In this document: piece after piece, positions 1-64,000 of the stretch
How positions within the stretch are numbered: position 1 is the stretch's first letter
Layout: each line of letters begins with the position of its first letter
NCBI RefSeq assembly: GCF_001887595.1
Contig: NZ_CP017480.1
Span: 930,001 to 994,000, forward strand
Source of the DNA: Luteibacter rhizovicinus DSM 16549
GTDB taxonomy: Bacteria > Pseudomonadota > Gammaproteobacteria > Xanthomonadales > Rhodanobacteraceae
Direction: 5' to 3'
DNA length: 64,000 nucleotides
Translations under genes and position numbers: made by a program
The notes under the pieces: model-generated
The model's database searches: none
What the model was told of the DNA's origin: nothing
The model's input: only the letters and a program-made list of their open reading frames with translations

Positions 1-493
1 CGCTGTTCGGATCGCCCCGGCGTGGCAGGTTGGCGACGACCACCAGTTCACCGGACGCGATCGGCTTGCCTTGCGCGTCCTTCTTCACGCCCGGCGCCTG
101 CATCACGATATTGGCGCTATCGCGATCGAGGATCGAATTGAGTTCGGCCTGCGAGCCGCCGCGCAGCACGATGGCGGTGCGGTCGTTGCCGGTGGATCGC
201 AGCGTTTCCGCAAAGCCATCGCTCATAGCCAGCATGGCCACCAGCACGCCGACCACACCGGCGATGCCGACCACGACGACCGAGGACGAGCCCAGCCGCT
301 GGGTGACCGTCGCCAGTCCCACGCGGGTCACCTGCCAGGTCTGTCGCCCGCGGCGGGTCAGGGCCATCCACAGCGCGAGGACCACGCCGAGCGCCACCAC
401 ACCTTGCCAGGGCAAGGCGATCCACAGGGCGAGAAAGGCCGCGACGATGAGCAGCATCAGCAGGCCGAAACCGAATTTCTTCAAGGCATTCAT
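1..493 (-). CDS. ABC transporter permease, FtsX/MacB type (3' end missing)
   Basis: The frame starts at an ATG at 493 and runs off the left window edge, so only about 164 N-terminal residues are visible. They hold two closely spaced hydrophobic segments (about residues 8-45), then a further membrane segment around residues 70-92 (VVVVGIAGVVGVLVAMLAM), then a periplasmic stretch opening SDGFAETLRSTGNDRTAIVLR. That layout matches the MacB_PCD/FtsX permease fold. The start lies 10 nt behind the stop of the preceding permease gene, so this is the fourth gene of a leftward adaptor-ATPase-permease-permease operon. The inferred role is as one half of the membrane channel. The substrate cannot be told. 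Confidence 0.85.
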   Translation of the reverse strand, partial: MNALKKFGFGLLMLLIVAAFLALWIALPWQGVVALGVVLALWMALTRRGRQTWQVTRVGLATVTQRLGSSSVVVVGIAGVVGVLVAMLAMSDGFAETLRSTGNDRTAIVLRGGSQAELNSILDRDSANIVMQAPGVKKDAQGKPIASGELVVVANLPRRGDPNS

Positions 494-503
494 GGGGTAT
501 TCC

Positions 504-1670
504 TCAGCGCCCGGCGAGCGCGTCGACGATATTGAGACGCATGGCGCGGATGGCGGGGAGTGCGCCGACGAGTGCACCGATCACCACCATCAGCATAAGT
601 CCGAGGATCCAGGTGGAGGCACCGATCGGCGGGAGGTTGAGCATGCCGCCGCTGCCCTTGGCGACGATCGGCACGACGACGCCTGCCAGCGCCAGCCCGA
701 GCACGCCGCCAAGCACCAGCAACAGAACGCCTTCGGCCAGCACCATGCCCAGCACGCTCTGGCTGGAAAACCCGATGGTCTTCAGCACGGCCAGTTCGTT
801 CGTGCGCTCGCGCACCGCCTGCGCCATGGTGTTACCGGTCAGCAGGATGAGGGTGAAAAACACGGCCCCCATGATCGCCGAGACGATCAGGCCGATATCG
901 CCGAGCTGCTTGGCGAACGAGGCATTGAAGGCTTGTTCGGTCTGCGTCTTGGTCTCGTGATCGGAATTGGCGGACAGCGCGTCGATCGCCTTGGCCACGC
1001 TATCGGCCTTGTCGGCGGACGTGAGCTTCACCACATACCAGCCCACGGTGGTGCCGATGCTGTGGAACGCGTTGGCATCCTCGAAATACTTGTGATGGAA
1101 GAAGAACTGTTGGTCCGTGCCGTTGGCCGCACCCTTGGCCGGGGTATAGATGCCGACGATGTCGAAGGGCCAGGTCTTGTCGCCATTACGCTGCGGAAAG
1201 ATCGTCGATTGCAGGGGTATCTTGTCGCCCACCTTCCAGCCGAAGCGCTTGGCAAGCGCGTCGCCAACGATCGCACCGGTGCGCGTGGTTTCGTACGCTT
1301 TCCGCTGCTCCGCGGGTAATTCCATCTCGTGATAGATGTCCAGGTAATTGTCGCTGACGGCAAAGCTGAGAACGAAGTTCTTCGGATCCTGGTAGATACC
1401 GCCGAACCAGTTCGCATAGCCAACCGACTTCACGCCGGGGATGGCTTCCATGCGCGTTTGCAGGCTGGCCGGCAGCGACTGGATGATCGAGTAGCGCGAG
1501 GTGGTGATCAGGCGATCCACACCGATCACGCTGTCGCCCGAATCGAAGGCCGCACGCGTGGCGTCGAGCATGCCGAAGAGCAGGAAGGCGGCGAGAATCG
1601 ACACCAGGGTCAGGAACGTGCGGGACTTGCGCCGGAACAGCGCCGCCCAGATCAGATGCATGTATTTCAT
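504..1670 (-). CDS. ABC transporter permease, FtsX/MacB type
   Basis: A 388-aa inner-membrane protein. One N-terminal membrane segment (about residues 15-38, FLTLVSILAAFLLFGML) is followed by a large periplasmic MacB-core domain (about 40-255) and three C-terminal membrane helices (about 260-285, 305-335, 350-375). This is the classic topology of FtsX-like permeases that work in mechanotransmission or export, not import. It follows the ATPase gene by 14 nt and precedes a second, distinct permease, so the transporter probably uses a heterodimeric permease pair. The cargo is unknown; lipid, peptide or drug export are all possible. Confidence 0.9.
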   Translation of the reverse strand: MKYMHLIWAALFRRKSRTFLTLVSILAAFLLFGMLDATRAAFDSGDSVIGVDRLITTSRYSIIQSLPASLQTRMEAIPGVKSVGYANWFGGIYQDPKNFVLSFAVSDNYLDIYHEMELPAEQRKAYETTRTGAIVGDALAKRFGWKVGDKIPLQSTIFPQRNGDKTWPFDIVGIYTPAKGAANGTDQQFFFHHKYFEDANAFHSIGTTVGWYVVKLTSADKADSVAKAIDALSANSDHETKTQTEQAFNASFAKQLGDIGLIVSAIMGAVFFTLILLTGNTMAQAVRERTNELAVLKTIGFSSQSVLGMVLAEGVLLLVLGGVLGLALAGVVVPIVAKGSGGMLNLPPIGASTWILGLMLMVVIGALVGALPAIRAMRLNIVDALAGR

Positions 1671-1684
1671 GCGGAGGTCCTCAC

Positions 1685-2371
1685 TCAGGCCACGGCTTGT
1701 TCGACGAGGGTGCCCTTGTCGAGGTGCAGCGTGTGGTTGGCGTACTCGGCGGCCTTGGGATCGTGAGTGACCATCACGATGGTCTTGCCGTGCTCGCGAT
1801 TGAGTTCGCGCAGGAGACCAAGGATGTCCTCGGCGGACTGCCGGTCGAGATCGCCGGTCGGCTCATCGCAGACGAGCAGTGTCGGATCGGACACGATGGC
1901 CCGGGCAATCGCCACGCGCTGCTGCTGACCACCGGAGAGTTCCGACGGTTTGTGCGTGGCGCGATCGGAGAGGCCCACCAGTTGCAACGCGATCGATGCA
2001 TTCTGCTTGCGCTGCGCCGCCGAGAGCTTGGTCAGCAGCAGCGGCAGTTCCACATTGCGCTGGCCGGTAAGCATGGGCATGAGGTTGTAGAACTGGAAGA
2101 CGAAGCCGACGTGCGCGGCACGCCACTTGGCCAGCGCACCCGAGCCGAGCCGGTCGATGCGTTCACCGGCCACCGTAATGCTGCCGCCCGTGGGTGTGTC
2201 GAGTCCGCCGATCAGGTTCAGCAGCGTGGTCTTGCCCGAACCCGAAGGCCCCATCAGCGCGAGGAAGTCGCCTTCCTCGATCTTCAGGTTCACGCCATGC
2301 AGCACTTCCACCTTCTGCCGGCCGCGTTCGTAGACCTTGGAGAGATCCTGGATATCGATCAGGGTAGCCAT
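1685..2371 (-). CDS. ABC transporter ATP-binding protein (MacB/LolD class)
   Basis: A 228-aa ATPase that powers the adjacent FtsX-type permeases. Visible motifs are Walker A (GPSGSGKTT), the Q-loop ([10 protein letters not shown]), the signature LSGGQQQR, Walker B with D-loop ([12 protein letters not shown]) and the switch His in MVTHD. The open frame extends upstream, but the ATG at 2371 ([10 protein letters not shown]) is where family homology begins and gives the usual length of about 230 residues, so I chose it. It lies 19 nt after the adaptor gene in the same operon. The MacB/LolD/FtsE class is clear, the substrate is not. Confidence 0.95.
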
Positions 2372-2390
2372 CGTTCTGTCTCCGTACGCG

Positions 2391-3647
2391 TCAGGGCGTG
2401 GTTTTGGCGAGGCTGACGGCGGTGCCGTCGGCGAGGGATGCGGGGGGTGCGACGACGACCGTGTCACCGGCGGTCACACCGTCGGTCACCAGGCGCGTGT
2501 CCGCGCTGCCTGGTGTCGTAGCCGTCACAACACGACGCCTGGCGGTGTTGTCCGCGATGACGAAGACGATGTCGTGACCGTCGCGCTGGACGACGGCGGC
2601 GGCGGGAACGAACACGCCCTTGGGAGCCGTCGATGAAGCAGCGGCACGACGTTCGAGGAAGGACACCCGCACACCCATGTCGGGCACGATGCGTGCGTCC
2701 TTGTTCTCCAGCGCGACGCGGACCTTGACCGTGGCCTTGCCGCGATCGGCGGCCGGCACGATGGCGATCACGTGGGCGGGGATCTTCCAGTCCGGGTACG
2801 CATCGAGCACTGCCTCGGCAGGCATGTCCGGCTGCACGCGGCCGATATAGGCCTCGTTGACGTCGACGTCGATCTCCAGCGAGTCCATGTCGACGATGGT
2901 GCCGACGCCAGTGCGTGTGAAACCACCACCGGCGGAGAGCGGCGAGACGATCTCACCGACCTGCGCGGCCTTGTCCGTGATCACGCCGTCGAAGGGCGCA
3001 CGAATCACCGTGTAGTCGAGATTGACCTGCCCGACCCGCACCTGCGCGTCGGCGGAATCGGCCTGACGTCGCGCCGTGTTGAGTTGCGCGCGAAACGTAC
3101 TGGCCTGGGTGCGGGCCTGCTCCGACACCTGCTTCGATACCAGCCCCCGTCCGACCAGCGCCTCGGCACGATCGGCGTCGCGCAGGTTCTGATCGAGCTG
3201 GGCCTGGGTCTGGACGACGGTGGCGCGAGCCGCCGCGGCGCTTGCACGGGCAGCGTCGAGACCGGCGCGCAGGGCGTTGTCCTCGAGGCGGGCGAGCACC
3301 TGTCCTTTCTTAACCCGGTCGCCCTCCTCGATCAGCACCTCGGTCAGCGTGCCGGTGATCTGGGCTGAGACCGTGGCCTGGCGACGCGCCGTCACATAAC
3401 CGGTGGCCTGAAGCACCGCACCCGCCTCCGCGCTGGCGGACGGCGATACCGCCGTGGCGGTCTTCACCTCGACCGGCCGATGCGCGACCAGGGCCCAGGC
3501 GCCGGCAGCGAGGGCAAGCAGGACCAGGATCACGCCAGCCACGATCAGTGCCAGCCGGAGCCCCTTGCCACTGCCCCCACCCCCATGGGCTTCCTTGTGC
3601 GATTTATCGATCTTCAGCTGCCGCAGCAGCTCGGCGTTCGAATTCAT
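2391..3647 (-). CDS. Periplasmic adaptor (HlyD/MacA family) of ABC exporter
   Basis: A 418-aa membrane-fusion protein. It has a cytoplasmic N-terminus, one membrane anchor (about residues 30-55, LRLALIVAGVILVLLALAAGAWAL split across the helix), a barrel-sandwich (lipoyl-like) half at about 80-110, a long alpha-helical hairpin rich in Ala/Gln/Arg (about 115-200), and beta-barrel and membrane-proximal domains to the end. The ATG at 3647 was chosen because AGAGGGAAGC precedes it; an in-frame ATG 84 nt further upstream lies in a non-conserved stretch. It is the first gene of the operon and would link the inner-membrane ABC pump to an outer-membrane channel encoded elsewhere. Confidence 0.9.
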   Translation of the reverse strand: MNSNAELLRQLKIDKSHKEAHGGGGSGKGLRLALIVAGVILVLLALAAGAWALVAHRPVEVKTATAVSPSASAEAGAVLQATGYVTARRQATVSAQITGTLTEVLIEEGDRVKKGQVLARLEDNALRAGLDAARASAAAARATVVQTQAQLDQNLRDADRAEALVGRGLVSKQVSEQARTQASTFRAQLNTARRQADSADAQVRVGQVNLDYTVIRAPFDGVITDKAAQVGEIVSPLSAGGGFTRTGVGTIVDMDSLEIDVDVNEAYIGRVQPDMPAEAVLDAYPDWKIPAHVIAIVPAADRGKATVKVRVALENKDARIVPDMGVRVSFLERRAAASSTAPKGVFVPAAAVVQRDGHDIVFVIADNTARRRVVTATTPGSADTRLVTDGVTAGDTVVVAPPASLADGTAVSLAKTTP

Positions 3648-3766
3648 GCTTCCCTCTGCCCCTGCGATCACACTGGATGGCAAGATCATGCGACCCGGGC
3701 CGACGCTGCACCACTTCCGCCCATCAGTCATCTGCCGTGACAGGTGTCACCTGCTAACCTGATGCG

Positions 3767-4453
3767 ATGAATACGATCATCCCCGCGCCGGCCCAGCCGA
3801 GCATCCCCGTCGTCGGCCAGACCGCGCGTTTCCCGGTCCGCCGTATCTTCTGCATTGGCCGCAACTACGCCGACCACGCCCGCGAAATGGGTGCCTCGGT
3901 GGATAAGGCGAACCCGATGTTCTTCACCAAGCCCGCCGATGCCATCGTCACCGATGGCGCCGACGTGCCCTACCCCTCGGCCACCAGCGATCTTCACCAC
4001 GAGGTCGAGATGGTGGTTGCCCTGGGTGCCGGTGGTTCCGACCTCTCCGTCGAAGAGGCGGCCAAGCTGGTCTGGGGCTACGGCGTGGGCCTGGACCTGA
4101 CCCGCCGCGACCTTCAGGCGCAGGCCAAGGCCAAGGGCGCGCCGTGGGACGTCGCCAAGGGCTTCGATCATTCGGCGCCCATCTCGGCCCTGGTCCCTGC
4201 GTCGGACGTCACCCTGACGGCCGCCACGCGCATCGCGCTGGAGATCAACGGTGAGGTGCGCCAGCAGGCCACGCTGGGCGACATGGTCCTGAACGTGCCC
4301 GAGATCCTCAGCGCCTTGTCGAAACTGTTCGAGCTCAAGGCTGGCGATATCGTCTACACCGGCACGCCGGCCGGTGTTTCCGCCCTGATGCGTGGCGACA
4401 CGTTCCGTGCGACCCTCGATGGCGTGGCCACGCTCGAGGGGCGCGTGAGCTGA
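3767..4453 (+). CDS. Fumarylacetoacetate hydrolase family protein
   Basis: A 228-aa soluble enzyme of the FAH superfamily, which hydrolyses or decarboxylates acylpyruvate-type beta-diketo acids (fumarylpyruvate, acylpyruvate or 2-hydroxyhepta-diene-dioate types). Seen are the entry motif FCIGRNYADHAREMG, FFTKPADAI, the metal-binding acidic segment in HHEVEMVVALG, the Asp region GYGVGLDLTRRDLQ and the C-terminal GDIVYTGTPAGVSAL. The length is typical of the short bacterial YcgM-like group. It is divergent from the ABC operon with about 120 bp between. No aromatic-degradation genes adjoin, so the exact substrate is open. Confidence 0.9.
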   Translation: MNTIIPAPAQPSIPVVGQTARFPVRRIFCIGRNYADHAREMGASVDKANPMFFTKPADAIVTDGADVPYPSATSDLHHEVEMVVALGAGGSDLSVEEAAKLVWGYGVGLDLTRRDLQAQAKAKGAPWDVAKGFDHSAPISALVPASDVTLTAATRIALEINGEVRQQATLGDMVLNVPEILSALSKLFELKAGDIVYTGTPAGVSALMRGDTFRATLDGVATLEGRVS

Positions 4454-4525
4454 CTTCGCGAACTGCCGACATCCGTCCCGCTAGTTTCCAACGTTCCACG
4501 TTCAGCCAATAAGGAGAAAACACCG

Positions 4526-4933
4526 ATGAGCTTCGTCGCGGAATTCAAGAAATTCGCTCTACGCGGTAACGTCGTCGACCTGGCCGTCGGTGTCGTGATC
4601 GGCGCCGCCTTCGGCAAGATCGTGACCTCCCTGGTCGACAACATCATCATGCCGCCCATCGGCTGGCTCATTGGCGGCATCGATTTCTCCGACTGGAAGT
4701 GGGTGCTCAAGCCTGCCGATGCCGTGGCGAAGAAGGCCGAAGTGGCAATCCAGTACGGCATCTTCATCAACGTGCTGATCCAGTTCGTCATCGTCGCCAT
4801 CGCGATCTTCATCGTGGTCAAGGCGATCAACCGCCTCACCCGCCGCGAAGAAGAAGCCCCGGCCGCACCGGCGGCCGATGTCGTGCTACTCACTGAAATC
4901 CGCGATCTGCTCCGTTCGCAACAGGGTCGCTGA
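4526..4933 (+). CDS. mscL: Large-conductance mechanosensitive channel MscL
   Basis: A 135-aa inner-membrane channel that opens under extreme membrane tension during hypo-osmotic shock. The N-terminal amphipathic segment [20 protein letters not shown] leads into pore helix 1 ([17 protein letters not shown]), then a periplasmic loop with DFSDWKWVL, helix 2 (about 75-105, [20 protein letters not shown]) and the charged cytoplasmic bundle with RREEEAP. The length equals that of E. coli MscL (136). An AAGGAG ribosome site stands 9 nt before the ATG. It follows the FAH gene by 72 nt; no strong terminator was seen after it. Confidence 0.98.
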
Positions 4934-4960
4934 ACGCCCCTGCCGCTTGCGTGGACGGGT

Positions 4961-5083
4961 GAGGCGCAGAGCCTTCGGTGCCCACCCTTGCTGGGAGGCT
5001 GGGACGCTTGAGGCAAAGAGCCTTCGGTGCCCACCCTCGCTGGGGGGCTTGAGGCAAAGAGCCTTCGGTGTCCACCCTCGCTG
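4961..5083 (+). repeat. Three tandem 33-nt repeats at the left edge of element A
   Basis: Three near-identical 33-nt units of the form GAGGCAAAGAGCCTTCGG followed by TGYCCACCCTCGCTG lie at 4961-4993, 5010-5042 and 5051-5083, with gaps of 16 and 8 nt. The third unit is the left edge of the hairpin unit at 5057-5204. The first unit carries two changes (GCGCAG for CAAAG, TTG for TCG). Two copies of the same unit stand at the equivalent place in element B (43336-43408). Confidence 0.9.
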
Positions 5084-5666
5084 CTCAGACAGGTCCTCCG
5101 CGTTCCGTAAAGGAAAGGCCGCTAACGCGGCCCATGTGCCTATTTGGCCTGCGGCCGCTCCACTTGTGCGGAACTCGCCTCAAGGGTGGACACCGAAGAC
5201 TCTTCCCAACGCTGAGGTTCGTGTGGGTCGAGCCGACGAAGCAACGCCGCTTTGGCTGCGAGCTCATCGCGATCGCCAAACGGCCAGTACCCGCACGTCG
5301 GTCGCGTTCGTTCGCGCGAGGGCAGCGCGGCGGCGAGGAAGCCGCTCACCGATCCGGAATGTACTTGCTGGCACGACGGCAGAGTCGGTCAGCAGAATCG
5401 CCGTAACTGCCCGCTCCGGCGACCACACTCACACCGCCGGCTCGCCGTCGAGCTAACCGTATCGTCGTGAGAGATCTTGGTGTCCACCCTCGAGGCGAGT
5501 TCCGCACAAGTGGAGCGGCCGTAGGCCAGATAGGCACACGGGCCGCGTCAGCGGCCTTTCCTTTGCGGAACGCGGAGGACCTGTCTGAGCAGCGAGGGTG
5601 GACACCAAGGTCTCCCCGCGAGACGCCCAAGTGTACGCAGCGACGGCGACGGCGAAGCCGAGCCAG
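4961..5666. repeat. Dispersed repeat element A (inverted pair of hairpin units)
   Basis: The 4934-5832 gap holds no credible gene. It contains two 144-148 nt units in inverted orientation, 5057-5204 and 5471-5614, separated by 266 nt. Each unit is itself closed by a 22-24 bp terminal inverted stem (5057-5080 with 5181-5204; 5471-5492 with 5593-5614) and holds smaller hairpins, e.g. TTCC-GTAAA-GGAA at 5103-5115 and GGCCGC-TAAC-GCGGCC at 5117-5132. A homologous element with the same order and spacing lies at 43336-43983. Both sit between convergent genes. A MITE-like or ERIC-like family, or a structured RNA, is inferred. Confidence 0.85.
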
Positions 5667-5710
5667 CGCACAAGGCACCGCACGCACCCCGCGGAAATGC
5701 GCGACGAACC

Positions 5711-5744
5711 AAAAAAAGAGGCCGCCGATGGGGTATCGGCGGCC
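5711..5744 (-). terminator. Rho-independent terminator of the TonB-dependent receptor gene
   Basis: On the minus strand a perfect 10-bp stem (GGCCGCCGAT paired with ATCGGCGGCC, 5-nt loop) is followed by seven T residues, about 90 nt past the receptor stop codon. Confidence 0.9.
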
Positions 5745-5832
5745 TATCTGGGGAGACTCGTTGTGCCCGGGAGTTGAGCCGTCACGGGCTCGGGCACTTA
5801 TTATTGGTATTCGGGTTTAAGCAGGCTCGCTA

Positions 5833-8800
5833 TCAGAAGTCGTAGTTGATGCCAAAACGCACATAACGCGGCTGACTGAAGTAGGTGACCTTGTTGTAGT
5901 TGGTGTTGAGCGCCGCCGAGCTGCCGTAAAGCACGTAGGTCGCCGTCGGCACGGATTCGCCCAGCGCGTTATAGACCATCACATTGAAGCCAAGTTTCTG
6001 GTTTGCCCACATCGGACGGTATTCCGCCGAAAGGGAAACAATGTGCTGCCAGGGCTGGCGACCGGCCGCCCCCGGCGGTGACGCTTCACCACCGCAGTAG
6101 TGGTAGTAGCTGCCGTAACCGACCGGATTGCTTTCATCCGCGCCGTAATAGCCCAGGCAGGTCTTCGGCGTGCCCGAGAGGATCGCCACGTTTGCCGACA
6201 GCATCCACTCCTTCGCCGCCTGCCAGGACCCGTAGATCTTCAGCTGGTGCTTGCGATCGTTGGAGAGCAGGCCATTGGAATTTTCCATGAGCTTGCCGAA
6301 ATCCCAGTCCACCGTCGCCGAGACGTCGGTCTGGCCGATGTCGGAACGTACCTGGCCTTCGGTATCGCCGTAGCTGCGCGAGAAGACGTAGTCCACCTTG
6401 GCCTGCCACGTGCCATCGAACGGGTGCTCGAAGAACGTTTCGAGGCCGTAGTAGCTGCGCTTGGCCTTCGGCATGCCGAAATCGTCGGCTGACACGCTGA
6501 CGCTGTTGTAGCCGCCCGCGCCGTCCGGAATACGGTACGTGTTGCTCCGACCCGGGTTCGAAAGGTAGCAACCATTGAGCGAGCTGGCGTCCACGTCGTA
6601 ACCGAGCGACTGGGCCTTGGCGGTGATCGTATCGGTATCGCAGATATCGTCGAGGATGTTGCGCAGCTTGCGGACCTGCGCCTTCATGCCCCACACGTAG
6701 TCCGGGTTGATCTGCTGGGTGAAGCCGACCAGGTATTCGTCCTGGTATTCCGACTGGATATTGCTGGCCGCTACCGTCTTCGCATCCGGCGACTGGCCGT
6801 ATTCGTTGTTCGCCGACACCGCACCGCCCGTCGCCGAAGCGAGCTGGGTCAGACCGGTCGGATTGCCGTTTCCGTCGATACCGGTATAGGTGTAGTACTG
6901 GTTCGTGTACAACGAGCCGGCAGCCGCCCGCAGGGCGACGGAAGCGGGCATCGCCAGGTAGTAGCGACCCGCATTGCCATAGACCTTGAGCGTCGAATCG
7001 CCGTTCACATCCCAGCTGAAGCCCAGGCGCGGCGCCCACTGCGGCTTGGTCATGCGGAGGAAGGCTTCGCCGTTCGGGTTGTAGTTGGTGAACTGGTCAT
7101 TGCGCAGGCCGATCTTCACCAGCCAGCGATCGTCCACCTGCCAGCTGTCTTCGATGTACTGCGCCCGCTGCTTCACCCGAACCGAGGCCGCCGTGCTGTA
7201 AAGATACTTCGACACGTAATAGCCATCCTCACCGCCGGCACCGGTGTTCGGAGCGGCGACGAAAGGACTGTCGCTGATCGCCGTGGCCGGGTCACCATAG
7301 CCGTATAGCCAGGCGTTGCCGGTTTCGCCGTCGTCGATATCGTGCGAATTGAGGTTGTCGATACCACCGGTGATCGTGTGATCGCCGATCTTCCACGACA
7401 GGTCCAGGCGCAGGTTGTTCGTCGTGGCACGGTGACTCGGATCATTGGCGGTCAGCACCGTCTGCGAATTGACGATGGAGTTTCCGCCGGTAATGGCGGG
7501 ATTCTCGAACTCCGAACCATTGATGTACGTGAGGGAGGGATCGTACCCCGGGGTCGTGCTGTAGTACGTCATCTTCTGCTTGCCGTAGAGGGCGGTAAGC
7601 GTCAGATCGTCCGTGATGTAGCTGGTGAACTTGGCGACGTAGACGTCGGCACTTTGCTTGGTCGACGTGTCGTAGCTGTTCAACGACCCGGTCGTATTGG
7701 TCGCATAGTCGTAATTGTAGAGGTTGCCCTTGTACGAATCCTTTTGCGAGGCACCTGTCAGCTCGAGAATATTATTGTCGGTGATGTTCCAGTCGATCTT
7801 CGAATACCACTTCGGATCGTGATACTCGTAGTTCGTGTTGTATGACGACGTGACGGAACCGACGCTGTTGCCGACGTTCTTCGACTCTTCCACCGCAGCG
7901 AAGAAGAACAGTTTGTCCTTGATCAGGGGGCCACCGACATACGCGCTCTCGGTGGTCGTCCAGGACTTGTTGTCCGAATAACGACGGTAGATATCGCCGG
8001 CATTAGCACCGGTGACGTAATAGGAGCTGGGACTCACGCCCTGGAGCGATCCCGGCGTCCATTGCACCTGCGCACCGAAATGCCACTCGTTGGTGCCACG
8101 CTTGCCGCTCTGGCTGATCACGCCGCCGTCGGAGCGACCGTACGCGGCGCCGTAGCCGCCGCTGAGGATTTCCTGCTGGTCGATCGCGCCGTACGGAAGG
8201 CTGATACCGCCAAACCCACTCAGTGGATCGGTCGTATTGAAGCCATTGAGATAATAGGCGTTCTCGGTGACCGAGGAACCACTGAACGACACCAGTGATC
8301 CACCGGTGGTACCGCTTTTGAAGCCGCTATAGCCGGGTACGACACCGGGTGCGAGCAAGGCGATCGCTTCGGCGCTGCGCGACAGAGGCAGCTTGGCCAG
8401 CTGCTCGGACGTAATAACGGTGCGTGCGTCGACGCTGGTCACGTCGATCGCCGGCAAGGCGTTCGCGGAAACCGTTACCGAGCCCAGCGCGGTGGCACCC
8501 GCCGCGGCGGACGCAAACGAGACCTCCGTTCCCGAGCCAACGCGGAGCGTGACATCGCCACGCGAGTCGACCGCCTTACCGCCTTGCATGAGCGCCACGG
8601 TATACGTGCCCAGCGGCAGCGAACCGATGCTATAGCGCCCGTCTGCGTCGACGGCCACCTCACGTGTCAGGCCCGATGTGCTCTTGGCCTGCACGGTTTC
8701 ACCTTCGGCCACCGGCGCCTGTCCGAAAATACTGCCCGTCGTCGACTGGGCGATGGCCCCCGCGCTACCCAAGGCCACGCTCAGCGCGAGGCTGATCCGG

Positions 8801-8835
8801 CTAAGGCGCGCCCATTTGAATTGATTCATCAGCAC
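5833..8835 (-). CDS. TonB-dependent receptor, Oar-like, with N-terminal carboxypeptidase-regulatory domain
   Basis: A 1000-aa outer-membrane receptor. It has a signal peptide (about 1-30, ending AIAQ), a carboxypeptidase-regulatory-like beta-sandwich (about 31-115, with GRYSIGSLPLGTYTVAL), a plug domain (about 130-260), a long beta-barrel and a terminal aromatic residue (RFGINYDF). This Oar-type build is common in Xanthomonadales, where such receptors are often tied to peptide or protease-linked uptake; the ligand here is unknown. The GTG at 8835 has GGGGAG 9 nt upstream; an ATG two codons later is the alternative. The preceding gene on the same strand is an AraC regulator, a plausible controller. 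Confidence 0.92.
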   Translation of the reverse strand: MLMNQFKWARLSRISLALSVALGSAGAIAQSTTGSIFGQAPVAEGETVQAKSTSGLTREVAVDADGRYSIGSLPLGTYTVALMQGGKAVDSRGDVTLRVGSGTEVSFASAAAGATALGSVTVSANALPAIDVTSVDARTVITSEQLAKLPLSRSAEAIALLAPGVVPGYSGFKSGTTGGSLVSFSGSSVTENAYYLNGFNTTDPLSGFGGISLPYGAIDQQEILSGGYGAAYGRSDGGVISQSGKRGTNEWHFGAQVQWTPGSLQGVSPSSYYVTGANAGDIYRRYSDNKSWTTTESAYVGGPLIKDKLFFFAAVEESKNVGNSVGSVTSSYNTNYEYHDPKWYSKIDWNITDNNILELTGASQKDSYKGNLYNYDYATNTTGSLNSYDTSTKQSADVYVAKFTSYITDDLTLTALYGKQKMTYYSTTPGYDPSLTYINGSEFENPAITGGNSIVNSQTVLTANDPSHRATTNNLRLDLSWKIGDHTITGGIDNLNSHDIDDGETGNAWLYGYGDPATAISDSPFVAAPNTGAGGEDGYYVSKYLYSTAASVRVKQRAQYIEDSWQVDDRWLVKIGLRNDQFTNYNPNGEAFLRMTKPQWAPRLGFSWDVNGDSTLKVYGNAGRYYLAMPASVALRAAAGSLYTNQYYTYTGIDGNGNPTGLTQLASATGGAVSANNEYGQSPDAKTVAASNIQSEYQDEYLVGFTQQINPDYVWGMKAQVRKLRNILDDICDTDTITAKAQSLGYDVDASSLNGCYLSNPGRSNTYRIPDGAGGYNSVSVSADDFGMPKAKRSYYGLETFFEHPFDGTWQAKVDYVFSRSYGDTEGQVRSDIGQTDVSATVDWDFGKLMENSNGLLSNDRKHQLKIYGSWQAAKEWMLSANVAILSGTPKTCLGYYGADESNPVGYGSYYHYCGGEASPPGAAGRQPWQHIVSLSAEYRPMWANQKLGFNVMVYNALGESVPTATYVLYGSSAALNTNYNKVTYFSQPRYVRFGINYDF

Positions 8836-9045
8836 TGTGAAGCACTCCCCGAAAGATGGATTGGCGTCGCCGCCGGGCGGGCGCCCGGCAGGCGCTGTTC
8901 CCCACGTGGCCCGGCGATGCGCTTGAAACGTCGTAAGTCGTGGCGATCACCACAACTTCAATTTAGTGTTAAGTCGACGTTCGCATTCGGCGGAAAGTGC
9001 CGTGTAACTTGACTATTCATCGGACGTATAGCCGTCCGAAGGAAC

Positions 9046-9984
9046 TTATTCCTGCATCCTTCCTTCAAGGCAGGACTGGCGAAATTCGCGCGGCGACATG
9101 CCGAAAATGTCGCGAAAGCAGCGACTGAAGTGCGTCATGTCGCCAAAGCCCCATGACTGTGCCACCTGCGCAATACTGCGGTAACGCAAGGCGGTATCCG
9201 CAAGTTCACGACGGCAGCGCGCGAGCCGCTCGGCGCGTACCCAGCGCATCAGGGTCATCGATTCGTCGGCGAACAACTCGAAGAGGTAGCTCGGGGATAG
9301 CCCGACCCCGGCGCCGATCATTTCGACACAAAGCGCGGGATCGGCCAGGTGGTCGCGCACGAAGCGGCGCACCTGCTGCTTGTACTGTTGGCGAAGTTGC
9401 GAGGGCGAGGTCTCCACCGCCGCCATGGATTCAAAGGCCGCCGCAAGCATGTGCGGTATCGCATCGGCCACGCGGTCGGCCACGGCTTCGGTGAGCTCGG
9501 AGGCGTGCGCAAAGAGTTCATGGAAAAGCACGCGCAGGTAGCCTACGGCACTCAGGTGGCCGTGAAGGCCGACCGCCGACAACTGATCGAGCCGCGGCAT
9601 GGTCTCGCGAAGCGCCGCGAGGGGTAGGTAAAGCGTCTGCACGGTGGCGCTACCGATCTGCAACCGGAAGGGTCGGGAGAGATCGATCAGGCAGAAATCG
9701 CCCGTGGCTAAATCCCCCCGCCGCCCGTGCTGCTCGACCCTGGCGCCGCCGTCCAGGTGATGGCACAGAAGCGCGGCGCCCCGGTGGATGCGCGCCAGGG
9801 AGTCGCCGGTCATGACGTGCGGGCTGTGACGGAAGGTGGCCAGACGCAGGCGTTCGCCAACATAGCCATCCAGCATCGTGCTGATGCCCTGCCGCCGCTG
9901 GAAGTCCTGCCAGAACAGGCACGCGGCTGGGCTGGGGGCCGGTGCCCCGGAGAGCGTCCGTGAATCGTTATACGAAGTAGACAA
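9046..9984 (-). CDS. AraC family transcriptional regulator
   Basis: A 312-aa DNA-binding regulator. The N-terminal two-thirds resembles the AraC_binding_2 sensor (acidic/aromatic beta-rich, with GDFCLIDLSRPFRLQIGSA). The C-terminal double helix-turn-helix occupies about residues 210-305, with VEMIGAGVGLSPSYLFELF as the first HTH and RSIAQVAQSWGFGDMTHFSR as the second, ending in FGMSPREFRQ. It is transcribed in the same direction as the TonB-dependent receptor 210 bp downstream, so control of that gene is a reasonable inference. Inducer unknown. Confidence 0.92.
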   Translation of the reverse strand: MSTSYNDSRTLSGAPAPSPAACLFWQDFQRRQGISTMLDGYVGERLRLATFRHSPHVMTGDSLARIHRGAALLCHHLDGGARVEQHGRRGDLATGDFCLIDLSRPFRLQIGSATVQTLYLPLAALRETMPRLDQLSAVGLHGHLSAVGYLRVLFHELFAHASELTEAVADRVADAIPHMLAAAFESMAAVETSPSQLRQQYKQQVRRFVRDHLADPALCVEMIGAGVGLSPSYLFELFADESMTLMRWVRAERLARCRRELADTALRYRSIAQVAQSWGFGDMTHFSRCFRDIFGMSPREFRQSCLEGRMQE

Positions 9985-10002
9985 CGTGGTGCAACTCCCG
10001 GA

Positions 10003-10290
10003 TCAGGGGCTGGAACGACGAGGCGGCGGGCCGCCATCAGGACGCGGAGCCGGCTCCGGCGGTGCATCGAAGCCCTTGTCGGCCATGCACAGATCCATCA
10101 GGTCGGCATCGACGCCGTCGTCCGGGTCGTCCGCCTTGCCATCGATGTCGATCCAGCAGTCGTCGAGTGCGGCCTCGAGCTGGGGATCCTGCGGTGGATG
10201 GGCGCGCGCAGGCTCCTGGGCCGAGGCGACGGCGACGAGAAGCGCGCCAAAGGCGAACAACAGGGACGGCAGCGTGGGGAAGGGCTTCAT
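10003..10290 (-). CDS. Small secreted acidic protein of unknown function
   Basis: I do not recognise this 95-aa protein. It opens with a good signal peptide (MKPFPTLPSLLFAFGALLVA, cleavage near AVASA-QE). The mature part is short and acidic (DDCWIDIDGKADDPDDGVDA) with two Cys about 34 residues apart, ending in a Pro/Arg-rich tail (PRPDGGPPPRRSSP). The ATG at 10290 is chosen because it begins the signal peptide; ATGs at 10305 and 10362 would add an unlikely leader. No strong ribosome site is visible. It lies between the AraC gene and a divergent two-component system. Export to the periplasm is inferred. Confidence 0.6.
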   Translation of the reverse strand: MKPFPTLPSLLFAFGALLVAVASAQEPARAHPPQDPQLEAALDDCWIDIDGKADDPDDGVDADLMDLCMADKGFDAPPEPAPRPDGGPPPRRSSP

Positions 10291-10434
10291 GCGTTGGGCA
10301 TCCATGGGATCGAACGGTGGAGCCCAAGCTAGTGGGCGCGCGTCACCGCCGGTTGTCCGCATGTGTCCGCTTTGTGTCGGCTTCTTTGCCGGGCTGGCAA
10401 ACGCGCCGTAGACTGATCTGGTATCAAGCTATGC

Positions 10435-11154
10435 ATGGCCATGGATCTTCAGTCGCTCATCCTCGTCGTCGACGACGACCCCGAACTGCGCAGCCTGATC
10501 ACGGAATTTCTCGGTGGTCACGGGTATCGCGTGCAGTCGGCCGAGAACGCCCTGCAGATGAACGTGGCAATCGAGCGCGAACGCCCGGACCTCGTCGTGC
10601 TCGACGTGATGATGCCGGGCGAGGACGGCCTGAGCGCGGCCAGGCGCCTGGCGGCCGACAAGGGACCGCCCGTCATCATCCTCAGCGCGCTGGGCGGTGA
10701 CACGGACCGCATCATCGGTCTGGAAGTCGGCGCCGACGATTACCTCGCCAAGCCCTGCAATCCGCGCGAGCTGCTCGCGCGCGTCCGTGCGGTATTACGC
10801 AGAACCGGCAATAGCGAGCCGGTCGCCGCCGAGGATGCCCGACCCTACGGCTTTGCCGGCTGGCGTCTCGACGTGACCCGGCGCGACCTCCGCGATCCCA
10901 CCGGTATCTTCATCAATCTGTCCGATGGCGAGTTCGCGCTGTTGCGTAGCTTCGTGGAGCATCCGCAGCGCATTCTCAGTCGCGACCAGTTGCTCGACCT
11001 GGTGCATGGCGGCCGCTCGGAGGTATTCGACCGCGCGATCGATACCCAGATCAGCCGTCTACGGCGCAAGCTCAACGACCGTGTGCACGAGGAAATGATC
11101 CGGACCGTGCGCAACGAGGGCTACATGTTGGTTCCCAAGGTGTCGCGCCTGTGA
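10435..11154 (+). CDS. OmpR/PhoB family response regulator
   Basis: A 239-aa two-component regulator. The receiver domain (about 8-125) has the acidic pair in VVDDDPELRS, the phospho-acceptor Asp in LVVLDVMMPG, and the conserved Lys in DDYLAKPCNPRELL. A C-terminal winged-helix DNA-binding domain (about 140-236) ends in DTQISRLRRKLNDRVHEEMI and TVRNEGYML. Its stop overlaps the start of the histidine kinase gene, so the two are co-translated and form a cognate pair. Overall similarity is to the OmpR/RstA branch; the regulon cannot be deduced. Confidence 0.95.
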   Translation: MAMDLQSLILVVDDDPELRSLITEFLGGHGYRVQSAENALQMNVAIERERPDLVVLDVMMPGEDGLSAARRLAADKGPPVIILSALGGDTDRIIGLEVGADDYLAKPCNPRELLARVRAVLRRTGNSEPVAAEDARPYGFAGWRLDVTRRDLRDPTGIFINLSDGEFALLRSFVEHPQRILSRDQLLDLVHGGRSEVFDRAIDTQISRLRRKLNDRVHEEMIRTVRNEGYMLVPKVSRL

Positions 11155-12542
11155 TGCACCTTTCCCGACTGTCGATCTTCTCCCGTACGTTCCTCATGAT
11201 GATCGGCGCGCTACTGGTTGCCGCAGCCATCGGCTTTGCCGTCCTCGTCATCAGGCCGCCACTGCGACCTTCGGCGGTCAGCCTCTTTGAACTGGCCGCC
11301 GTGCTGCAGCCCGAGACGTCGCCTTTCGGCAACCGGCCTTTTGGCGACGATCGCTCCCATCCCGGTGAAGGCGGACCGCCCCCGGGCGCGGCATTCGACC
11401 ATCGCGGCGACGCCGACCTGGATATCGCCACGATGCCAGGGCCACCGACACCGCCGGCGTCGTTCGACAGCAAAGCCTCGGACATCGTCGCCATGCACCT
11501 GGCGGACATTTTCCAGGTATCCGGCGACCGACTGCGTGTCTTCGTCACCGAGCGGGACCTCCCGGGGGCGCACGGCCCGATGCGACTCGGCCTCGGCGGC
11601 GGATCGATCGTCGCCCTCAGGCAGGCGGACGGCCGCTGGCGAGTCGCTACCGTCCCGGTTGAGCCCTTTCCCACGGTGCTTCAGCAACAGATCGTCCTGC
11701 TGCTCGCGCTCGGTGTCCTCGTCCTGTTGCCTTTGGCCTTTCTCTTCGCCCGGGCGCTTGCCGCGCCGATCCGACGTTTTTCCGAGGCGGCGCAACGGCT
11801 CGGAGGCGACACCAGTGCACCGCCCGTCGTGCGGGAGGGCCCGCCTGAGATGCGCCAGGCGGTCGATTCCTTCAACGCCATGCAGGCACGCATCAACCGG
11901 CTGCTGCAGGAGCGCACGCAGATGATCGCTGCCATCGCGCATGACTTGCGCACGCCACTGACACGCCTGACGTTTCGCCTGGATGGACTGCCTTCTCCGC
12001 TCGCCGAGAAGGTCGATGCGGACATCCAGGAGATGAAGACGATGATCTCCGCCGCCCTGGACTTCATTCGGGATCGGTCGCTCGGCGTGCATCGCCACCG
12101 ACTGGACGTCCGTTTGCTCGTGGAAAGCGTCGTGGACGATCTCGCCGACATCGGCCATGACGTGACGGTGCAGGCCGGGACGGCCATCACGATTGAAGGC
12201 GACCCGGTCGCCCTGCGTCGCGCCGTGATCAACCTGGTCGAGAACGGACTCAAGTACGGCGAGCGCGTGCGTTTACGTCTGCGCAGCACCGGCGACGGCT
12301 GTGTGCTGGAGGTGGATGACGATGGCCCGGGCATTCCCGACGCCATGCAGCAGCAGGTGTTCGAACCGTTCTTTCGCCTGGAGGCCTCGCGCAACCGCGA
12401 TACCGGCGGCATCGGCCTGGGGCTGGCCACCGTTCGCGCCATCGTGCTCGACCACGGCGGCACCGTGACGCTGCGCAACCGCAAGGATAGCGGCCTCCGC
12501 GTTGTCGTCAGCCTGCCTGCGACGGCGCCGACAGGCAGCTGA
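11154..12542 (+). CDS. Sensor histidine kinase
   Basis: A 462-aa membrane kinase. It has membrane segment 1 (about 8-35), a periplasmic Pro/Asp-rich sensor loop (about 36-175), segment 2 (about 180-200, IVLLLALGVLVLLPLAFLFA), a HAMP linker, an HisKA dimerisation helix with the phospho-His in AIAHDLRTPLTRL, and an HATPase domain with N-box NLVENGLKYG, G1 DDDGPGIP and G2 GGIGLGLATV. The ATG at 11154 shares one base with the response-regulator stop (TGATG), indicating coupled translation. A GTG three bases earlier is the alternative start. The signal sensed is unknown. Confidence 0.95.
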   Translation: MHLSRLSIFSRTFLMMIGALLVAAAIGFAVLVIRPPLRPSAVSLFELAAVLQPETSPFGNRPFGDDRSHPGEGGPPPGAAFDHRGDADLDIATMPGPPTPPASFDSKASDIVAMHLADIFQVSGDRLRVFVTERDLPGAHGPMRLGLGGGSIVALRQADGRWRVATVPVEPFPTVLQQQIVLLLALGVLVLLPLAFLFARALAAPIRRFSEAAQRLGGDTSAPPVVREGPPEMRQAVDSFNAMQARINRLLQERTQMIAAIAHDLRTPLTRLTFRLDGLPSPLAEKVDADIQEMKTMISAALDFIRDRSLGVHRHRLDVRLLVESVVDDLADIGHDVTVQAGTAITIEGDPVALRRAVINLVENGLKYGERVRLRLRSTGDGCVLEVDDDGPGIPDAMQQQVFEPFFRLEASRNRDTGGIGLGLATVRAIVLDHGGTVTLRNRKDSGLRVVVSLPATAPTGS

Positions 12543-12625
12543 GCCGGTCCATGCATGACTTCCTACCTACGCGGGTTGCCCCCTCCGTAGGGCCATAATC
12601 GACCTTTCCGTCCCCGGGGGTCCCC

Positions 12626-14068
12626 ATGCGTCATACGCTTCGTCTCCACGCGCTGGCCGCGTGTCTTGCGCTCGCCTTTTCCGCCCACGCCGCCGACAAG
12701 GCCACGACGATTCCGGACAAGGCCGTGACCGCGGCGACCGAATTGCGCGATCGCGCGATGAACGACAACACCGGCTACGAGTTCGTGTCCGCACTCACCA
12801 CCGAGGTCGGCCCGCGACTCGCCGGCAGTGCCGCCGATGCCCGTGGCGTCGCCTGGACGGTGGCGAAGTTCAAGGCCATGGGCTTCGACAAGGTCTACAC
12901 CGAGAAGGTGAGCTATCCGCTGTGGCAGCGCCACAGCGAACATGGGGCGATCGTCGCGCCCTTCCCGCAGCCGCTCGCCCTTACCGCGCTCGGCTATTCG
13001 GCGGGCACCCCCGCTGGCGGCCTCACGGCCGACGTGGTCGCCTTCAACGACCTCGATGCACTCAAGGCCGCGGACCCGGCGAGCGTCAAGGGCAAGATCG
13101 TCTACGTCAGCACGCACATGCAGCAGCAGAAGGACGGGCACGACTACGGCATGGGTTCGGCCACGCGCACGCGTGGTGCGGTACTCGCCGCGCAGATGGG
13201 CGCCGCCGCCTACCTGTTGCGTTCCGCCGGTACCGACGCGCACAGCCGCACACCGCACACGGGCGTCACCGGCTTTACCGATCCGAAGCAGGCGATTCCC
13301 GCCGCCGCCCTGTCCCTGCCGGATGCGGACCAGCTTGAGCGCGTGCTGAAGGAAGGCAAGCCGGTCACGCTGAAGTTGGACCTCGACGTCGGCTTTGCCG
13401 GCACCTACGAAGGCGCGAACGTTATCGCCGAAGTCACCGGCCGCAAGTACCCGAACGAAGTCGTCGCCATCGGTGGCCATCTCGATTCGTGGGACCTGGG
13501 CACCGGGGCCATCGACGATGGCGCCGGCGTGGCGATTGCCGCCGCGGCCGCCAAGCTCATCAAGGACATGCCGCAACGCCCCGACCGGACCATCCGTGTC
13601 ATCGCCTTCTCCAATGAGGAAATGGGCCTGTGGGGCGGTCGCGCCTATGCCGAAGCCCACGCGAAGGACGTGGCGAAGTTCCAGCTCGGCACCGAGTCCG
13701 ATTTCGGCGCCGGCCGTATCTGGCGAATGACGGCGAGCGTGAAGCCCGAGGCCCTCGGTGCGATCCAGCAGATCGCCAAGGTGGTCGAGCCGATCGGCGT
13801 CGCGTACGACGCCAGCAAGCCCGGCGGTGGCGGCTCCGACCTGTCGCAGATGCATGGCAAGGGCATGGCGGCGCTATCGCTCACCCAGGACGGCACGGAC
13901 TACTTCGACTACCACCACAACGCCAACGACACGCTAGACAAGATCGACCCGAAAGCGCTGGCGCAGAATGTGGCCGTCTATGCCGCGTTCGCCTACATGG
14001 CCGCCCAGGCCAACGGCGATTTCGGTTCGAAGCCGGGCGCGTTCGCGAAGGATGGCGCGCACGATTGA
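12626..14068 (+). CDS. Secreted M28 family zinc aminopeptidase
   Basis: A 480-aa exported peptidase. The signal peptide is about 1-22 (ACLALAFSAHA). A PA-like insert (about 130-270) precedes the metal-binding core. Zinc-ligand motifs of the M28 family are seen: GGHLDSWDLG (His at about 285), AIDDGAG (bridging Asp at about 297), FSNEEMGLWGG (catalytic Glu pair), TESDFGAGRI and DYFDYHHNAND (final His). It would trim N-terminal residues from peptides in the periplasm or outside the cell. The gene stands alone after the kinase gene, with an 83-bp gap, and is followed by a REP cluster. Confidence 0.93.
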   Translation: MRHTLRLHALAACLALAFSAHAADKATTIPDKAVTAATELRDRAMNDNTGYEFVSALTTEVGPRLAGSAADARGVAWTVAKFKAMGFDKVYTEKVSYPLWQRHSEHGAIVAPFPQPLALTALGYSAGTPAGGLTADVVAFNDLDALKAADPASVKGKIVYVSTHMQQQKDGHDYGMGSATRTRGAVLAAQMGAAAYLLRSAGTDAHSRTPHTGVTGFTDPKQAIPAAALSLPDADQLERVLKEGKPVTLKLDLDVGFAGTYEGANVIAEVTGRKYPNEVVAIGGHLDSWDLGTGAIDDGAGVAIAAAAAKLIKDMPQRPDRTIRVIAFSNEEMGLWGGRAYAEAHAKDVAKFQLGTESDFGAGRIWRMTASVKPEALGAIQQIAKVVEPIGVAYDASKPGGGGSDLSQMHGKGMAALSLTQDGTDYFDYHHNANDTLDKIDPKALAQNVAVYAAFAYMAAQANGDFGSKPGAFAKDGAHD

Positions 14069-14077
14069 CGCAAAACC

Positions 14078-14184
14078 TGTGGGAGCCGATTTATCGGCGA
14101 TGCTTTTCGGCTTCACCGCTCCGTTGGCTTTTCGCCGCTGAAGCGGCTCCCACATTTACCTAGCCGATCAATCGGCTCCCACAC
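14078..14184. repeat. REP cluster between convergent genes
   Basis: Three copies of a GTGGGAGCCG(N)TCGGCGAT-type palindromic repeat are seen: 14078-14101 forward, 14133-14154 inverted, and a shortened inverted one at 14164-14182. The first two form a REPIN-like inverted pair in the gap between the convergent peptidase and RND pump genes. The hairpins may also serve as terminators. Confidence 0.9.
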
Positions 14185-14195
14185 GAAGCCAGGTA

Positions 14196-17100
14196 TCAGT
14201 GCGCAGGATGCGTCTCTAGCTTTTTCGAAGGCGCCAGGTGTTCCTGCAGGCGATTCATGTACAGGTAGATCACCGGCGTGAGGTAGAGCGTCAGGATCTG
14301 CGAGACCACTAGGCCGCCCACCACGGCCAGGCCCAGCGGCTGCCGTGTCGATGCGCCGGCGCCGATGCCGAGCGCGATAGGCAGCGTGCCGGCGAACGCG
14401 GCGGCCGTCGTCATCATGATCGGACGAAAACGCACGCGGCAGGCCTCGGCGATCGCCTCATACGGCGTGACGCCGCCCTCGCGCTGACGCTCCAGGGCGA
14501 AGTCGATCATCATGATCGCGTTCTTCTTCACGATGCCGACCAGCATGATGATGCCGACGAAGGCGAACAGATCCAGCGACGCGTTGAAGATCACCAGCGT
14601 CAACAAGGCACCCACCGCCGCGGCCGGCAGGCCTGACAGAATCGTCAGCGGGTGAATGAAGCTTTCGTAGAGAATGCCCAGCACGAGGTAGATGACGAAC
14701 ACCGCGAGCAAGAGCAACAAGCCCATGCCCTTCACCGAATCCTGGAAGGCCTGCGCCGTGCCCTGCACGCTGCCGCTCAACGTCGGCGGTAACTTCAGTT
14801 CGGTCGTCGCACGATCGATGCTTGCCACCGCGTCGCTGAGGGAGACGCCCGGTGCGAGATTGAACGACACGGTGACGGCGGGCAGCTGGCCCTGGTGATT
14901 CACCGTCAGCACCTGCGGTTTACGCTCGAAGCTGGCCACCGTATTCAACGGCACGAGCTTGCCGCTATCCGCCGTCACGTAGAGCTTCGACAGGACCGCG
15001 GGATCGTCCTGCATGCGTCGTTCGACCTGGAGGATCACCCAGTACTGCGTGGCCGATCCATAGATGGTCGAGATCTGGTTTTCACCGAAGGCCGAACCCA
15101 GCGCGGTTTGCACCTGGTCCATCGTCAGCCCCAGCGGCGCCAGCTTGTTGCGATTGACCGTGACCACCATGGAGGGACTGTTCAGATCGAGGTCGGTCGT
15201 CACGTCCTGGAAACCGGGCAGTTTCTGGAACGCCGCGACCAGCTTGCCCGACCAGTCGTACAGCGCATGCAGGTCGGTCGACTGCACCGTGTACTGGTAC
15301 TGCGCTTTCGACTGCCGCCCACCGACCTGGATCGATGGCGGATTCTGGATATAGGTGCGAATTCCCGGCACTTCGGCGAATTTGTGCCGTAGCTCCTGGA
15401 TGATCTGGTCGGGCGTGGTATGCCCACGCTCAGCCGGATCCTTCAACCGGAGCAGCAGTGAGCCCGAGTTGATCGTGGCACGGGCACCGCCGGCACCCAC
15501 GCTCGACATGACGCCTTCGATATTTGGATCCTTCAACGCCATGTCGGCCAGCGACTGCTGCCGCGCGGACATCGCCGCGAACGAGATGTCGGTCGGACCT
15601 TCGGTGGTGACACGCAACTGACCGCTATCGCCGGCGGGAATGAAGTCCTTCGGGGTGATCACGAACAGGACGCCCGTCGCCACGAGGCTCAGCGCAAAGA
15701 CACCGACCACCGTGCGCGGGTGGCGCATGCACCAGGCCAGCGTACTCGTGTAACCGTTGGTCATCGAGGCAAAGCCACGATCGAACCAGACGACGATAAA
15801 GCTGCGCTTGTCATGCGAGTGAGCCTTGACGAAACGGCTGCACAACATCGGCGTGAGCGTGATCGAGACGAAGCCCGAGATCAGGATCGAAACGCTGATG
15901 ACCACGGCAAACTCGTGGAACAGTCGTCCGACGATCCCGCTCATGAACATCACCGGGATAAACACGGCGACCAGTGACAGCGTCATCGAGAAGATCGTGA
16001 AGCCGATTTCGTTGGCGCCCTTCACCGCCGCATCGAACGGCGTCTCGCCCATTTCGATGTGGCGCATGATGTTCTCGAGCATCACGATGGCATCGTCGAC
16101 GACGAAGCCCACCGCGAGCGTCAACGCGAGCAGGGACAGGTTGTCCAGGCTGTAGCCCAGCGCGAACATCGCACCGAAGGTGCCCAGCACCGAGATCGGC
16201 AAGGCCACGGCGGGAATCAACGTGGCCGAGGCGTTACCGAGGAACAGGTAGATCACGATGACGACGAGGATGCCGGCGAGGACCAGGGTGAACTGTACGT
16301 CGTGCACCGAATCGCGAATCGAATCGGAACGGTCGTACATGACGTCCAGCTTCACCGACGGCGGCAAGGTCACGCTGAAGTTCGGCAACAGGGCGAGGAT
16401 CTTGTCGACCGTCTCCACCGTATTCGCTCCCGGCTGACGCTGGATGGCAAGGGTGATGGCGCGCGTGCCGTTGTACCAGCTCGCCTTCTGGTCGTCCTGC
16501 ACGCTGTCGCGCGGTACGGCGATGTCGGACAGCCGCACGGGTGCGCCATTGCGATAGGCCACCACGATCTGCCCGTAGTCGGCGGCACGCATCAACTGGC
16601 CATCCGAACGAATGGACAGCAGCTGCCGCCGCCCGTTAAGCGAACCCGTGGCCTTGTTGACGTTGGCGGCGGCGATCGCATCGACCATCTTGTCCACGCC
16701 GATGCCGGTCGCGGCAAGCCGATCCGGATCGACGGCGATGCGCACGGCGTATTTCTGCGAGCCGTAGACGTTAACCTGTGCCACGCCATCGACCATCGAC
16801 AGCCGCTGGGCGAGTTCGGTCTCGGCGTAATCGTCGACGGTGGACAACGGCAGCGTCGACGATTGCATGGTGAGGAACAGGATCGGCGCGTCGGCCGGAT
16901 TGACCTTGCGATACGTCGGCGGCGTGGGCATGTCCTGCGGCAGCTGGCGCTGCGCCGCGGAAATGGCCGCCTGGACGTCCTGCGCCGCGCCATCGATGCT
17001 GCGGTCGAGCGAAAACGTGACGGTGATCGTGGTCGAGCCGAGCGAACTGGACGAGGTCATCGAGTCGATGCCGGCCACGGTCGATAGCTGGGACTCGAGC

Positions 17101-17297
17101 GGTGTCGCCACCGACGATGCCATCGTCTCAGGCGACGCACCCGGCAGCGATGCGCTGATGTTGATCGTCGGAAAATCGACGTTCGGTAATTCGTTCACTG
17201 GCAACCGCGGGTATGCGGCGATACCGAAAATGACCAGCGCAGCCATCAGCAACGTCGTCATCACCGGGCGACGGATACACAGTTCCGGGAGGTTCAT
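14196..17297 (-). CDS. RND multidrug efflux permease (MdtB/MdtC/AcrB family)
   Basis: A 1033-aa proton-driven inner-membrane pump. It shows the duplicated RND fold: helix 1 after the N-terminal MNLPELCIRRPVMTTLLMAA, a periplasmic porter loop (about 35-330), a six-helix bundle with the proton-relay Asp pair in GFVVDDAIVMLENI (about 406-407), a second loop (about 555-860) and a final bundle with the conserved Lys in GIVKKNAIMMIDFAL. The sequence is closer to the MdtBC/MuxBC branch than to AcrB, but only one permease is encoded. It starts 9 nt after the adaptor stop, so the two form an operon. No outer-membrane channel gene follows. Confidence 0.95.
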   Translation of the reverse strand: MNLPELCIRRPVMTTLLMAALVIFGIAAYPRLPVNELPNVDFPTINISASLPGASPETMASSVATPLESQLSTVAGIDSMTSSSSLGSTTITVTFSLDRSIDGAAQDVQAAISAAQRQLPQDMPTPPTYRKVNPADAPILFLTMQSSTLPLSTVDDYAETELAQRLSMVDGVAQVNVYGSQKYAVRIAVDPDRLAATGIGVDKMVDAIAAANVNKATGSLNGRRQLLSIRSDGQLMRAADYGQIVVAYRNGAPVRLSDIAVPRDSVQDDQKASWYNGTRAITLAIQRQPGANTVETVDKILALLPNFSVTLPPSVKLDVMYDRSDSIRDSVHDVQFTLVLAGILVVIVIYLFLGNASATLIPAVALPISVLGTFGAMFALGYSLDNLSLLALTLAVGFVVDDAIVMLENIMRHIEMGETPFDAAVKGANEIGFTIFSMTLSLVAVFIPVMFMSGIVGRLFHEFAVVISVSILISGFVSITLTPMLCSRFVKAHSHDKRSFIVVWFDRGFASMTNGYTSTLAWCMRHPRTVVGVFALSLVATGVLFVITPKDFIPAGDSGQLRVTTEGPTDISFAAMSARQQSLADMALKDPNIEGVMSSVGAGGARATINSGSLLLRLKDPAERGHTTPDQIIQELRHKFAEVPGIRTYIQNPPSIQVGGRQSKAQYQYTVQSTDLHALYDWSGKLVAAFQKLPGFQDVTTDLDLNSPSMVVTVNRNKLAPLGLTMDQVQTALGSAFGENQISTIYGSATQYWVILQVERRMQDDPAVLSKLYVTADSGKLVPLNTVASFERKPQVLTVNHQGQLPAVTVSFNLAPGVSLSDAVASIDRATTELKLPPTLSGSVQGTAQAFQDSVKGMGLLLLLAVFVIYLVLGILYESFIHPLTILSGLPAAAVGALLTLVIFNASLDLFAFVGIIMLVGIVKKNAIMMIDFALERQREGGVTPYEAIAEACRVRFRPIMMTTAAAFAGTLPIALGIGAGASTRQPLGLAVVGGLVVSQILTLYLTPVIYLYMNRLQEHLAPSKKLETHPAH

Positions 17298-17306
17298 GCG
17301 CCCGCC

Positions 17307-18440
17307 TCAGCCCTTGTCGAAGCGCACACGTGCGCCGTCGACGAGCAGCATCTGTCCTTCGGTGACAACCCGTTCGCCGCCCTGCAAGCCCTTGTCGATC
17401 ACCGCGCGGTCAGCCGTCGTCGCGCCCGTGGTCACGCTACGCTGCTCCACGGTCTTGTCCGGTTTGACGACGAAGACAAACGAGCCGGACGTGGAGCTCT
17501 GCAGGGCGATCACCGGCACGCTGACCGCATCGGTCAGACGCGTCGTGGGCAGGGTGACGTCGGCGAACTGGCCCGGCGTGAGTCGGCCGTTCGCGTTCTG
17601 GAAGCGCCCCTTGAGGATGATCGTTCCCGTGGTCGCATCCACCGCGTTGTCGATGAACTCGAGTTCGCCCTGCACCGGCACGCCCTTGTCGCCCGGAATC
17701 GTCGCCTGCACGGGCAATGTGCCGTTACGCAGGCTGGTACGTACGGCGGAGAGGCTATCTTCCGGAATGGAGAACGCAACGCGGATGGGATCGACCTCGT
17801 TGAGCACCACGATGTCCGTGGTGTCCGCCGTCAAAGTGGCACCCGGATACGCCAGCGGCGCGCCGGTGACACCGTCGAACGGCGCACTGATCGTGGTGAA
17901 GTCGAGCTGGGTCTGCGCGGCACGCGCCGCGGCGCGATCGCTTTCGAGGGCGGCCCGGGCAACGCCGAGGTTGGCCTTGTACAAGTCGTAGTCGGCGCGA
18001 CTGACGAAACCCTTACCAAGCATGTTTTCGTAGCGGGCCAGATCGGCCTCGGCTTTCACCAGCTGCGCCTGGTCACGCGACACGTTGCCCTGCGCCTGGT
18101 CGTAGGCGGCCTTCAGCGGACGCGGATCGACCCGGGCGAGCAGGTCGCCTTTCTTCACATGCGTGCCCGGGGTAAAGGCAAGGGACTCGAGCTGGCCGCT
18201 GACCCGGGAACGAACGTTCACCGTGGAATAGGCTTCGGCCCGACCGATCACCTTCAGCGAGAGATCGATCTCACCGCGAGTCGCGACGGCCGTGCTTACC
18301 GGGACACCGGCAGCGGCCTTGTCGCCAGGCTTAGGACCGTCCTTGCCGCCCGCATCGTGGCGCCAGACGGTCGCAGCGATGGCGCCGACGGCGACCAGCA
18401 CGGCTAAGAGGAGAAATTTCTTCCCTGGGGAACGTTGCAT
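17307..18440 (-). CDS. RND efflux periplasmic adaptor subunit (MdtA-like)
   Basis: A 377-aa membrane-fusion protein. It has an N-terminal anchor (about 8-25, FLLLAVLVAVGAIAATVW), lipoyl-like halves around 65-95 and 180-205 (VRSRVSGQLESLAF and ISAPFDGVTGAPLA), a coiled-coil hairpin between them, then beta-barrel and membrane-proximal domains (about 210-377). It pairs with the RND permease immediately downstream. A MarR gene lies 114 bp upstream on the same strand, and an imperfect palindrome (18506-18532) sits in that gap, so MarR control of the pump is inferred. Confidence 0.94.
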   Translation of the reverse strand: MQRSPGKKFLLLAVLVAVGAIAATVWRHDAGGKDGPKPGDKAAAGVPVSTAVATRGEIDLSLKVIGRAEAYSTVNVRSRVSGQLESLAFTPGTHVKKGDLLARVDPRPLKAAYDQAQGNVSRDQAQLVKAEADLARYENMLGKGFVSRADYDLYKANLGVARAALESDRAAARAAQTQLDFTTISAPFDGVTGAPLAYPGATLTADTTDIVVLNEVDPIRVAFSIPEDSLSAVRTSLRNGTLPVQATIPGDKGVPVQGELEFIDNAVDATTGTIILKGRFQNANGRLTPGQFADVTLPTTRLTDAVSVPVIALQSSTSGSFVFVVKPDKTVEQRSVTTGATTADRAVIDKGLQGGERVVTEGQMLLVDGARVRFDKG

Positions 18441-18505
18441 GTGGGCTCCGGCCGAATCCTGAGGGTCCGGTCGCCGTGCTGGGGAGCACGGACTGTTTTT
18501 GGTTC

Positions 18506-18532
18506 GGACATCGTTACCCCTAACGTATGTCC
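18506..18532. promoter_or_regulatory. Imperfect palindrome, candidate MarR operator
   Basis: GGACATCGTTA and TAACGTATGTCC face each other across four C residues, with one base inserted in the right arm. The core CYCCTAACGT recurs, on the minus strand, directly in front of the MarR start codon (19017-19027). Two matches at the two places where a MarR repressor would act make this a reasonable operator candidate. Confidence 0.5.
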
Positions 18533-18554
18533 ATGACTTCGGTTGACCCGTCGA

Positions 18555-19016
18555 TCAGCTTTCTTCGGACGGGCCATCGAGGCTCTGGAGGTTTTCCTTC
18601 ATACGGTCCAGGACCGTCAGCATCATGGTCAGGTCATCGGGGGAGATCCCGGCCGTGGCATCGCGGCGAAGTCCGCGGGCGATCTCTTCCATGCCGTCGA
18701 TGACACCTCGCGCCTGTTCGGTATCGTGAAGACGCCAGGCACGTCGGTCCTTCGGGTCGGCGCGGCGCTCCACGAATCCGGCAGCCTGCAGGCGGTCGAT
18801 GACGCGCCCCACCGCGATCGGCTCCATGTCCAGCTGCTCGGCCAGCTCGTTCTGCCGCATCCCCGGGCGCCGGTGCAGGGCCTTGAGGGCGCGCCATTGC
18901 GCTCGGGTCAGGCCAAAGCGCACGGCCCTCCGGTCGAAGTGCTTGCGAAAGAGCAAGGTCACATCGTTCAGGAGATAACCAAACGAGATGTCTTCAACTT
19001 TGAGCGTGTCGGCCAT
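18555..19016 (-). CDS. MarR family transcriptional regulator
   Basis: A 153-aa winged-helix regulator. The core runs from [19 protein letters not shown] through the recognition helix region [20 protein letters not shown] to the wing [14 protein letters not shown], with helical dimerisation ends. It is the typical length for MarR/SlyA proteins, which usually repress efflux genes and release DNA on binding small phenolics. It precedes the RND adaptor and permease genes on the same strand. No clear ribosome site lies before the ATG; the start chosen places the CCTAACGTT motif directly against it. Confidence 0.92.
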
Positions 19017-19091
19017 AACGTTAGGAGCAAACTGGTAGGGAGTGCAGCCATCCTAGCCAATTGCGGCGCCACCGTCACAGAAGGATGCGGG

Positions 19092-19604
19092 ATGAGGTTC
19101 GAAGTGATCGAGACAGACATCACGCTGCTGGCCGTCGACGCCATCGTCAATGCCGCCAACGAATCCCTGCTGGGCGGCGGGGGCGTAGACGGTGCCATCC
19201 ACCGGGCGGCGGGACCGGCCCTGCTGGCGGCCTGCCGGGCGCTGCCCGAGACGAGCCCGGGCGTACGCTGCCCGACCGGGGAGGCGCGCGTCACCGGGGG
19301 CTTCGGCCTGCCCGCCCGATTCGTCATCCATACCGTCGGCCCGGTCTGGCATGGGGGCCGCCGTGGCGAGCCGGCACGGCTGGCCGACTGCTATAGGAAT
19401 GTTCTCAAACTTGCCGAAATCCACGGTGTCGCATCCATCGCCTTTCCCGCCATAAGCGCCGGCGTATTCGGCTACCCCGCCGATGCCGCGGCGATGATCG
19501 CCGTAGAAACCCTGCGATCCGCACCGTGGCGGCCCGGACGCGTGGCCTTCTGTACCTTCGCGCCATCGATGACCGGGGTCTACGAGCGGTTGCTCGGGGA
19601 CTAG
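19092..19604 (+). CDS. Macro domain protein, O-acetyl-ADP-ribose deacetylase-like
   Basis: A 170-aa stand-alone macro domain that binds ADP-ribose and, in the YmdB/MacroD class, hydrolyses O-acetyl-ADP-ribose or removes ADP-ribose from proteins. Class motifs are seen: [20 protein letters not shown] with the catalytic-loop Asn, [24 protein letters not shown], and the phosphate loop [12 protein letters not shown]. The ATG at 19092 has AAGGA 6 nt upstream; the open frame extends much further left without support. It is divergent from marR. Its stop shares the CTAG with the stop of the convergent batD gene. Confidence 0.93.
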
Positions 19605-21277
19605 CGCGGATAAAGCGGCGGCAGCCCCGAAGGTCCATCGTCCGCCGGCCTGACCGACCAGTCGAATCCACGCGCGAACGCGGCCTTCAGGGCCGCGCCA
19701 TCCACAACCCCACCCGCGAATCGGGCGCGCTGCAGCATCGCGATCGCATCGCGTTGATCGCCGCTGGCAAGCGCCTCCGCCAGGGCACCCGTGCTGCGCA
19801 GCGAGGGCCGGATCGTTTGCGCCCAGGCGAGAAGCAGACGATCCGACGTCGCCGCGGTGCCGGAGGTCGACGAAAGAAACGCCTCACGTGCGGGGCGTTC
19901 GCGGACAGGCTCACGCGATATGGGGGCCACGGCGCTTTTCGGACGACGACGGCCAAACAGGAGCCATGCCGCGACGGTGGCCGCCCATAGCACCAGTACG
20001 GCCAGGAACAGCCAGCGCCAGGGTGTCGTCGGCGACGCGGATGCCGGTGCGGCAACGGCATCGGGTGCCGGGGGGGTTAGGGATGCCTGGGCAGCGGGGG
20101 CACCCGCGCCGGGCGCCGCCGACCCGGTGCCTGCGGCGATCTCGATGTCGTGGGCCGGCACCGTGGCGACTTCCGCCTTGTCGGTCACCACGTTCCACCA
20201 GTGCAGGGTGGTCGCGGGAATGTGCAGCGTGCCGGTGCGTGTCGGCACCACGGCGAAGCCCTGCTGGCGACGACCGGTCACCCAGGAGCCGCTGGTCCCG
20301 CCACCGGTAACCGCCTTGTCCGGGTAAACGTCCGCCCCGTCGATTTTCGGCAGTGACAAGGCGGGCAGCGCTTCGAACGGCATGCCCACTGCGTCGAGAC
20401 GCATGGTCAGGGTAATCGGCTGGCCAACGCGTCCCTTGCCGTCGGGGGGAAGTCCCTCGAGGCCGAGTTTCAGCTCACGCGCCGGAATCCACGCGGCGTC
20501 GGGTGCCGACGACGACGGGCGCTCGCGAACCGTGACGTGAAGGCGTTCGGCGACCGCATTGACCGGCGCGCCTGCCCCGAAGAAGGAGCCTGCGTCGGTG
20601 GGATCGACCGCCGTACCCTGGAAGGCCGGTGGCTGGATCTCGAGGCTGCCCGCGCGTTGGGGAAAAATGGCGTAGTGGCGTTCGATCACATTGAAGCGAC
20701 GTCCACCCCGTACGTTCTGGTAGTTCGCATCCTGTCCGACCCGACGAACCTCGGCACCTTCCGCCGAAGGATCGCCCAACTGGCCGTCGGCAAGATTCAC
20801 CGCGAAATACAGCCGAAGCGTGTAGTCGATCTGTTGGCCGACATAGGCCTGGGTCGGCTCAGCCTTGCCTTCCAACACCACGGGCCGGTCGCCGGCGGTG
20901 GCGCTGGTGTCGGACGAGGCAGCCACCTCGAGCGATACGGGCTGTGTCCGCTGGGCGCCTACCGCCAGTGCGGGAATGGTCAGATGCCCTTCCCGCCGCG
21001 GTCGTAGCGCCACGCCGAGAATGGTGTGCGCTTCACGTCGCCCGTTGACGATGCTCAGGGAGTGATTGGTCGAGGTTCCAAGGATGACGAAGTCGTTCTG
21101 CAGCGGCGAGAGATCGGGCTCGTCCGCGGACTCGTCGCCGACTTCGATGTTCAACGTCACCGTTTCGCCCACGCCGACCGTGCTGCGGTCGAGCGAGGCG
21201 ACCGGTCCCGTCGCTTGCGCCACGGCCAGGGAGGGTATCGCCAGCGCGAGGACCAGCAGCAGGTAACGCATCCTCAC
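19601..21277 (-). CDS. batD: BatD family protein
   Basis: A 558-aa periplasm-facing membrane protein of the BatD (oxygen-tolerance) family. The signal peptide (about 1-20, ending LAVAQA) leads into repeated beta-sandwich modules (about 25-370), an Ala/Pro-rich linker (about 375-425), one membrane helix (about 427-450, [21 protein letters not shown]) and a cytoplasmic tail to the end. It is the last gene of a MoxR/Bat operon and overlaps the preceding gene by 4 nt. In Bacteroides such operons affect aerotolerance; in other bacteria the role is thought to be envelope stress or chaperone-like assembly. Confidence 0.9.
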
Positions 21278-23181
21278 TCCTCCGGCTCGGCGCCGTGACG
21301 ACGCTGGTATTCGAGCATGAATTTTCTCCGTAGCAGGCCACCCGGATCATCGGGAACGCGCATCAGTGCCCGCCGCACATCGGGCGGCAACTTCGACGAT
21401 GCATCGTCCGCCGAGATGGCACCGAGATCGTGCCCTTTATCGTCCGCCGGCCTGGCTTGCTTACCTGCGAGTGCCGCGTCCATCTGTTGTTTCAGTGCCG
21501 CCTGCGCCTGCGCCGCCTGCTGGCGTTCGGCGGCCGACTTGGCGTCGGCGTCGCCTTGTGGCGCCTGCGACTTGCCGGCTTCCTTGCCCTTGTCGCCACC
21601 CTCGCCTTCGCCTGCCTTGTCCTGCGAGCCTTGCTGGCCTTGTTGTCCATCCTTTCCGTCGGCGCCGGGTTGCTGGCCACTGTCGCCCTTCTTTTGATCG
21701 TCGCCCTGCTGCCCTTGCTGGCCCTGCTGATCCTTGCCCTGGTCGCCGGACTGGCCCTGCTTCTTGTCCTGCTGTCCCTTGCCATCCTTCTTGTCGTTCT
21801 TCTTGTCCTGGTCCTGCTGCTTCTGCTTCTGCAGGAAATCGGCGACCGCCTTGCGGTTGGCAGCGGCGTCCGCGTTGGCCGGATTCGCTTTCAGCGCACG
21901 ATCGTAAGCCGCGATCGCGTCGTCATAGCGTTGTTGTTTCGCCAGCGCGTTACCGAGGTTGTATTGGGAATCGGTGTCCGCGTCATGCGCGAGTGCGGTC
22001 GCGGAGGCCGCGTAATCGCCTGCGCGATACGCCGCGGCGCCACGCAACGTATTGCTCGCCGCCAACGACTGCGCGCGCTGCGCATCCCCCTCGGACAAGG
22101 CTTTCGCGGCCTGCTGGTCGCGCGTGCGAAAGAGGTCCGCGAGGCCGTCGGCGCGCGCGGGTGACAGCGGCAGGAAGGCCAGGGCAAGCACGAGCAACCA
22201 CCCACGCCGGAAGGCCAGCGCCACGATCGGCAGGAGCGGAAGCAACAACCATGGCCCGCGATCCTGCCATTGGCCGGAGGCGGCGCCAGCGACCGCCTTG
22301 CCTTCGCCATCGCCATGCAGTGCCGAAGCCAGCGAAGCCACGTCGGACTGATCGTCCGAGGTGGTGACGTAGCGTCCGCCGCCAGCCGATGCCACTGCCG
22401 TGAGCGACGCATCGTTGCGCGGTGCCATGACGATCGCGCCTTGCTCGTCCTTGAGGAAGCCACCGTCGTCGCTGGGGACCGGGCCCCCTCGTGTCGTGCC
22501 CAGGCCGAGCACCGACACGGTATCGCCCGCCGCACGCGCACGTCCCGCCGCAGCGGCCGCTGCGGCATCCGCGTGATCGGTGACCAGGACGATCGAACCG
22601 CCGCGTACGTCGGCGTGGCGAATCAGGTCGGCAGCCATGTCGATCGCCTTGCCCGGGTCATCGCCGGCCACCGGCATGGTGTCGGGGGAGAGCGCGGTCA
22701 GAAGGTCGTCGACGCTATGCGCATCCGTCGTCAGTGGTGCCACGGTGAAGGCCTCACCGGTGTACGCGATCAAGGCGTTCATGCCATCGCGATTCGCAGC
22801 ATAGAGTTCGCGCACCTTGTAACGTGCACGACTGAGTCGGTCCGGGACGACGTCGTGGGCAAGCATGTGCGGCGACATCGAGACGACCACGACCTGCGCG
22901 GCGCGCTCGGCGAAGAGCTGCTGCGACTGCCGATCCCAGGTAGGACCGGCAAGGGCCAGCACGGCGAGTGCCGCGGCGATGACGAAGGCAACGACCGGTG
23001 CGCGCGACGCCCCGGGCTTGCCGTCGAGCAGATGCGGAAGCAGCAAGGGGTCCGCTAGCTTGGTCAGCACACGCACTTCGGCCGAACGCCTGCCGACCAG
23101 CCACGCTAGCAGCGGCACGAGCGCAAGCAGCCAGAGCCAGCGCGGCTCGATGAAATGGAGGTTGCCAGCCCACGCCATCAT
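21274..23181 (-). CDS. batB: BatB-BatC fusion: von Willebrand A domain plus TPR protein
   Basis: A 635-aa membrane protein. Two N-terminal helices (about 15-30, 62-80) precede a VWA domain (about 95-290), a helix pair (about 320-350), TPR repeats (about 375-455, with YDDAIAAYDRALKANPANAD) and an unusual Lys/Gln/Asp/Gly-rich stretch (about 465-590). The MIDAS metal motif, normally DxSxS, reads SMSPH here (residues 101-105), so metal binding is probably lost. The ATG at 23181 overlaps the batA stop by 4 nt; the frame upstream of it lies within batA. Fusion of BatB and BatC is known in this family. Confidence 0.9.
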   Translation of the reverse strand: MMAWAGNLHFIEPRWLWLLALVPLLAWLVGRRSAEVRVLTKLADPLLLPHLLDGKPGASRAPVVAFVIAAALAVLALAGPTWDRQSQQLFAERAAQVVVVSMSPHMLAHDVVPDRLSRARYKVRELYAANRDGMNALIAYTGEAFTVAPLTTDAHSVDDLLTALSPDTMPVAGDDPGKAIDMAADLIRHADVRGGSIVLVTDHADAAAAAAAGRARAAGDTVSVLGLGTTRGGPVPSDDGGFLKDEQGAIVMAPRNDASLTAVASAGGGRYVTTSDDQSDVASLASALHGDGEGKAVAGAASGQWQDRGPWLLLPLLPIVALAFRRGWLLVLALAFLPLSPARADGLADLFRTRDQQAAKALSEGDAQRAQSLAASNTLRGAAAYRAGDYAASATALAHDADTDSQYNLGNALAKQQRYDDAIAAYDRALKANPANADAAANRKAVADFLQKQKQQDQDKKNDKKDGKGQQDKKQGQSGDQGKDQQGQQGQQGDDQKKGDSGQQPGADGKDGQQGQQGSQDKAGEGEGGDKGKEAGKSQAPQGDADAKSAAERQQAAQAQAALKQQMDAALAGKQARPADDKGHDLGAISADDASSKLPPDVRRALMRVPDDPGGLLRRKFMLEYQRRHGAEPEE

Positions 23182-24164
23182 GCGAACGCCCTCTGGCCGA
23201 GGTAGCGCGGCAGTGCGGCGATGGCGAACAGGGCGAGCGAGGCCAGCAGCGGCCATCGGAACAGTTCGAAGCGCGGCCTGAGCGCGGCACCCTGCTGGGG
23301 CACAGGCTCGAGCGCATCGATCGCACGATAGGCCTGCGCGAGCTCATTGCTGTCGGTCGCGCGGAAGAACCGACCACCGGTCTGGTTGGCGATATCGGTA
23401 AGCATCGCGACATCGAGATCGGCGGACGGATTGACCACGCGACTTCCGAAGAAATCCGGAACACGCATGGCGTTCGCACCGATACCGATGGTATAGACGC
23501 GGACACCAGCGGCCTTGGCGGCACGAGCCGCTTCGCGGGGCGCGATGGAGCCGGCGTTGTTCACCCCGTCGGTAAGCAGGACGACGACACGCGCCTGCTC
23601 GGGCATATCGGCCAGGCGCTTGACCGCTACCGCGAGCGCGTCGCCGATCGCGGTTTCACGTCCGGGCAAGCCGACGACGGCGCCATGCAACTGCGCGCGC
23701 ACGGCATCCAGGTCGTAGGTCAGCGGCGTGACGAGGTACGCCTGCGAACCAAACAAAATGAGGCCGAGTTCGTCGCCTGCGCGACGATCGATGAAGTCGC
23801 CGGCGATCGCTTCGACGGCGGCGAAACGCGTCACGTTACGACCCGCCAGCTCCATGTCGTCGAGCGACATGCTTCCCGAAAGGTCGACCGCGAGCATCGT
23901 GGCGCGCCCGCTACGCTGTTGCGGTTCGGGGGGGCCGAGCCGCTGCGGCCTGGCTGCGGCGGTGACCAGGCACAGCCATGCCAGCGCCAGAACCAGGGTT
24001 GCCGCGAAGGGCGCACGCGTCACGGATGCGGCCACCAGCGCCAGGCCCGGCTGGGGAAGGTTCATCGCCTGAGCGGGCTTCAGCGGGCGCAATACATGAC
24101 GCAGCAGCCACGGTAATGGCAGGGCAGCGAAAAGCCAGGGCCACGCGAATTCAGGCAGTGACAT
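23178..24164 (-). CDS. batA: BatA family von Willebrand A domain membrane protein
   Basis: A 328-aa inner-membrane protein. Membrane segments flank a VWA domain (about 85-280): N-terminal helices at about 7-22 and 50-72, and a final helix at about 305-325. The MIDAS is intact: DLSGSMS, then the Thr-containing LVTPLTYDLDAV and VVLLTDGVNN. The ATG at 24164 (MSLPEFAWPW) was chosen because it begins family homology; it lies 14 nt inside the preceding gene. It is expected to work with the MoxR ATPase and the other Bat proteins. Confidence 0.92.
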   Translation of the reverse strand: MSLPEFAWPWLFAALPLPWLLRHVLRPLKPAQAMNLPQPGLALVAASVTRAPFAATLVLALAWLCLVTAAARPQRLGPPEPQQRSGRATMLAVDLSGSMSLDDMELAGRNVTRFAAVEAIAGDFIDRRAGDELGLILFGSQAYLVTPLTYDLDAVRAQLHGAVVGLPGRETAIGDALAVAVKRLADMPEQARVVVLLTDGVNNAGSIAPREAARAAKAAGVRVYTIGIGANAMRVPDFFGSRVVNPSADLDVAMLTDIANQTGGRFFRATDSNELAQAYRAIDALEPVPQQGAALRPRFELFRWPLLASLALFAIAALPRYLGQRAFA

Positions 24165-24633
24165 GCGCCGGCCTCCTGCGTAGCGCCGCACGCACCCACG
24201 CTTCGACATCGCGCGCGGTCGGTATCACGTCGAGTGTCGCATCGGGACGGTAGATGGCATCGTCGATAGCGAGCAGGCGGTCGATGTCCTGAGCAGGTGC
24301 CATGGCCGCAAGGGCGTCACGCCACGCCAGATCCCTGAGGACCACGCTGCGTGAATCGCGCGTGCGTGCAACCCGGCGCAGCAGCTGACTGGCGACGGAG
24401 GCGAACGCCGCGAGGTCGCCATCCTGTGCGTAGCGGGCGGTGGCGTCGTGCAGATCGACCAACGTGGCGTCGACACGACGCTTCCACGCAGCACGGCGGC
24501 GAAGCAGGATCACGCCGACGACGACCGCCGCCGACAGCAGCGCGATGAGCAGCCACCAGCCGGGGGCCAGGGGCCACCACATCGAGACGTGGGGAACATG
24601 GATGTCGCGCAACTCGGGGCCGGCCGTCGGCAT
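24151..24633 (-). CDS. DUF4381 domain protein
   Basis: A 160-aa protein with one N-terminal membrane helix (about 25-45, WLLIALLSAAVVVGVILLRR) and a basic, helical cytoplasmic domain (QLLRRVARTRDSRSVVLRDL). Members of this family nearly always sit between DUF58 and VWA genes in MoxR/Bat operons, as here. Their biochemical role is unknown. It overlaps the preceding DUF58 gene by one base (TGATG) and the following batA by 14 nt. Confidence 0.9.
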   Translation of the reverse strand: MPTAGPELRDIHVPHVSMWWPLAPGWWLLIALLSAAVVVGVILLRRRAAWKRRVDATLVDLHDATARYAQDGDLAAFASVASQLLRRVARTRDSRSVVLRDLAWRDALAAMAPAQDIDRLLAIDDAIYRPDATLDVIPTARDVEAWVRAALRRRPAHVTA

Positions 24634-25553
24634 CAGCGCGCCCTCCCCGTCCCGAGCAGGGCGACGATCGCGTCGAGCGGATCGGCCGCGGTATCGATGG
24701 TGCGCTCGCGCAGGTTGAGGCCGGTCGCCAGGGCGGACAGTCGCCGCACACCGTCACCCAGCGCGCGGGCGAACTCCGCGCGCTGCCGATCGCCCTGGAG
24801 CACGACGTCGTAGTGCACGCCGCCGTGCGCGAAGGGATAACGTCCGGCCGGTGGCTGGGCGAGTTCGAGTGCATCCGCCACCGTGAGCACGGACACCTCC
24901 GCCTTGCCGACGAGACCGAGCATGCGTCCACGGGCGGCATCGTCGACCGCGAAGCCATCGCTGACGATGAGTACGCGCGATGCGCCATGCATCAGGCGCC
25001 CGGCGCGCTGCAGGGCCGACGACAGGGTTTCGTCCGCACCGGGCGGCAAGGCATCCCACGCAGCGATCGCGCCCGCCACGGCCAGCGCGCCACGCGCACC
25101 GCCCAGGGGTCGAAGCAGCTGCCGCTGACCACCGAAAGCAAGCACACCGACACGATCGCCGCCACGCACGGCATACCAGGCAGCCATGGCCGCGGCGCGC
25201 GCCGCCTGGACCGACTTGAAGCGCGTGCGTGTGCCGAAGCGCATGCTGGCGTTGCTATCGAGAAGGATCAGGAGTCGTCCTTCGCGCTCTTCCTGGAAGA
25301 GTTTGGTGTGTGCGACGCCACTGCGCGCGGTCAATCGCCAATCCATGCGGCGCACGTCGTCGCCAGCCTGGTAGACCCGGGATTCGGCGTAGTCCATGCC
25401 ACGGCCGTGCAGGCGGCCGGGTCGCTGGCCACTGCGCTGCACTCGCGACACCACCGGTGGCGCGGGCGCGCGGGCTACGCGTGCGCGCAACGCGATCAAT
25501 TCAGGCAGCGACACATGGACGCGCCCATCCGGGATGGGGACGGCGGCACTCAC
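24633..25553 (-). CDS. DUF58 domain protein (MoxR-associated)
   Basis: A 306-aa cytoplasmic protein of the DUF58 family, a VWA-like fold. The signature segment GRGMDYAESRVYQAGDDVRR and MDWRLTARSG are present near residues 50-80, followed by a VWA-like strand LLILLDSNASMRFG. Members accompany MoxR ATPases and are thought to be client adaptors; the mechanism is not established. The start overlaps the stop of the MoxR gene by 4 nt and the stop shares one base with the next gene, consistent with a single transcript. Confidence 0.93.
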   Translation of the reverse strand: MSAAVPIPDGRVHVSLPELIALRARVARAPAPPVVSRVQRSGQRPGRLHGRGMDYAESRVYQAGDDVRRMDWRLTARSGVAHTKLFQEEREGRLLILLDSNASMRFGTRTRFKSVQAARAAAMAAWYAVRGGDRVGVLAFGGQRQLLRPLGGARGALAVAGAIAAWDALPPGADETLSSALQRAGRLMHGASRVLIVSDGFAVDDAARGRMLGLVGKAEVSVLTVADALELAQPPAGRYPFAHGGVHYDVVLQGDRQRAEFARALGDGVRRLSALATGLNLRERTIDTAADPLDAIVALLGTGRAR

Positions 25554-26542
25554 GGCAGCGGCACGAGATCCAGCAGGCGATCGATCACCGAGTCGATACG
25601 CACGCCTTCGGCTTCGGCCTCGTAGCTGGGCAATACGCGGTGACGCAGGACTTCGTGCGCGATGACATGAATGTCTTCAGGTATCACGTAATCGCGGCCG
25701 GCCAGCCAGGCGTGCGCACGGGCGCAGCGATCCAGCGCGATGGTCGCGCGCGGGCTGGCACCCCAGGCAATCCAGCGGGCAAGCTCCGGCCCGTACTTCG
25801 CGGCGTTGCGCGTGGCGACCACGAGTTGGGTGATGTAGAGCTCGAGCGGAGCGGCCATATGCACGGCAAGAACGGCGTCTCTCGCTGCGAAGACGTCAGC
25901 CGGACGCAGCACGTGTGCCGGCGGCGCGACCGGGTGCATGGCTTCACGAGCCTGCTCACGCGCGAGCCTGAGGATCGCCAGCTCGGCGTCGGCATCGGGA
26001 TAGCCGATCGTGACATGCATCAGAAAGCGATCGAGCTGGGCCTCCGGCAGGGCGAAAGTGCCTTCCTGCTCGATGGGATTCTGCGTCGCCATCACCATGA
26101 ACAGGTCCGGCAGCGGCCAGGTGCGGCGGCCAATGGTGATCTGCCGCTCGGCCATGGCCTCAAGCAGGGCCGACTGGACCTTGGCCGGCGCGCGATTGAT
26201 CTCATCGGCAAGGACGATGTTGTGGAACAACGGCCCCCGCTCGAATTCGAAGGTGCCGGTCTGCGGACGGAAGATGTCGGTGCCGGTGAGATCGGCCGGG
26301 AGCAGGTCGGGCGTGAACTGGATCCGGTGGAAATCCGCCTCCACACGGGTCGCCAGGGCCTTGATCGCCGTGGTCTTGGCCAGGCCAGGCGCGCCCTCGA
26401 CGAGGAGGTGGCCGTCGGCCAGCAGAGCGATCAGCAGGCATTCGACCAGGTGCGGCTGACCGATGATGCCGCGGGACAACTCCCCACGCAGGCGGACGAA
26501 CGCTTCCTGGAGGGGCGTCGTGGCAATCGGCAGCTCGGACAT
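25550..26542 (-). CDS. MoxR family AAA+ ATPase
   Basis: A 330-aa AAA+ chaperone-like ATPase. Walker A is GAPGLAKTT, Walker B is VLADEINRAP, sensor 1 sits in VMATQNPIEQEG, and sensor 2/lid elements lie in the C-terminal third (GASPRATIALDRCARAHA). MoxR proteins remodel or activate partner complexes, usually VWA-domain proteins such as those encoded downstream. It is the first gene of a six-gene leftward operon in which every junction overlaps by 1-14 nt, suggesting strict stoichiometry. Confidence 0.95.
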   Translation of the reverse strand: MSELPIATTPLQEAFVRLRGELSRGIIGQPHLVECLLIALLADGHLLVEGAPGLAKTTAIKALATRVEADFHRIQFTPDLLPADLTGTDIFRPQTGTFEFERGPLFHNIVLADEINRAPAKVQSALLEAMAERQITIGRRTWPLPDLFMVMATQNPIEQEGTFALPEAQLDRFLMHVTIGYPDADAELAILRLAREQAREAMHPVAPPAHVLRPADVFAARDAVLAVHMAAPLELYITQLVVATRNAAKYGPELARWIAWGASPRATIALDRCARAHAWLAGRDYVIPEDIHVIAHEVLRHRVLPSYEAEAEGVRIDSVIDRLLDLVPLP

Positions 26543-26628
26543 CGGCGGTTCTCGTACGGGTAGAGGGACGATGAGACCACAGCCGGCCGGAGAAGTTTAG
26601 GTCCATGAGTCATCCGTGGCGGCGGGCC

Positions 26629-26660
26629 AAAAAAAAGGGCGGCCCGAAGGCCGCCCTTTT
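26629..26660 (-). terminator. Terminator of the pilMNOPQ operon
   Basis: On the minus strand a perfect 8-bp stem (GGGCGGCC with GGCCGCCC, tetraloop of four bases) is flanked by A and T runs, with eight T residues after the stem, 18 nt past the pilQ stop. The A/T flanks could let it act in both directions. Confidence 0.9.
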
Positions 26661-26678
26661 CACTCACTGCAATCGCGC

Positions 26679-28913
26679 TTAACGCAAGGAATCGGAGAGG
26701 ATTCGTGGCGTCACGAAGATCAGCAGCTCGGCCTTGTTGTTGCTGCGGTTCGTGCGGCGGAAGAGCACGCCCAGACCCGGGATATCGCCCAGACCCGGCA
26801 CCTTGTCCGTCGTATTGGACTTGGTGATCTCGTAGATACCGCCCAGGACCACCGTCTGACCGTTGTCGACCAGCACCGAGGTGTTGATCTCGCGGGTGTC
26901 GATCGAGGGCACGAAGCCACCGCCCGGCGACGGGGTCTGGCTGGCCAGCGCGTCCTTCTTGACGTTGATCTTCAGGTACACGCGGCTGTCGGCCGTGATC
27001 GTCGGCGTGACGCGGAGTTCGAGCACGGCGTCCTTGAACTGCACCGTCGCGTTCTGCGCACCACCGCCCGAGCTCGAGGCCTGGTAGGTCACGTAGCCGA
27101 TCTGGGTACCCTGCTTGATCACCGCTTCCTGCTGGTTGGCGGTAATCACGCGGGGGCTGGAGATGACTTCGCTGCGGCCTTCGGTCTGCGCGGCCGAGAG
27201 CTCGAGGTCAACCAGGTAGTTGGCACCCAGGATCGCCAGGCCAATGCTGCCGGCCGGGTTCGCCACCGGCAGGTTGACGTTGTAGCCGCCCGGATAGGTG
27301 AGCGTGTTGTCCGTCTGCGAGCCGTTGTTGATGTTGTGGACGTTAGTCACCAGGCCCGAGGTACCCAGCTGCGTGCCGGTACCGCTGGTCAGATCCGGCG
27401 TCGTGCCGATGATCTGGCCGCTCGGGTTCGTGTTGAACGCCTGCGCACCCCAGCGAACACCGAGCTGACGGGTGAACTGGTCGGTGGCGACGACAATGCG
27501 CGACTCGATCAACACCTGCTGCACGGGGCGGTCGAGCGTCCCGATCAGTTCACGCAGGTCACGGATCTTGTCCGGCGTGTCGTTGACGAGCAGGGTGTTG
27601 GTGCGGTCGTCGAACGAGACGCTGCCACGAGCGGAGAGGAAGCCCTTCTGGCCATTACCCGTCGTACCGCCGCCCGTGCTCTGCAGCGCGCCCTGGGTCA
27701 ACAGCTTGGCGATGTCCTCGGCCTTGCCATAGCTGATCGGGATGTAGTCGGAGATCAGCTCAGCCGATTCCTCAGCCTTCTGGCGCGCATCGGCCAGGCT
27801 CTGCTCGTAGTTGGCGAGTTCGGCCTGCGGTGCGATCCAGATGACGTTGCCGCTGCGACGCTTGTCGAGGCCCTTGGCGCGAAGGATTACGTCGAGCGCC
27901 TGATCCCACGGCGTATTGACCAGGCGCAAGGTGACACTGCCACCCACGCTGTCGGAGGCAACCAGGTTCAGCTTGGCTTCGTCGGCGATCAGCTGCAGTG
28001 CCGAACGGACCGGGATGTCCTGGAAGTTGAAGGTCAGGCGGGAACCCGAATACGTCGGTTCCTGACCCTTCGCGGCCTTACCCGTCGGCGCGGCAGCCTT
28101 CTTGGCGGCCACTTCGATCACGTACTCGCTACCGCTCTGGTAGGCCGAGGTCTCGATCTCACCCTTGGTACGGATGTCGAGGCGAGCGCCGCCCGGTGAG
28201 GCCTTCGAGTCGATCGACTGGACCGGCGTGGCGAAGTCGAGCACGTCGAGGCGCTGGGCCAGCTTCGCCGGCAGGCTGGAACCCGCCAGGCTGACGATGA
28301 CGTGATCGCCCTCGCGGTGCATTTCCGGCGTCGTCGCTGAGCTACCGAGGGTGACCAGCACACGGCCTTCGCCGTTCGGGCCGCGGCGGAAGTCGATGTT
28401 CGACACCGGCGTGCCAGCACTCGAGGGGAGTGCCTTGGTCGGGTCGGACACGATGGCCGTGGTCGTCGTTGCACCGGTCGGGCCGTTGTTCACCGTAACG
28501 ATGAGGTTCTTGCCCTCAGCGCGGGTGCGGTAGGCCGATTCGCGGAACAGCTCGATGGTGACGCGGGTGCGCCCACCGGCCGCGACTACCGACACGCCGG
28601 CCGTGGAGCCCTTGGCGATGTCGATGTGACGGCTGCTGAACGCGTTGGTCGTGTCCGGCAGGTCGATGGCGATCCGCGGCGGATTGTTGGTCGTGAAGAC
28701 CTTCGGATCCGGCGCGGCGTCGGAGAACGCGAGGGTCAGTTCGATGCGGCCCCCGGGCTGTGCGTCGTAGCTGACATTCTGCAGGGCGTTCGCCGCCGAT
28801 GCGGTGCCAGCGAACACGCCGGTGAAAGCGAGCGTGGCACCGAGCACCCAACGGCGCGCGCGATGGCGCGCGTTACCCGGCAGATGATGGAAGTTGGTCG
28901 TCATGTGCGTCAT
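26679..28913 (-). CDS. pilQ: Type IV pilus secretin PilQ
   Basis: A 744-aa outer-membrane secretin through which the type IV pilus emerges. A signal peptide (about 1-40, GVFAGTASA) is followed by two AMIN peptidoglycan-binding domains (about 45-270), N0/STN and N1 domains (about 300-460) and the secretin barrel (about 490-740), with GGIYEITKSNTTDKVPGLGD and the ending LLIFVTPRIL. It lies last in the pilM-N-O-P-Q operon, just before a strong terminator. An in-frame ATG three codons on is an alternative start. Confidence 0.97.
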   Translation of the reverse strand: MTHMTTNFHHLPGNARHRARRWVLGATLAFTGVFAGTASAANALQNVSYDAQPGGRIELTLAFSDAAPDPKVFTTNNPPRIAIDLPDTTNAFSSRHIDIAKGSTAGVSVVAAGGRTRVTIELFRESAYRTRAEGKNLIVTVNNGPTGATTTTAIVSDPTKALPSSAGTPVSNIDFRRGPNGEGRVLVTLGSSATTPEMHREGDHVIVSLAGSSLPAKLAQRLDVLDFATPVQSIDSKASPGGARLDIRTKGEIETSAYQSGSEYVIEVAAKKAAAPTGKAAKGQEPTYSGSRLTFNFQDIPVRSALQLIADEAKLNLVASDSVGGSVTLRLVNTPWDQALDVILRAKGLDKRRSGNVIWIAPQAELANYEQSLADARQKAEESAELISDYIPISYGKAEDIAKLLTQGALQSTGGGTTGNGQKGFLSARGSVSFDDRTNTLLVNDTPDKIRDLRELIGTLDRPVQQVLIESRIVVATDQFTRQLGVRWGAQAFNTNPSGQIIGTTPDLTSGTGTQLGTSGLVTNVHNINNGSQTDNTLTYPGGYNVNLPVANPAGSIGLAILGANYLVDLELSAAQTEGRSEVISSPRVITANQQEAVIKQGTQIGYVTYQASSSGGGAQNATVQFKDAVLELRVTPTITADSRVYLKINVKKDALASQTPSPGGGFVPSIDTREINTSVLVDNGQTVVLGGIYEITKSNTTDKVPGLGDIPGLGVLFRRTNRSNNKAELLIFVTPRILSDSLR

Positions 28914-28923
28914 CCCCGAGTTC

Positions 28924-29451
28924 TTATTTTTCGCCGACCGCGATGCTTGCCGGACGCTCCATCCACCCGCCCTGGCCGTTAGGCACCAGTTCGACCAGAT
29001 CGATCCGATCCTCCCCGACGGTCGTCACGCGACCGTAGGCCTGCCCCATGTATTCATTGCGGTGGATGCGATGGATCACCCCACCCGGATCTTTTACGAG
29101 TGCCTCGAGACTGGAACCAGCACCCACCGTGCCAACCATCTTGAGGGTGTCGAGCGAGAACATCTCGAGCGGCTCCTTCGGACGGTTTTCATCCGGTCGC
29201 GGGCCCGAAGACGTGTTCGTGTCCATTTCAGCCGTGCTCGGGCTGAACGGGTCACGGGCGCCCTGGTCCTGGTAAGCGAACGTCTCGAACGTGCGAATGA
29301 CCGGGAGCACCGGAATCGGCTCTCCCTTCTTGTGCTTTTCGGCATCGACCCACTCGCGCAGGTCGGATGTTCCCTTGGTGCAGCCAGCCAGGGCCAGAGC
29401 GACGAAGAGCAGGGAAGCGGCGGGCCGCAACTTGATGTGCGTAGCGTTCAT
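28924..29451 (-). CDS. pilP: Type IV pilus inner-membrane lipoprotein PilP
   Basis: A 175-aa lipoprotein that joins the PilMNO platform to the PilQ secretin. A lipobox (LALALAGC) is at about residues 17-24. A Pro-rich linker then leads into the beta-sandwich domain (about 95-170, with LKMVGTVGAG and YMGQAYGRVTTVGEDRIDLV). The conserved RDPFSPS segment, which touches PilNO, is present near residue 65. The ATG at 29451 shares one base with the pilO stop; a GTG one codon earlier is possible. Confidence 0.95.
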   Translation of the reverse strand: MNATHIKLRPAASLLFVALALAGCTKGTSDLREWVDAEKHKKGEPIPVLPVIRTFETFAYQDQGARDPFSPSTAEMDTNTSSGPRPDENRPKEPLEMFSLDTLKMVGTVGAGSSLEALVKDPGGVIHRIHRNEYMGQAYGRVTTVGEDRIDLVELVPNGQGGWMERPASIAVGEK

Positions 29452-30098
29452 CACTTGCCCCCCTTGACCGGAGTAGCCGGGGTCGTGGTCTCGTCGTCTT
29501 CCAGATAGCGATAGGTTTTCACCGTACCCTGGAGGACCAGCTGACCGGAGCTGACGCCGTTCTTGTCGGCGGTTTTCGGCGACAACGAGACGTCATGCAG
29601 GGTCAGGATGACGACGCGCGGCAACGAGGCCACACCACTGATAAACGTACCGAACTGGTGGTAAGTGCCGACCATGCGCAGCGTGATCGGCTTCTCCGCG
29701 TAGAAATCCTTCGGCGTTTCCGGACCCGGCTGGAACAACTCCGTCTCGATGCCCGCGGCCAGCGCGGTCTGCGAGATGTCGATGAGCAGTTCGGGCATTT
29801 CCGTGCGGCTGGGCAGCTGGCGCAACAGGGTGCGCAGCATGTCCTGCATTTCGGTCAGCTGCTGCTCGAGGGCTTCGAGGTTGGCGGACTTGGCCTGCTT
29901 CGTCGAGAACTCGCTCTTGAGAGCGATTTCCTTACTCTCCGCGGAAGCCAGGTCGTCCTGTTGCGAGCTGATTTCGAAGTACCAGCCGGCGAGCACCACG
30001 ACCACGAACAGCAGGCCGGTGAAGAACAGCTTGATCGCTTTCGGCCAGCCGCCGACGTTATGGCGATCGAGATTGCGCAGATCGTCAAAGAACTTCAT
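29451..30098 (-). CDS. pilO: Type IV pilus alignment protein PilO
   Basis: A 215-aa bitopic inner-membrane protein. A short cytoplasmic N-terminus (FFDDLRNLDRHNVGGWPKAI) precedes one helix (about 24-44, FFTGLLFVVVVLAGWYF), a coiled coil (about 48-100) and a ferredoxin-like periplasmic domain (about 110-200). It forms heterodimers with PilN that hold the assembly platform. It overlaps pilN by 4 nt (ATGA) and pilP by 1 nt. Confidence 0.96.
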   Translation of the reverse strand: MKFFDDLRNLDRHNVGGWPKAIKLFFTGLLFVVVVLAGWYFEISSQQDDLASAESKEIALKSEFSTKQAKSANLEALEQQLTEMQDMLRTLLRQLPSRTEMPELLIDISQTALAAGIETELFQPGPETPKDFYAEKPITLRMVGTYHQFGTFISGVASLPRVVILTLHDVSLSPKTADKNGVSSGQLVLQGTVKTYRYLEDDETTTPATPVKGGK

Positions 30099-30852
30099 GG
30101 CTTGGCTCCTGCCGTGGTGGCGGAAGCCGGTCGCGGAGCGGCCGGAACGGCGGCAGGAGCGGCGGCGGGCGTCGGTGCGGGAGCCACGGCGGGCTTGCCG
30201 ATCGCCGCATTAGCCCCGTTGGCCAGCACGGCCGGGACGGCTGCGACGCTCGAAGCCGATGCCGGAGCGGCACTGCTCGACGAACCTGCCGGCGCGCCAT
30301 CCGGGCCATCGCCAGGATGGTTAAGGCGAACGTCGAGACCGAACGAGTAAGGCATGCGCGAGGCGTCGTGCGTGTTCTCCGTCTTGCGCAGGTCGGCATG
30401 GCCCATCCAGGGCGAGGCTTCGATGTTCCGCATGTACTCGGCCACGCTGGAGTTGGACTGCGACACGCCGTCGAGGGACATGGAGTCACCCGACTGCTTC
30501 ATGCCGCCCAGGCGCGCGCTCGCCGGAATGGTCTTCACCAGCTCGTCGAACAGATGAACCATCTGCGATCGATTGGCCTGCAGTTGCTCGATGATCTGCT
30601 TGCGCTGCAGGAGGCCCGCGCGGACCCGGTCCAGGTCCTTGATCTTCGCGATACGGTCGTCGAGCTGCTTGATCTCGGCCTGCAGGTAGGTGTTGCGCTC
30701 GGCCTGGTTGTCGATGCGCGCGTCCATCCAGAACGACCACGCGATCAGCACCACGAGGGCAGCGCCGAAAGCCATGCCGAGCTGGATATAGAACTCGCGT
30801 TCTCGCAGCTTGCGGCGCTCGGCGCGCCAGGGCAGTAGGTTGATATGAGCCA

Positions 30853-30853
<1 letters not shown>
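30095..30853 (-). CDS. pilN: Type IV pilus assembly protein PilN
   Basis: A 252-aa bitopic inner-membrane protein. The N-terminal MAHINLLPWRAERR is the strictly conserved peptide that docks into PilM. One helix follows (about 22-42, LGMAFGAALVVLIAWSFWM), then a coiled coil and a periplasmic domain to about residue 190. The last roughly 60 residues form a Pro/Ala-rich tail (APAPTPAAAPAAVPAAPRPA), longer than I expect for PilN. The start at 30853 shares one base with the pilM stop; upstream frame extension lies inside pilM and is not used. Confidence 0.96.
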
Positions 30854-32022
<1,169 letters not shown>

Positions 32023-32148
32023 TCACAAATCCAGTCACTGGGTTAGCGAAAACCCTTCAGGACGGGTCGAGCGTCACCCAGCCGCGCCCCTCCCCGCCTT
32101 GGCTCTATACTCCGCCACGACCCACACGGCGGCGACCCCTCCCCCTTC

Positions 32149-34725
32149 ATGCGAATCCTCAAGCGTTTGCTGCGCATTGCGCTGTACCTCGCCCTGGCAG
32201 GCATCCTCTTCGTGGCAGGCGCCATCGGCGTCGCCTACTGGCTGCTGGCCCCGCGCCTGCCGTCGGTCGCTGTCCTGCGCGACTATCACATGCAAGTTCC
32301 GCTCCGGGTACTGAGTTCGGACGGACGGCTCATCGCTTCCTTCGGCGAGACCCGACGCATTCCCGTGCACATCGCCGACGTACCTGCACGCTTGAAGAAT
32401 GCTGTCTTATCGGCCGAAGATGCCGATTTCTACAGCCATCCGGGCATCGACTGGCACGGTATCGCCCGCGCCGGCATCCACGTCATCGTCTCCGGCGGCG
32501 ACAAGGGACCCGGCGGGTCGACGATCACGCAGCAGGTCGCGCGCAACTTCTTCCTCAGCCCCGAAAAGCTTTATTCGCGCAAACTGACGGAAGTGTTTAT
32601 CGCTCTGCGCATGGAAAACGAGCTCACCAAGGATCAGATCCTCGAGCTCTACATCAATAAGATGTTCCTCGGTCATCGCGCCTACGGCCTCGCCGCCGCC
32701 GCGTCGTACTACTACGGCAAGACGCTCGACCAGCTGACCGTCGCCGAGAGTGCCACCCTGGCCTCGACCTTCCAGCTGCCCTCGGTCGTCAATCCACTGA
32801 ACAACCCCAAGCGCATGATCGCCCGCCGTGACTGGGTGCTCGGTCAGATGCTCTCGAACCGTTTCATCACGCAGGCCGAGTACGACGAGGCCATCAAGGA
32901 ACCGAACGACGCGTTCCCGCACGAACAGCAGATCGAGGTGGACGCGCCCTACCTTGCCGAAATGGTGCGCCAGCAGGTCCTCGAGAAACTCGGTAACGAT
33001 GCCCTTACCGAGGGCTACGTGGTCCACACCACGGTACCCAGCGACAGCCAGGCCGCAGCGAACGATGCCCTCCGCGGGCGCCTGTCCGCCTACGATCGAC
33101 GCCACGGCTATCGCGGCCCGGAAGGTCACGAGGAACTCCCGGCGCAGGCCGGCCCCGATGATTACGATCGCGTTCTCGCCGGCTACACGAGCGTCGCTGG
33201 CATGATGCCAGCCATCGTCACCGAGACCGGGGCGAAGGAAGCGACGGTGTACCTGTCCGCAAAGGAGACGGCGACCTTGAGCCTGGAGTCGATTGCCTGG
33301 GCGCGCCCCTACGTCAACGAAGGTCGCGCCGGAGCGGCACCGACGCGAGTCGACGCCGTCCTCAAGCGCGGTGACGTGATTCGCCTCATCCGCAGCGAGA
33401 AGGACGACATCAACGAAGACGCCAAGGCCTCGGACACCGCGAAGGCGACGACGGAAGCCAAGCCCGATTCGGGCAAGGGTGCCTGGCACCTCACCCAGAT
33501 TCCTGCCGTACAGGCCGCCCTGGTTTCGGTCGACCCCGAAGATGGTGCCGTTCGTGCGCTTGTGGGTGGTTTCAGCTTCCTTCGTTCGAAATTCAACCGC
33601 GCCGTGATGGCGGCACGCCAGCCGGGCTCGAGCTTCAAGCCTTACCTGTATTCGGCTGCCTTCGAACGAGGCTTCACGCCTGCCTCGATCGTCAACGATG
33701 CACCGGTCGCCTTCCCCGATCCGTCACGTCCGGACGGCATGTGGACGCCGGCGAACGACGACAACAAGTTCGCCGGGCCGATGCGCCTGCGCGAGGCGCT
33801 GGTGCAGTCGAAGAACCTGGTTTCGGTCCGTCTGCTCGATGCCATCGGCGTGCGCTACGCCCGCGAGTACATCACCCGCTTCGGCTTCACACCGGATGCC
33901 CTGCCGCAGAACCTGTCGCTCGCGTTGGGGACGGCGTCCGTCTCGCCGATGAGCATGGCTCGCGGCTACGCCGTGTTCGCCAACGGCGGCTATCTGGTCA
34001 CGCCCTATTTCATCGCGCGGATCGACGACCGCGACGGCAACCCCGTCTACGTTGCCAACCCCGAACGCGCCTGTGCGGACTGTCAGGAACGCCTGCTCAA
34101 CCCGACGCCTGCCGGGCCGCCGACGCAGGCCTCCACGGCGCTGATTCCCGCCAAGCCGGCGGTGGCCAGCAGCACCGGTGGCAACGGAACCGGCGACGCC
34201 GTCCTTCCCGCCGATGCCCACGCCGACCAGACGAAGCTGCCGAAGCTGGCGCCGCATGTCATCGACGTCCGCAACGACTACCTCGTCACCTCGCTGATGC
34301 AGGACGTGATCAAGCGCGGCACGGGCTCGGCCGCACGGGCACTCGGCCGCGACGATCTCGCCGGCAAGACAGGTTCGACCAACGACCATCGCGACGCCTG
34401 GTTCGTCGGCTTCAATGGCGACGTATCGACGGCCGTCTGGGTCGGCTTCGACGACTTCAGTTCGCTCGGTCGCGGCGAGTTCGGCGCCAAGGCGGCCTTG
34501 CCGATCTGGATGGATTACATGGGTGCGGTCCTGAAGGACAAGTCATCGCATACCCTGGCCATGCCGCCCGGTATCGCCAATGTGCAGATCGATCCGGGCT
34601 CGGGCCTGCCTTCGTCCGGCGGCATGAGCGAAATCATGAAGGTCGAGGACGTCGACCGTCTTCGCGAACAGGCGACACAGAAGCAACAGGAGGAACAGCA
34701 GGATCACGCCTACGACATCTTCTGA
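32149..34725 (+). CDS. mrcA: Penicillin-binding protein 1A (bifunctional class A PBP)
   Basis: An 858-aa bifunctional peptidoglycan synthase anchored by one N-terminal helix (about 8-35). The glycosyltransferase domain (about 60-240) has the catalytic Glu in AEDADFYSHPGIDW and GGSTITQQVARNF. An inserted OB-like region (about 300-430) comes before the transpeptidase domain, with SSFKPY (catalytic Ser), the SKN box in VQSKNLVS, and KTGST. A further Ala/Pro-rich insert (about 650-700) separates SKN from KTG. Divergence from pilM is a common arrangement in gammaproteobacteria. A TATACT hexamer at 32106-32111 may be its -10. Confidence 0.96.
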   Translation: MRILKRLLRIALYLALAGILFVAGAIGVAYWLLAPRLPSVAVLRDYHMQVPLRVLSSDGRLIASFGETRRIPVHIADVPARLKNAVLSAEDADFYSHPGIDWHGIARAGIHVIVSGGDKGPGGSTITQQVARNFFLSPEKLYSRKLTEVFIALRMENELTKDQILELYINKMFLGHRAYGLAAAASYYYGKTLDQLTVAESATLASTFQLPSVVNPLNNPKRMIARRDWVLGQMLSNRFITQAEYDEAIKEPNDAFPHEQQIEVDAPYLAEMVRQQVLEKLGNDALTEGYVVHTTVPSDSQAAANDALRGRLSAYDRRHGYRGPEGHEELPAQAGPDDYDRVLAGYTSVAGMMPAIVTETGAKEATVYLSAKETATLSLESIAWARPYVNEGRAGAAPTRVDAVLKRGDVIRLIRSEKDDINEDAKASDTAKATTEAKPDSGKGAWHLTQIPAVQAALVSVDPEDGAVRALVGGFSFLRSKFNRAVMAARQPGSSFKPYLYSAAFERGFTPASIVNDAPVAFPDPSRPDGMWTPANDDNKFAGPMRLREALVQSKNLVSVRLLDAIGVRYAREYITRFGFTPDALPQNLSLALGTASVSPMSMARGYAVFANGGYLVTPYFIARIDDRDGNPVYVANPERACADCQERLLNPTPAGPPTQASTALIPAKPAVASSTGGNGTGDAVLPADAHADQTKLPKLAPHVIDVRNDYLVTSLMQDVIKRGTGSAARALGRDDLAGKTGSTNDHRDAWFVGFNGDVSTAVWVGFDDFSSLGRGEFGAKAALPIWMDYMGAVLKDKSSHTLAMPPGIANVQIDPGSGLPSSGGMSEIMKVEDVDRLREQATQKQQEEQQDHAYDIF

Positions 34726-34756
34726 CGACCACATACACACCACACGGGGGTGAGTC

Positions 34757-35428
34757 ATGGCACGAGGCGAGCATCACAAACTCCACGCACAGGACCGGAC
34801 GCAGCGTCACCGCGCCCTTGTCGCCCAGGAAGCGGCCCGCCTGATGAGCGAGCACGGTATTCGCGACTTCCATCATGCAAAGGTGAAGGCCGCGGAGCGA
34901 CTCGGCATTGCCGACGCCCAGGCGTTGCCTCGCAACAACGAGATCGAAGACGCGCTGCGCGAACACCAACGCATCTTCAAGGCCGATTCGCAACCCCTGG
35001 CCTTGCGTGCACGGCGCGAGGCCGCCGTCGAGGCGATGCGATTCCTGCGCGGATTCGACGCCCGCCTGGTCGGTGCCGTCCTTGAAGGCACGGCCGACGA
35101 GCATTCCGCCGTCTGCCTGCATGTCTTCAGTGACGACCCGGAAGCCCCGGTGCTGTTCCTCCAGGAACAAGGCATTCCGCTGGAGACGCAGACACGACGC
35201 CTGCGCTGGCCGGGCAACGAGCAAAGCGAATATCCCGTCCTGCTGTTCGGTGCCGACGGCATCCCGTTCGACCTGACCGTGCTACCGCTGGACGCCCTGC
35301 GCCAGGCGCCCCTGGATCGCATCGATGAACGACCGATGCGCCGGGCCACCGCCTCGATGGTGCAGGCATTGCTGGCCGAGGAAGATATTCAGATGTTCGA
35401 TGCGTCGACGCCAACACCTGCCCGGTAG
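34757..35428 (+). CDS. Conserved protein of unknown function, possible degenerate nucleotidyltransferase fold
   Basis: I do not firmly recognise this 223-aa soluble protein. The N-terminal half is basic and helical (HRALVAQEAARLMSEHGIRD, then VKAAERLGIADAQALPRNNE). The central segment LVGAVLEGTADEHSAVCLHV followed by FSDDPEAP resembles the G[ST]-x(n)-DxD helix-strand of minimal nucleotidyltransferases, but the catalytic Asp pair is not there. No signal peptide or membrane segment is seen. It follows the PBP1A gene by 31 nt and may be co-transcribed with it; a bidirectional terminator follows. The ATG has GGGGGTGAGTC just upstream. Confidence 0.8.
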   Translation: MARGEHHKLHAQDRTQRHRALVAQEAARLMSEHGIRDFHHAKVKAAERLGIADAQALPRNNEIEDALREHQRIFKADSQPLALRARREAAVEAMRFLRGFDARLVGAVLEGTADEHSAVCLHVFSDDPEAPVLFLQEQGIPLETQTRRLRWPGNEQSEYPVLLFGADGIPFDLTVLPLDALRQAPLDRIDERPMRRATASMVQALLAEEDIQMFDASTPTPAR

Positions 35429-35438
35429 GAGCCGATTC

Positions 35439-35467
35439 AAAAAAAACCCCGCTTTCGCGGGGTTTTT
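35439..35467. terminator. Bidirectional terminator between convergent genes
   Basis: A 7-bp GC stem (ACCCCGC with GCGGGGT) is flanked by eight A on the left and five T on the right, so it can end both the gene at 34757-35428 and gltA. Confidence 0.92.
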
Positions 35468-35472
35468 CTTTC

Positions 35473-36768
35473 TCAGCGCTTATCGCTCGGCGCGTAGTCG
35501 CGAACGTCGGCACCCGTGTAGATCTGACGAGGACGGCCGATGCGCGCCCCCGGGGTTTCGTGCTGTTCGATCCAGTGCGAGATCCAGCCGGACGTGCGCG
35601 CGATGGCGAACATCACGGTGAACATCTCGGTCGGGATACCCAGCGCCTTGTAGATGATGCCGGAGTAGAAGTCGACGTTCGGGTAGAGCTTGCGCTCGAC
35701 GAAGTAGTCGTCCTTCAGGGCCGCTTCTTCCAGCTTCATCGCGACGTCGAGCAGCGGGTCGTTGACGCCCAGCTCCTCGAGCACCTTGTGGCACATTTCG
35801 CGAATGATCTTCGCGCGCGGGTCGAAGTTCTTGTACACGCGATGACCGAAGCCCATCAGGCGGAACGAGTCGTTCTTGTCCTTCGCGCGCTTGACCGCGG
35901 TCTCGACCTTGTCGGCGGTACCGATCTCTTCGAGCTGCTTGAGCACGGCTTCGTTCGCACCACCATGCGCCGGACCCCAGAGCGCGGTAATACCGGCGGC
36001 GATCGAGGCATACGGGTTGGCACCGGTCGAACCGACCAGGCGCACCGTCGAGGTCGACGCGTTCTGCTCGTGGTCGGCGTGCAGGATGAACAGCAGGTCG
36101 AGCGCCTTGGCGACGACCGGGTTCAACTCGAGCGGCTCGCTCGGCACTTCGAACATCATGTGCAGGAAGCGGGTGACGTACTCGAGGTTGTTGCGCGGAT
36201 AACGCGTCGGCCAGCCGATCGAATGACGGTAAATGGCAGCGGAGATCGTCGGCATCTTCGCGATGAGGCGGATGGCGGCGAGCTTGCGGTCTTCCGGGTT
36301 ATCGACATCGAGCTTGTCGTGGTAGAACGCCGACAGCGAGGCGATCGAGCCGGCGAGCATGGCCATCGGATGCGCGTCGTGGTTGAAGCCACGCAGGAAG
36401 AACTTGAGGTTCTCGTGCATCATCGAGTGATGCGTGATGTCGTGCTCGAACTTCGCGAACTCGGTCTTGTTCGGCAGTTCACCGTTGAGCAGCAGGTACG
36501 AGGTCTCGAGGAAGGTGGACTTCTCGGCGAGCTGCTCGATCGGGTAGCCGCGGTACAGCAGGACGCCCTTGTCGCCATCGATATAGGTGATGGCACTCTT
36601 GGTGCTGGCGGTGCTGCCGTAACCCGGATCGTAAGTGAAGTAGCCGGTGTCCTTGTAGAGCGTGCCGATGTCGACGCACTCGGCGCCGAGCGTGCCGCCG
36701 ATGACCGGCAGTTCGCTTACGGGCTTGTTGGATTCATCGACCAATTTGACGGTTTTGGCGTCGGACAC
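35473..36768 (-). CDS. gltA: Citrate synthase
   Basis: A 431-aa type II citrate synthase that condenses oxaloacetate and acetyl-CoA at the entry of the TCA cycle. The N-terminal segment [20 protein letters not shown] is typical of the hexameric Gram-negative type. Catalytic His residues are in [10 protein letters not shown] and [15 protein letters not shown], and the catalytic Asp region is in the C-terminal [11 protein letters not shown]. The true start is a GTG at 36768 (VSDAKTVKL) with AGAGGAG 6 nt upstream; the upstream ATG frame adds 25 unconserved residues. An extended -10 (TGTGATAAT, 36891-36899) lies about 120 nt upstream. Confidence 0.98.
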
Positions 36769-36890
36769 GGCGAGCTCCTCTGTCTTTCTGTACCCGTTCC
36801 GCCAGGGGCTGGCGAAACGTAGCGATGTTGGGATTAACGACACCGGGGGAGAGGTGCCGTACCGGTCGCCGCGTGCGACCGAAGTTCCCC

Positions 36891-36899
36891 ATTATCACA
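36891..36899 (-). promoter_or_regulatory. Extended -10 promoter candidate for gltA
   Basis: On the minus strand TGTGATAAT matches the extended -10 form (TGn plus a five-of-six hexamer). No good -35 is present. The gltA leader would be about 115 nt. Confidence 0.5.
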
Positions 36900-36946
36900 C
36901 AGAGGTTATTCAAACGTCCGTTCGTTGGCCGCCAGATCGCACGCAC

Positions 36947-36985
36947 AAAAAGACACGGGGCAAGCCTTGGGCTCGCCCCGTGTCT
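36947..36985 (-). terminator. Terminator of rpmE2
   Basis: On the minus strand an 11-bp stem (AGACACGGGGC with GCCCCGTGTCT) encloses a second small stem (AGCC with GGCT) and is followed by a run of T, about 50 nt past the L31 stop. Confidence 0.85.
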
Positions 36986-37036
36986 GTCTATCCTCGCGAA
37001 ACGCCACCCCGCAGGCGGCGCGCGGATGGAGCCGTC

Positions 37037-37282
37037 TTACTTCTGGCCGTAGCGCTGACGGAACTTGTCGACGCGACCGCCGACGTCCAGCGTCTTCTGC
37101 TTGCCGGTGTAGAACGGGTGCGAATGGCTCGAGATATCGAGCTTGATCACCGGGTATTCGTTACCGTCTTCCCACTTGACCGTCTCCTTGCTGGACATCG
37201 TCGAACGCGTCAGGAACGCGAAATCGGACGACAGGTCCTGGAAAACGACGGACTGGTACTTCGGGTGGATGTTCTCTTTCAT
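37037..37282 (-). CDS. rpmE2: 50S ribosomal protein L31 type B (zinc-free)
   Basis: An 81-aa ribosomal protein of the large-subunit central protuberance. The sequence starts [20 protein letters not shown] and includes [20 protein letters not shown]. It has no Cys, so it is the zinc-independent paralogue (YkgM/RpmE2 type), which in other bacteria replaces the zinc-binding L31 when zinc is scarce. It is single, between a good promoter (37321-37349) and its own terminator. No Zur-like palindrome was obvious upstream, so it may be the constitutive L31 here. Confidence 0.97.
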
Positions 37283-37320
37283 GGCGTGACTCTAAGAATT
37301 AGCGGGGTGAAAAGAGCGGC

Positions 37321-37349
37321 ATTGTAACCAGCGAGCCGGAGGACGGCAA
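37321..37349 (-). promoter_or_regulatory. Sigma-70 promoter of rpmE2
   Basis: On the minus strand TTGCCG and TACAAT are separated by 17 nt (four and five consensus matches). The leader to the L31 ATG is about 32 nt. Confidence 0.65.
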
Positions 37350-37379
37350 GTCTCGGCAAGCACCGCGCGGCCGGGCTCC

Positions 37380-37403
37380 TGTGGGAGCCGCTTCAGCGGC
37401 GAT
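37380..37403. repeat. Single REP sequence
   Basis: One forward copy (TGTGGGAGCCGCTTCAGCGG then CGAT) ends 6 nt before the nucleoside hydrolase stop codon, in the gap between that gene's 3' end and rpmE2. Confidence 0.9.
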
Positions 37404-37409
37404 TGCCTC

Positions 37410-38342
37410 TCATGCAGCCCCCAGGGCTCCAGCGATCAGCTGGCCGAAGCGATCCTGGTCGACCCCAAGGACGATCCGGGCGTTCGGGGTGCCGCCGAGG
37501 CGGCCTTGCCAGTCGACCACCGTCGCACCACGGGTGAGCCGGCCATCCAGCTCGATCGCCACATGACGGGTCTCGGCACGGGTGACCATGCCAGGATCCA
37601 GCGCCACCGCCATGGCCAGGGCATCGGCGGCGATGAAGCCGGTCCGCTCGTGCTCGGCGTTGAAGCGCCGGGCCGTGCCGAATATCTTCTCGAAGAAGGC
37701 CGCCCGCGCATCCCCCGCTGCGACCCAGCCGTCGTAGCTTTCGTCCGGGAACGCGTGGCGTACCGTCGCTTCCCAGTCGACCAGATCGAACATCGGGAAG
37801 GCTTCGAAAACCACGTGCGCCGCCTCCGGATCGAACCCGATGTTGAACTCGGCCGGGATCTTTCCGGTGTTTCCATGCCCGGTCACCGCACCCCCCATGA
37901 CAACGAGGCGCTTCACGCGCTGTGGCAGATCGGGATCGAGCCGGACAGCGAGGGCGAGATTGGTCAGCGGACCGAGGGCGACGAGCGTCAGTTCGCCAGG
38001 CCGCTCGCGCGTCAGGCGGATCAGGGCGAGGGCCGCGTGCTCGGCCTCGACCGGATGCTTCGGCTCAGCGAAACCCACATCGCCAAAGCCGTCGGCACCA
38101 TGGACGAAGGCCGCGTCCTCGTCCGGCGCGCGCACCAGGGGCGAGGGACAGCCACCGAACACTGGCGTGCCCGCCCCGATCAGCTCGACCAGCGTGCGCG
38201 CATTGCGCACCGTATGACCCAGGCCGACGTTGCCGGCGGCTACCGTGAGCGCGGCCACGTCGGCGTGCTCGTGCGCCATCAGGATGGCGAGGGCATCGTC
38301 CACGCCGGGGTCGGTGTCGATCAACAACGAGGGTCGGGTCAT
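37410..38342 (-). CDS. Nucleoside hydrolase (IunH family)
   Basis: A 310-aa enzyme that cleaves the N-glycosidic bond of ribonucleosides to base plus ribose. The calcium-binding signature LIDTDPGVDDALAI is at residues 6-19. VMGGAVTGHGN (about 150), NIGFDPEAAHVV, and the C-terminal ADALAMAVALDP complete the active-site set. The absence of a nearby pyrimidine or purine transporter leaves the preferred substrate open. It is transcribed after glnE on the same strand, 50 bp downstream, and may be read from the same transcript. Confidence 0.94.
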   Translation of the reverse strand: MTRPSLLIDTDPGVDDALAILMAHEHADVAALTVAAGNVGLGHTVRNARTLVELIGAGTPVFGGCPSPLVRAPDEDAAFVHGADGFGDVGFAEPKHPVEAEHAALALIRLTRERPGELTLVALGPLTNLALAVRLDPDLPQRVKRLVVMGGAVTGHGNTGKIPAEFNIGFDPEAAHVVFEAFPMFDLVDWEATVRHAFPDESYDGWVAAGDARAAFFEKIFGTARRFNAEHERTGFIAADALAMAVALDPGMVTRAETRHVAIELDGRLTRGATVVDWQGRLGGTPNARIVLGVDQDRFGQLIAGALGAA

Positions 38343-38392
38343 CGCAGGTCAGGTCCGTGAACGGCCGGACAGCATAGCGCCGGCCGCGCGCT

Positions 38393-41281
38393 TCAGACAG
38401 CCTGTGAGGCGGGAGCGTCGGCGCCCTGCAGCTCGAAGCCCAACTCACTCGCCACTTGGAGCACGCCAGCGCACGCAGCGTCGAGCGCCGGCGTGCGCTG
38501 GGCGATTCGCGACCGAAGATCCAGCGTGCACGCCAACCCCATCTGCAACAGATCGGCATGCGCCACATGGAGGGTGTCGGCCTGCAATTGACTGAACAGA
38601 CCGACCGAACGCAGCGCATCGATCAGCGTGCTGCTCGCCGTCGTGTCGAGGATCGTCGGATGCTCCGCCGCGTGCGCCAGCACCATGCCCTGAAGCAGGA
38701 ACTCGATATCGATGAGCGCACCCGCGCCCTGCTTGAGGTCGAGACGCAGGGTATCCGAACGGTCGCGCTCGGCCCGCCAGCGCCGCCGCATCGCACTGAC
38801 CTCGGCGATGACGCGCGCGCCATCGCGCGGTGTGCAGAGGATGTCCCGGCGTATGCCGGCCAGCACACCGCCCAGCCGGACATCGCCGGCCACCGGTCGC
38901 GCGCGCAGCAAGGCCTGATGCTCCCAGGTCCAGGCGCGATCGCGCTGGTAGGCCTCGAAGGCATCGGCACTGGCGACAAGCAGTCCTTTGGAGCCGTCGG
39001 GCCGCAGGCGCGTATCGACGTCGTATAGCTTGCCGGCATGGGTCTGCGCGCTCAGCCAGTGCATGACGCGCTGGGCGAGGCGCTGGTACCAGCGTGTCCC
39101 GTCGACCGGTCGCGCGCCGTCGCTCATCGCATTGGCCAGCTTGCCGTCGTAAACGAAAACCAGATCGAGGTCCGAAGCGAATCCGAGCTCCTCGCCGCCC
39201 AGACTGCCATAGCCCAGGACAGCGAACCCCCCGCCGTCGCCCGGCAGGCGCCCGTGTTGCGCCGTCAGCTCGCGCGTGGCGAGCGCCAGCACGGCGGCGA
39301 CGATCGCCTCGGCAAGGCCGGCAAGCCGCCGCGCCGTGGCCGGCGCGTCGGCCCGCCCGTCGTTGAAGGCCAGGCCGAGACGAAACGCGATGCTCGAACG
39401 GAACTCGTTGAGTCGCTCGAGTTCGCGCTCCGCGTCACGCTCATCCAGCGTGCCAAGCGTCCGCGCAATCTCCGCGGAAATATCGGCACGCTTCAGCGGA
39501 AGCTGGTCGATGCGTGGATCGAGAACGTCGTCCAGCAGCAAGGGCTGGGCGATCACCCGCTCCGCCAGGAACGCGCTGTCGGAAAAGACACCCGCAACAC
39601 GACGCCGTGCATTCGGCTGCTCGTCGAGCAAGGCAAGGTACGAGGATCGCCGAGCGACGGCCTGGACCAGGCGCACCATGCGCAGCAGACTGGCGGACGG
39701 CGACGCACTGGCCCGCGCGGCGCCGATGAGTTGCGGCATGAGCCGCTCGAGTCGTTCCCCGGAGCGGGCGGACATGGATCGTACGGCCGCCGCCTGCGGA
39801 AGCTTGGTCAGTTGCTCCACGGCGTCGGCACCGCCGGCAAAGCCCGAGGCCTCCAGCGTCGCCGCGCTCAACGAGCCGTCACGAGCGGCAGCCCACAGCT
39901 CGACATCGGCGACCGGCGCCGTCGCGGTCTGCCCGGCCTCCGGCACGAGCACGGCGGCGAACTCGGCCGACACGGCGGCGCGATGCGCCGCCAGCTCCAC
40001 CGCCAACGCATCCCACGACGGGTAATCCAGGCCCAACGCCAGCCTCTCGCGTGAAAGCTCGTCGTCGGGAATGTCATGCGTCTGCGCATCGCGCAGCATC
40101 TGCACGCGATTCTCCACGCGACGCAGGAACAGGTAGGCCGCGCGAAGAAGCTTGGCCCGTGCCGTCGGAATGTACCCGCGCGCCTCGCACGCGCGCAGTG
40201 CCGGCAGCAACCCGCGCACGCGCAGCGCGGGATCGCGACCGCCACGGATCATCTGGGTCAGCTGGACGACGAATTCGATTTCGCGAATGCCGCCGGGCCC
40301 CAGCTTGAGGTTACCGGCAAGGTCCTTGCGCGCCACTTCCGCATCGATCAGCGACTTCATCTCGCGCAGGCCGGCGAAGGCGGTGTAATCGAGGTAACGC
40401 CGGTACACGAAGGGCCGCAGCATGTCCTGCAGTTCGCGCCCGGCGGCGCGATCGCCGGCCACGGGGCGCGCCTTGATCCATGCATAACGTTCCCAGTCGC
40501 GACCTTCGCGCTGGTAGTACTGCTCCATCGCCGCGAACGGCAGCGCAAGACGGCCGGCGTTGCCGAACGGACGCAGCCGCAGGTCCACGCGCGCGCAGAT
40601 CCCGTCCACCGTGGGCTCGGCAAGGAGTCGCACGAGTTGGCGCGCCTCGCGGATGAAGTACTCCCCGTTGTCGAGCGAGCGCGTGCCATCGGTATCGCCA
40701 GCCGAGGCATAGGCGAGGATCAGGTCGATATCCGATGAGAAATTCAGCTCGTTGCCGCCCAGCTTGCCGAAGCCGACCACGACCATGCGCTGCTCGACGC
40801 CGGCGGCGTCGCGCGGACGGCCGAAGCGTGCGTGCAAGGAATGTTCGGACCAGCGCAAGGCCGCGCTCAGCAGGGTTTCGTAGAGGGCACTGGTCGACGC
40901 CAGCGTCTCGTCGATGTCGTCGAGCCCGTTCACGTCGCGAAACACCAGGCGAACCGCCTCGGCATGACGGAAACGGCGCAGGATCGACATGCAGCGGTCT
41001 TCATCGGCCGGCAGGTCCAGCATGCTGCCCCGCGTCGCCGCGTCCGCGCTGGCGCGGAAGCGCTCGAGGCCGGCAGGAGCGAGCAATTCCGGCTGGCGAC
41101 GAAAGACGTCGAAGGCGAAGTCCGAAGCCAGCAGCGTGCGGCGGATGCGTTCGGCCACGCCCGCATCGTCGTGAACGGGAATACGGGCCGCCCGACATGC
41201 CGCCATCACATCGGCATAACGGTGATCGATGAGTGCCCGTAGTTCGGGGCTTTCGCGCAGGGCTGGCGTAGGGACATTCAT
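38393..41281 (-). CDS. glnE: Bifunctional glutamine synthetase adenylyltransferase/deadenylase
   Basis: A 962-aa cytoplasmic enzyme that adds AMP to, or removes it from, glutamine synthetase in response to PII and glutamine, setting ammonia assimilation. Two nucleotidyltransferase domains are evident. The first, deadenylating, has GFGKLGGNELNFSSDIDLIL with its DxD near residue 183. The second, adenylating, has GYGSLGGEELGFASDLDLVF near residue 703. Helical linker domains lie between and after. The length is typical (about 945 in E. coli). It is divergent from the sulfatase gene. Confidence 0.97.
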   Translation of the reverse strand: MNVPTPALRESPELRALIDHRYADVMAACRAARIPVHDDAGVAERIRRTLLASDFAFDVFRRQPELLAPAGLERFRASADAATRGSMLDLPADEDRCMSILRRFRHAEAVRLVFRDVNGLDDIDETLASTSALYETLLSAALRWSEHSLHARFGRPRDAAGVEQRMVVVGFGKLGGNELNFSSDIDLILAYASAGDTDGTRSLDNGEYFIREARQLVRLLAEPTVDGICARVDLRLRPFGNAGRLALPFAAMEQYYQREGRDWERYAWIKARPVAGDRAAGRELQDMLRPFVYRRYLDYTAFAGLREMKSLIDAEVARKDLAGNLKLGPGGIREIEFVVQLTQMIRGGRDPALRVRGLLPALRACEARGYIPTARAKLLRAAYLFLRRVENRVQMLRDAQTHDIPDDELSRERLALGLDYPSWDALAVELAAHRAAVSAEFAAVLVPEAGQTATAPVADVELWAAARDGSLSAATLEASGFAGGADAVEQLTKLPQAAAVRSMSARSGERLERLMPQLIGAARASASPSASLLRMVRLVQAVARRSSYLALLDEQPNARRRVAGVFSDSAFLAERVIAQPLLLDDVLDPRIDQLPLKRADISAEIARTLGTLDERDAERELERLNEFRSSIAFRLGLAFNDGRADAPATARRLAGLAEAIVAAVLALATRELTAQHGRLPGDGGGFAVLGYGSLGGEELGFASDLDLVFVYDGKLANAMSDGARPVDGTRWYQRLAQRVMHWLSAQTHAGKLYDVDTRLRPDGSKGLLVASADAFEAYQRDRAWTWEHQALLRARPVAGDVRLGGVLAGIRRDILCTPRDGARVIAEVSAMRRRWRAERDRSDTLRLDLKQGAGALIDIEFLLQGMVLAHAAEHPTILDTTASSTLIDALRSVGLFSQLQADTLHVAHADLLQMGLACTLDLRSRIAQRTPALDAACAGVLQVASELGFELQGADAPASQAV

Positions 41282-41358
41282 GAGGAGGCCATTGTGCCTG
41301 AAGCGGCAATTTGCGAAGAATCGTATGAAAAACCGGCGCTTTCGGTGACAACCGATTC

Positions 41359-43308
41359 ATGTCCGTTCCGTTACAGTCCCTATCCCCTCGGGACTGGACG
41401 CGGAAGTCGGCTCTTATGACCAGCGCTTCGAAAACCTGGCGTGACCGCGCGGGACGCGCTGTGCTGCCGCTCATCACGGCGGTCCTGTTCGTCCTGCTCA
41501 CGGGGCTGATCGACGGCAACCCGGGCGTGGGCACGGACCAGTGGCTTGCCCGCCCGGGCCACCTGATCGCCAACGCCATGCCCGGACTGATGCTGGCTAC
41601 CCTCCTGCTGACGCTCACACGTCGCACCTGGCTCTCCTTTGGTATCGCCTTCCTGGCCCAGGGCGCGGTCTTCGCGGTGAGCGCCATCAAGGTGAAAAAC
41701 CTGGGCACGCCGTTGCTGCCGGCCGACTTCGGCCTCGTCGGGCAACTGAGCAACGGCGGCCTGTCGCTGCTTTCCGGCTACCTACCGCGGCAGGTCGCTC
41801 CCTACCTGGCCATCGCCGCGCTGATCGGCCTGGTCGTCGTCCTGGTTCGCTTCGAGCCTCCCGTGTTCGCACGACGCACCTACGGCCGCCGGATCGTCGC
41901 TACCTTCGCGCTCGGCATGCTTTTCGTCACCCTCTTCGCGGGTACGCCGGGCTGGGCGAAGATCTACAACGGCCAGCGCCTCGGCATGATGCCGTGGTCG
42001 CCGTCGGAGAACGCCGGATACAACGGCGTCATGTCCAACCTCATGCAGTTTCATCTGCAGGCCTCGCGCAACAAACCCAAGGACGACCCCAAGGCCGCCC
42101 TCCAACTCATCGGCGACAACGACGCTGCGTTACGTGAGCACATGGCGCAGGCCGCGCAGCACACCCGGCAACCGCCGGACATCGTCATCATCCAGAGCGA
42201 ATCGTTTTTCGATCCGTCCGCGGTGAACGGCTACGACGCGGATGTCGCGCCCAACCTGCATCGCCTCACGCAGCAAGGCAGTGGTGGCGGCCTGCACGTG
42301 CCGACCTTCGGTGGCGGCACCATCCGCACCGAGTTCGAAGTACTGACAGGCCTTTCACTGCGCTACTTCGGCAACATGCGTTATCCGTACCTGGACCTGC
42401 ACAACCAGGTGGTGCCGAGCATGGTGCGTGCCCTGCGTTCGCATGGCTACGACACGGTCGCCGTGCACGGGCACAACCCGAATTTCTGGAATCGCCCGGC
42501 GGCCTTCAAGGCGATCGGCTTCGACCGCTTCGTCTCGCGTGACGGCTTCCCCGCGGACGCGAAGAACGACGGCACGTACATGGCCGATAGCGCCATGACC
42601 GACGAGATCATGGCGCAGTTGCCGGATGCCGGACCGTCCCGCCTGGTCTTCGCGATCAGCATCGAGGCGCATGGTCCTTACGATGGCTCCGACAACACGA
42701 ATGTCGCCGAGCGCGATGCCATTCCCGTCCCCGCCGGCGTCGAAGGCAAGGACAAGATCGAGTGGCAGAACTACGTCTATCACATGCATCACGCGGACGC
42801 CGAACTCGGCCGCCTTGCCGATCTGCTGGCCAGGCGTGAACGCCCGACCATCCTGCTGTTCTACGGCGACCACCTTCCGGCACTGACCAACACGTACAAC
42901 CACGCCGGCTTCCGCGACGGCCAGCCGTTCGATACGCAGATGGTCCCGTGGGTGCTGGTAGACGCACACAACGACGGCCCCCCGCCGGTCCACGGCGACA
43001 TGGCGTCATGGATGCTTCCGGGTCTCGTGCTGGAGCGCGCCGGCATTCACGACGACGCGTATTTCGCCCTCACCCAGGTACTCGGCGGCCAGCTCGCCGC
43101 GCTCACCCGCTCGCCGGATGCCAACACGGCTGCGGAAGACGCGAACACGAAGCTGACCGATACAGCGATGGGCAATGTCGCCCTGCTTCGCCTGAAGAAC
43201 AAACTCGATCCCCTGCTCGCCCGCTACGCGCTGCCCGACGCAGGCATCGATGTCGCTCGCCAGCCAGGCGATGCCGAACATGACGCCGAGGCGGGCGCGG
43301 GCCAATAG
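41359..43308 (+). CDS. LTA synthase-like sulfatase/phosphoglycerol transferase family membrane protein
   Basis: A 649-aa inner-membrane protein. Four to five N-terminal helices (about 28-200) precede a periplasmic sulfatase-fold domain (about 265-560). Features of the LtaS/OpgB/MdoB group are seen: the metal-binding Glu in IVIIQSESFFDPS, the Thr nucleophile in TFGGGTIRTEFEVLTG, and FYGDHLPALT near the C-terminal metal site. In Gram-negatives such proteins transfer phosphoglycerol or phosphoethanolamine to glucans or lipid A; the target here is unknown. An ATG at 41416 with GGAAG 9 nt upstream is an equally good start. Element B follows. Confidence 0.9.
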   Translation: MSVPLQSLSPRDWTRKSALMTSASKTWRDRAGRAVLPLITAVLFVLLTGLIDGNPGVGTDQWLARPGHLIANAMPGLMLATLLLTLTRRTWLSFGIAFLAQGAVFAVSAIKVKNLGTPLLPADFGLVGQLSNGGLSLLSGYLPRQVAPYLAIAALIGLVVVLVRFEPPVFARRTYGRRIVATFALGMLFVTLFAGTPGWAKIYNGQRLGMMPWSPSENAGYNGVMSNLMQFHLQASRNKPKDDPKAALQLIGDNDAALREHMAQAAQHTRQPPDIVIIQSESFFDPSAVNGYDADVAPNLHRLTQQGSGGGLHVPTFGGGTIRTEFEVLTGLSLRYFGNMRYPYLDLHNQVVPSMVRALRSHGYDTVAVHGHNPNFWNRPAAFKAIGFDRFVSRDGFPADAKNDGTYMADSAMTDEIMAQLPDAGPSRLVFAISIEAHGPYDGSDNTNVAERDAIPVPAGVEGKDKIEWQNYVYHMHHADAELGRLADLLARRERPTILLFYGDHLPALTNTYNHAGFRDGQPFDTQMVPWVLVDAHNDGPPPVHGDMASWMLPGLVLERAGIHDDAYFALTQVLGGQLAALTRSPDANTAAEDANTKLTDTAMGNVALLRLKNKLDPLLARYALPDAGIDVARQPGDAEHDAEAGAGQ

Positions 43309-43335
43309 CTTTCCTCAGCGCTTGCGTTGGGGTGT

Positions 43336-43408
43336 GAGGCGCAGAGCCTTCGGTGCCCACCCTCGCTGGGGGCTCGAGGCAAAGAGCCTTCGGTGCCCAC
43401 CCTCGCTG
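43336..43408 (+). repeat. Two tandem 33-nt repeats at the left edge of element B
   Basis: Two units, 43336-43368 and 43376-43408, match the three 33-nt units of element A (4961-5083), with a 7-nt gap. The first unit again carries GCGCAG in place of CAAAG, so the unit order is conserved between loci while one unit has been lost or gained. Confidence 0.9.
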
Positions 43409-43983
43409 CTCAGACAGGTCCTCCGCGTTTCGTACCGGAAAGGCCGCTAACGCGGCCCATGTTCTTACTTGGCCTTCGGCCGCTCCACTTGTGCGGAACT
43501 CGCCTCGAGGGTGGGCACCGAAGACTCTTCTCATCCTTGAGGTGCGTGCGGGTCGAGCCGACGAAGCAACGCCGCTTTGGCTGCTGGCTCGTCGCTAGCG
43601 CCATCGCCATCGGCATCGCCAAACGGTGACTCGGCGCGCTAGTCGCGATCGTCCGCGCGAGACAGCGCGAGACAGCGCAGCGTCGCTGAATGAGTTCACC
43701 GAGCCGGAGTGGATGTACCCGCACGACTGCCGTAGTGGCCCGCTTCGGCGACCGCACCCACGGCTCGCCGTCCCGCTAACCGTATCGTCGTGAGAGACCT
43801 TGGTGTCCACCCTCGAGGCGAGTTCCGCACAAGTGGAGCGGCCGTAGGCCAGATAGGCACACGGGCCGCGTCAGCGGCCTTTCCTATACGGAACGCGGAG
43901 GACCTGTCTGAGCAGCGAGGGTGGACACCAAGGTCTCCCCGCGAGACGCCCAAGTGTACGGAGCGATGGCGAAGCCGAGCCGC
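43336..43983. repeat. Dispersed repeat element B (inverted pair of hairpin units)
   Basis: The 43309-44108 gap holds no credible gene. It carries the same architecture as element A: unit 43382-43529 (148 nt) and inverted unit 43794-43937 (144 nt), 264 nt apart, with the same right flank to about 43983. Relative to A, the left unit's outer stem reads GGTGCCCACC with GGTGGGCACC instead of GGTGTCCACC with GGTGGACACC, a paired change. The middle of the 264-nt spacer has diverged, but its ends are conserved. Like A, it lies between convergent genes (sulfatase and groL). Confidence 0.85.
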
Positions 43984-44052
43984 CCCACGAGGTCGACGAG
44001 CGAGCCCGCGAACGAAGCACGGCACGTACGCCCGGACATGCGCGAAGAAGCC

Positions 44053-44080
44053 AAAAAAAAGACCCCGCTTGCGCGGGGCC
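44053..44080 (-). terminator. Terminator of groSL
   Basis: On the minus strand a CCCCGC/GCGGGG stem with a four-base loop is followed by eight T (seen as A at 44053-44060), about 30 nt past the groL stop. Confidence 0.92.
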
Positions 44081-44108
44081 TTTCGTGTAGCAAGCCAGGT
44101 GGCTGGAC

Positions 44109-45776
<1,668 letters not shown>

Positions 45777-45815
45777 TTAGTAAGTGAGATCGGGGGGAAC
45801 GGGGCGAGCGAAAGC

Positions 45816-46109
45816 TCAGCCTTCCAGGACCGCCACGATGTCGTCTTCCTTCAGGAAGACCAGATCTTCGCCGTCGACCTTGATTTCCTGGCCGGCATAC
45901 TTGCCGAACAGGACCACGTCGCCTTCCTTCACGCCCATCGGACGGAGCTGGCCACTGGCCAGGAGGAGGCCGGTACCGGCAGCGAGCACCTTGCCGCGGG
46001 TGGGCTTCTCGGTGGCGCTGTCCGGGATGACGATGCCACCGGCGGAAACGCGCTCTTCTTCGAGACGCTTGACGATGACGCGGTCGTGCAGCGGGCGCAG
46101 TTTGCTCAT
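45816..46109 (-). CDS. groS: Co-chaperonin GroES
   Basis: A 97-aa co-chaperonin lid. It starts [20 protein letters not shown], carries the mobile loop around residues 17-32 ([20 protein letters not shown]) and ends [13 protein letters not shown]. The ATG at 46109 was chosen because E. coli GroES-like homology begins there and GGAGA lies just upstream. A frame extension of five codons is not supported. CIRCE lies 49-75 nt upstream. Confidence 0.98.
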
Positions 46110-46157
46110 GACTTCTCCAAACATGTGTTTGACGGATAAGGAAAAAGGTCCACCCTG

Positions 46158-46184
46158 TTAGCACTTGATCAGGGTGAGTGCCAG
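46158..46184. promoter_or_regulatory. CIRCE element (HrcA operator) of groSL
   Basis: TTAGCACTT-N9-GAGTGCCAG has exactly the 9-9-9 architecture of CIRCE (consensus TTAGCACTC-N9-GAGTGCTAA), with eight of nine matches in the left arm and seven of nine in the right. It lies just downstream of a TAAAAT hexamer (46191-46186 on the minus strand) and upstream of groS, so HrcA repression of the operon is inferred. Confidence 0.9.
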
Positions 46185-46185
46185 A

Positions 46186-46191
46186 ATTTTA
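46186..46191 (-). promoter_or_regulatory. Candidate -10 of groSL
   Basis: TAAAAT on the minus strand, one base upstream of CIRCE. No convincing sigma-70 or sigma-32 -35 element was found at the right distance, so this is weak by itself. Confidence 0.4.
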
Positions 46192-46303
46192 GCCCTAAGC
46201 TTTCCTGATTCGGAAGAGCTGCGGATGGTCGACAGATGGCGGCGCCACGAAACCGTTCAAGGCCCCGGGTTCAAAAAAGGGCGCAAGAGGCCACAATCGA
46301 CCC

Positions 46304-46627
46304 ATGTCCGAACCCATCGTCGTCCTCATCGCCTGCCCGACGGGCGAACCCGCCGACACCCTCGCCCGCGCCATCGTCGAAGCGGGCCTCGCCGCCTGCG
46401 TGAACCGACTGCCCGGCGTGCGGTCCACTTACCGCTGGAAGGGCGAGGTCGTGACCGACGACGAAGACCTGCTGGTTGCAAAGACGACCCGCGAGGCCTT
46501 CGCGGCGCTGGAACGCTTCGTCCTGGCACACCATCCCTACGAGGTGCCGGAAATCGTCGCCCTGCCGGTCGTTGCCGGCCATGCCCCCTACCTGGCGTGG
46601 CTGGAAGCGAGTGTCGACGCAAGCTAA
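46304..46627 (+). CDS. cutA: CutA divalent-cation tolerance protein
   Basis: A 107-aa soluble trimeric protein of the CutA1 family, with a ferredoxin-like PII-type fold. Family motifs are seen: CPTGEPADTLARAIVEAGLAAC, VNRLPGVRSTYRWKGEV, and the C-terminal YEVPEIVALPV plus YLAWL. CutA is linked to copper tolerance in E. coli, but its exact role is not settled. It stands just before dsbD, as in enterobacteria, where cutA and dsbD are also adjacent; a shared transcript is likely. Confidence 0.96.
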   Translation: MSEPIVVLIACPTGEPADTLARAIVEAGLAACVNRLPGVRSTYRWKGEVVTDDEDLLVAKTTREAFAALERFVLAHHPYEVPEIVALPVVAGHAPYLAWLEASVDAS

Positions 46628-46698
46628 CCCGGGTTCGCCCGGTCATAATGATCGACGCCCCACGCGCCTCGTCACCGCATCGCTCCACGGAGATCACC

Positions 46699-48966
46699 AT
46701 GTCGTCGCTTCGCCGCCTTGCGCGGAACCTGGTCGCCGCGTTCGGCCTGTTGCTCGTTGCCCTGCCCGCATTCGCCCAGGGCGACGACGATCTGCTGCCC
46801 GTCACCGAGGCGTTTCACCTCACCACGGACGCCAGCCAGCCCGGCATGGTCAAGCTGCATTGGCGCATCGCGCCCGACTATTACCTCTATCGGGGCCGGA
46901 TCAAGATCAAGGCGGCCGATGCCGGCGCGGTCTCGCTCGGTGAGCCGACCTTGCCGGATGGCCTGAAGAAGCACGACGAATACCTCGGCGACGTGGAGAT
47001 CTACCACGGCGATATCGAAGCCAGCGTGCCGTACACGCTGCTCGCCGCCGGCACGACCACCCTGGCCCTCGACGTCCAGTACCAGGGTTGCCACGAAGTC
47101 GAGCCGAAGATCTGCTACCCGCCGAACACCGAGCACCTGAAGCTCACCATCGGTGGCGCCTCGACCATTCCGACGGGACCCGCTCCGACGGCCGCTGCCG
47201 CCACGCCACCCACTGGCGCGACCGCCGCCAATGGCGCCTCGCTGCTCGGCGCCCCGGCCGCGACCCCGGGCACCGATGCCGCCGCCCTGCCGGCCGAGCA
47301 GGCGTTCCGCTTCGAAGCCCTGGTCAAGTCACGCGACGCCCTGCTGCTGCGCTGGACCATGCCGAAGGACTACTACCTCTACCGCGACAAGACCGAGATC
47401 ACGGTCGCCTCGCCCGCTGGTGTCACCACCGGTGAGCCGGAGTGGCCGAGCGGCGTCGCCCACCACGACGAACATTTCGGCGACACCATCGTCTATTTCG
47501 ATCAGGTGGAGTTGCCCGTGCCGGTCAAGGGCGCGGCGGACGCAAAGACGACCGAACTCGAGGTCGCCTACCAGGGCTGCCTCGAGAACGGCATCTGCTA
47601 TCCGGTAATGAAGCGTCATATCAGCGTCGACTTCGGCGCCGGTACGGCGACGGTCGGCGCCCCGGCCTCCGCCGCGCCCGCGACGGCCGCCGCCGTGAAG
47701 GACGTCGCGCCGACACCCCCGCCTCCGGGCCTCATGCCGAAGAACGAGGCGCCGCTCGGCTTCGTCGCCGCCATCGGCCTGGCGCTGCTCGGCGGCCTCG
47801 TGCTGAACCTGATGCCTTGCGTGCTGCCGGTGCTGTCGCTGAAGGCGATCACCGTGCTGGAGAGTGGCGAGAGCCAGGGAGCCGCCCGTCGGCACGCGCT
47901 CTGGTACACCGCCGGCGTGCTCGTCGCCTTTGCCGCCCTGGGCGTGATCATCGTCGGCATCCGCGCTGCCGGCCATGGAATCCAGTGGGGCGCGCAGTTC
48001 CAGCAGCCGCTGGCGATCGGCATCCTCGTCTACGTGATGCTCGCCGTGGGCCTGTCGATGTCGGGCGTGTTCGAGATCGGCGGCTCGCTGGGTAACGTCG
48101 GCAGCGGCCTGGCGTCGCGCTCGGGTCCGTCGGGCGACTTCTTTACCGGGGTCCTTGCCGTCGTCGTCGCCAGCCCCTGCACGGCGCCCTTCATGGGTTC
48201 GGCGATCGCCTTCGCCTTCGCCGCCCCGGTCGCCGTGGCCTTCCTGATTTTCCTCGCCCTCGGCCTTGGCCTCGCACTGCCCTTCCTGTTGATCGGCTTC
48301 GTGCCGGCGATCGCCCGGCTGTTGCCGCGCCCCGGTCGCTGGATGGAGACGCTGAAGCAGGCGTTGGCCTTCCCGATGTATCTCACGGCGGTGTGGCTGC
48401 TGTGGGTGCTGACCAAGCAGCGGGGCGCGGACGCGACGGCCCTCGTGCTGGCCGGTGCCGTCCTGTTGGCCATGGCGCTGTGGTGGTATGGCCGCCACGC
48501 CAACCGCGACCGCGGCCTGTCCTGGATCTTCACCGCCGTGCTCGCGGTGGGCGCCGTGGCGGCCCTGTGGACCGTGCACGGCCTGCCGGCGCCGACCGCG
48601 GCCACGGTCGCCAGTGACGGCATCGTGCCGTACTCGCCGGAGAAACTCGCCGAGCTGCGTGCCGCCGGCACACCCGTGCTGGTCGACATGACCGCGGACT
48701 GGTGCATCACCTGCAAGGCCAACGAACACGCGGTGCTCGACACGGACGACTTCAAGGCGCTGCTCAAGCGCACCGGCACCGTGTACATGCGCGGCGACTG
48801 GACCGACGTGAACGCGACCATCGCCGCCTTCCTGGAGCAGTACCACTCGGTGGGCGTGCCGCTGTACGTGGTCTACCCGAAAGGAGGTGGCGACGGCCAT
48901 AAGCTCTCCACCGTGCTTACCTACGACACCGTCAAGCAGGCACTCGAGGCCGCCGCGTCGCCATGA
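46699..48966 (+). CDS. dsbD: Thiol:disulfide interchange protein DsbD with duplicated N-terminal domain
   Basis: A 755-aa inner-membrane reductase that passes electrons from cytoplasmic thioredoxin to periplasmic partners. After the signal peptide (about 1-27) come two tandem DsbD-alpha domains (about 30-155 and 195-310), each with its Cys pair (YQGCHEVEPKICYPP; YQGCLENGICYPV). E. coli DsbD has one. An eight-helix core follows, with MPCVLPVL and SPCTAPFM cysteines, then a C-terminal thioredoxin domain with WCITCK. The ATG at 46699 has GGAG 6 nt upstream. The following TlpA-like gene overlaps by 4 nt. Confidence 0.96.
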   Translation: MSSLRRLARNLVAAFGLLLVALPAFAQGDDDLLPVTEAFHLTTDASQPGMVKLHWRIAPDYYLYRGRIKIKAADAGAVSLGEPTLPDGLKKHDEYLGDVEIYHGDIEASVPYTLLAAGTTTLALDVQYQGCHEVEPKICYPPNTEHLKLTIGGASTIPTGPAPTAAAATPPTGATAANGASLLGAPAATPGTDAAALPAEQAFRFEALVKSRDALLLRWTMPKDYYLYRDKTEITVASPAGVTTGEPEWPSGVAHHDEHFGDTIVYFDQVELPVPVKGAADAKTTELEVAYQGCLENGICYPVMKRHISVDFGAGTATVGAPASAAPATAAAVKDVAPTPPPPGLMPKNEAPLGFVAAIGLALLGGLVLNLMPCVLPVLSLKAITVLESGESQGAARRHALWYTAGVLVAFAALGVIIVGIRAAGHGIQWGAQFQQPLAIGILVYVMLAVGLSMSGVFEIGGSLGNVGSGLASRSGPSGDFFTGVLAVVVASPCTAPFMGSAIAFAFAAPVAVAFLIFLALGLGLALPFLLIGFVPAIARLLPRPGRWMETLKQALAFPMYLTAVWLLWVLTKQRGADATALVLAGAVLLAMALWWYGRHANRDRGLSWIFTAVLAVGAVAALWTVHGLPAPTAATVASDGIVPYSPEKLAELRAAGTPVLVDMTADWCITCKANEHAVLDTDDFKALLKRTGTVYMRGDWTDVNATIAAFLEQYHSVGVPLYVVYPKGGGDGHKLSTVLTYDTVKQALEAAASP

Positions 48967-49502
48967 CACGCGGCCCGACCTTCTGGATCGTCGTACTGGC
49001 GATCCTCGGGGCGACGGGCGGATTGTGGGTCGAGCACCGGCGCCTGCATCCGCCACCGCCCCCAGGCGTGACGGTGGCCGACATCGGCGACCCGGCACCG
49101 GAAGCCAGCTTCGTGACCGTCGAAGGTAAGGCACGTCAGCTGTCGGACTGGCACGGCAAACGCGTGCTCATCAATTACTGGGCGAGCTGGTGCGGGCCGT
49201 GCAGGCAGGAGATGCCCCTGCTCGACGCGGCGTATTCGCGCTACCGGGACCGCAGCATCGTGGTGCTCGGGCTGGCCGAAGACACGGCAACCGGCGTCCG
49301 CGGTTATCTCGCCCGGCGGCCGGTGAGCTACCCCATCATGCTCGTGGATGCCGACGCGCCCGGCGGGTCCCTCTCGCTCGGCAATACGCGTCGCGTCCTG
49401 CCCTATAGCGTCCTGATCGGTGAAGACGGGCGTATCCTGCGCCGCAAAGTGGGCACGTTTACCGGGCCCGAACTCGACGAATGGCTCGCCCCCGCACGAT
49501 GA
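48963..49502 (+). CDS. TlpA-like periplasmic thioredoxin
   Basis: A 179-aa thioredoxin-fold protein anchored or exported by an N-terminal hydrophobic segment (about 5-22, FWIVVLAILGATGGLWV). The active site is WASWCGPCRQEMP at about residues 75-87. The body includes YPIMLVDADAPGG and PYSVLIGEDGRI, as in TlpA/ResA-type reductases that serve cytochrome c maturation or other thiol clients. The start overlaps the dsbD stop by 4 nt, so it is a probable electron acceptor of DsbD. Confidence 0.93.
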   Translation: MTRGPTFWIVVLAILGATGGLWVEHRRLHPPPPPGVTVADIGDPAPEASFVTVEGKARQLSDWHGKRVLINYWASWCGPCRQEMPLLDAAYSRYRDRSIVVLGLAEDTATGVRGYLARRPVSYPIMLVDADAPGGSLSLGNTRRVLPYSVLIGEDGRILRRKVGTFTGPELDEWLAPAR

Positions 49503-49513
49503 AGGACACCCCC

Positions 49514-50068
49514 ATGGATGGTCTGCCGACCCCCGACGAAGCGATCGCACGCAGCCAGGCATGGCTGGAGAAGGCCGTGATCGGCCTCAACCTGTGCCCG
49601 TTCGCCAAGGCCGTGCACAAGAAAGGCCAGGTCCGTTACGTGGTCAGCGCCGCCACCCAGCCGTTGGAACTGCTCGACGATCTCAAGCGGGAACTCGAAC
49701 ACCTGCGCGACGTGAGTCCCGAGGTGACCGATACCACGCTGCTTATCCACCCCGGCGTGCTGGGCGACTTCGATGACTTCAACGAGTTTCTTGAAGTAGC
49801 CGACCTGGCCGTCGATGACCTTGGGCTCGACGGCGACATCCAGGTGGCCAGCTTCCACCCTGACTTCCAGTTCGAGGGCACCGGTCCCGACGACATCACC
49901 AACTACACCAATCGTTCGCCCTACCCGACCCTGCACCTCCTCCGCGAGGACAGCATCGACAAGGCCGTGGCCGCTTTCCCCGAGGCCTCGACGATTTTCG
50001 AAGCGAACATGGCGACGTTGGATGAGCTGGGTATCGAGGGCTGGAAGAAGCTGTTCCCGGAGGGGTGA
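49514..50068 (+). CDS. DUF1415 family protein
   Basis: A 184-aa soluble protein of unknown function. Conserved features are the N-terminal GLNLCPFAKAVHKKGQVRYV with a single CPF motif, TTLLIHPGVLGDFDDFNEFL, and ASFHPDFQFEGTGPDDITNY followed by RSPYPTLHLLREDSI. The ATG at 49514 has AAGGA 7 nt upstream and is preferred; an ATG at 49499 overlaps the tlpA-like stop by 4 nt and would add five residues. Co-transcription with dsbD-tlpA is likely, which hints at, but does not prove, a redox role for the CPF motif. Confidence 0.92.
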   Translation: MDGLPTPDEAIARSQAWLEKAVIGLNLCPFAKAVHKKGQVRYVVSAATQPLELLDDLKRELEHLRDVSPEVTDTTLLIHPGVLGDFDDFNEFLEVADLAVDDLGLDGDIQVASFHPDFQFEGTGPDDITNYTNRSPYPTLHLLREDSIDKAVAAFPEASTIFEANMATLDELGIEGWKKLFPEG

Positions 50069-50391
50069 GGTTGTGAGAGCCCCTGTGGGAACCCCTGTGG
50101 GAGCCGCTTCAGCGGCGATGCTCTTCCTTTGGCGGGAACCGAGGCAAGCACCTCAAGGTCGCGGCTGCGCCGCGGGTGTATTCACCATTCGCCGATGAAT
50201 CGGCTCCCACCCCGCCTATGCCCTCGTAACGTTGTTCGGGGCGAATGCGCTGAGGGTCTACCATACGCTGCAGTGTGGAAAGTCACGATCTCCAGCGATC
50301 TACGGCGATCTTCACCGAACTGGACAAGTCCGGGGGACAGGCGCACACTGCGCGGCGTTCCGGAACCCCGGATACAAGGCACAGGTGAACA
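50069..50391. other. Intergenic region with a REPIN
   Basis: A 323-nt gap without a credible gene. A forward REP at 50096-50119 and an inverted one at 50190-50210 frame a smaller GC hairpin (GCGGCTGCGCCGC, 50161-50173), giving a REPIN. The 50220-50391 part is the aroQ leader; I could not assign a promoter in it with confidence. Confidence 0.75.
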
Positions 50392-50841
50392 GTGGCCAGG
50401 ATCCTCGTCCTGCACGGACCCAACCTCAATTTGCTCGGCGTGCGCGAACCGTCGGTCTACGGGCATGAGACCCTCTCCGACATCAATGTCTCGCTGCAGG
50501 CCCGCGCCCAGGCGGCCGGCCACGAACTGAGCTGGTTCCAGTCCAACGCCGAGCACGAGTTGATCGCCCGCATCCATCAGGCACGCGACGAAGGCGTCGC
50601 CTGGATCCTGATCAACCCGGCTGCGTTCACGCACACGTCCATTGCCATCCGCGACGCCCTTGCCGGCGTGTCGATCCCGTTCATCGAGATCCACCTGTCC
50701 AATCCGCATGCGCGCGAGGCGTTCCGCCATCACTCGTATCTGTCCGACCTGGCCACCGGCGTGATCTGCGGCTTTGGCGGTGACAGCTACCGCCTGGCGC
50801 TAGAAGCCACCCTGCTCCGCCTGGCGGTGCCCGCGGCCTGA
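50392..50841 (+). CDS. aroQ: Type II 3-dehydroquinate dehydratase
   Basis: A 149-aa dodecameric enzyme that dehydrates 3-dehydroquinate in the shikimate pathway. The signature [17 protein letters not shown] with the catalytic Tyr region is at residues 8-24. [16 protein letters not shown] (substrate lid neighbour), [16 protein letters not shown] and [20 protein letters not shown] with the catalytic His complete the site. The start is a GTG with AGGTGA just upstream. It heads the conserved aroQ-accB-accC cluster; the link to fatty-acid synthesis is only by co-expression. Confidence 0.97.
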
Positions 50842-50899
50842 CTCCCATTGGCGGTTCGCCCAGCCGGCGGACCGCATCCACCACCAGAAGGTTTGTCCC

Positions 50900-51361
50900 A
50901 TGGACCTGCGCAAGATCAAGAAACTCATCGACCTGCTCGAGGAATCGAACCTCGCCGAGCTGGAAATCAAGGAAGGCGAAGAAGTCGTACGCCTGTCCCG
51001 CGTGCCGAAGGGCACCGCTGCGCCGCAGATGTACGCCGCCCCGATGCAGCAAGTCGCTCCGGTGGCCGCCGCTCCCGTCGCCGTCGCGCCCGCCGCCGCT
51101 GCACCGGTCGAAACCGGTCTCCCGGCTGGCCACGTGACCAAGGCGCCGATGGTCGGCACCTTCTACGCCTCGTCGACGCCGGGCGCCCCGGCGTTCGCCA
51201 CGGTCGGCAAGCAGGTCAAGGCAGGTGAAACGCTGGGCATCATCGAAGCGATGAAGATGTTCAACCAGATCGAGGCCGACGTCTCGGGCACCGTCGTCGC
51301 TGTCCTGGTCGAGAACGGCCAGCCGGTCGAATTCGACGAACCCATGTTCGTCATCGCCTGA
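50900..51361 (+). CDS. accB: Biotin carboxyl carrier protein of acetyl-CoA carboxylase
   Basis: A 153-aa carrier whose biotin swings between carboxylase and transferase sites. The N-terminal region [20 protein letters not shown] is the AccC-contacting part. An Ala/Pro/Val linker (about 48-78) is followed by the biotinyl domain (about 80-153) with the biotinylated Lys in EAMKMFNQI and the protruding thumb [10 protein letters not shown]. It lies 11 nt before accC. Confidence 0.98.
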
Positions 51362-51372
51362 GGCCTGACACC

Positions 51373-52737
51373 ATGCTCGAGAAGGTAGTCATCGCCAACC
51401 GCGGCGAAATCGCGCTGCGGGTGCTGCGCGCGTGCCACGCGCTCGGCATCAAGACGGTCGCGGTGCACTCCACCGTGGATCGCAACCTCAAGCACGTCGG
51501 CCTGGCCGACGAATCGGTATGCATCGGCCCGGGTCCCTCGGCCGACAGCTACCTCAACATTCCCCGGATCATCGCCGCCGCCGAGATCACCGACGCCCAG
51601 GCGATCCATCCGGGCTACGGCTTCCTCTCGGAGAACGCCAACTTCGCCGAACAGGTCGAGACCTCGGGCTTCATCTTCATCGGCCCGACCGCCGATGTGA
51701 TCCGCCTGATGGGCGACAAGGTCGAAGCCATCCGCGCCATGAAGGCGGCCGGCGTGCCGTGCGTGCCCGGCTCGGGCGGCCCGTTGGGCGACGACACCGA
51801 CGAGAACATCCGCATCGCCCGTGAGATCGGCTACCCGGTCATCATCAAGGCGTCGGGCGGCGGCGGTGGTCGCGGTATGCGCGTCGTGCGCACTGAGGCC
51901 CACCTCGCCAACTCCATCGTCATGACGAAGCAGGAAGCCAAGGCGGCTTTCAGCAACGATCAGGTCTACATGGAGAAGTTCCTGGAGAATCCGCGCCACG
52001 TGGAGATCCAGGTGCTTGCCGACGGCCAGGGCAATGCGATCCACCTCGGTGAACGCGACTGCTCCATGCAGCGCCGCCACCAGAAGGTTGTCGAAGAAGC
52101 ACCGGCGCCCGGCATCACCCCGGAAATGCGCGCCCAGATCGGCAAGGTCTGCGTCGACGCCTGCCTGCGCATCGGTTATCGCGGCGCAGGCACCTTCGAA
52201 TTCCTGTTCGAGGGCGGCCGCTTCTACTTCATCGAGATGAACACCCGTATCCAGGTGGAGCATCCGGTGACCGAGCTGGTGACCGGCATCGACCTCGTTC
52301 GCGAGCAGTTGCTCATCGCTGGCGGCGAGAAGCTCTCGATCCGCCAGGAAGACATCGTGTTCACCGGTCACGCCATCGAGTGCCGCGTGAATGCCGAGGA
52401 TCCCGACACCTTCATGCCGAGCCCCGGCACGGTGAAGCGTTTCGAGGCGCCGGGTGGCCCGGGCGTACGCGTCGACACCCATCTCTACGATGGCTACCGC
52501 ATCCCGCCGAACTACGATTCGATGATCGGCAAGATCATCGTGCACGGCCCGGATCGTGCCACCGCCATCGCGCGCATGCGCATGGCGTTGAACGAGACCG
52601 TGATCGAAGGCGTGAAGTGCAATATCCCGCTGCAGCAGCGCATCATGGCCGACGTCGGTTTCCAGCAGGGTGGACAGAACATCCACTATCTGGAAAAGCG
52701 CATGGCGGAGCAGAAAGAAACGCCGCCTCCGGTGTGA
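51373..52737 (+). CDS. accC: Biotin carboxylase of acetyl-CoA carboxylase
   Basis: A 454-aa ATP-grasp enzyme that carboxylates the biotin of AccB, the first committed step of fatty-acid synthesis. It has the N-terminal [15 protein letters not shown], the ATP-grasp glycine loop [14 protein letters not shown] (about 155-170), [13 protein letters not shown], and the catalytic [14 protein letters not shown] with its Arg. The length is that of E. coli AccC. A strong terminator follows at 52750-52797. Confidence 0.99.
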
Positions 52738-52749
52738 GGTTTCGATAAG

Positions 52750-52797
52750 AAGGCCGGAGTCACGCGGTGATCTCACTGCGTGACTTCGGCCTTTTTT
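52750..52797 (+). terminator. Terminator of aroQ-accB-accC
   Basis: A 16-bp stem (AAGGCCGGAGTCACGC with GCGTGACTTCGGCCTT, one G-T pair) with a 12-nt loop ends in six T, 13 nt past the accC stop. Confidence 0.95.
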
Positions 52798-52823
52798 GTT
52801 GCACCTGTGGCATCCGCGGCACC

Positions 52824-53290
52824 TGTGGGAGCCGCCCGACCCCTGTGGGAGCCGCTTCAGCGGCGAACCCTCAGGCTATCGGACCTTCGAGTGAGGCCTT
52901 GTGTTGCATCGGGTGAGCGGTTGAACCTCCTGCACGATGCGATGTTCGGCCTCGTTCGCGATATCAGCGCTGAGGATTCGCCGATGAATCGGCTCCTACA
53001 ACAGCAGCGCCTCGAGCTTGTGGGCGGTGCGCGCGACCGCACGCAACCGCAGCGTGCGGTGGCGCGAGGGGCAAGGCCCTTGGGGCCGCATAAGCTGAGG
53101 GCGGCCCCGACTCCCTGACGGAGCGAGAGAGAAGCTACCGCCCGCCTCGAAGAGCTGCGCCGGCGGCCCCAAGGGCCTTGCCCCTCGCGGCTTTCGCTAG
53201 CGATGACTGCACTGGCTTCTTTGCTCTGTCGGCTTTTCGCCGCTGAAGCGGCTCCCACATGGTTTGATCACCGCTGAAGCGGCTTCCACA
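52824..53290. repeat. REP cluster with a long inverted repeat between accC and prmA
   Basis: The 52738-53307 gap has no credible gene. It holds REP copies at 52844-52866 (forward; a fragment precedes it at 52824), 52977-52999, 53238-53259 and 53271-53290 (inverted). Nested inside is a perfect 27-bp inverted repeat (53063-53089 and 53163-53189) with a 73-nt spacer, unrelated in sequence to the REPs. accC and prmA converge on this gap. Confidence 0.85.
53063..53189. repeat. Perfect 27-bp inverted repeat with 73-nt spacer
   Basis: The left arm begins CGCGAGGGGCAAGGCCCTTG and the right arm is its exact complement, ending CAAGGGCCTTGCCCCTCGCG. The arms carry no T tail, so a simple terminator is unlikely. 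The DNA could form a cruciform, or the RNA a long hairpin. A mobile non-autonomous unit is one reading. Confidence 0.9.
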
Positions 53291-53307
53291 TTTAACAGCT
53301 GTCCGAT

Positions 53308-54207
53308 TCAGCTACGGCGACGACCGCTGATGCGCACCCAGTCTTCCAGCGTGCGCACTTCGAGATCCTCGAACCATTCCGCATAGCGCACCAGCAATTC
53401 CTCGTGCTGCCCATGAAGGATGCCCGACAGCGCGAACGGTGCACCCGGCTTCACGGCGGCGGCAAAGGTCGGGGCAAGCTCACCCAGCGGCCCTGCGAGG
53501 ATATTCGCGACAAGCACATCGGCGAGCTCGGTCGGCGCCTCGCCCGGCAGATAGACGGCCAGATCCGCATGCACGCCGTTACGCTCGGCGTTGTCGTGCG
53601 AGGAAATGAGCGCTTGCGGATCGTTGTCGATGCCGACGGCGCGGGCGGCGCCCAACTTCAGTGCCGCGATCGCAAGGATGCCGGAGCCGCAGCCGTAGTC
53701 GAGAACCAGCTTGTCGGCCATCTGCTGGCCATCCAGCCACTCCAGGCACATCGCGGTGGTCGGGTGCGTGCCCGTGCCGAAGGCCAGGCCGGGGTCGAGG
53801 CGGACGACGACGATGTCGCCCTCCACCGGCGGCTCGATATTCCAGGGATAGACCCAGAGGCGTCGACCGAAGGGCATCGGTTTGAACTGGTCCATCCAGG
53901 CGCGCGTCCAGTCCTGGTCGTCGACCACACGCCATGTGATCTGCGCTGGCTCGATGAAGGGCAGGTCGTCGGCGATGGCGGCCGTGAGTCCGCGCTTGTC
54001 GGCATCGGCGTCGAACAAGGCGTTCAGGACGATCTGGTTCCACAACGGAAGTTCACCCACGCCGGGCTCGAAGATGGCCTCTTCGTCAGGTGTTTCAGCG
54101 TCGGCATCCTGAAGGGTGATGGACAGCGCGCCCAGGTCTTCGAGAGCGGTTTCGACTCGCGGCTGCTCGGCGGCGCGGATCGTCAGGGAGAGTTCGAGCC
54201 AGGGCAT
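53308..54207 (-). CDS. prmA: Ribosomal protein L11 methyltransferase
   Basis: A 299-aa SAM-dependent enzyme that trimethylates ribosomal protein L11. An N-terminal substrate-binding domain (about 1-75) precedes the methyltransferase fold, with the PrmA signature DPGLAFGTGTHPTTAMCLEW (about 145-165) and the SAM loop VLDYGCGSGILAIAALKLGA. NDPQALISSHDNAERNG and VLVANILAGPLGELAPTFAA follow. The start MPWLELSLTI at 54207 matches the E. coli protein's start; an ATG four codons upstream is possible. It is divergent from the zinc-ribbon gene. Confidence 0.96.
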   Translation of the reverse strand: MPWLELSLTIRAAEQPRVETALEDLGALSITLQDADAETPDEEAIFEPGVGELPLWNQIVLNALFDADADKRGLTAAIADDLPFIEPAQITWRVVDDQDWTRAWMDQFKPMPFGRRLWVYPWNIEPPVEGDIVVVRLDPGLAFGTGTHPTTAMCLEWLDGQQMADKLVLDYGCGSGILAIAALKLGAARAVGIDNDPQALISSHDNAERNGVHADLAVYLPGEAPTELADVLVANILAGPLGELAPTFAAAVKPGAPFALSGILHGQHEELLVRYAEWFEDLEVRTLEDWVRISGRRRS

Positions 54208-54269
54208 CGGGACGGCCATTGGGTGAGCGGATAGACGATTCTACCGGTCACGCACGTTATGATCGAACG

Positions 54270-55073
54270 ATGTATACGCAGTGTCCCGAGTGCCTCACCG
54301 TCTACAAACTGGAAGCCGAGCTTCTGGTGCCGGCGTGCGGCTGCGTGCGCTGCGGCCACTGCGAGGGCGTCTTCAACGCCCTTGGCACGCTTGCCGCACA
54401 ACTGCCACCGGAGCCCTTCACGCGCCTTCCGGAACGGGCACTCGACCAGGAACCACCCCTCGCCGACGTGGCCGTCTTCCGGCCACGCCCGGTGCCGCGC
54501 CTGCCCGATGACGTCAGCGGCGAGCCGACTCACGACGAGGCGCCCGCTGAGGATTTCTCCCAGCTGACCTTCACGCCGAAGTTCGCCAAGACACGTCGAC
54601 GCTCCTGGCAGAGCGCCATCTGGGTGACCGTCTGCCTCACGCTGATGCTCGGCCTGGGTGCCCAGCTCGCCTGGGCCAAGCGCGACTCGCTCATCGCCGA
54701 CCCGACCATCGGCCCAGCGCTGCAAGCCGGCTGCTCCGTCGTCGGCTGTCGCCTGCCCCTGGTGGCCGAACCGACACGCCTGCGCCTGCTCGCTCGTGAC
54801 GTCGAGCAGCATCCGGCCGTGCGTGACGGCCTGCTGATCACTGCGAGCGTACGAAACGATGCGTCGTTCGCGCAGCCTTATCCCGTCGTCACCATCGTGC
54901 TTTCGGATGCCAATGGCCAGCGCCTGGCCATGCGCCGCTTCGAACCCGCCGACTATGTCGGTGACCCCGGCGTGCGTGCACGCGGGCTGGATGGCGGGGC
55001 CACGACGGCGATGGTGTTCGAGGTGCAAGACCCGGGCCAGCGGGCCGTCGCCTTCGCATTCAGCTTCGATTGA
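54270..55073 (+). CDS. Zinc-ribbon, DUF3426 family membrane protein
   Basis: A 267-aa protein. The N-terminal zinc ribbon has Cys pairs in MYTQCPECLTVYKL and CVRCGHCEGVFNALGTL. An acidic/Pro linker (about 45-110) leads to one membrane helix (about 118-137, IWVTVCLTLMLGLGAQLAWA), and a C-terminal domain (about 145-267) has the DUF3426 pattern, with CSVVGCRLPL and SVRNDASFAQPYPVVTIVLS. The ATG at 54270 opens the ribbon. Function unknown; the place between prmA and fis is conserved in Xanthomonadales. Confidence 0.92.
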   Translation: MYTQCPECLTVYKLEAELLVPACGCVRCGHCEGVFNALGTLAAQLPPEPFTRLPERALDQEPPLADVAVFRPRPVPRLPDDVSGEPTHDEAPAEDFSQLTFTPKFAKTRRRSWQSAIWVTVCLTLMLGLGAQLAWAKRDSLIADPTIGPALQAGCSVVGCRLPLVAEPTRLRLLARDVEQHPAVRDGLLITASVRNDASFAQPYPVVTIVLSDANGQRLAMRRFEPADYVGDPGVRARGLDGGATTAMVFEVQDPGQRAVAFAFSFD

Positions 55074-55102
55074 CCGTTCGAAAAAATTTCTTTTTACAAG
55101 CC

Positions 55103-55131
55103 TGCACATCCCCTTCCGGGACGAGTACACT
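55103..55131 (+). promoter_or_regulatory. Promoter candidate for fis
   Basis: TGCACA and TACACT are spaced by 17 nt (four consensus matches each), about 117 nt upstream of the fis start. A hairpin (CCGGGA with TCCCGG, seven-base loop) lies in the leader right before the ribosome site. Confidence 0.4.
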
Positions 55132-55247
55132 CGATTCCCTTCGCGACGATCGACCCCCTTCCATGGTGTGGCCGTGTCGCAATCCAAGCGACCACATTAA
55201 AAGAACCGACCGGGAACTCGTGTCCCGGCCTGCGAGAGGGGAATGCC

Positions 55248-55529
55248 TTGAACGCTGTGAGACTGACTGCCGGTGAGGCCGCCAACGAGACCTCCATGCA
55301 GAGTGCCCTCAGCGAATGCGTCAGCCGCACCGTCCGTCGTTACCTGGCGGATATCGGCGATACGGAAGGCGGCGAAGGTCTTCACGCCCTGGTGATCCGT
55401 GAAGTCGAAGGCCCCCTGTTGCGTGAAGTGCTCGCTTTCCACGAAGGCAACCAGAGCCGCGCCGCCGTCGCCCTCGGCATCAACCGTGCCACCCTGCGCA
55501 AGAAGCTGGCCGCCCACGGCATTTCCTAA
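55248..55529 (+). CDS. fis: DNA-binding protein Fis
   Basis: A 93-aa nucleoid-associated protein that bends DNA and activates rRNA promoters in fast growth. The C-terminal helix-turn-helix [20 protein letters not shown] and [14 protein letters not shown] matches Fis closely; the N-terminal dimerisation part is [19 protein letters not shown]. The start is a TTG at 55248 with GAGGGG 6 nt upstream. An ATG five bases earlier is out of frame and stops after two codons, at TGA overlapping the TTG. It precedes purH by 41 nt. Confidence 0.96.
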
Positions 55530-55570
55530 AGGGCCGCTATAATGGAGCGCTTTCCTCCCCGGAAGTGCCC

Positions 55571-57160
55571 ATGCCCACGCCCGATCTCGTTTCCGTCCGC
55601 CGCGCGCTCGTCAGCGTTTCCGACAAGCAGGGCCTGACCGAACTCGCCCGACGCCTCGTCGCGGCCAACGTCGACATCCTCTCCACGGGCGGCTCCGCGA
55701 AAGCACTGCGCGATGCCGGCATCCCGGTGCGCGATGTCGGCGATCTCACCGGCTTCCCCGAGATCATGGACGGGCGCGTGAAGACGCTGCATCCGCGCGT
55801 GCATGGTGGCCTGCTCGGCCGTCGTGGCACCGACGACGCGGTCATGGCCGAACACGGCATCGTCCCGATCGATCTTCTCGTGCTGAACCTCTATCCGTTC
55901 GAACGCACCGTGGCCGATCCGACGTGCACGCTGGAGAACGCGATCGAGAACATCGACATCGGCGGTCCTGCGATGCTCCGCGCGGCAGCGAAGAACTGGA
56001 ACGATGTCGCCGTCCTCACCGATCCGGCACAGTACGAAGGCGCGCTGGCCGAGATCGAAACCAAGGGCGGGCTTTCGCGCGCAACGCGTTTCAAGCTCTC
56101 GGTCGCCGCGTTCAATCGCGTCTCCAACTATGACGCGGCGATCAGCGACTATCTCTCGGGCGTCACGCTCGACCAGACGCACACGGCCGTCGCCTCGCAC
56201 GCCGAATTCCCGGAGCAGTCCAACGGCCGTTTCGTGAAGGTGATGGATCTGCGCTACGGCGAAAACCCGCACCAGGCCGGCGCGTTCTACCGTGACCTGT
56301 ATCCCGCGCCGGGCACGCTGGCAACCTTCCGTCAGCTGCAGGGCAAGGAACTCTCCTTCAACAACATCGCCGATGCCGATGCGGCGTGGGAATGCGTGCG
56401 CCAGTTCGACGCGCCAGCCTGCGTCATCGTCAAGCATGCCAATCCCTGCGGCGTCGCCGTCGCCGCCGACCCCCTCGCGGCCTATGAACTCGCGTACGCC
56501 ACCGACCCCACCTCGGCCTTCGGCGGCATCATCGCTTTCAACCGCCCGCTGGATGCGGAAACGGCGAAGGCGATCCTCAAGCGCCAGTTCGTCGAAGTGT
56601 TGATTGCGCCGGTCGTCGATGCCGGCGCCGTCGAGGAAGCGACGAAGAAGGCCAACGTGCGCGTGCTCGAGATCCCGCTGGGTGAAGGCCGCAACACGCA
56701 CGATATCAAGCGCGTCGGCTCCGGCCTGCTCGTGCAGACCGCGGACGATCGCCAGGTGCAGCGCGACGAACTCAAGGTCGTCAGCAAGCGCCAGCCGACG
56801 TCCGCCGAACTCGATGACCTCCTGTTCGCCTGGCGCGTCGCCAAGATGGTCAAATCCAACGCCATCGTCTATGCCCGCGACAACCGCACCGTGGGTATCG
56901 GCGCCGGCCAGATGAGCCGCGTGGTCAGCGCGAAGATCGCCGGCCTCAAGGCCGAGGAAGCCGGCCTCGTGGTGCCGGGCAGCGCGATGGCGTCCGACGC
57001 GTTCTTCCCGTTCCGTGACGGCATCGATGCCGCTGCGGCGGCCGGCATTCGTGCCGTGATCCAGCCGGGTGGTTCGATGCGCGATAGCGAAGTGATTGCC
57101 GCTGCGGATGAGCACGATATGGCGATGGTCTTTACCGGCGTTCGCCACTTCCGCCACTAA
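55571..57160 (+). CDS. purH: Bifunctional AICAR transformylase/IMP cyclohydrolase
   Basis: A 529-aa enzyme that does the last two steps of IMP synthesis. The N-terminal cyclohydrolase domain (about 1-200) has [25 protein letters not shown] and [15 protein letters not shown]. The transformylase domain (about 210-529) has [15 protein letters not shown], the catalytic Lys-His in [12 protein letters not shown], and [14 protein letters not shown]. The ATG at 55571 has GGAAG 5 nt upstream; the GTG two codons earlier is less likely. It follows fis and may share its transcript. Confidence 0.98.
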
Positions 57161-57169
57161 GCGCGCGAC

Positions 57170-57289
57170 TGTGGGAGCCGCTTCAGCGGCGATGGGTGCT
57201 CGCGAAGAGCATCGCCGCTGAATCGGCTCCCACAAACAGCCAGCCCCAACCTACGAGGCGACCGTTGTGGGAGCCGCTTCAGCGGCGAT
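57170..57289. repeat. REP cluster overlapping the end of the SBF-like gene
   Basis: Forward REP 57170-57193 and inverted REP 57211-57234 form a REPIN; a third, forward copy at 57266-57289 lies wholly inside the 3' end of the following minus-strand coding region, where it supplies about eight codons. Confidence 0.92.
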
Positions 57290-58243
57290 TCCTCGCAGCG
57301 CATACCTGCGCGCCAGCACCGCGCACGTCATCAGCTGGATCTGATGGAACAGCATGATCGGCAACACGATCAGCCCCAGCGGATGCCCGGCGAACAGCAC
57401 CTTCGCCATCGGCACGCCTGAGGCCAGGCTCTTCTTCGAGCCGCAGAACACGATGGTGATTTCATCCTCGCGAGCGAAGCCCAGGGCACGCGCACCGTAA
57501 CGCGTCGCCAGCAGGGCGCAGGCCAGCAGCACCACGTTGACGACGACCAGTCCGCCCAGCACCGGCAGCGGCAACTGCTTCCACAGGCCTTGCAAAACCG
57601 CCGCGCTGAAAGCGGTATAGACCACCAGCAGGATCGATCCGCGATCGACGAAGGTCAGCAGCACGGCGTGCTTGCGCACCCAACCGCCGATCCAGCGCTG
57701 AGCGATCTGGCCGGCCACGAAAGGCACGAACAGCTGCAGCACGATCGCGCCGATGGCATGCCATGACAACCCACCCTGCCCCGAGCCCGCGATCATCACG
57801 CCGACCAGCAGGGGCGTGATGAAGATACCGAGCATGCTCGACGCGGATGCCGACACGATGGCAGCCGGCACGTTGCCCCGCGCCATCGAGGTGAACGCGA
57901 TCGACGACTGCACGGTCGACGGCAAGGTGCACAGGAACAGGATGCCAAGGTACAGATCCGGGGACACCAGGGGCGAAAGCACGGGCTTGAGCAGCAGCCC
58001 CAGCAACGGGAACAGGAGGAACGTGCTGGCGAGCACGGTGAGGTGCAGCCGCCAGTGGGTCATGCCCGCCACCACCGCCTCACGCGACAGCTTGGCGCCA
58101 TGCAGGAAGAACAGCAGGGCGATGGCGACGTCCGTCAGCCCACCGAAGACCTCGGCCGTCGCGCCGCGGCAGGGAAGAAAGCTCGCCAGCAGCACGGTGC
58201 CAATCAGCGAAAGAGTGAATCCGTCGGGAAGGAAGCGGCGCAT
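57251..58243 (-). CDS. SBF-like (bile acid:sodium symporter-related) transporter
   Basis: A 330-aa inner-membrane protein of the SBF_like/YfeH group, with about ten helices. Family markers are DVAIALLFFLHGAKLSREAV (about 37-56), TLPSTVQSSIAFTSMARGNV (about 106-125) and FCGSKKSLASGVPMAKVLFA (about 265-285). The substrate of this group is not established. The last 13 or so residues (GIAAEAAPTTVAS) are mostly encoded by a REP sequence, so the original stop was probably lost by REP insertion. It is divergent from a LysR gene, with a palindrome between. Confidence 0.92.
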   Translation of the reverse strand: MRRFLPDGFTLSLIGTVLLASFLPCRGATAEVFGGLTDVAIALLFFLHGAKLSREAVVAGMTHWRLHLTVLASTFLLFPLLGLLLKPVLSPLVSPDLYLGILFLCTLPSTVQSSIAFTSMARGNVPAAIVSASASSMLGIFITPLLVGVMIAGSGQGGLSWHAIGAIVLQLFVPFVAGQIAQRWIGGWVRKHAVLLTFVDRGSILLVVYTAFSAAVLQGLWKQLPLPVLGGLVVVNVVLLACALLATRYGARALGFAREDEITIVFCGSKKSLASGVPMAKVLFAGHPLGLIVLPIMLFHQIQLMTCAVLARRYALRGIAAEAAPTTVAS

Positions 58244-58294
58244 GGGCGTAACCGGCAGGAGAGTGGGATGACGCTATTTCATGCCGATACGACT

Positions 58295-58320
58295 GATAAG
58301 ACAAATCGTTTTATCTTATC
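58295..58320. promoter_or_regulatory. Palindrome between divergent transporter and LysR gene, candidate operator
   Basis: GATAAGA and TCTTATC form perfect 7-bp arms 12 nt apart, with AT-rich interior, in the 95-bp intergenic gap. The size and place fit a LysR-type binding site controlling both genes. Confidence 0.65.
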
Positions 58321-58338
58321 CGGTGATACATTAATCAC

Positions 58339-59229
58339 ATGAATGTCTCGATGCGCCAGCTTCGCGCCTTCCTCGCCGTGGCCCATCACCGGCACTTCCG
58401 CCGTGCCGCGGAGGCGTTGCACCTGACCCAGCCTGCGGTCAGCCGCCTGATTGCCGACCTCGAAGCCGAGCTCGACGTGCGTCTTTTCGACCGCAGTACG
58501 CGCGAGGTCGTGCCGACCGAGGCCGGCCGTTACCTCGAACAGGCCGCCGCCCGTGTGCTAGACGAGCTGGACGGCGTCCTGACGCACGTAAGGACGCAGT
58601 CCGACCCCCTGCGCGGCCGTGTACGCCTGGCCGCCGTCCCGACGCTATCGGCCGGTCTCGTGCCCCCGTGCATCGCGCGATGCGCGATCGACCACCCGGC
58701 CATCGAGATCATCCTGCGCGACCAGAACCAGGCGCAGGTGCTGGATGCGGTCCGCGGCGGCGAAGTGGACTTCGGACTTACGGTCGAGCCGGCTACGCCC
58801 GAAGAGTTCGATACCGAAACGATCCTGCGCGATCCGTTTCGCGTGGTCTGTCGCGCCGACCACCCATTCGCGAGCCAACGCCACGTCAGCTGGACACGCC
58901 TCGGGCACGAGCCGCTGATCCTGCTCGACTACGCCTCGGGCTCGCGCCGGCTGATCGACGCCGCCTTCGCCGCGCGGGGCATTCCGATGCAGGTGACACT
59001 CGAGGTGGGTCATCCGCACACCGCTTTCCGGATGGTGGAGGCAGGCCTTGGCGTCACGGTCACGCCAGCGCTGTCGCTGGATGCCTTGCGCCCCGGCCTC
59101 GTCGCCGTGAACGTGTCGCCCGAGGTCGTCCGCGAGGTCACGCTGCTGCGTCGGCGCGCACGGTCGCTTTCACCCCCCGCGCAGACCGTGTGGAATGCGT
59201 TCCGCGACGTCGCGCTCACGTTGGCTTGA
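58339..59229 (+). CDS. LysR family transcriptional regulator
   Basis: A 296-aa regulator. The N-terminal winged helix (about 5-65) contains HRHFRRAAEALHLTQPAVSR and LIADLEAELDVRLFDRSTRE. The linker helix and substrate-binding domain follow (about 90-296), with VRLAAVPTLSAGLVPPCIAR. The arrangement divergent from the SBF-like transporter is the usual LysR-target layout, so control of that gene is inferred. The co-inducer is unknown. An internal ATG (residue 5) is an alternative start. Confidence 0.94.
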   Translation: MNVSMRQLRAFLAVAHHRHFRRAAEALHLTQPAVSRLIADLEAELDVRLFDRSTREVVPTEAGRYLEQAAARVLDELDGVLTHVRTQSDPLRGRVRLAAVPTLSAGLVPPCIARCAIDHPAIEIILRDQNQAQVLDAVRGGEVDFGLTVEPATPEEFDTETILRDPFRVVCRADHPFASQRHVSWTRLGHEPLILLDYASGSRRLIDAAFAARGIPMQVTLEVGHPHTAFRMVEAGLGVTVTPALSLDALRPGLVAVNVSPEVVREVTLLRRRARSLSPPAQTVWNAFRDVALTLA

Positions 59230-59274
59230 ACGACACCCCGGCATGATCGCGGCCTTCGACGAGGGAGGCATGCG

Positions 59275-59973
59275 ATGAGCTACAAGCTGTACTACTGGAC
59301 AGGCTTGCAGGGGCGCGGCGAATTCGTGCGGCTATGCCTGGAAGACGTGGGCGCCGACTATACGGATGTCGCACGCATCGAGGGCGACGACGTCATGACG
59401 CCCTTCCTCGACGGCGAACACCAGGGCGCCGTTCCCTACGCCCCACCTTTCCTCACGTCCGGCCGGCTGGTCATCGCACAGGTGGCGAACATCCTGCAGT
59501 ACCTCGGCCCCCGTCACGGGCTGGTCCCCGAGGGCGAGGCAAAGCGCCTGCATGCCCACCAGCTCGAACTCACGATCAGCGACCTCGTGGCCGAGGTGCA
59601 CGACACACACCACCCGGTGGCCTCGGAGCTGTACTACGAAGACCAGAAGGCCGAAGCGAAAAAACGCTCGAAGGACTTCCGGGAAAATCGCATCCCCAAG
59701 TTCCTGGATTACTTCGAGAAGACCATCGAACGCGGCGGCGGAAGGTTCCCGCTACGCGAGCACTCCTATGTCGACCTCTCGCTGTTCCAGGTCATGTCCG
59801 GTCTGGCATACGCGTTTCCCAAGGCGATGGCGAAGCAGAAGCTACCCCTGCTCCGCGACCTGCAAAAGCGCGTGGCGGACCGACCGAATATCTCGGCTTA
59901 CCTGTCGTCGGAGCGGCGGATACCGTTCAACACGACGGGGATCTTCCGCCATTACCCCGAACTGGACGGCTGA
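59275..59973 (+). CDS. Glutathione S-transferase family protein
   Basis: A 232-aa cytoplasmic protein. The N-terminal thioredoxin-like domain starts KLYYWTGLQGRGEFVRLCLE with a conserved Tyr. VPYAPPFLTSGRLVIAQVAN gives the cis-Pro and glutathione-binding region, and the helical C-terminal domain runs from about 90 on, with SYVDLSLFQVMSGLAYAFPK. It looks like the sigma/alpha-like bacterial group that also exists in eukaryotes. GGGAGG lies 6 nt before the ATG. It is 45 nt after the LysR gene; physiological substrate unknown. Confidence 0.92.
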   Translation: MSYKLYYWTGLQGRGEFVRLCLEDVGADYTDVARIEGDDVMTPFLDGEHQGAVPYAPPFLTSGRLVIAQVANILQYLGPRHGLVPEGEAKRLHAHQLELTISDLVAEVHDTHHPVASELYYEDQKAEAKKRSKDFRENRIPKFLDYFEKTIERGGGRFPLREHSYVDLSLFQVMSGLAYAFPKAMAKQKLPLLRDLQKRVADRPNISAYLSSERRIPFNTTGIFRHYPELDG

Positions 59974-59980
59974 GAGCCGC

Positions 59981-60508
59981 TCAGTTCGAGTCGACCGGCT
60001 TGGGTGCCGCACCCCACTCGTAAACCTTGTAATAGACCGGATCGACGGGGCCGTTCTTGGGGTCGTGCAGTTTGCCTTCGGGATCGGCCATATAGGTCTG
60101 CGGCACGCCATGCTTCGGCGTCACCACGATCATCGTCAGCTTGCCGCCCGAACGAAATTCCTGAACCTGGTCGTCGCCCTGCTGGCGGATCGTCACCTGG
60201 GGGATCTCCTGAGCGGGGGCATTGCTGCCGTTGTCCTGCATGGAGGGCAAGGCGACCGGTGAGCGCGGTGCTCCCTGGGCATCCGACGTGGCGGGCGTGG
60301 TGCGACCGTCCTGGGCCTCGTCATAGGTCACCGGGCGGGGAATCGGCTTCTGCCCGGAGCGATCCGGCTCGCCTGCCTTGACGCCCGGATCGTTCAGTCC
60401 CGGCGGAGGCGGCAGCGGCGTCAGCTTCGGGTCCGTAGCGGTCTGGGCGGCCACGGGGAGTGCCAGCGCCAGGGCGAGCGCGGCAACGAGGGCGTGCGTG
60501 CGGTTCAT
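59981..60508 (-). CDS. DUF2782 family secreted protein
   Basis: A 175-aa exported protein of unknown function. The signal peptide (about 1-21, LALALALPVAAQT) is followed by a long disordered Pro/Asp/Ser-rich region (about 25-95) and a C-terminal conserved part, QVTIRQQGDDQVQEFRSGGK, ending in DPVYYKVYEWG. In Xanthomonadales it lies next to polA, here divergent. GGAGA lies 6 nt before the ATG. Confidence 0.9.
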   Translation of the reverse strand: MNRTHALVAALALALALPVAAQTATDPKLTPLPPPPGLNDPGVKAGEPDRSGQKPIPRPVTYDEAQDGRTTPATSDAQGAPRSPVALPSMQDNGSNAPAQEIPQVTIRQQGDDQVQEFRSGGKLTMIVVTPKHGVPQTYMADPEGKLHDPKNGPVDPVYYKVYEWGAAPKPVDSN

Positions 60509-60603
60509 GGGAAATCTCCGTGCGGGGTGACGAGGATAGCAAGCCGCATGCCGCTTTCCACGTGAACGGACGGCTCCGGTTCGGCCATGAGAGAATCGGG
60601 GGT

Positions 60604-63330
60604 ATGCCTACGCTCACGCTCATCGACGGGTCGTCGTACCTGTATCGCGCGTTCCACGCGCTACCTCCCCTGACCAATGCCTTCGGCGAGCCCACGGGCG
60701 CGCTCTTCGGTATCGTCAACATGCTGCGCACGACCATGAAAGCCGGCTCGGATTACGTAGCTTTCGTCTGCGATGCGCCGGGACGGACCTTCCGCGACGA
60801 TCTGTACCCCGAGTACAAGGCCAACCGGCCGTCGATGCCGGACGATCTCCGCGCCCAGGTCGAGCCGATGATGAAGATCGTCGGCGCGCTGGGCTTTCCC
60901 ATACTCTGCGTTCCCGGTGTGGAAGCCGATGACGTGATCGGCACGCTCGCCCGACAGGCATCGGAAGAAGGTATCCACACCACCATCTCGACGGGCGACA
61001 AGGATTTCGCGCAGATGGTTGGCCCGCATACCTTGCTGGTCAACACGATGACCAACACCACGATGGACGTGGACGGCGTGTTCGCCAAGTTCGGCGTACG
61101 TCCCGACCAGATCGTCGATTACCTGACCCTCATGGGCGACAGCATCGACAACGTGCCCGGCGTGGAGAAATGCGGCCCCAAGACCGCCGCGAAGTGGCTC
61201 GGCGAGTACCACAACCTCGAGAACCTGTTCGCCAACGCCGACCGCATCGGCGGCAAGATCGGCGAAAACCTGCGTGCGGCCATGCCGCGCCTGCCGCTGT
61301 CACGCGAACTGGTGACCATTCGCACCGACGTGCCGCTCGAATACCGGCCCACCGGACTGGCCATGCGCGAGCGCGATACCGACGCGCTGCGCGAGCTCTA
61401 CGCGCGCTACGACTTCAAGGCGGCATTGAAGGATCTCGACCAGGCCGGCACCCCGGCCGCGCCGGCCCCTGCTGCTGCCACGCCCGTCGCCGCGCACACG
61501 CCGCCCGATGCCTCGCTCTCCGCCGAAGGCGACTACGAGCTCATCGTCACTGAAGATCGCTTTGCTGCCTGGTTGGAGAAGCTCGAGACCGCGCCGCTGA
61601 TCGCCTTCGATACCGAGACCACCAGCATCGACGCCATGCTGGCCGATATCGTCGGTGTGTCCCTGTCCGTGGAACCCGGCAAGGCCGCCTACATCCCGCT
61701 GGGCCATGACTATCCCGGCGCCCCGGCGCAGCTCCCGCGCGACCACGTGCTTGGCGCCCTGAAACCGATCTTCGAGGATGCCTCGCGCCCGAAGGTCGGC
61801 CAGCACGGCAAGTACGACATCAACATCCTGTCGCACTACGGCGTTGACGTGAAAGGCCTGCTGCACGACACCATGCTCGAGTCGTACATCTACAATGCGA
61901 CAGCGACGCGCCACGACATGGACTCGCTGGCGACGCGTTACCTCGGCTACACGACCATCAAGTACGAGCAGGTCGCCGGCAAGGGAGCGAAGCAGATCTC
62001 GTTCTCGCAGGTGGATTGCGACACGGCGTGCCGCTATGCCGCGGAAGATGCGGACGTCACGTTACGCCTGCACCATGCCCTGTGGCCGAAGCTCGAAGCC
62101 GAACCCTCGCTGCGCGCGGTGTATGCGGACATCGAAATCCCGCTGGTGCCCGTGCTGGCGAAGATGGAGCGCACCGGCGTGCTCATCGACGCCAACGTCC
62201 TTCGCCTGCAGAGCCAGCAGCTCGGCAAGCGCATGGTCGAACTGCAGCAGCTCGCCCATGCCTCGGCGGGTCACGAGTTCAACCTCGACTCACCCAAGCA
62301 GTTGCAGGCCGTGCTGTTCGACGAGCTCGGCCTCGCCGCGAAGATCAAGACCCCGACCGGCCAGCCCTCGACCAACGAGGAAGCGCTGGAGGCCATCGCC
62401 GAAACGCACGAGCTGCCACGACTGATCCTCGAGTATCGCGGCCTCGCCAAGCTCCGTTCGACGTATACCGACAAGCTCGCCGGCATCGTCAACCCGCGCA
62501 CCGGCCGCGTGCACACCAGCTATCACCAGGGTGCCGTCGCGACGGGACGCATCAGCTCGTCCGATCCGAACCTGCAGAACATCCCGGTGCGTACCGAAGA
62601 AGGGCGGCGCATTCGCCAGGCCTTCATCGCCCCGGAGGGCTGGCGCATCGTCGCGGCCGACTACTCGCAGATCGAACTGCGCATCATGGCCCACCTTTCC
62701 AACGACGAAGGCCTCGTCCGCGCGTTCCAGGAAGGGGGCGACGTGCATCGCGCGACCGCGGCGGAAGTGTTCGGCGTGCCTGCCGCGGAGGTCACGACCA
62801 ATCAGCGCCGCGCGGCGAAGGCGATCAACTTCGGCCTGATGTATGGCATGAGCGCCTTCGGCCTGGCCAAGCAGCTCGGCGTGGACCGTGGCGAAGCCTC
62901 CGACTACATGGGCCGCTACTTCTCGCGTTACCCAGGCGTGCGCGCCTTCATGGATGCCACGCGCGAGCAGGCGCACCGCGATGGCTACGTCCAGACCCTG
63001 TTCGGCCGCCGCCTGTACCTGGAGAACCTCAACTCGCGCAACCAGGCGTTCCGCGCCGGCGCCGAGCGCGCCGCCATCAACGCCCCCATGCAGGGCACGG
63101 CGGCCGACATCATCAAGCGCGCGATGATCGCGGTCTCGGCATGGATCGAGCCGCGCGACGACGTGCGCATGCTGATGCAGGTGCACGATGAACTGGTCTT
63201 CGAAGTGCGCGCCGATGCGGTCGACGACATTCGCGCGGGGATCGAAAAACACATGACGGGCGCGGCGTCACTGAGCGTGCCGCTGCAGGTGGATATCGGC
63301 GTAGGCATGAACTGGGATGAGGCGCACTAA
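60604..63330 (+). CDS. polA: DNA polymerase I
   Basis: A 908-aa repair and Okazaki-maturation polymerase. It has a 5'-3' exonuclease (about 1-290, LIDGSSYLYRAFHALPP, GDSIDNVPGVEKCGPKTAAK), a 3'-5' exonuclease with an intact DxE (LIAFDTETTSIDA, about 335), and a polymerase domain with motif A DYSQIELRIMAHLS, motif B RRAAKAINFGLMYGMS and motif C QVHDELVFEV. An Ala/Pro linker (about 283-305) joins the first two parts. The frame upstream of 60604 carries no homology. A strong terminator follows. Confidence 0.98.
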   Translation: MPTLTLIDGSSYLYRAFHALPPLTNAFGEPTGALFGIVNMLRTTMKAGSDYVAFVCDAPGRTFRDDLYPEYKANRPSMPDDLRAQVEPMMKIVGALGFPILCVPGVEADDVIGTLARQASEEGIHTTISTGDKDFAQMVGPHTLLVNTMTNTTMDVDGVFAKFGVRPDQIVDYLTLMGDSIDNVPGVEKCGPKTAAKWLGEYHNLENLFANADRIGGKIGENLRAAMPRLPLSRELVTIRTDVPLEYRPTGLAMRERDTDALRELYARYDFKAALKDLDQAGTPAAPAPAAATPVAAHTPPDASLSAEGDYELIVTEDRFAAWLEKLETAPLIAFDTETTSIDAMLADIVGVSLSVEPGKAAYIPLGHDYPGAPAQLPRDHVLGALKPIFEDASRPKVGQHGKYDINILSHYGVDVKGLLHDTMLESYIYNATATRHDMDSLATRYLGYTTIKYEQVAGKGAKQISFSQVDCDTACRYAAEDADVTLRLHHALWPKLEAEPSLRAVYADIEIPLVPVLAKMERTGVLIDANVLRLQSQQLGKRMVELQQLAHASAGHEFNLDSPKQLQAVLFDELGLAAKIKTPTGQPSTNEEALEAIAETHELPRLILEYRGLAKLRSTYTDKLAGIVNPRTGRVHTSYHQGAVATGRISSSDPNLQNIPVRTEEGRRIRQAFIAPEGWRIVAADYSQIELRIMAHLSNDEGLVRAFQEGGDVHRATAAEVFGVPAAEVTTNQRRAAKAINFGLMYGMSAFGLAKQLGVDRGEASDYMGRYFSRYPGVRAFMDATREQAHRDGYVQTLFGRRLYLENLNSRNQAFRAGAERAAINAPMQGTAADIIKRAMIAVSAWIEPRDDVRMLMQVHDELVFEVRADAVDDIRAGIEKHMTGAASLSVPLQVDIGVGMNWDEAH

Positions 63331-63417
63331 GCCAAAGCTAAGACTTTCTGGCCACTTTTGGCCGTCCAAACGTGAGTTTTCCGTTTAGTCGTACATATCC
63401 TGCCCAGCAAGTCGTTG

Positions 63418-63452
63418 AAAAATCAGCCCATGAACACGGGCTGATTTTTTTT
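63418..63452 (+). terminator. Terminator of polA
   Basis: A 12-bp stem (AAAAATCAGCCC with GGGCTGATTTTT) with an eight-base loop is followed by T residues, about 90 nt past the polA stop. Confidence 0.93.
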
Positions 63453-63488
63453 GCGTCGGCGATGCAACTTTGCCCCGTTTTGTCCGTC

Positions 63489-63496
63489 TATATATT
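63489..63496 (+). promoter_or_regulatory. AT-rich -10 candidate for the small RNA
   Basis: TATATATT lies just before the first hairpin of the sRNA candidate. TTGCCC at 63470-63475 could be a -35, at a short 15-nt spacing from TATATT. The exact start site is uncertain by a few bases. Confidence 0.45.
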
Positions 63497-63497
63497 C

Positions 63498-63627
63498 GGA
63501 CGCACGCAACGGCGTCCCATCGGTGGGTCTCACCTCCCTGAGGCCCCCTCAAGGTGGACCGGTTCTTCCCCTGGTTCCGGTCTTCCACCCCGCCCCGAGA
63601 GCTCCCCTGGCTCTCGGGGTTTTTTTT
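63498..63627 (+). ncRNA. Small RNA candidate with three C-rich loops, downstream of polA
   Basis: A 130-nt stretch with no coding frame. It has four hairpins: GGACGC/GCGTCC (63498-63517); CCTGAG/CTCAAGG with loop GCCCC (63537-63554); GGTGGACCGG paired with CCGGT plus CCACC, with a CCCC-containing loop (63553-63589); and a perfect 10-bp terminator (63593-63619) with loop TCCCCTG and eight T. C-rich loops plus the position behind polA recall Xanthomonas sX13, Pseudomonas ErsA and enterobacterial Spot 42, from memory. Such loops pair with G-rich ribosome sites of target mRNAs. Confidence 0.8.
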
Positions 63628-63691
63628 GCGCACAAAACCTGCACATTCGTCCCCGCATTCTCGGCGCCACTTGGAACGGGAGGAAATCACC

Positions 63692-63910
63692 ATGCGTGCA
63701 GGTCTCATCATCGTCGGCGTCATCCTTATCGGGCTCGGCCTCTGGGTCACCCTCGGCAACGGCAGCTACCAGAAGACCGATACGGTCGCCTCGATCGGCT
63801 CGGCCAAGCTCGAGGCCACGCACGACAAGGCCATCCCGCAGTGGGCCGGTATCGCCGGGATCGTCATCGGCGGCATCGTCGCCGTGGCTGGCTTCTCCCG
63901 GAAGAACTGA
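63692..63910 (+). CDS. DUF3185-like small membrane protein
   Basis: A 72-aa protein with two membrane helices (about 3-21, AGLIIVGVILIGLGLWVTL, and about 48-66, WAGIAGIVIGGIVAVAGF) joined by a short polar loop with GSYQKTDTVASIGS. The pattern and size fit the DUF3185 family; function unknown. The ATG at 63692 has GGGAGG 8 nt upstream. The frame upstream runs through the small RNA and is not used. It precedes uvrD by 24 nt. Confidence 0.88.
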   Translation: MRAGLIIVGVILIGLGLWVTLGNGSYQKTDTVASIGSAKLEATHDKAIPQWAGIAGIVIGGIVAVAGFSRKN

Positions 63911-63934
63911 GTCCCCAGCCGGTACAATGGGGGG

Positions 63935-64000
63935 ATGGATGTTTCCCATCTCCTCGATTCCCTCAACGACGCCCAGCGCGAGGCCGTCAGTGCCCCGCCC
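63935..64000 (+). CDS. uvrD: DNA helicase UvrD/Rep family (5' end only)
   Basis: Only 22 codons lie in the window: MDVSHLLDSLNDAQREAVSA then PP. This matches the N-terminus of UvrD (superfamily 1 helicase of mismatch and excision repair), whose Q-motif reads LNxxQRxAV. TACAAT at 63922-63927 is a possible -10, which would leave a very short leader. The assignment to UvrD over Rep is from this opening only. Confidence 0.8.
   Translation, partial: MDVSHLLDSLNDAQREAVSAPP

Follow-up and report, generated by a model that had tools for sequence, protein, structure and literature searches.

A conserved folded unit, often doubled, inside apparently non-autonomous ISL3-type elements of Luteibacter

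The window, by which we mean the whole 64,000-nucleotide stretch of the Luteibacter rhizovicinus DSM 16549 chromosome analysed here, carries two intergenic loci of the same build. Element 1 lies between convergent MscL and TonB-receptor-like genes and element 2 between convergent genes for a sulfatase-domain protein and a groEL-type chaperonin, so that an earlier sequence-only reading of this DNA was right to place both between convergent genes. Each locus consists of partial copies of a unit end, a structured unit of about 148 nt, a spacer of about 264 nt, a second unit in inverse orientation and a common right flank (Table 1). The two unit arms are complementary over 145 nt (91% in element 1, 88% in element 2) across gaps of 266 and 264 nt respectively, and every unit is closed by an inverted repeat of 22-24 nt. 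Fold z-scores of the four units range from -6.2 to -8.6 (200 shuffles each), and a whole-element fold gave z = -22.9 (20 shuffles). Coordinates, arm complementarity and fold scores thus uphold the double-unit build that had been proposed.

Some details of that reading need revision. What had been described as 33-nt tandem units are incomplete repeats of that end of unit 1 which bears the closing stem; their starts lie 40-49 nt apart (49 and 41 nt in element 1, 40 nt in element 2), and they vary from element to element. Both loci are present where they had been placed, but element 1 reaches to the right beyond position 5666, its former limit, as far as an end-repeat. In both window copies a terminal repeat is recognisable at the right end only, the left one of element 1 being unrecognisable. 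A GC-rich hairpin lies between the A8 tract of element 2 and groEL. None of the nine open reading frames (100-192 aa) that cross the two elements matched Pfam at E 0.01.

Table 1. Coordinates of the two elements and associated sites in the window
Feature	Position	Strand	Remarks
Element 1, left outer part	4953..5056		Partial copies of the unit 1 closing stem
Element 1, unit 1	5057..5204	-	About 148 nt, structured; folded strand minus; covariance-model match on minus at contig 935057-935204
Element 1, spacer	5205..5468		Evolves faster; crossing frames without Pfam match
Element 1, unit 2	5469..5616	+	Approximate limits; inverse orientation; folded strand plus
Element 1, right terminal inverted repeat	5689..5710	-	Reads GGTTCGTCGCGCATTTCCGCGG from outside; 1 mismatch in 11; A7 at 5711-5717 next
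Terminator-like hairpin of right-hand gene	5719..5745	-	A/T tract adjoins element 1
Empty site	35429..35472		44-nt gap between two convergent frames; A8 at 35439-35446; filled in G019
Element 2, left outer part	43329..43381		Partial unit-end copies
Element 2, unit 1	43382..43529	-	Repeat comparison, folding, model match
Element 2, spacer	43530..43791		Between unit 1 and unit 2
Element 2, unit 2	43792..43939	+	Approximate limits; repeat comparison, folding, model match
Element 2, right terminal inverted repeat	44031..44052	-	Reads GGCTTCTTCGCGCATGTCCGGG from outside; 1 mismatch in 11; A8 at 44053-44060 next

The family is far larger than the two copies first seen. A unit search of the genome to which the window belongs (G000; 4.77 Mb, one contig) found 20 complete pairs and one half-element, 21 in all. 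We then used a covariance model of the unit, built from 29 units of 13 genomes, which matched 16 of 23 genomes of the genus (which we infer to be Luteibacter; own genome counted). Three of these (G005, G011 and G021) gave one or two weak matches only, and the other seven genomes gave none. These numbers do away with the idea that only two copies exist and arose by one recent duplication. Of 197 sampled genomes of the family, scanned with stricter filters that missed some weak matches of the genus scan, 12 gave a match, all of them Luteibacter. In three genomes from other genera of the family (G026, G035 and G036), a BLAST search with the whole element returned one or two weak matches per genome (E 1e-4 to 1e-3). 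Plasmid and phage collections contained no match, and a literature search among open-licence papers turned up no description of the Luteibacter repeat. At the 3' site of groEL, two of the 23 genus genomes (G000 and G022) carry units. The same site in G015, a genome with no model match, is occupied by a diverged relative (L164:766-1444) with 22-nt terminal inverted repeats (GGTTCTTCACGC...) and two hairpin units of different build; another diverged unit was seen at locus L125 of G021.

Rough gene calls place 23 of 40 elements between convergent, 15 between co-directional and two between divergent genes, compared with 10, 25 and 11 of the 46 gene pairs in the window. The elements are inserted in A/T tracts, often those of terminators, and such an insertion can be seen in the sister species Luteibacter sp. 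dw_328 (G019). Here locus L251 matches the window at about 35433, where G000 has no element. G000 reads ...GATTC-A8-CCCCGC at this empty site, while G019 reads ...GGAGC-A7, GGTTCTTCGCGGAATGCCGGGG, element, CCCGGTAATCCGCGATGAACC, A8-CCCCGC, that is, an element of about 0.8 kb with terminal inverted repeats of about 21 nt and a repeated A-tract. This is the one empty/filled pair found in all. Four of the 20 G019 loci (L235, L236, L241 and L244) share flanks with G000 element loci; L248 matches in part, some 3 kb away from a G000 element. The remaining comparison covered fetched G000 loci only, and the 14 of 20 G019 loci with no flank match among the long matches listed are therefore to be read as not at a G000 element, rather than as empty in G000. 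At the shared locus L241/L064 the element has opposite orientations in the two species, pointing to two separate insertions at one terminator.

The ends of the sister copies are well defined. Their terminal inverted repeat is about 21 nt long (GGTTC[TA]TCGCGGA..), and a single 15-nt end pattern, with up to three mismatches, was found at 21 of 38 G019 ends as against none of 190 shuffled flanks. Six end variants, again at no more than three mismatches in 15, recovered 41 of the 62 ends of 31 elements (19 from G019, 12 from G009), with 13 hits in 1240 shuffled flanks and one in 62 flanks read in the wrong direction. Both ends are kept in 14 of these 31 elements. Exact direct repeats of 6-9 nt flank 10 of the 14, as against 15.4% for mismatched flanks, although homopolymer tracts blur the length of such repeats and make each one weak individually; the other four have none. 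Over the G019 and G009 elements, A+T makes up 89% of the 8 nt outside the ends. Where ends were found, the unit sits 33-174 nt inside them. In G000 the terminal repeats are mostly decayed and the units are not: the right end is found within one mismatch in 11 at nine of 21 copies and the left within one in 12 at three of 21 (counts that carry no shuffled control), and a genome-wide search for the terminal-repeat pattern was uninformative (43 matches versus 30 for the reversed control). A retro-element or a terminator-targeting intron, considered since copies adjoin terminators, was dropped once terminal inverted repeats and target repeats appeared.

To which family these ends belong can be judged from other genomes. 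An exact scan of genome contigs with the end pattern gave at least 120 stretches, in Luteibacter, Alcanivorax, Alloalcanivorax, Duganella, Burkholderia, Frateuria and others. Nine stretches between paired ends, eight of 1.3-1.6 kb and one of 2.7 kb, enclose a frame of 389-411 aa. Five of the enclosed proteins were tested, and each proved to be an ISL3 transposase (E 1e-64 to 2e-67) with Zn-ribbon, HTH and DDE domains, although one Zn-ribbon fell below the cut-off. Target duplication in ISL3 elements is about 8 bp; L302, L320, L323 and L346 have exact A/T direct repeats of 8 nt on either side, L348 and L392 lie between homopolymers, L335 stops at a contig end, and no direct repeats were seen at L358 and L380. 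ISL3 genes with similar ends occur in Alcanivorax, Alloalcanivorax, Duganella and L. yeojuensis. Because similar ends enclose ISL3 transposase genes in these genomes, the Luteibacter elements are, on sequence grounds, probably non-autonomous ISL3-type elements of the MITE/MIC class, sharing terminal inverted repeats with autonomous members, duplicating their target and holding no transposase gene of their own. Together with the empty/filled site, this bears out the non-autonomous mobile element put forward among the first readings, and both window loci are very probably decayed copies of it. In a separate case, a 3.3-kb stretch of Burkholderia sp. MS389 (L347:1645-4915) lies between ISL3-type ends with an exact A/T direct repeat (AAAAAAGA) and carries oxidoreductase and methyltransferase genes; its two longest frames are no transposase, and it looks like a mobile insertion cassette.

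Within the genus, L. yeojuensis (G013) is the sole genome with a real ISL3 transposase among the 16 that bear the unit. Its gene lies at two contig ends (L398 and L421), with matching ends and T-tracts at both. G020 holds a 28.8-bit ISL3 remnant with a stop, and neither G000 nor G019 has a convincing ISL3 transposase (profile matches of 23 bits). The weak match in G000 is a fatty-acid desaturase, and we took the matches of 21-27 bits in most genus genomes to be spurious, this being the one that was checked. As G000 and G019 have no convincing transposase, the mover can be judged from other genomes only, and it would be an ISL3 transposase acting in trans. The unit model finds no match in the L. 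yeojuensis ISL3 copy (two contig pieces), so the unit seems not to be needed for transposition as such. When the model was run on 110 of the at least 120 stretches with ISL3-type ends (the ten left out being loci of sp. dw_328), Luteibacter loci alone matched.

A different vehicle would be a REP/REPIN-type repeat, in which overgrown REP hairpins form inverted doublets spread by a RAYT, a Y1 tyrosine transposase. Hairpin units in inverted doublets, found genus-wide and rarely between divergent genes, would suit this reading, as would the one Y1_Tnp gene in G000. What follows that gene, however, is a short REP-like pair of the ordinary kind (GTGGGAGCCGC...) and not the unit, and Y1_Tnp occurs in 22 of the 23 genus genomes, including all seven without a unit-model match. 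The elements moreover have long terminal inverted repeats and direct repeats, neither of which REPs are known to have. As both the distribution and the flanks of Y1_Tnp fail to fit the unit, we rejected the REP/RAYT reading as very improbable. The REP-like pair itself lies at L079 (about 4655-4738; 2290 kb), after the single Y1_Tnp (RAYT-like) gene of G000, and a pair of the same type was seen at the groEL 3' site of G006.

The arrangement of the units is regular. All 117 unit neighbours less than 2,880 nt apart are ordered minus-then-plus of the folded strand, that is, facing outward; 13 further neighbours within 8 kb are ordered otherwise, the nearest 2,882 nt apart. This count took in G000, G001, G003, G008, G009, G010, G022 and four pair-bearing contigs of G013, with G002, G004, G005, G006, G007, G011, G019 and G021 left out, and the matches of some partner units were weak (34-60 bits) in G001, G003, G008 and G010. 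The usual spacer differs by species: about 215 nt in G022, 240 in G000, 410 or 614 in G003, 560 in G010 and mostly 340-510 in G001. The 12 units found in G009 stand singly and not in pairs, in elements of 308-364 bp of which four have both ends, and such single-unit elements keep the unit plus about 105 nt on one side.

Large spacers have taken in guests. IS110-type transposases were identified in three of them (L136, L138 and L141, all tested), and the proteins of L136 and L141 recur in L140 and L142; the L140 spacer also holds an IS3-type gene, and two large G008 spacers are presumably of IS30 type. In G003, the same 1132-bp IS110-family element has entered L141 and L142 at one and the same point, about 60 nt ahead of unit 2, and it is possible that this site is the natural target of a bridge-RNA-guided element. 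Other contents are a Tlde1-domain gene with a small downstream frame in L116 of G001, where little of the ordinary spacer is left; a DUF4365 protein and its 386-aa partner between the units of L114; and a DUF6624 protein in L135, with one below the cut-off in L115. A gene-cassette system, first suggested by the large spacers, is unsupported: among the 33 of 38 G001 pairs that were available, ordinary spacers are homologous to one another, and each large spacer reflects either an insertion (IS110-type, IS3-type) or replacement of most of its sequence.

We now turn to the unit itself. Its core of about 145 nt comprises a closing stem of 22-24 bp, an inner stem and two hairpins, and 99.3% of 1160 cells are paired on the chosen strand. 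Twelve of 40 pairs changed on both sides, as against 4.8 +/- 1.3 in shuffles (0 of 500 as high), and the covariation score is 0.183 as against 0.026-0.050 for slid structures, a comparison that favours the structure over its slid versions, since it was derived from the same alignment on which it was scored. Compensatory change, the criterion for a structured RNA, thus exceeds both shuffled and slid controls. Wobble pairs are also asymmetric: G-U cells outnumber A-C cells on the folded strand by 60 to 2, or 31 to 2 once an invariant U-G pair is removed, and this bias picks one strand, minus for unit 1 and plus for unit 2. The loops hardly vary. Between G000 copies, units are 95-96% alike and spacers 84%. 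Compensatory change, the one-strand bias, near-invariant loops and better conservation than either spacer or terminal repeats together indicate that a folded single strand, most likely of RNA, is under selection. The structured RNA suggested by the sequence-only reading stands in this form, as selection on a fold and not as expression.

Part of the conservation could have another source. At four loci, sharing a locus makes the G000 and G019 copies no more similar than copies from different loci, and G000 copies resemble one another more than they do their same-locus counterparts in G019, so copies have been homogenised within genomes or re-inserted. Such homogenisation could explain some of the likeness among units. 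Taken to its limit, the unit would have no function of its own and would owe its conservation to recent copying bursts and gene conversion only, in keeping with the four loci and with the finding that the two units within a G000 element resemble each other to the same degree as units taken from different elements (0.895 in both cases). Yet the spacers of the same G000 elements diverge more (0.84 as against 0.95-0.96), compensatory changes and a G-U bias over 29 units from 13 genomes would not be expected from copying alone, and the unit is the very part that single-unit elements keep. We regard an explanation by copying alone as unlikely.

Whether the folded strand is RNA is a separate question. 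The unit might instead act as single-stranded DNA, a strand-specific hairpin read in replication or by a transposase, for which attC sites and the ends of IS200/IS605 are precedents. DNA hairpins tolerate G-T wobble as well, so the G-U bias does not part the two, and the shared insertion point of the IS110-family element in G003 indicates that another enzyme reads this DNA. Against this, no single-strand enzyme goes with the units (Y1_Tnp alone was tested), the unit lies inside the element ends, and ISL3 transposases are DDE enzymes that act on double-stranded ends; on balance a single-stranded DNA role seems improbable to us, though not remotely so. We give very little credence to a duplex site, either protein-binding or chromosome-organising, the latter having been among the first suggestions. 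A multi-copy, intergenic, conserved inverted sequence might well be such a site, but its positions differ between sister species, seven of the 23 genus genomes give no match, and 13 of the 21 G000 copies fall within two stretches totalling about 0.53 Mb (by coordinates only, with no significance figure). The strand asymmetry would also be unexpected for a palindrome bound as duplex, and nothing was found in support of a chromosome-organising role.

Returning to selection on a folded strand that is most likely RNA, we can sketch how such an element might work. The non-autonomous element would be moved in trans by an ISL3 transposase into A/T tracts. On transcripts that read through the element, its unit would fold into a structured RNA and would be recognised through its conserved loops, and this RNA would limit or process transcription across the insertion, whereby gene 3' ends would become tolerable insertion sites. 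No promoter-like site was found in the element and its place behind terminators should lower read-through, both of which speak against the RNA step, and we offer the role of the unit in this scheme as a tentative proposal that falls somewhat short of an even chance. Slightly more doubtful still is a broader reading in which the unit may represent a new class of transposon-borne structured RNA. It would be the payload of a non-autonomous element of DDE type (ISL3), kept by selection on loops and stems independently of the terminal repeats and doubled head-to-head in most species that bear it, and it would either protect element and host at terminators or recruit the machinery of spread.

Small elements that lack a transposase are commonly taken for little more than a pair of ends, and here an internal folded unit is the best-kept part. 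It changes in a compensatory manner and outlasts the terminal repeats, and 15 of the 16 unit-bearing genomes show no convincing matching transposase. Many intergenic repeats of Luteibacter genomes can now also be assigned to a family whose ends are recognisable. If the unit is transcribed, one-unit and two-unit sister species and at least one empty site would make a clean system, and the question would be why a DNA transposon carries a structured RNA.

Set against known systems, the Luteibacter element has most in common with ISL3-type MITEs and MICs: its ends are of ISL3 type, its direct repeats are A/T, the window copies have no transposase and a few copies hold other genes between their units. 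It differs in that much of the element consists of one or two conserved, structured units of about 145 nt, and other small ISL3-ended elements (L293, L297, L303 and L371) have no unit match. The earlier view that no named family applies therefore fails for the vehicle, an apparent ISL3-type MITE/MIC; for the unit it stands within the scope of Rfam. Rfam 15 gave no match in the whole window, and over 4900-5720 three matches at E 0.33 to 3.6, none above a gathering threshold. By that measure no Rfam family fits the unit, and its internal position, covariation and frequent doubling set the element apart from known MITEs.

In MITEs of the Correia, ERIC, BOX/RUP/SPRITE and Coxiella QMITE2 type, the stem comes mainly from the terminal repeats. 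The Luteibacter element is set apart from them by its internal, loop-conserved, covarying unit that can be doubled. Those MITEs are described as having structured or processed transcripts, their stem-loop transcripts are proposed or shown to alter mRNA, and they resemble the Luteibacter element in being intergenic and partly at gene 3' ends (PMC10969869). Hairpin units set as inverted doublets outside genes are a likeness to REP, BIME and REPIN sequences, from which the Luteibacter unit differs in lying inside an element with terminal repeats and in having no link to a RAYT. The unit is also several times longer than a REP. A further point of contact is offered by its IS110-type guests, as REPs are targets of IS110-type elements (PMC1525189).
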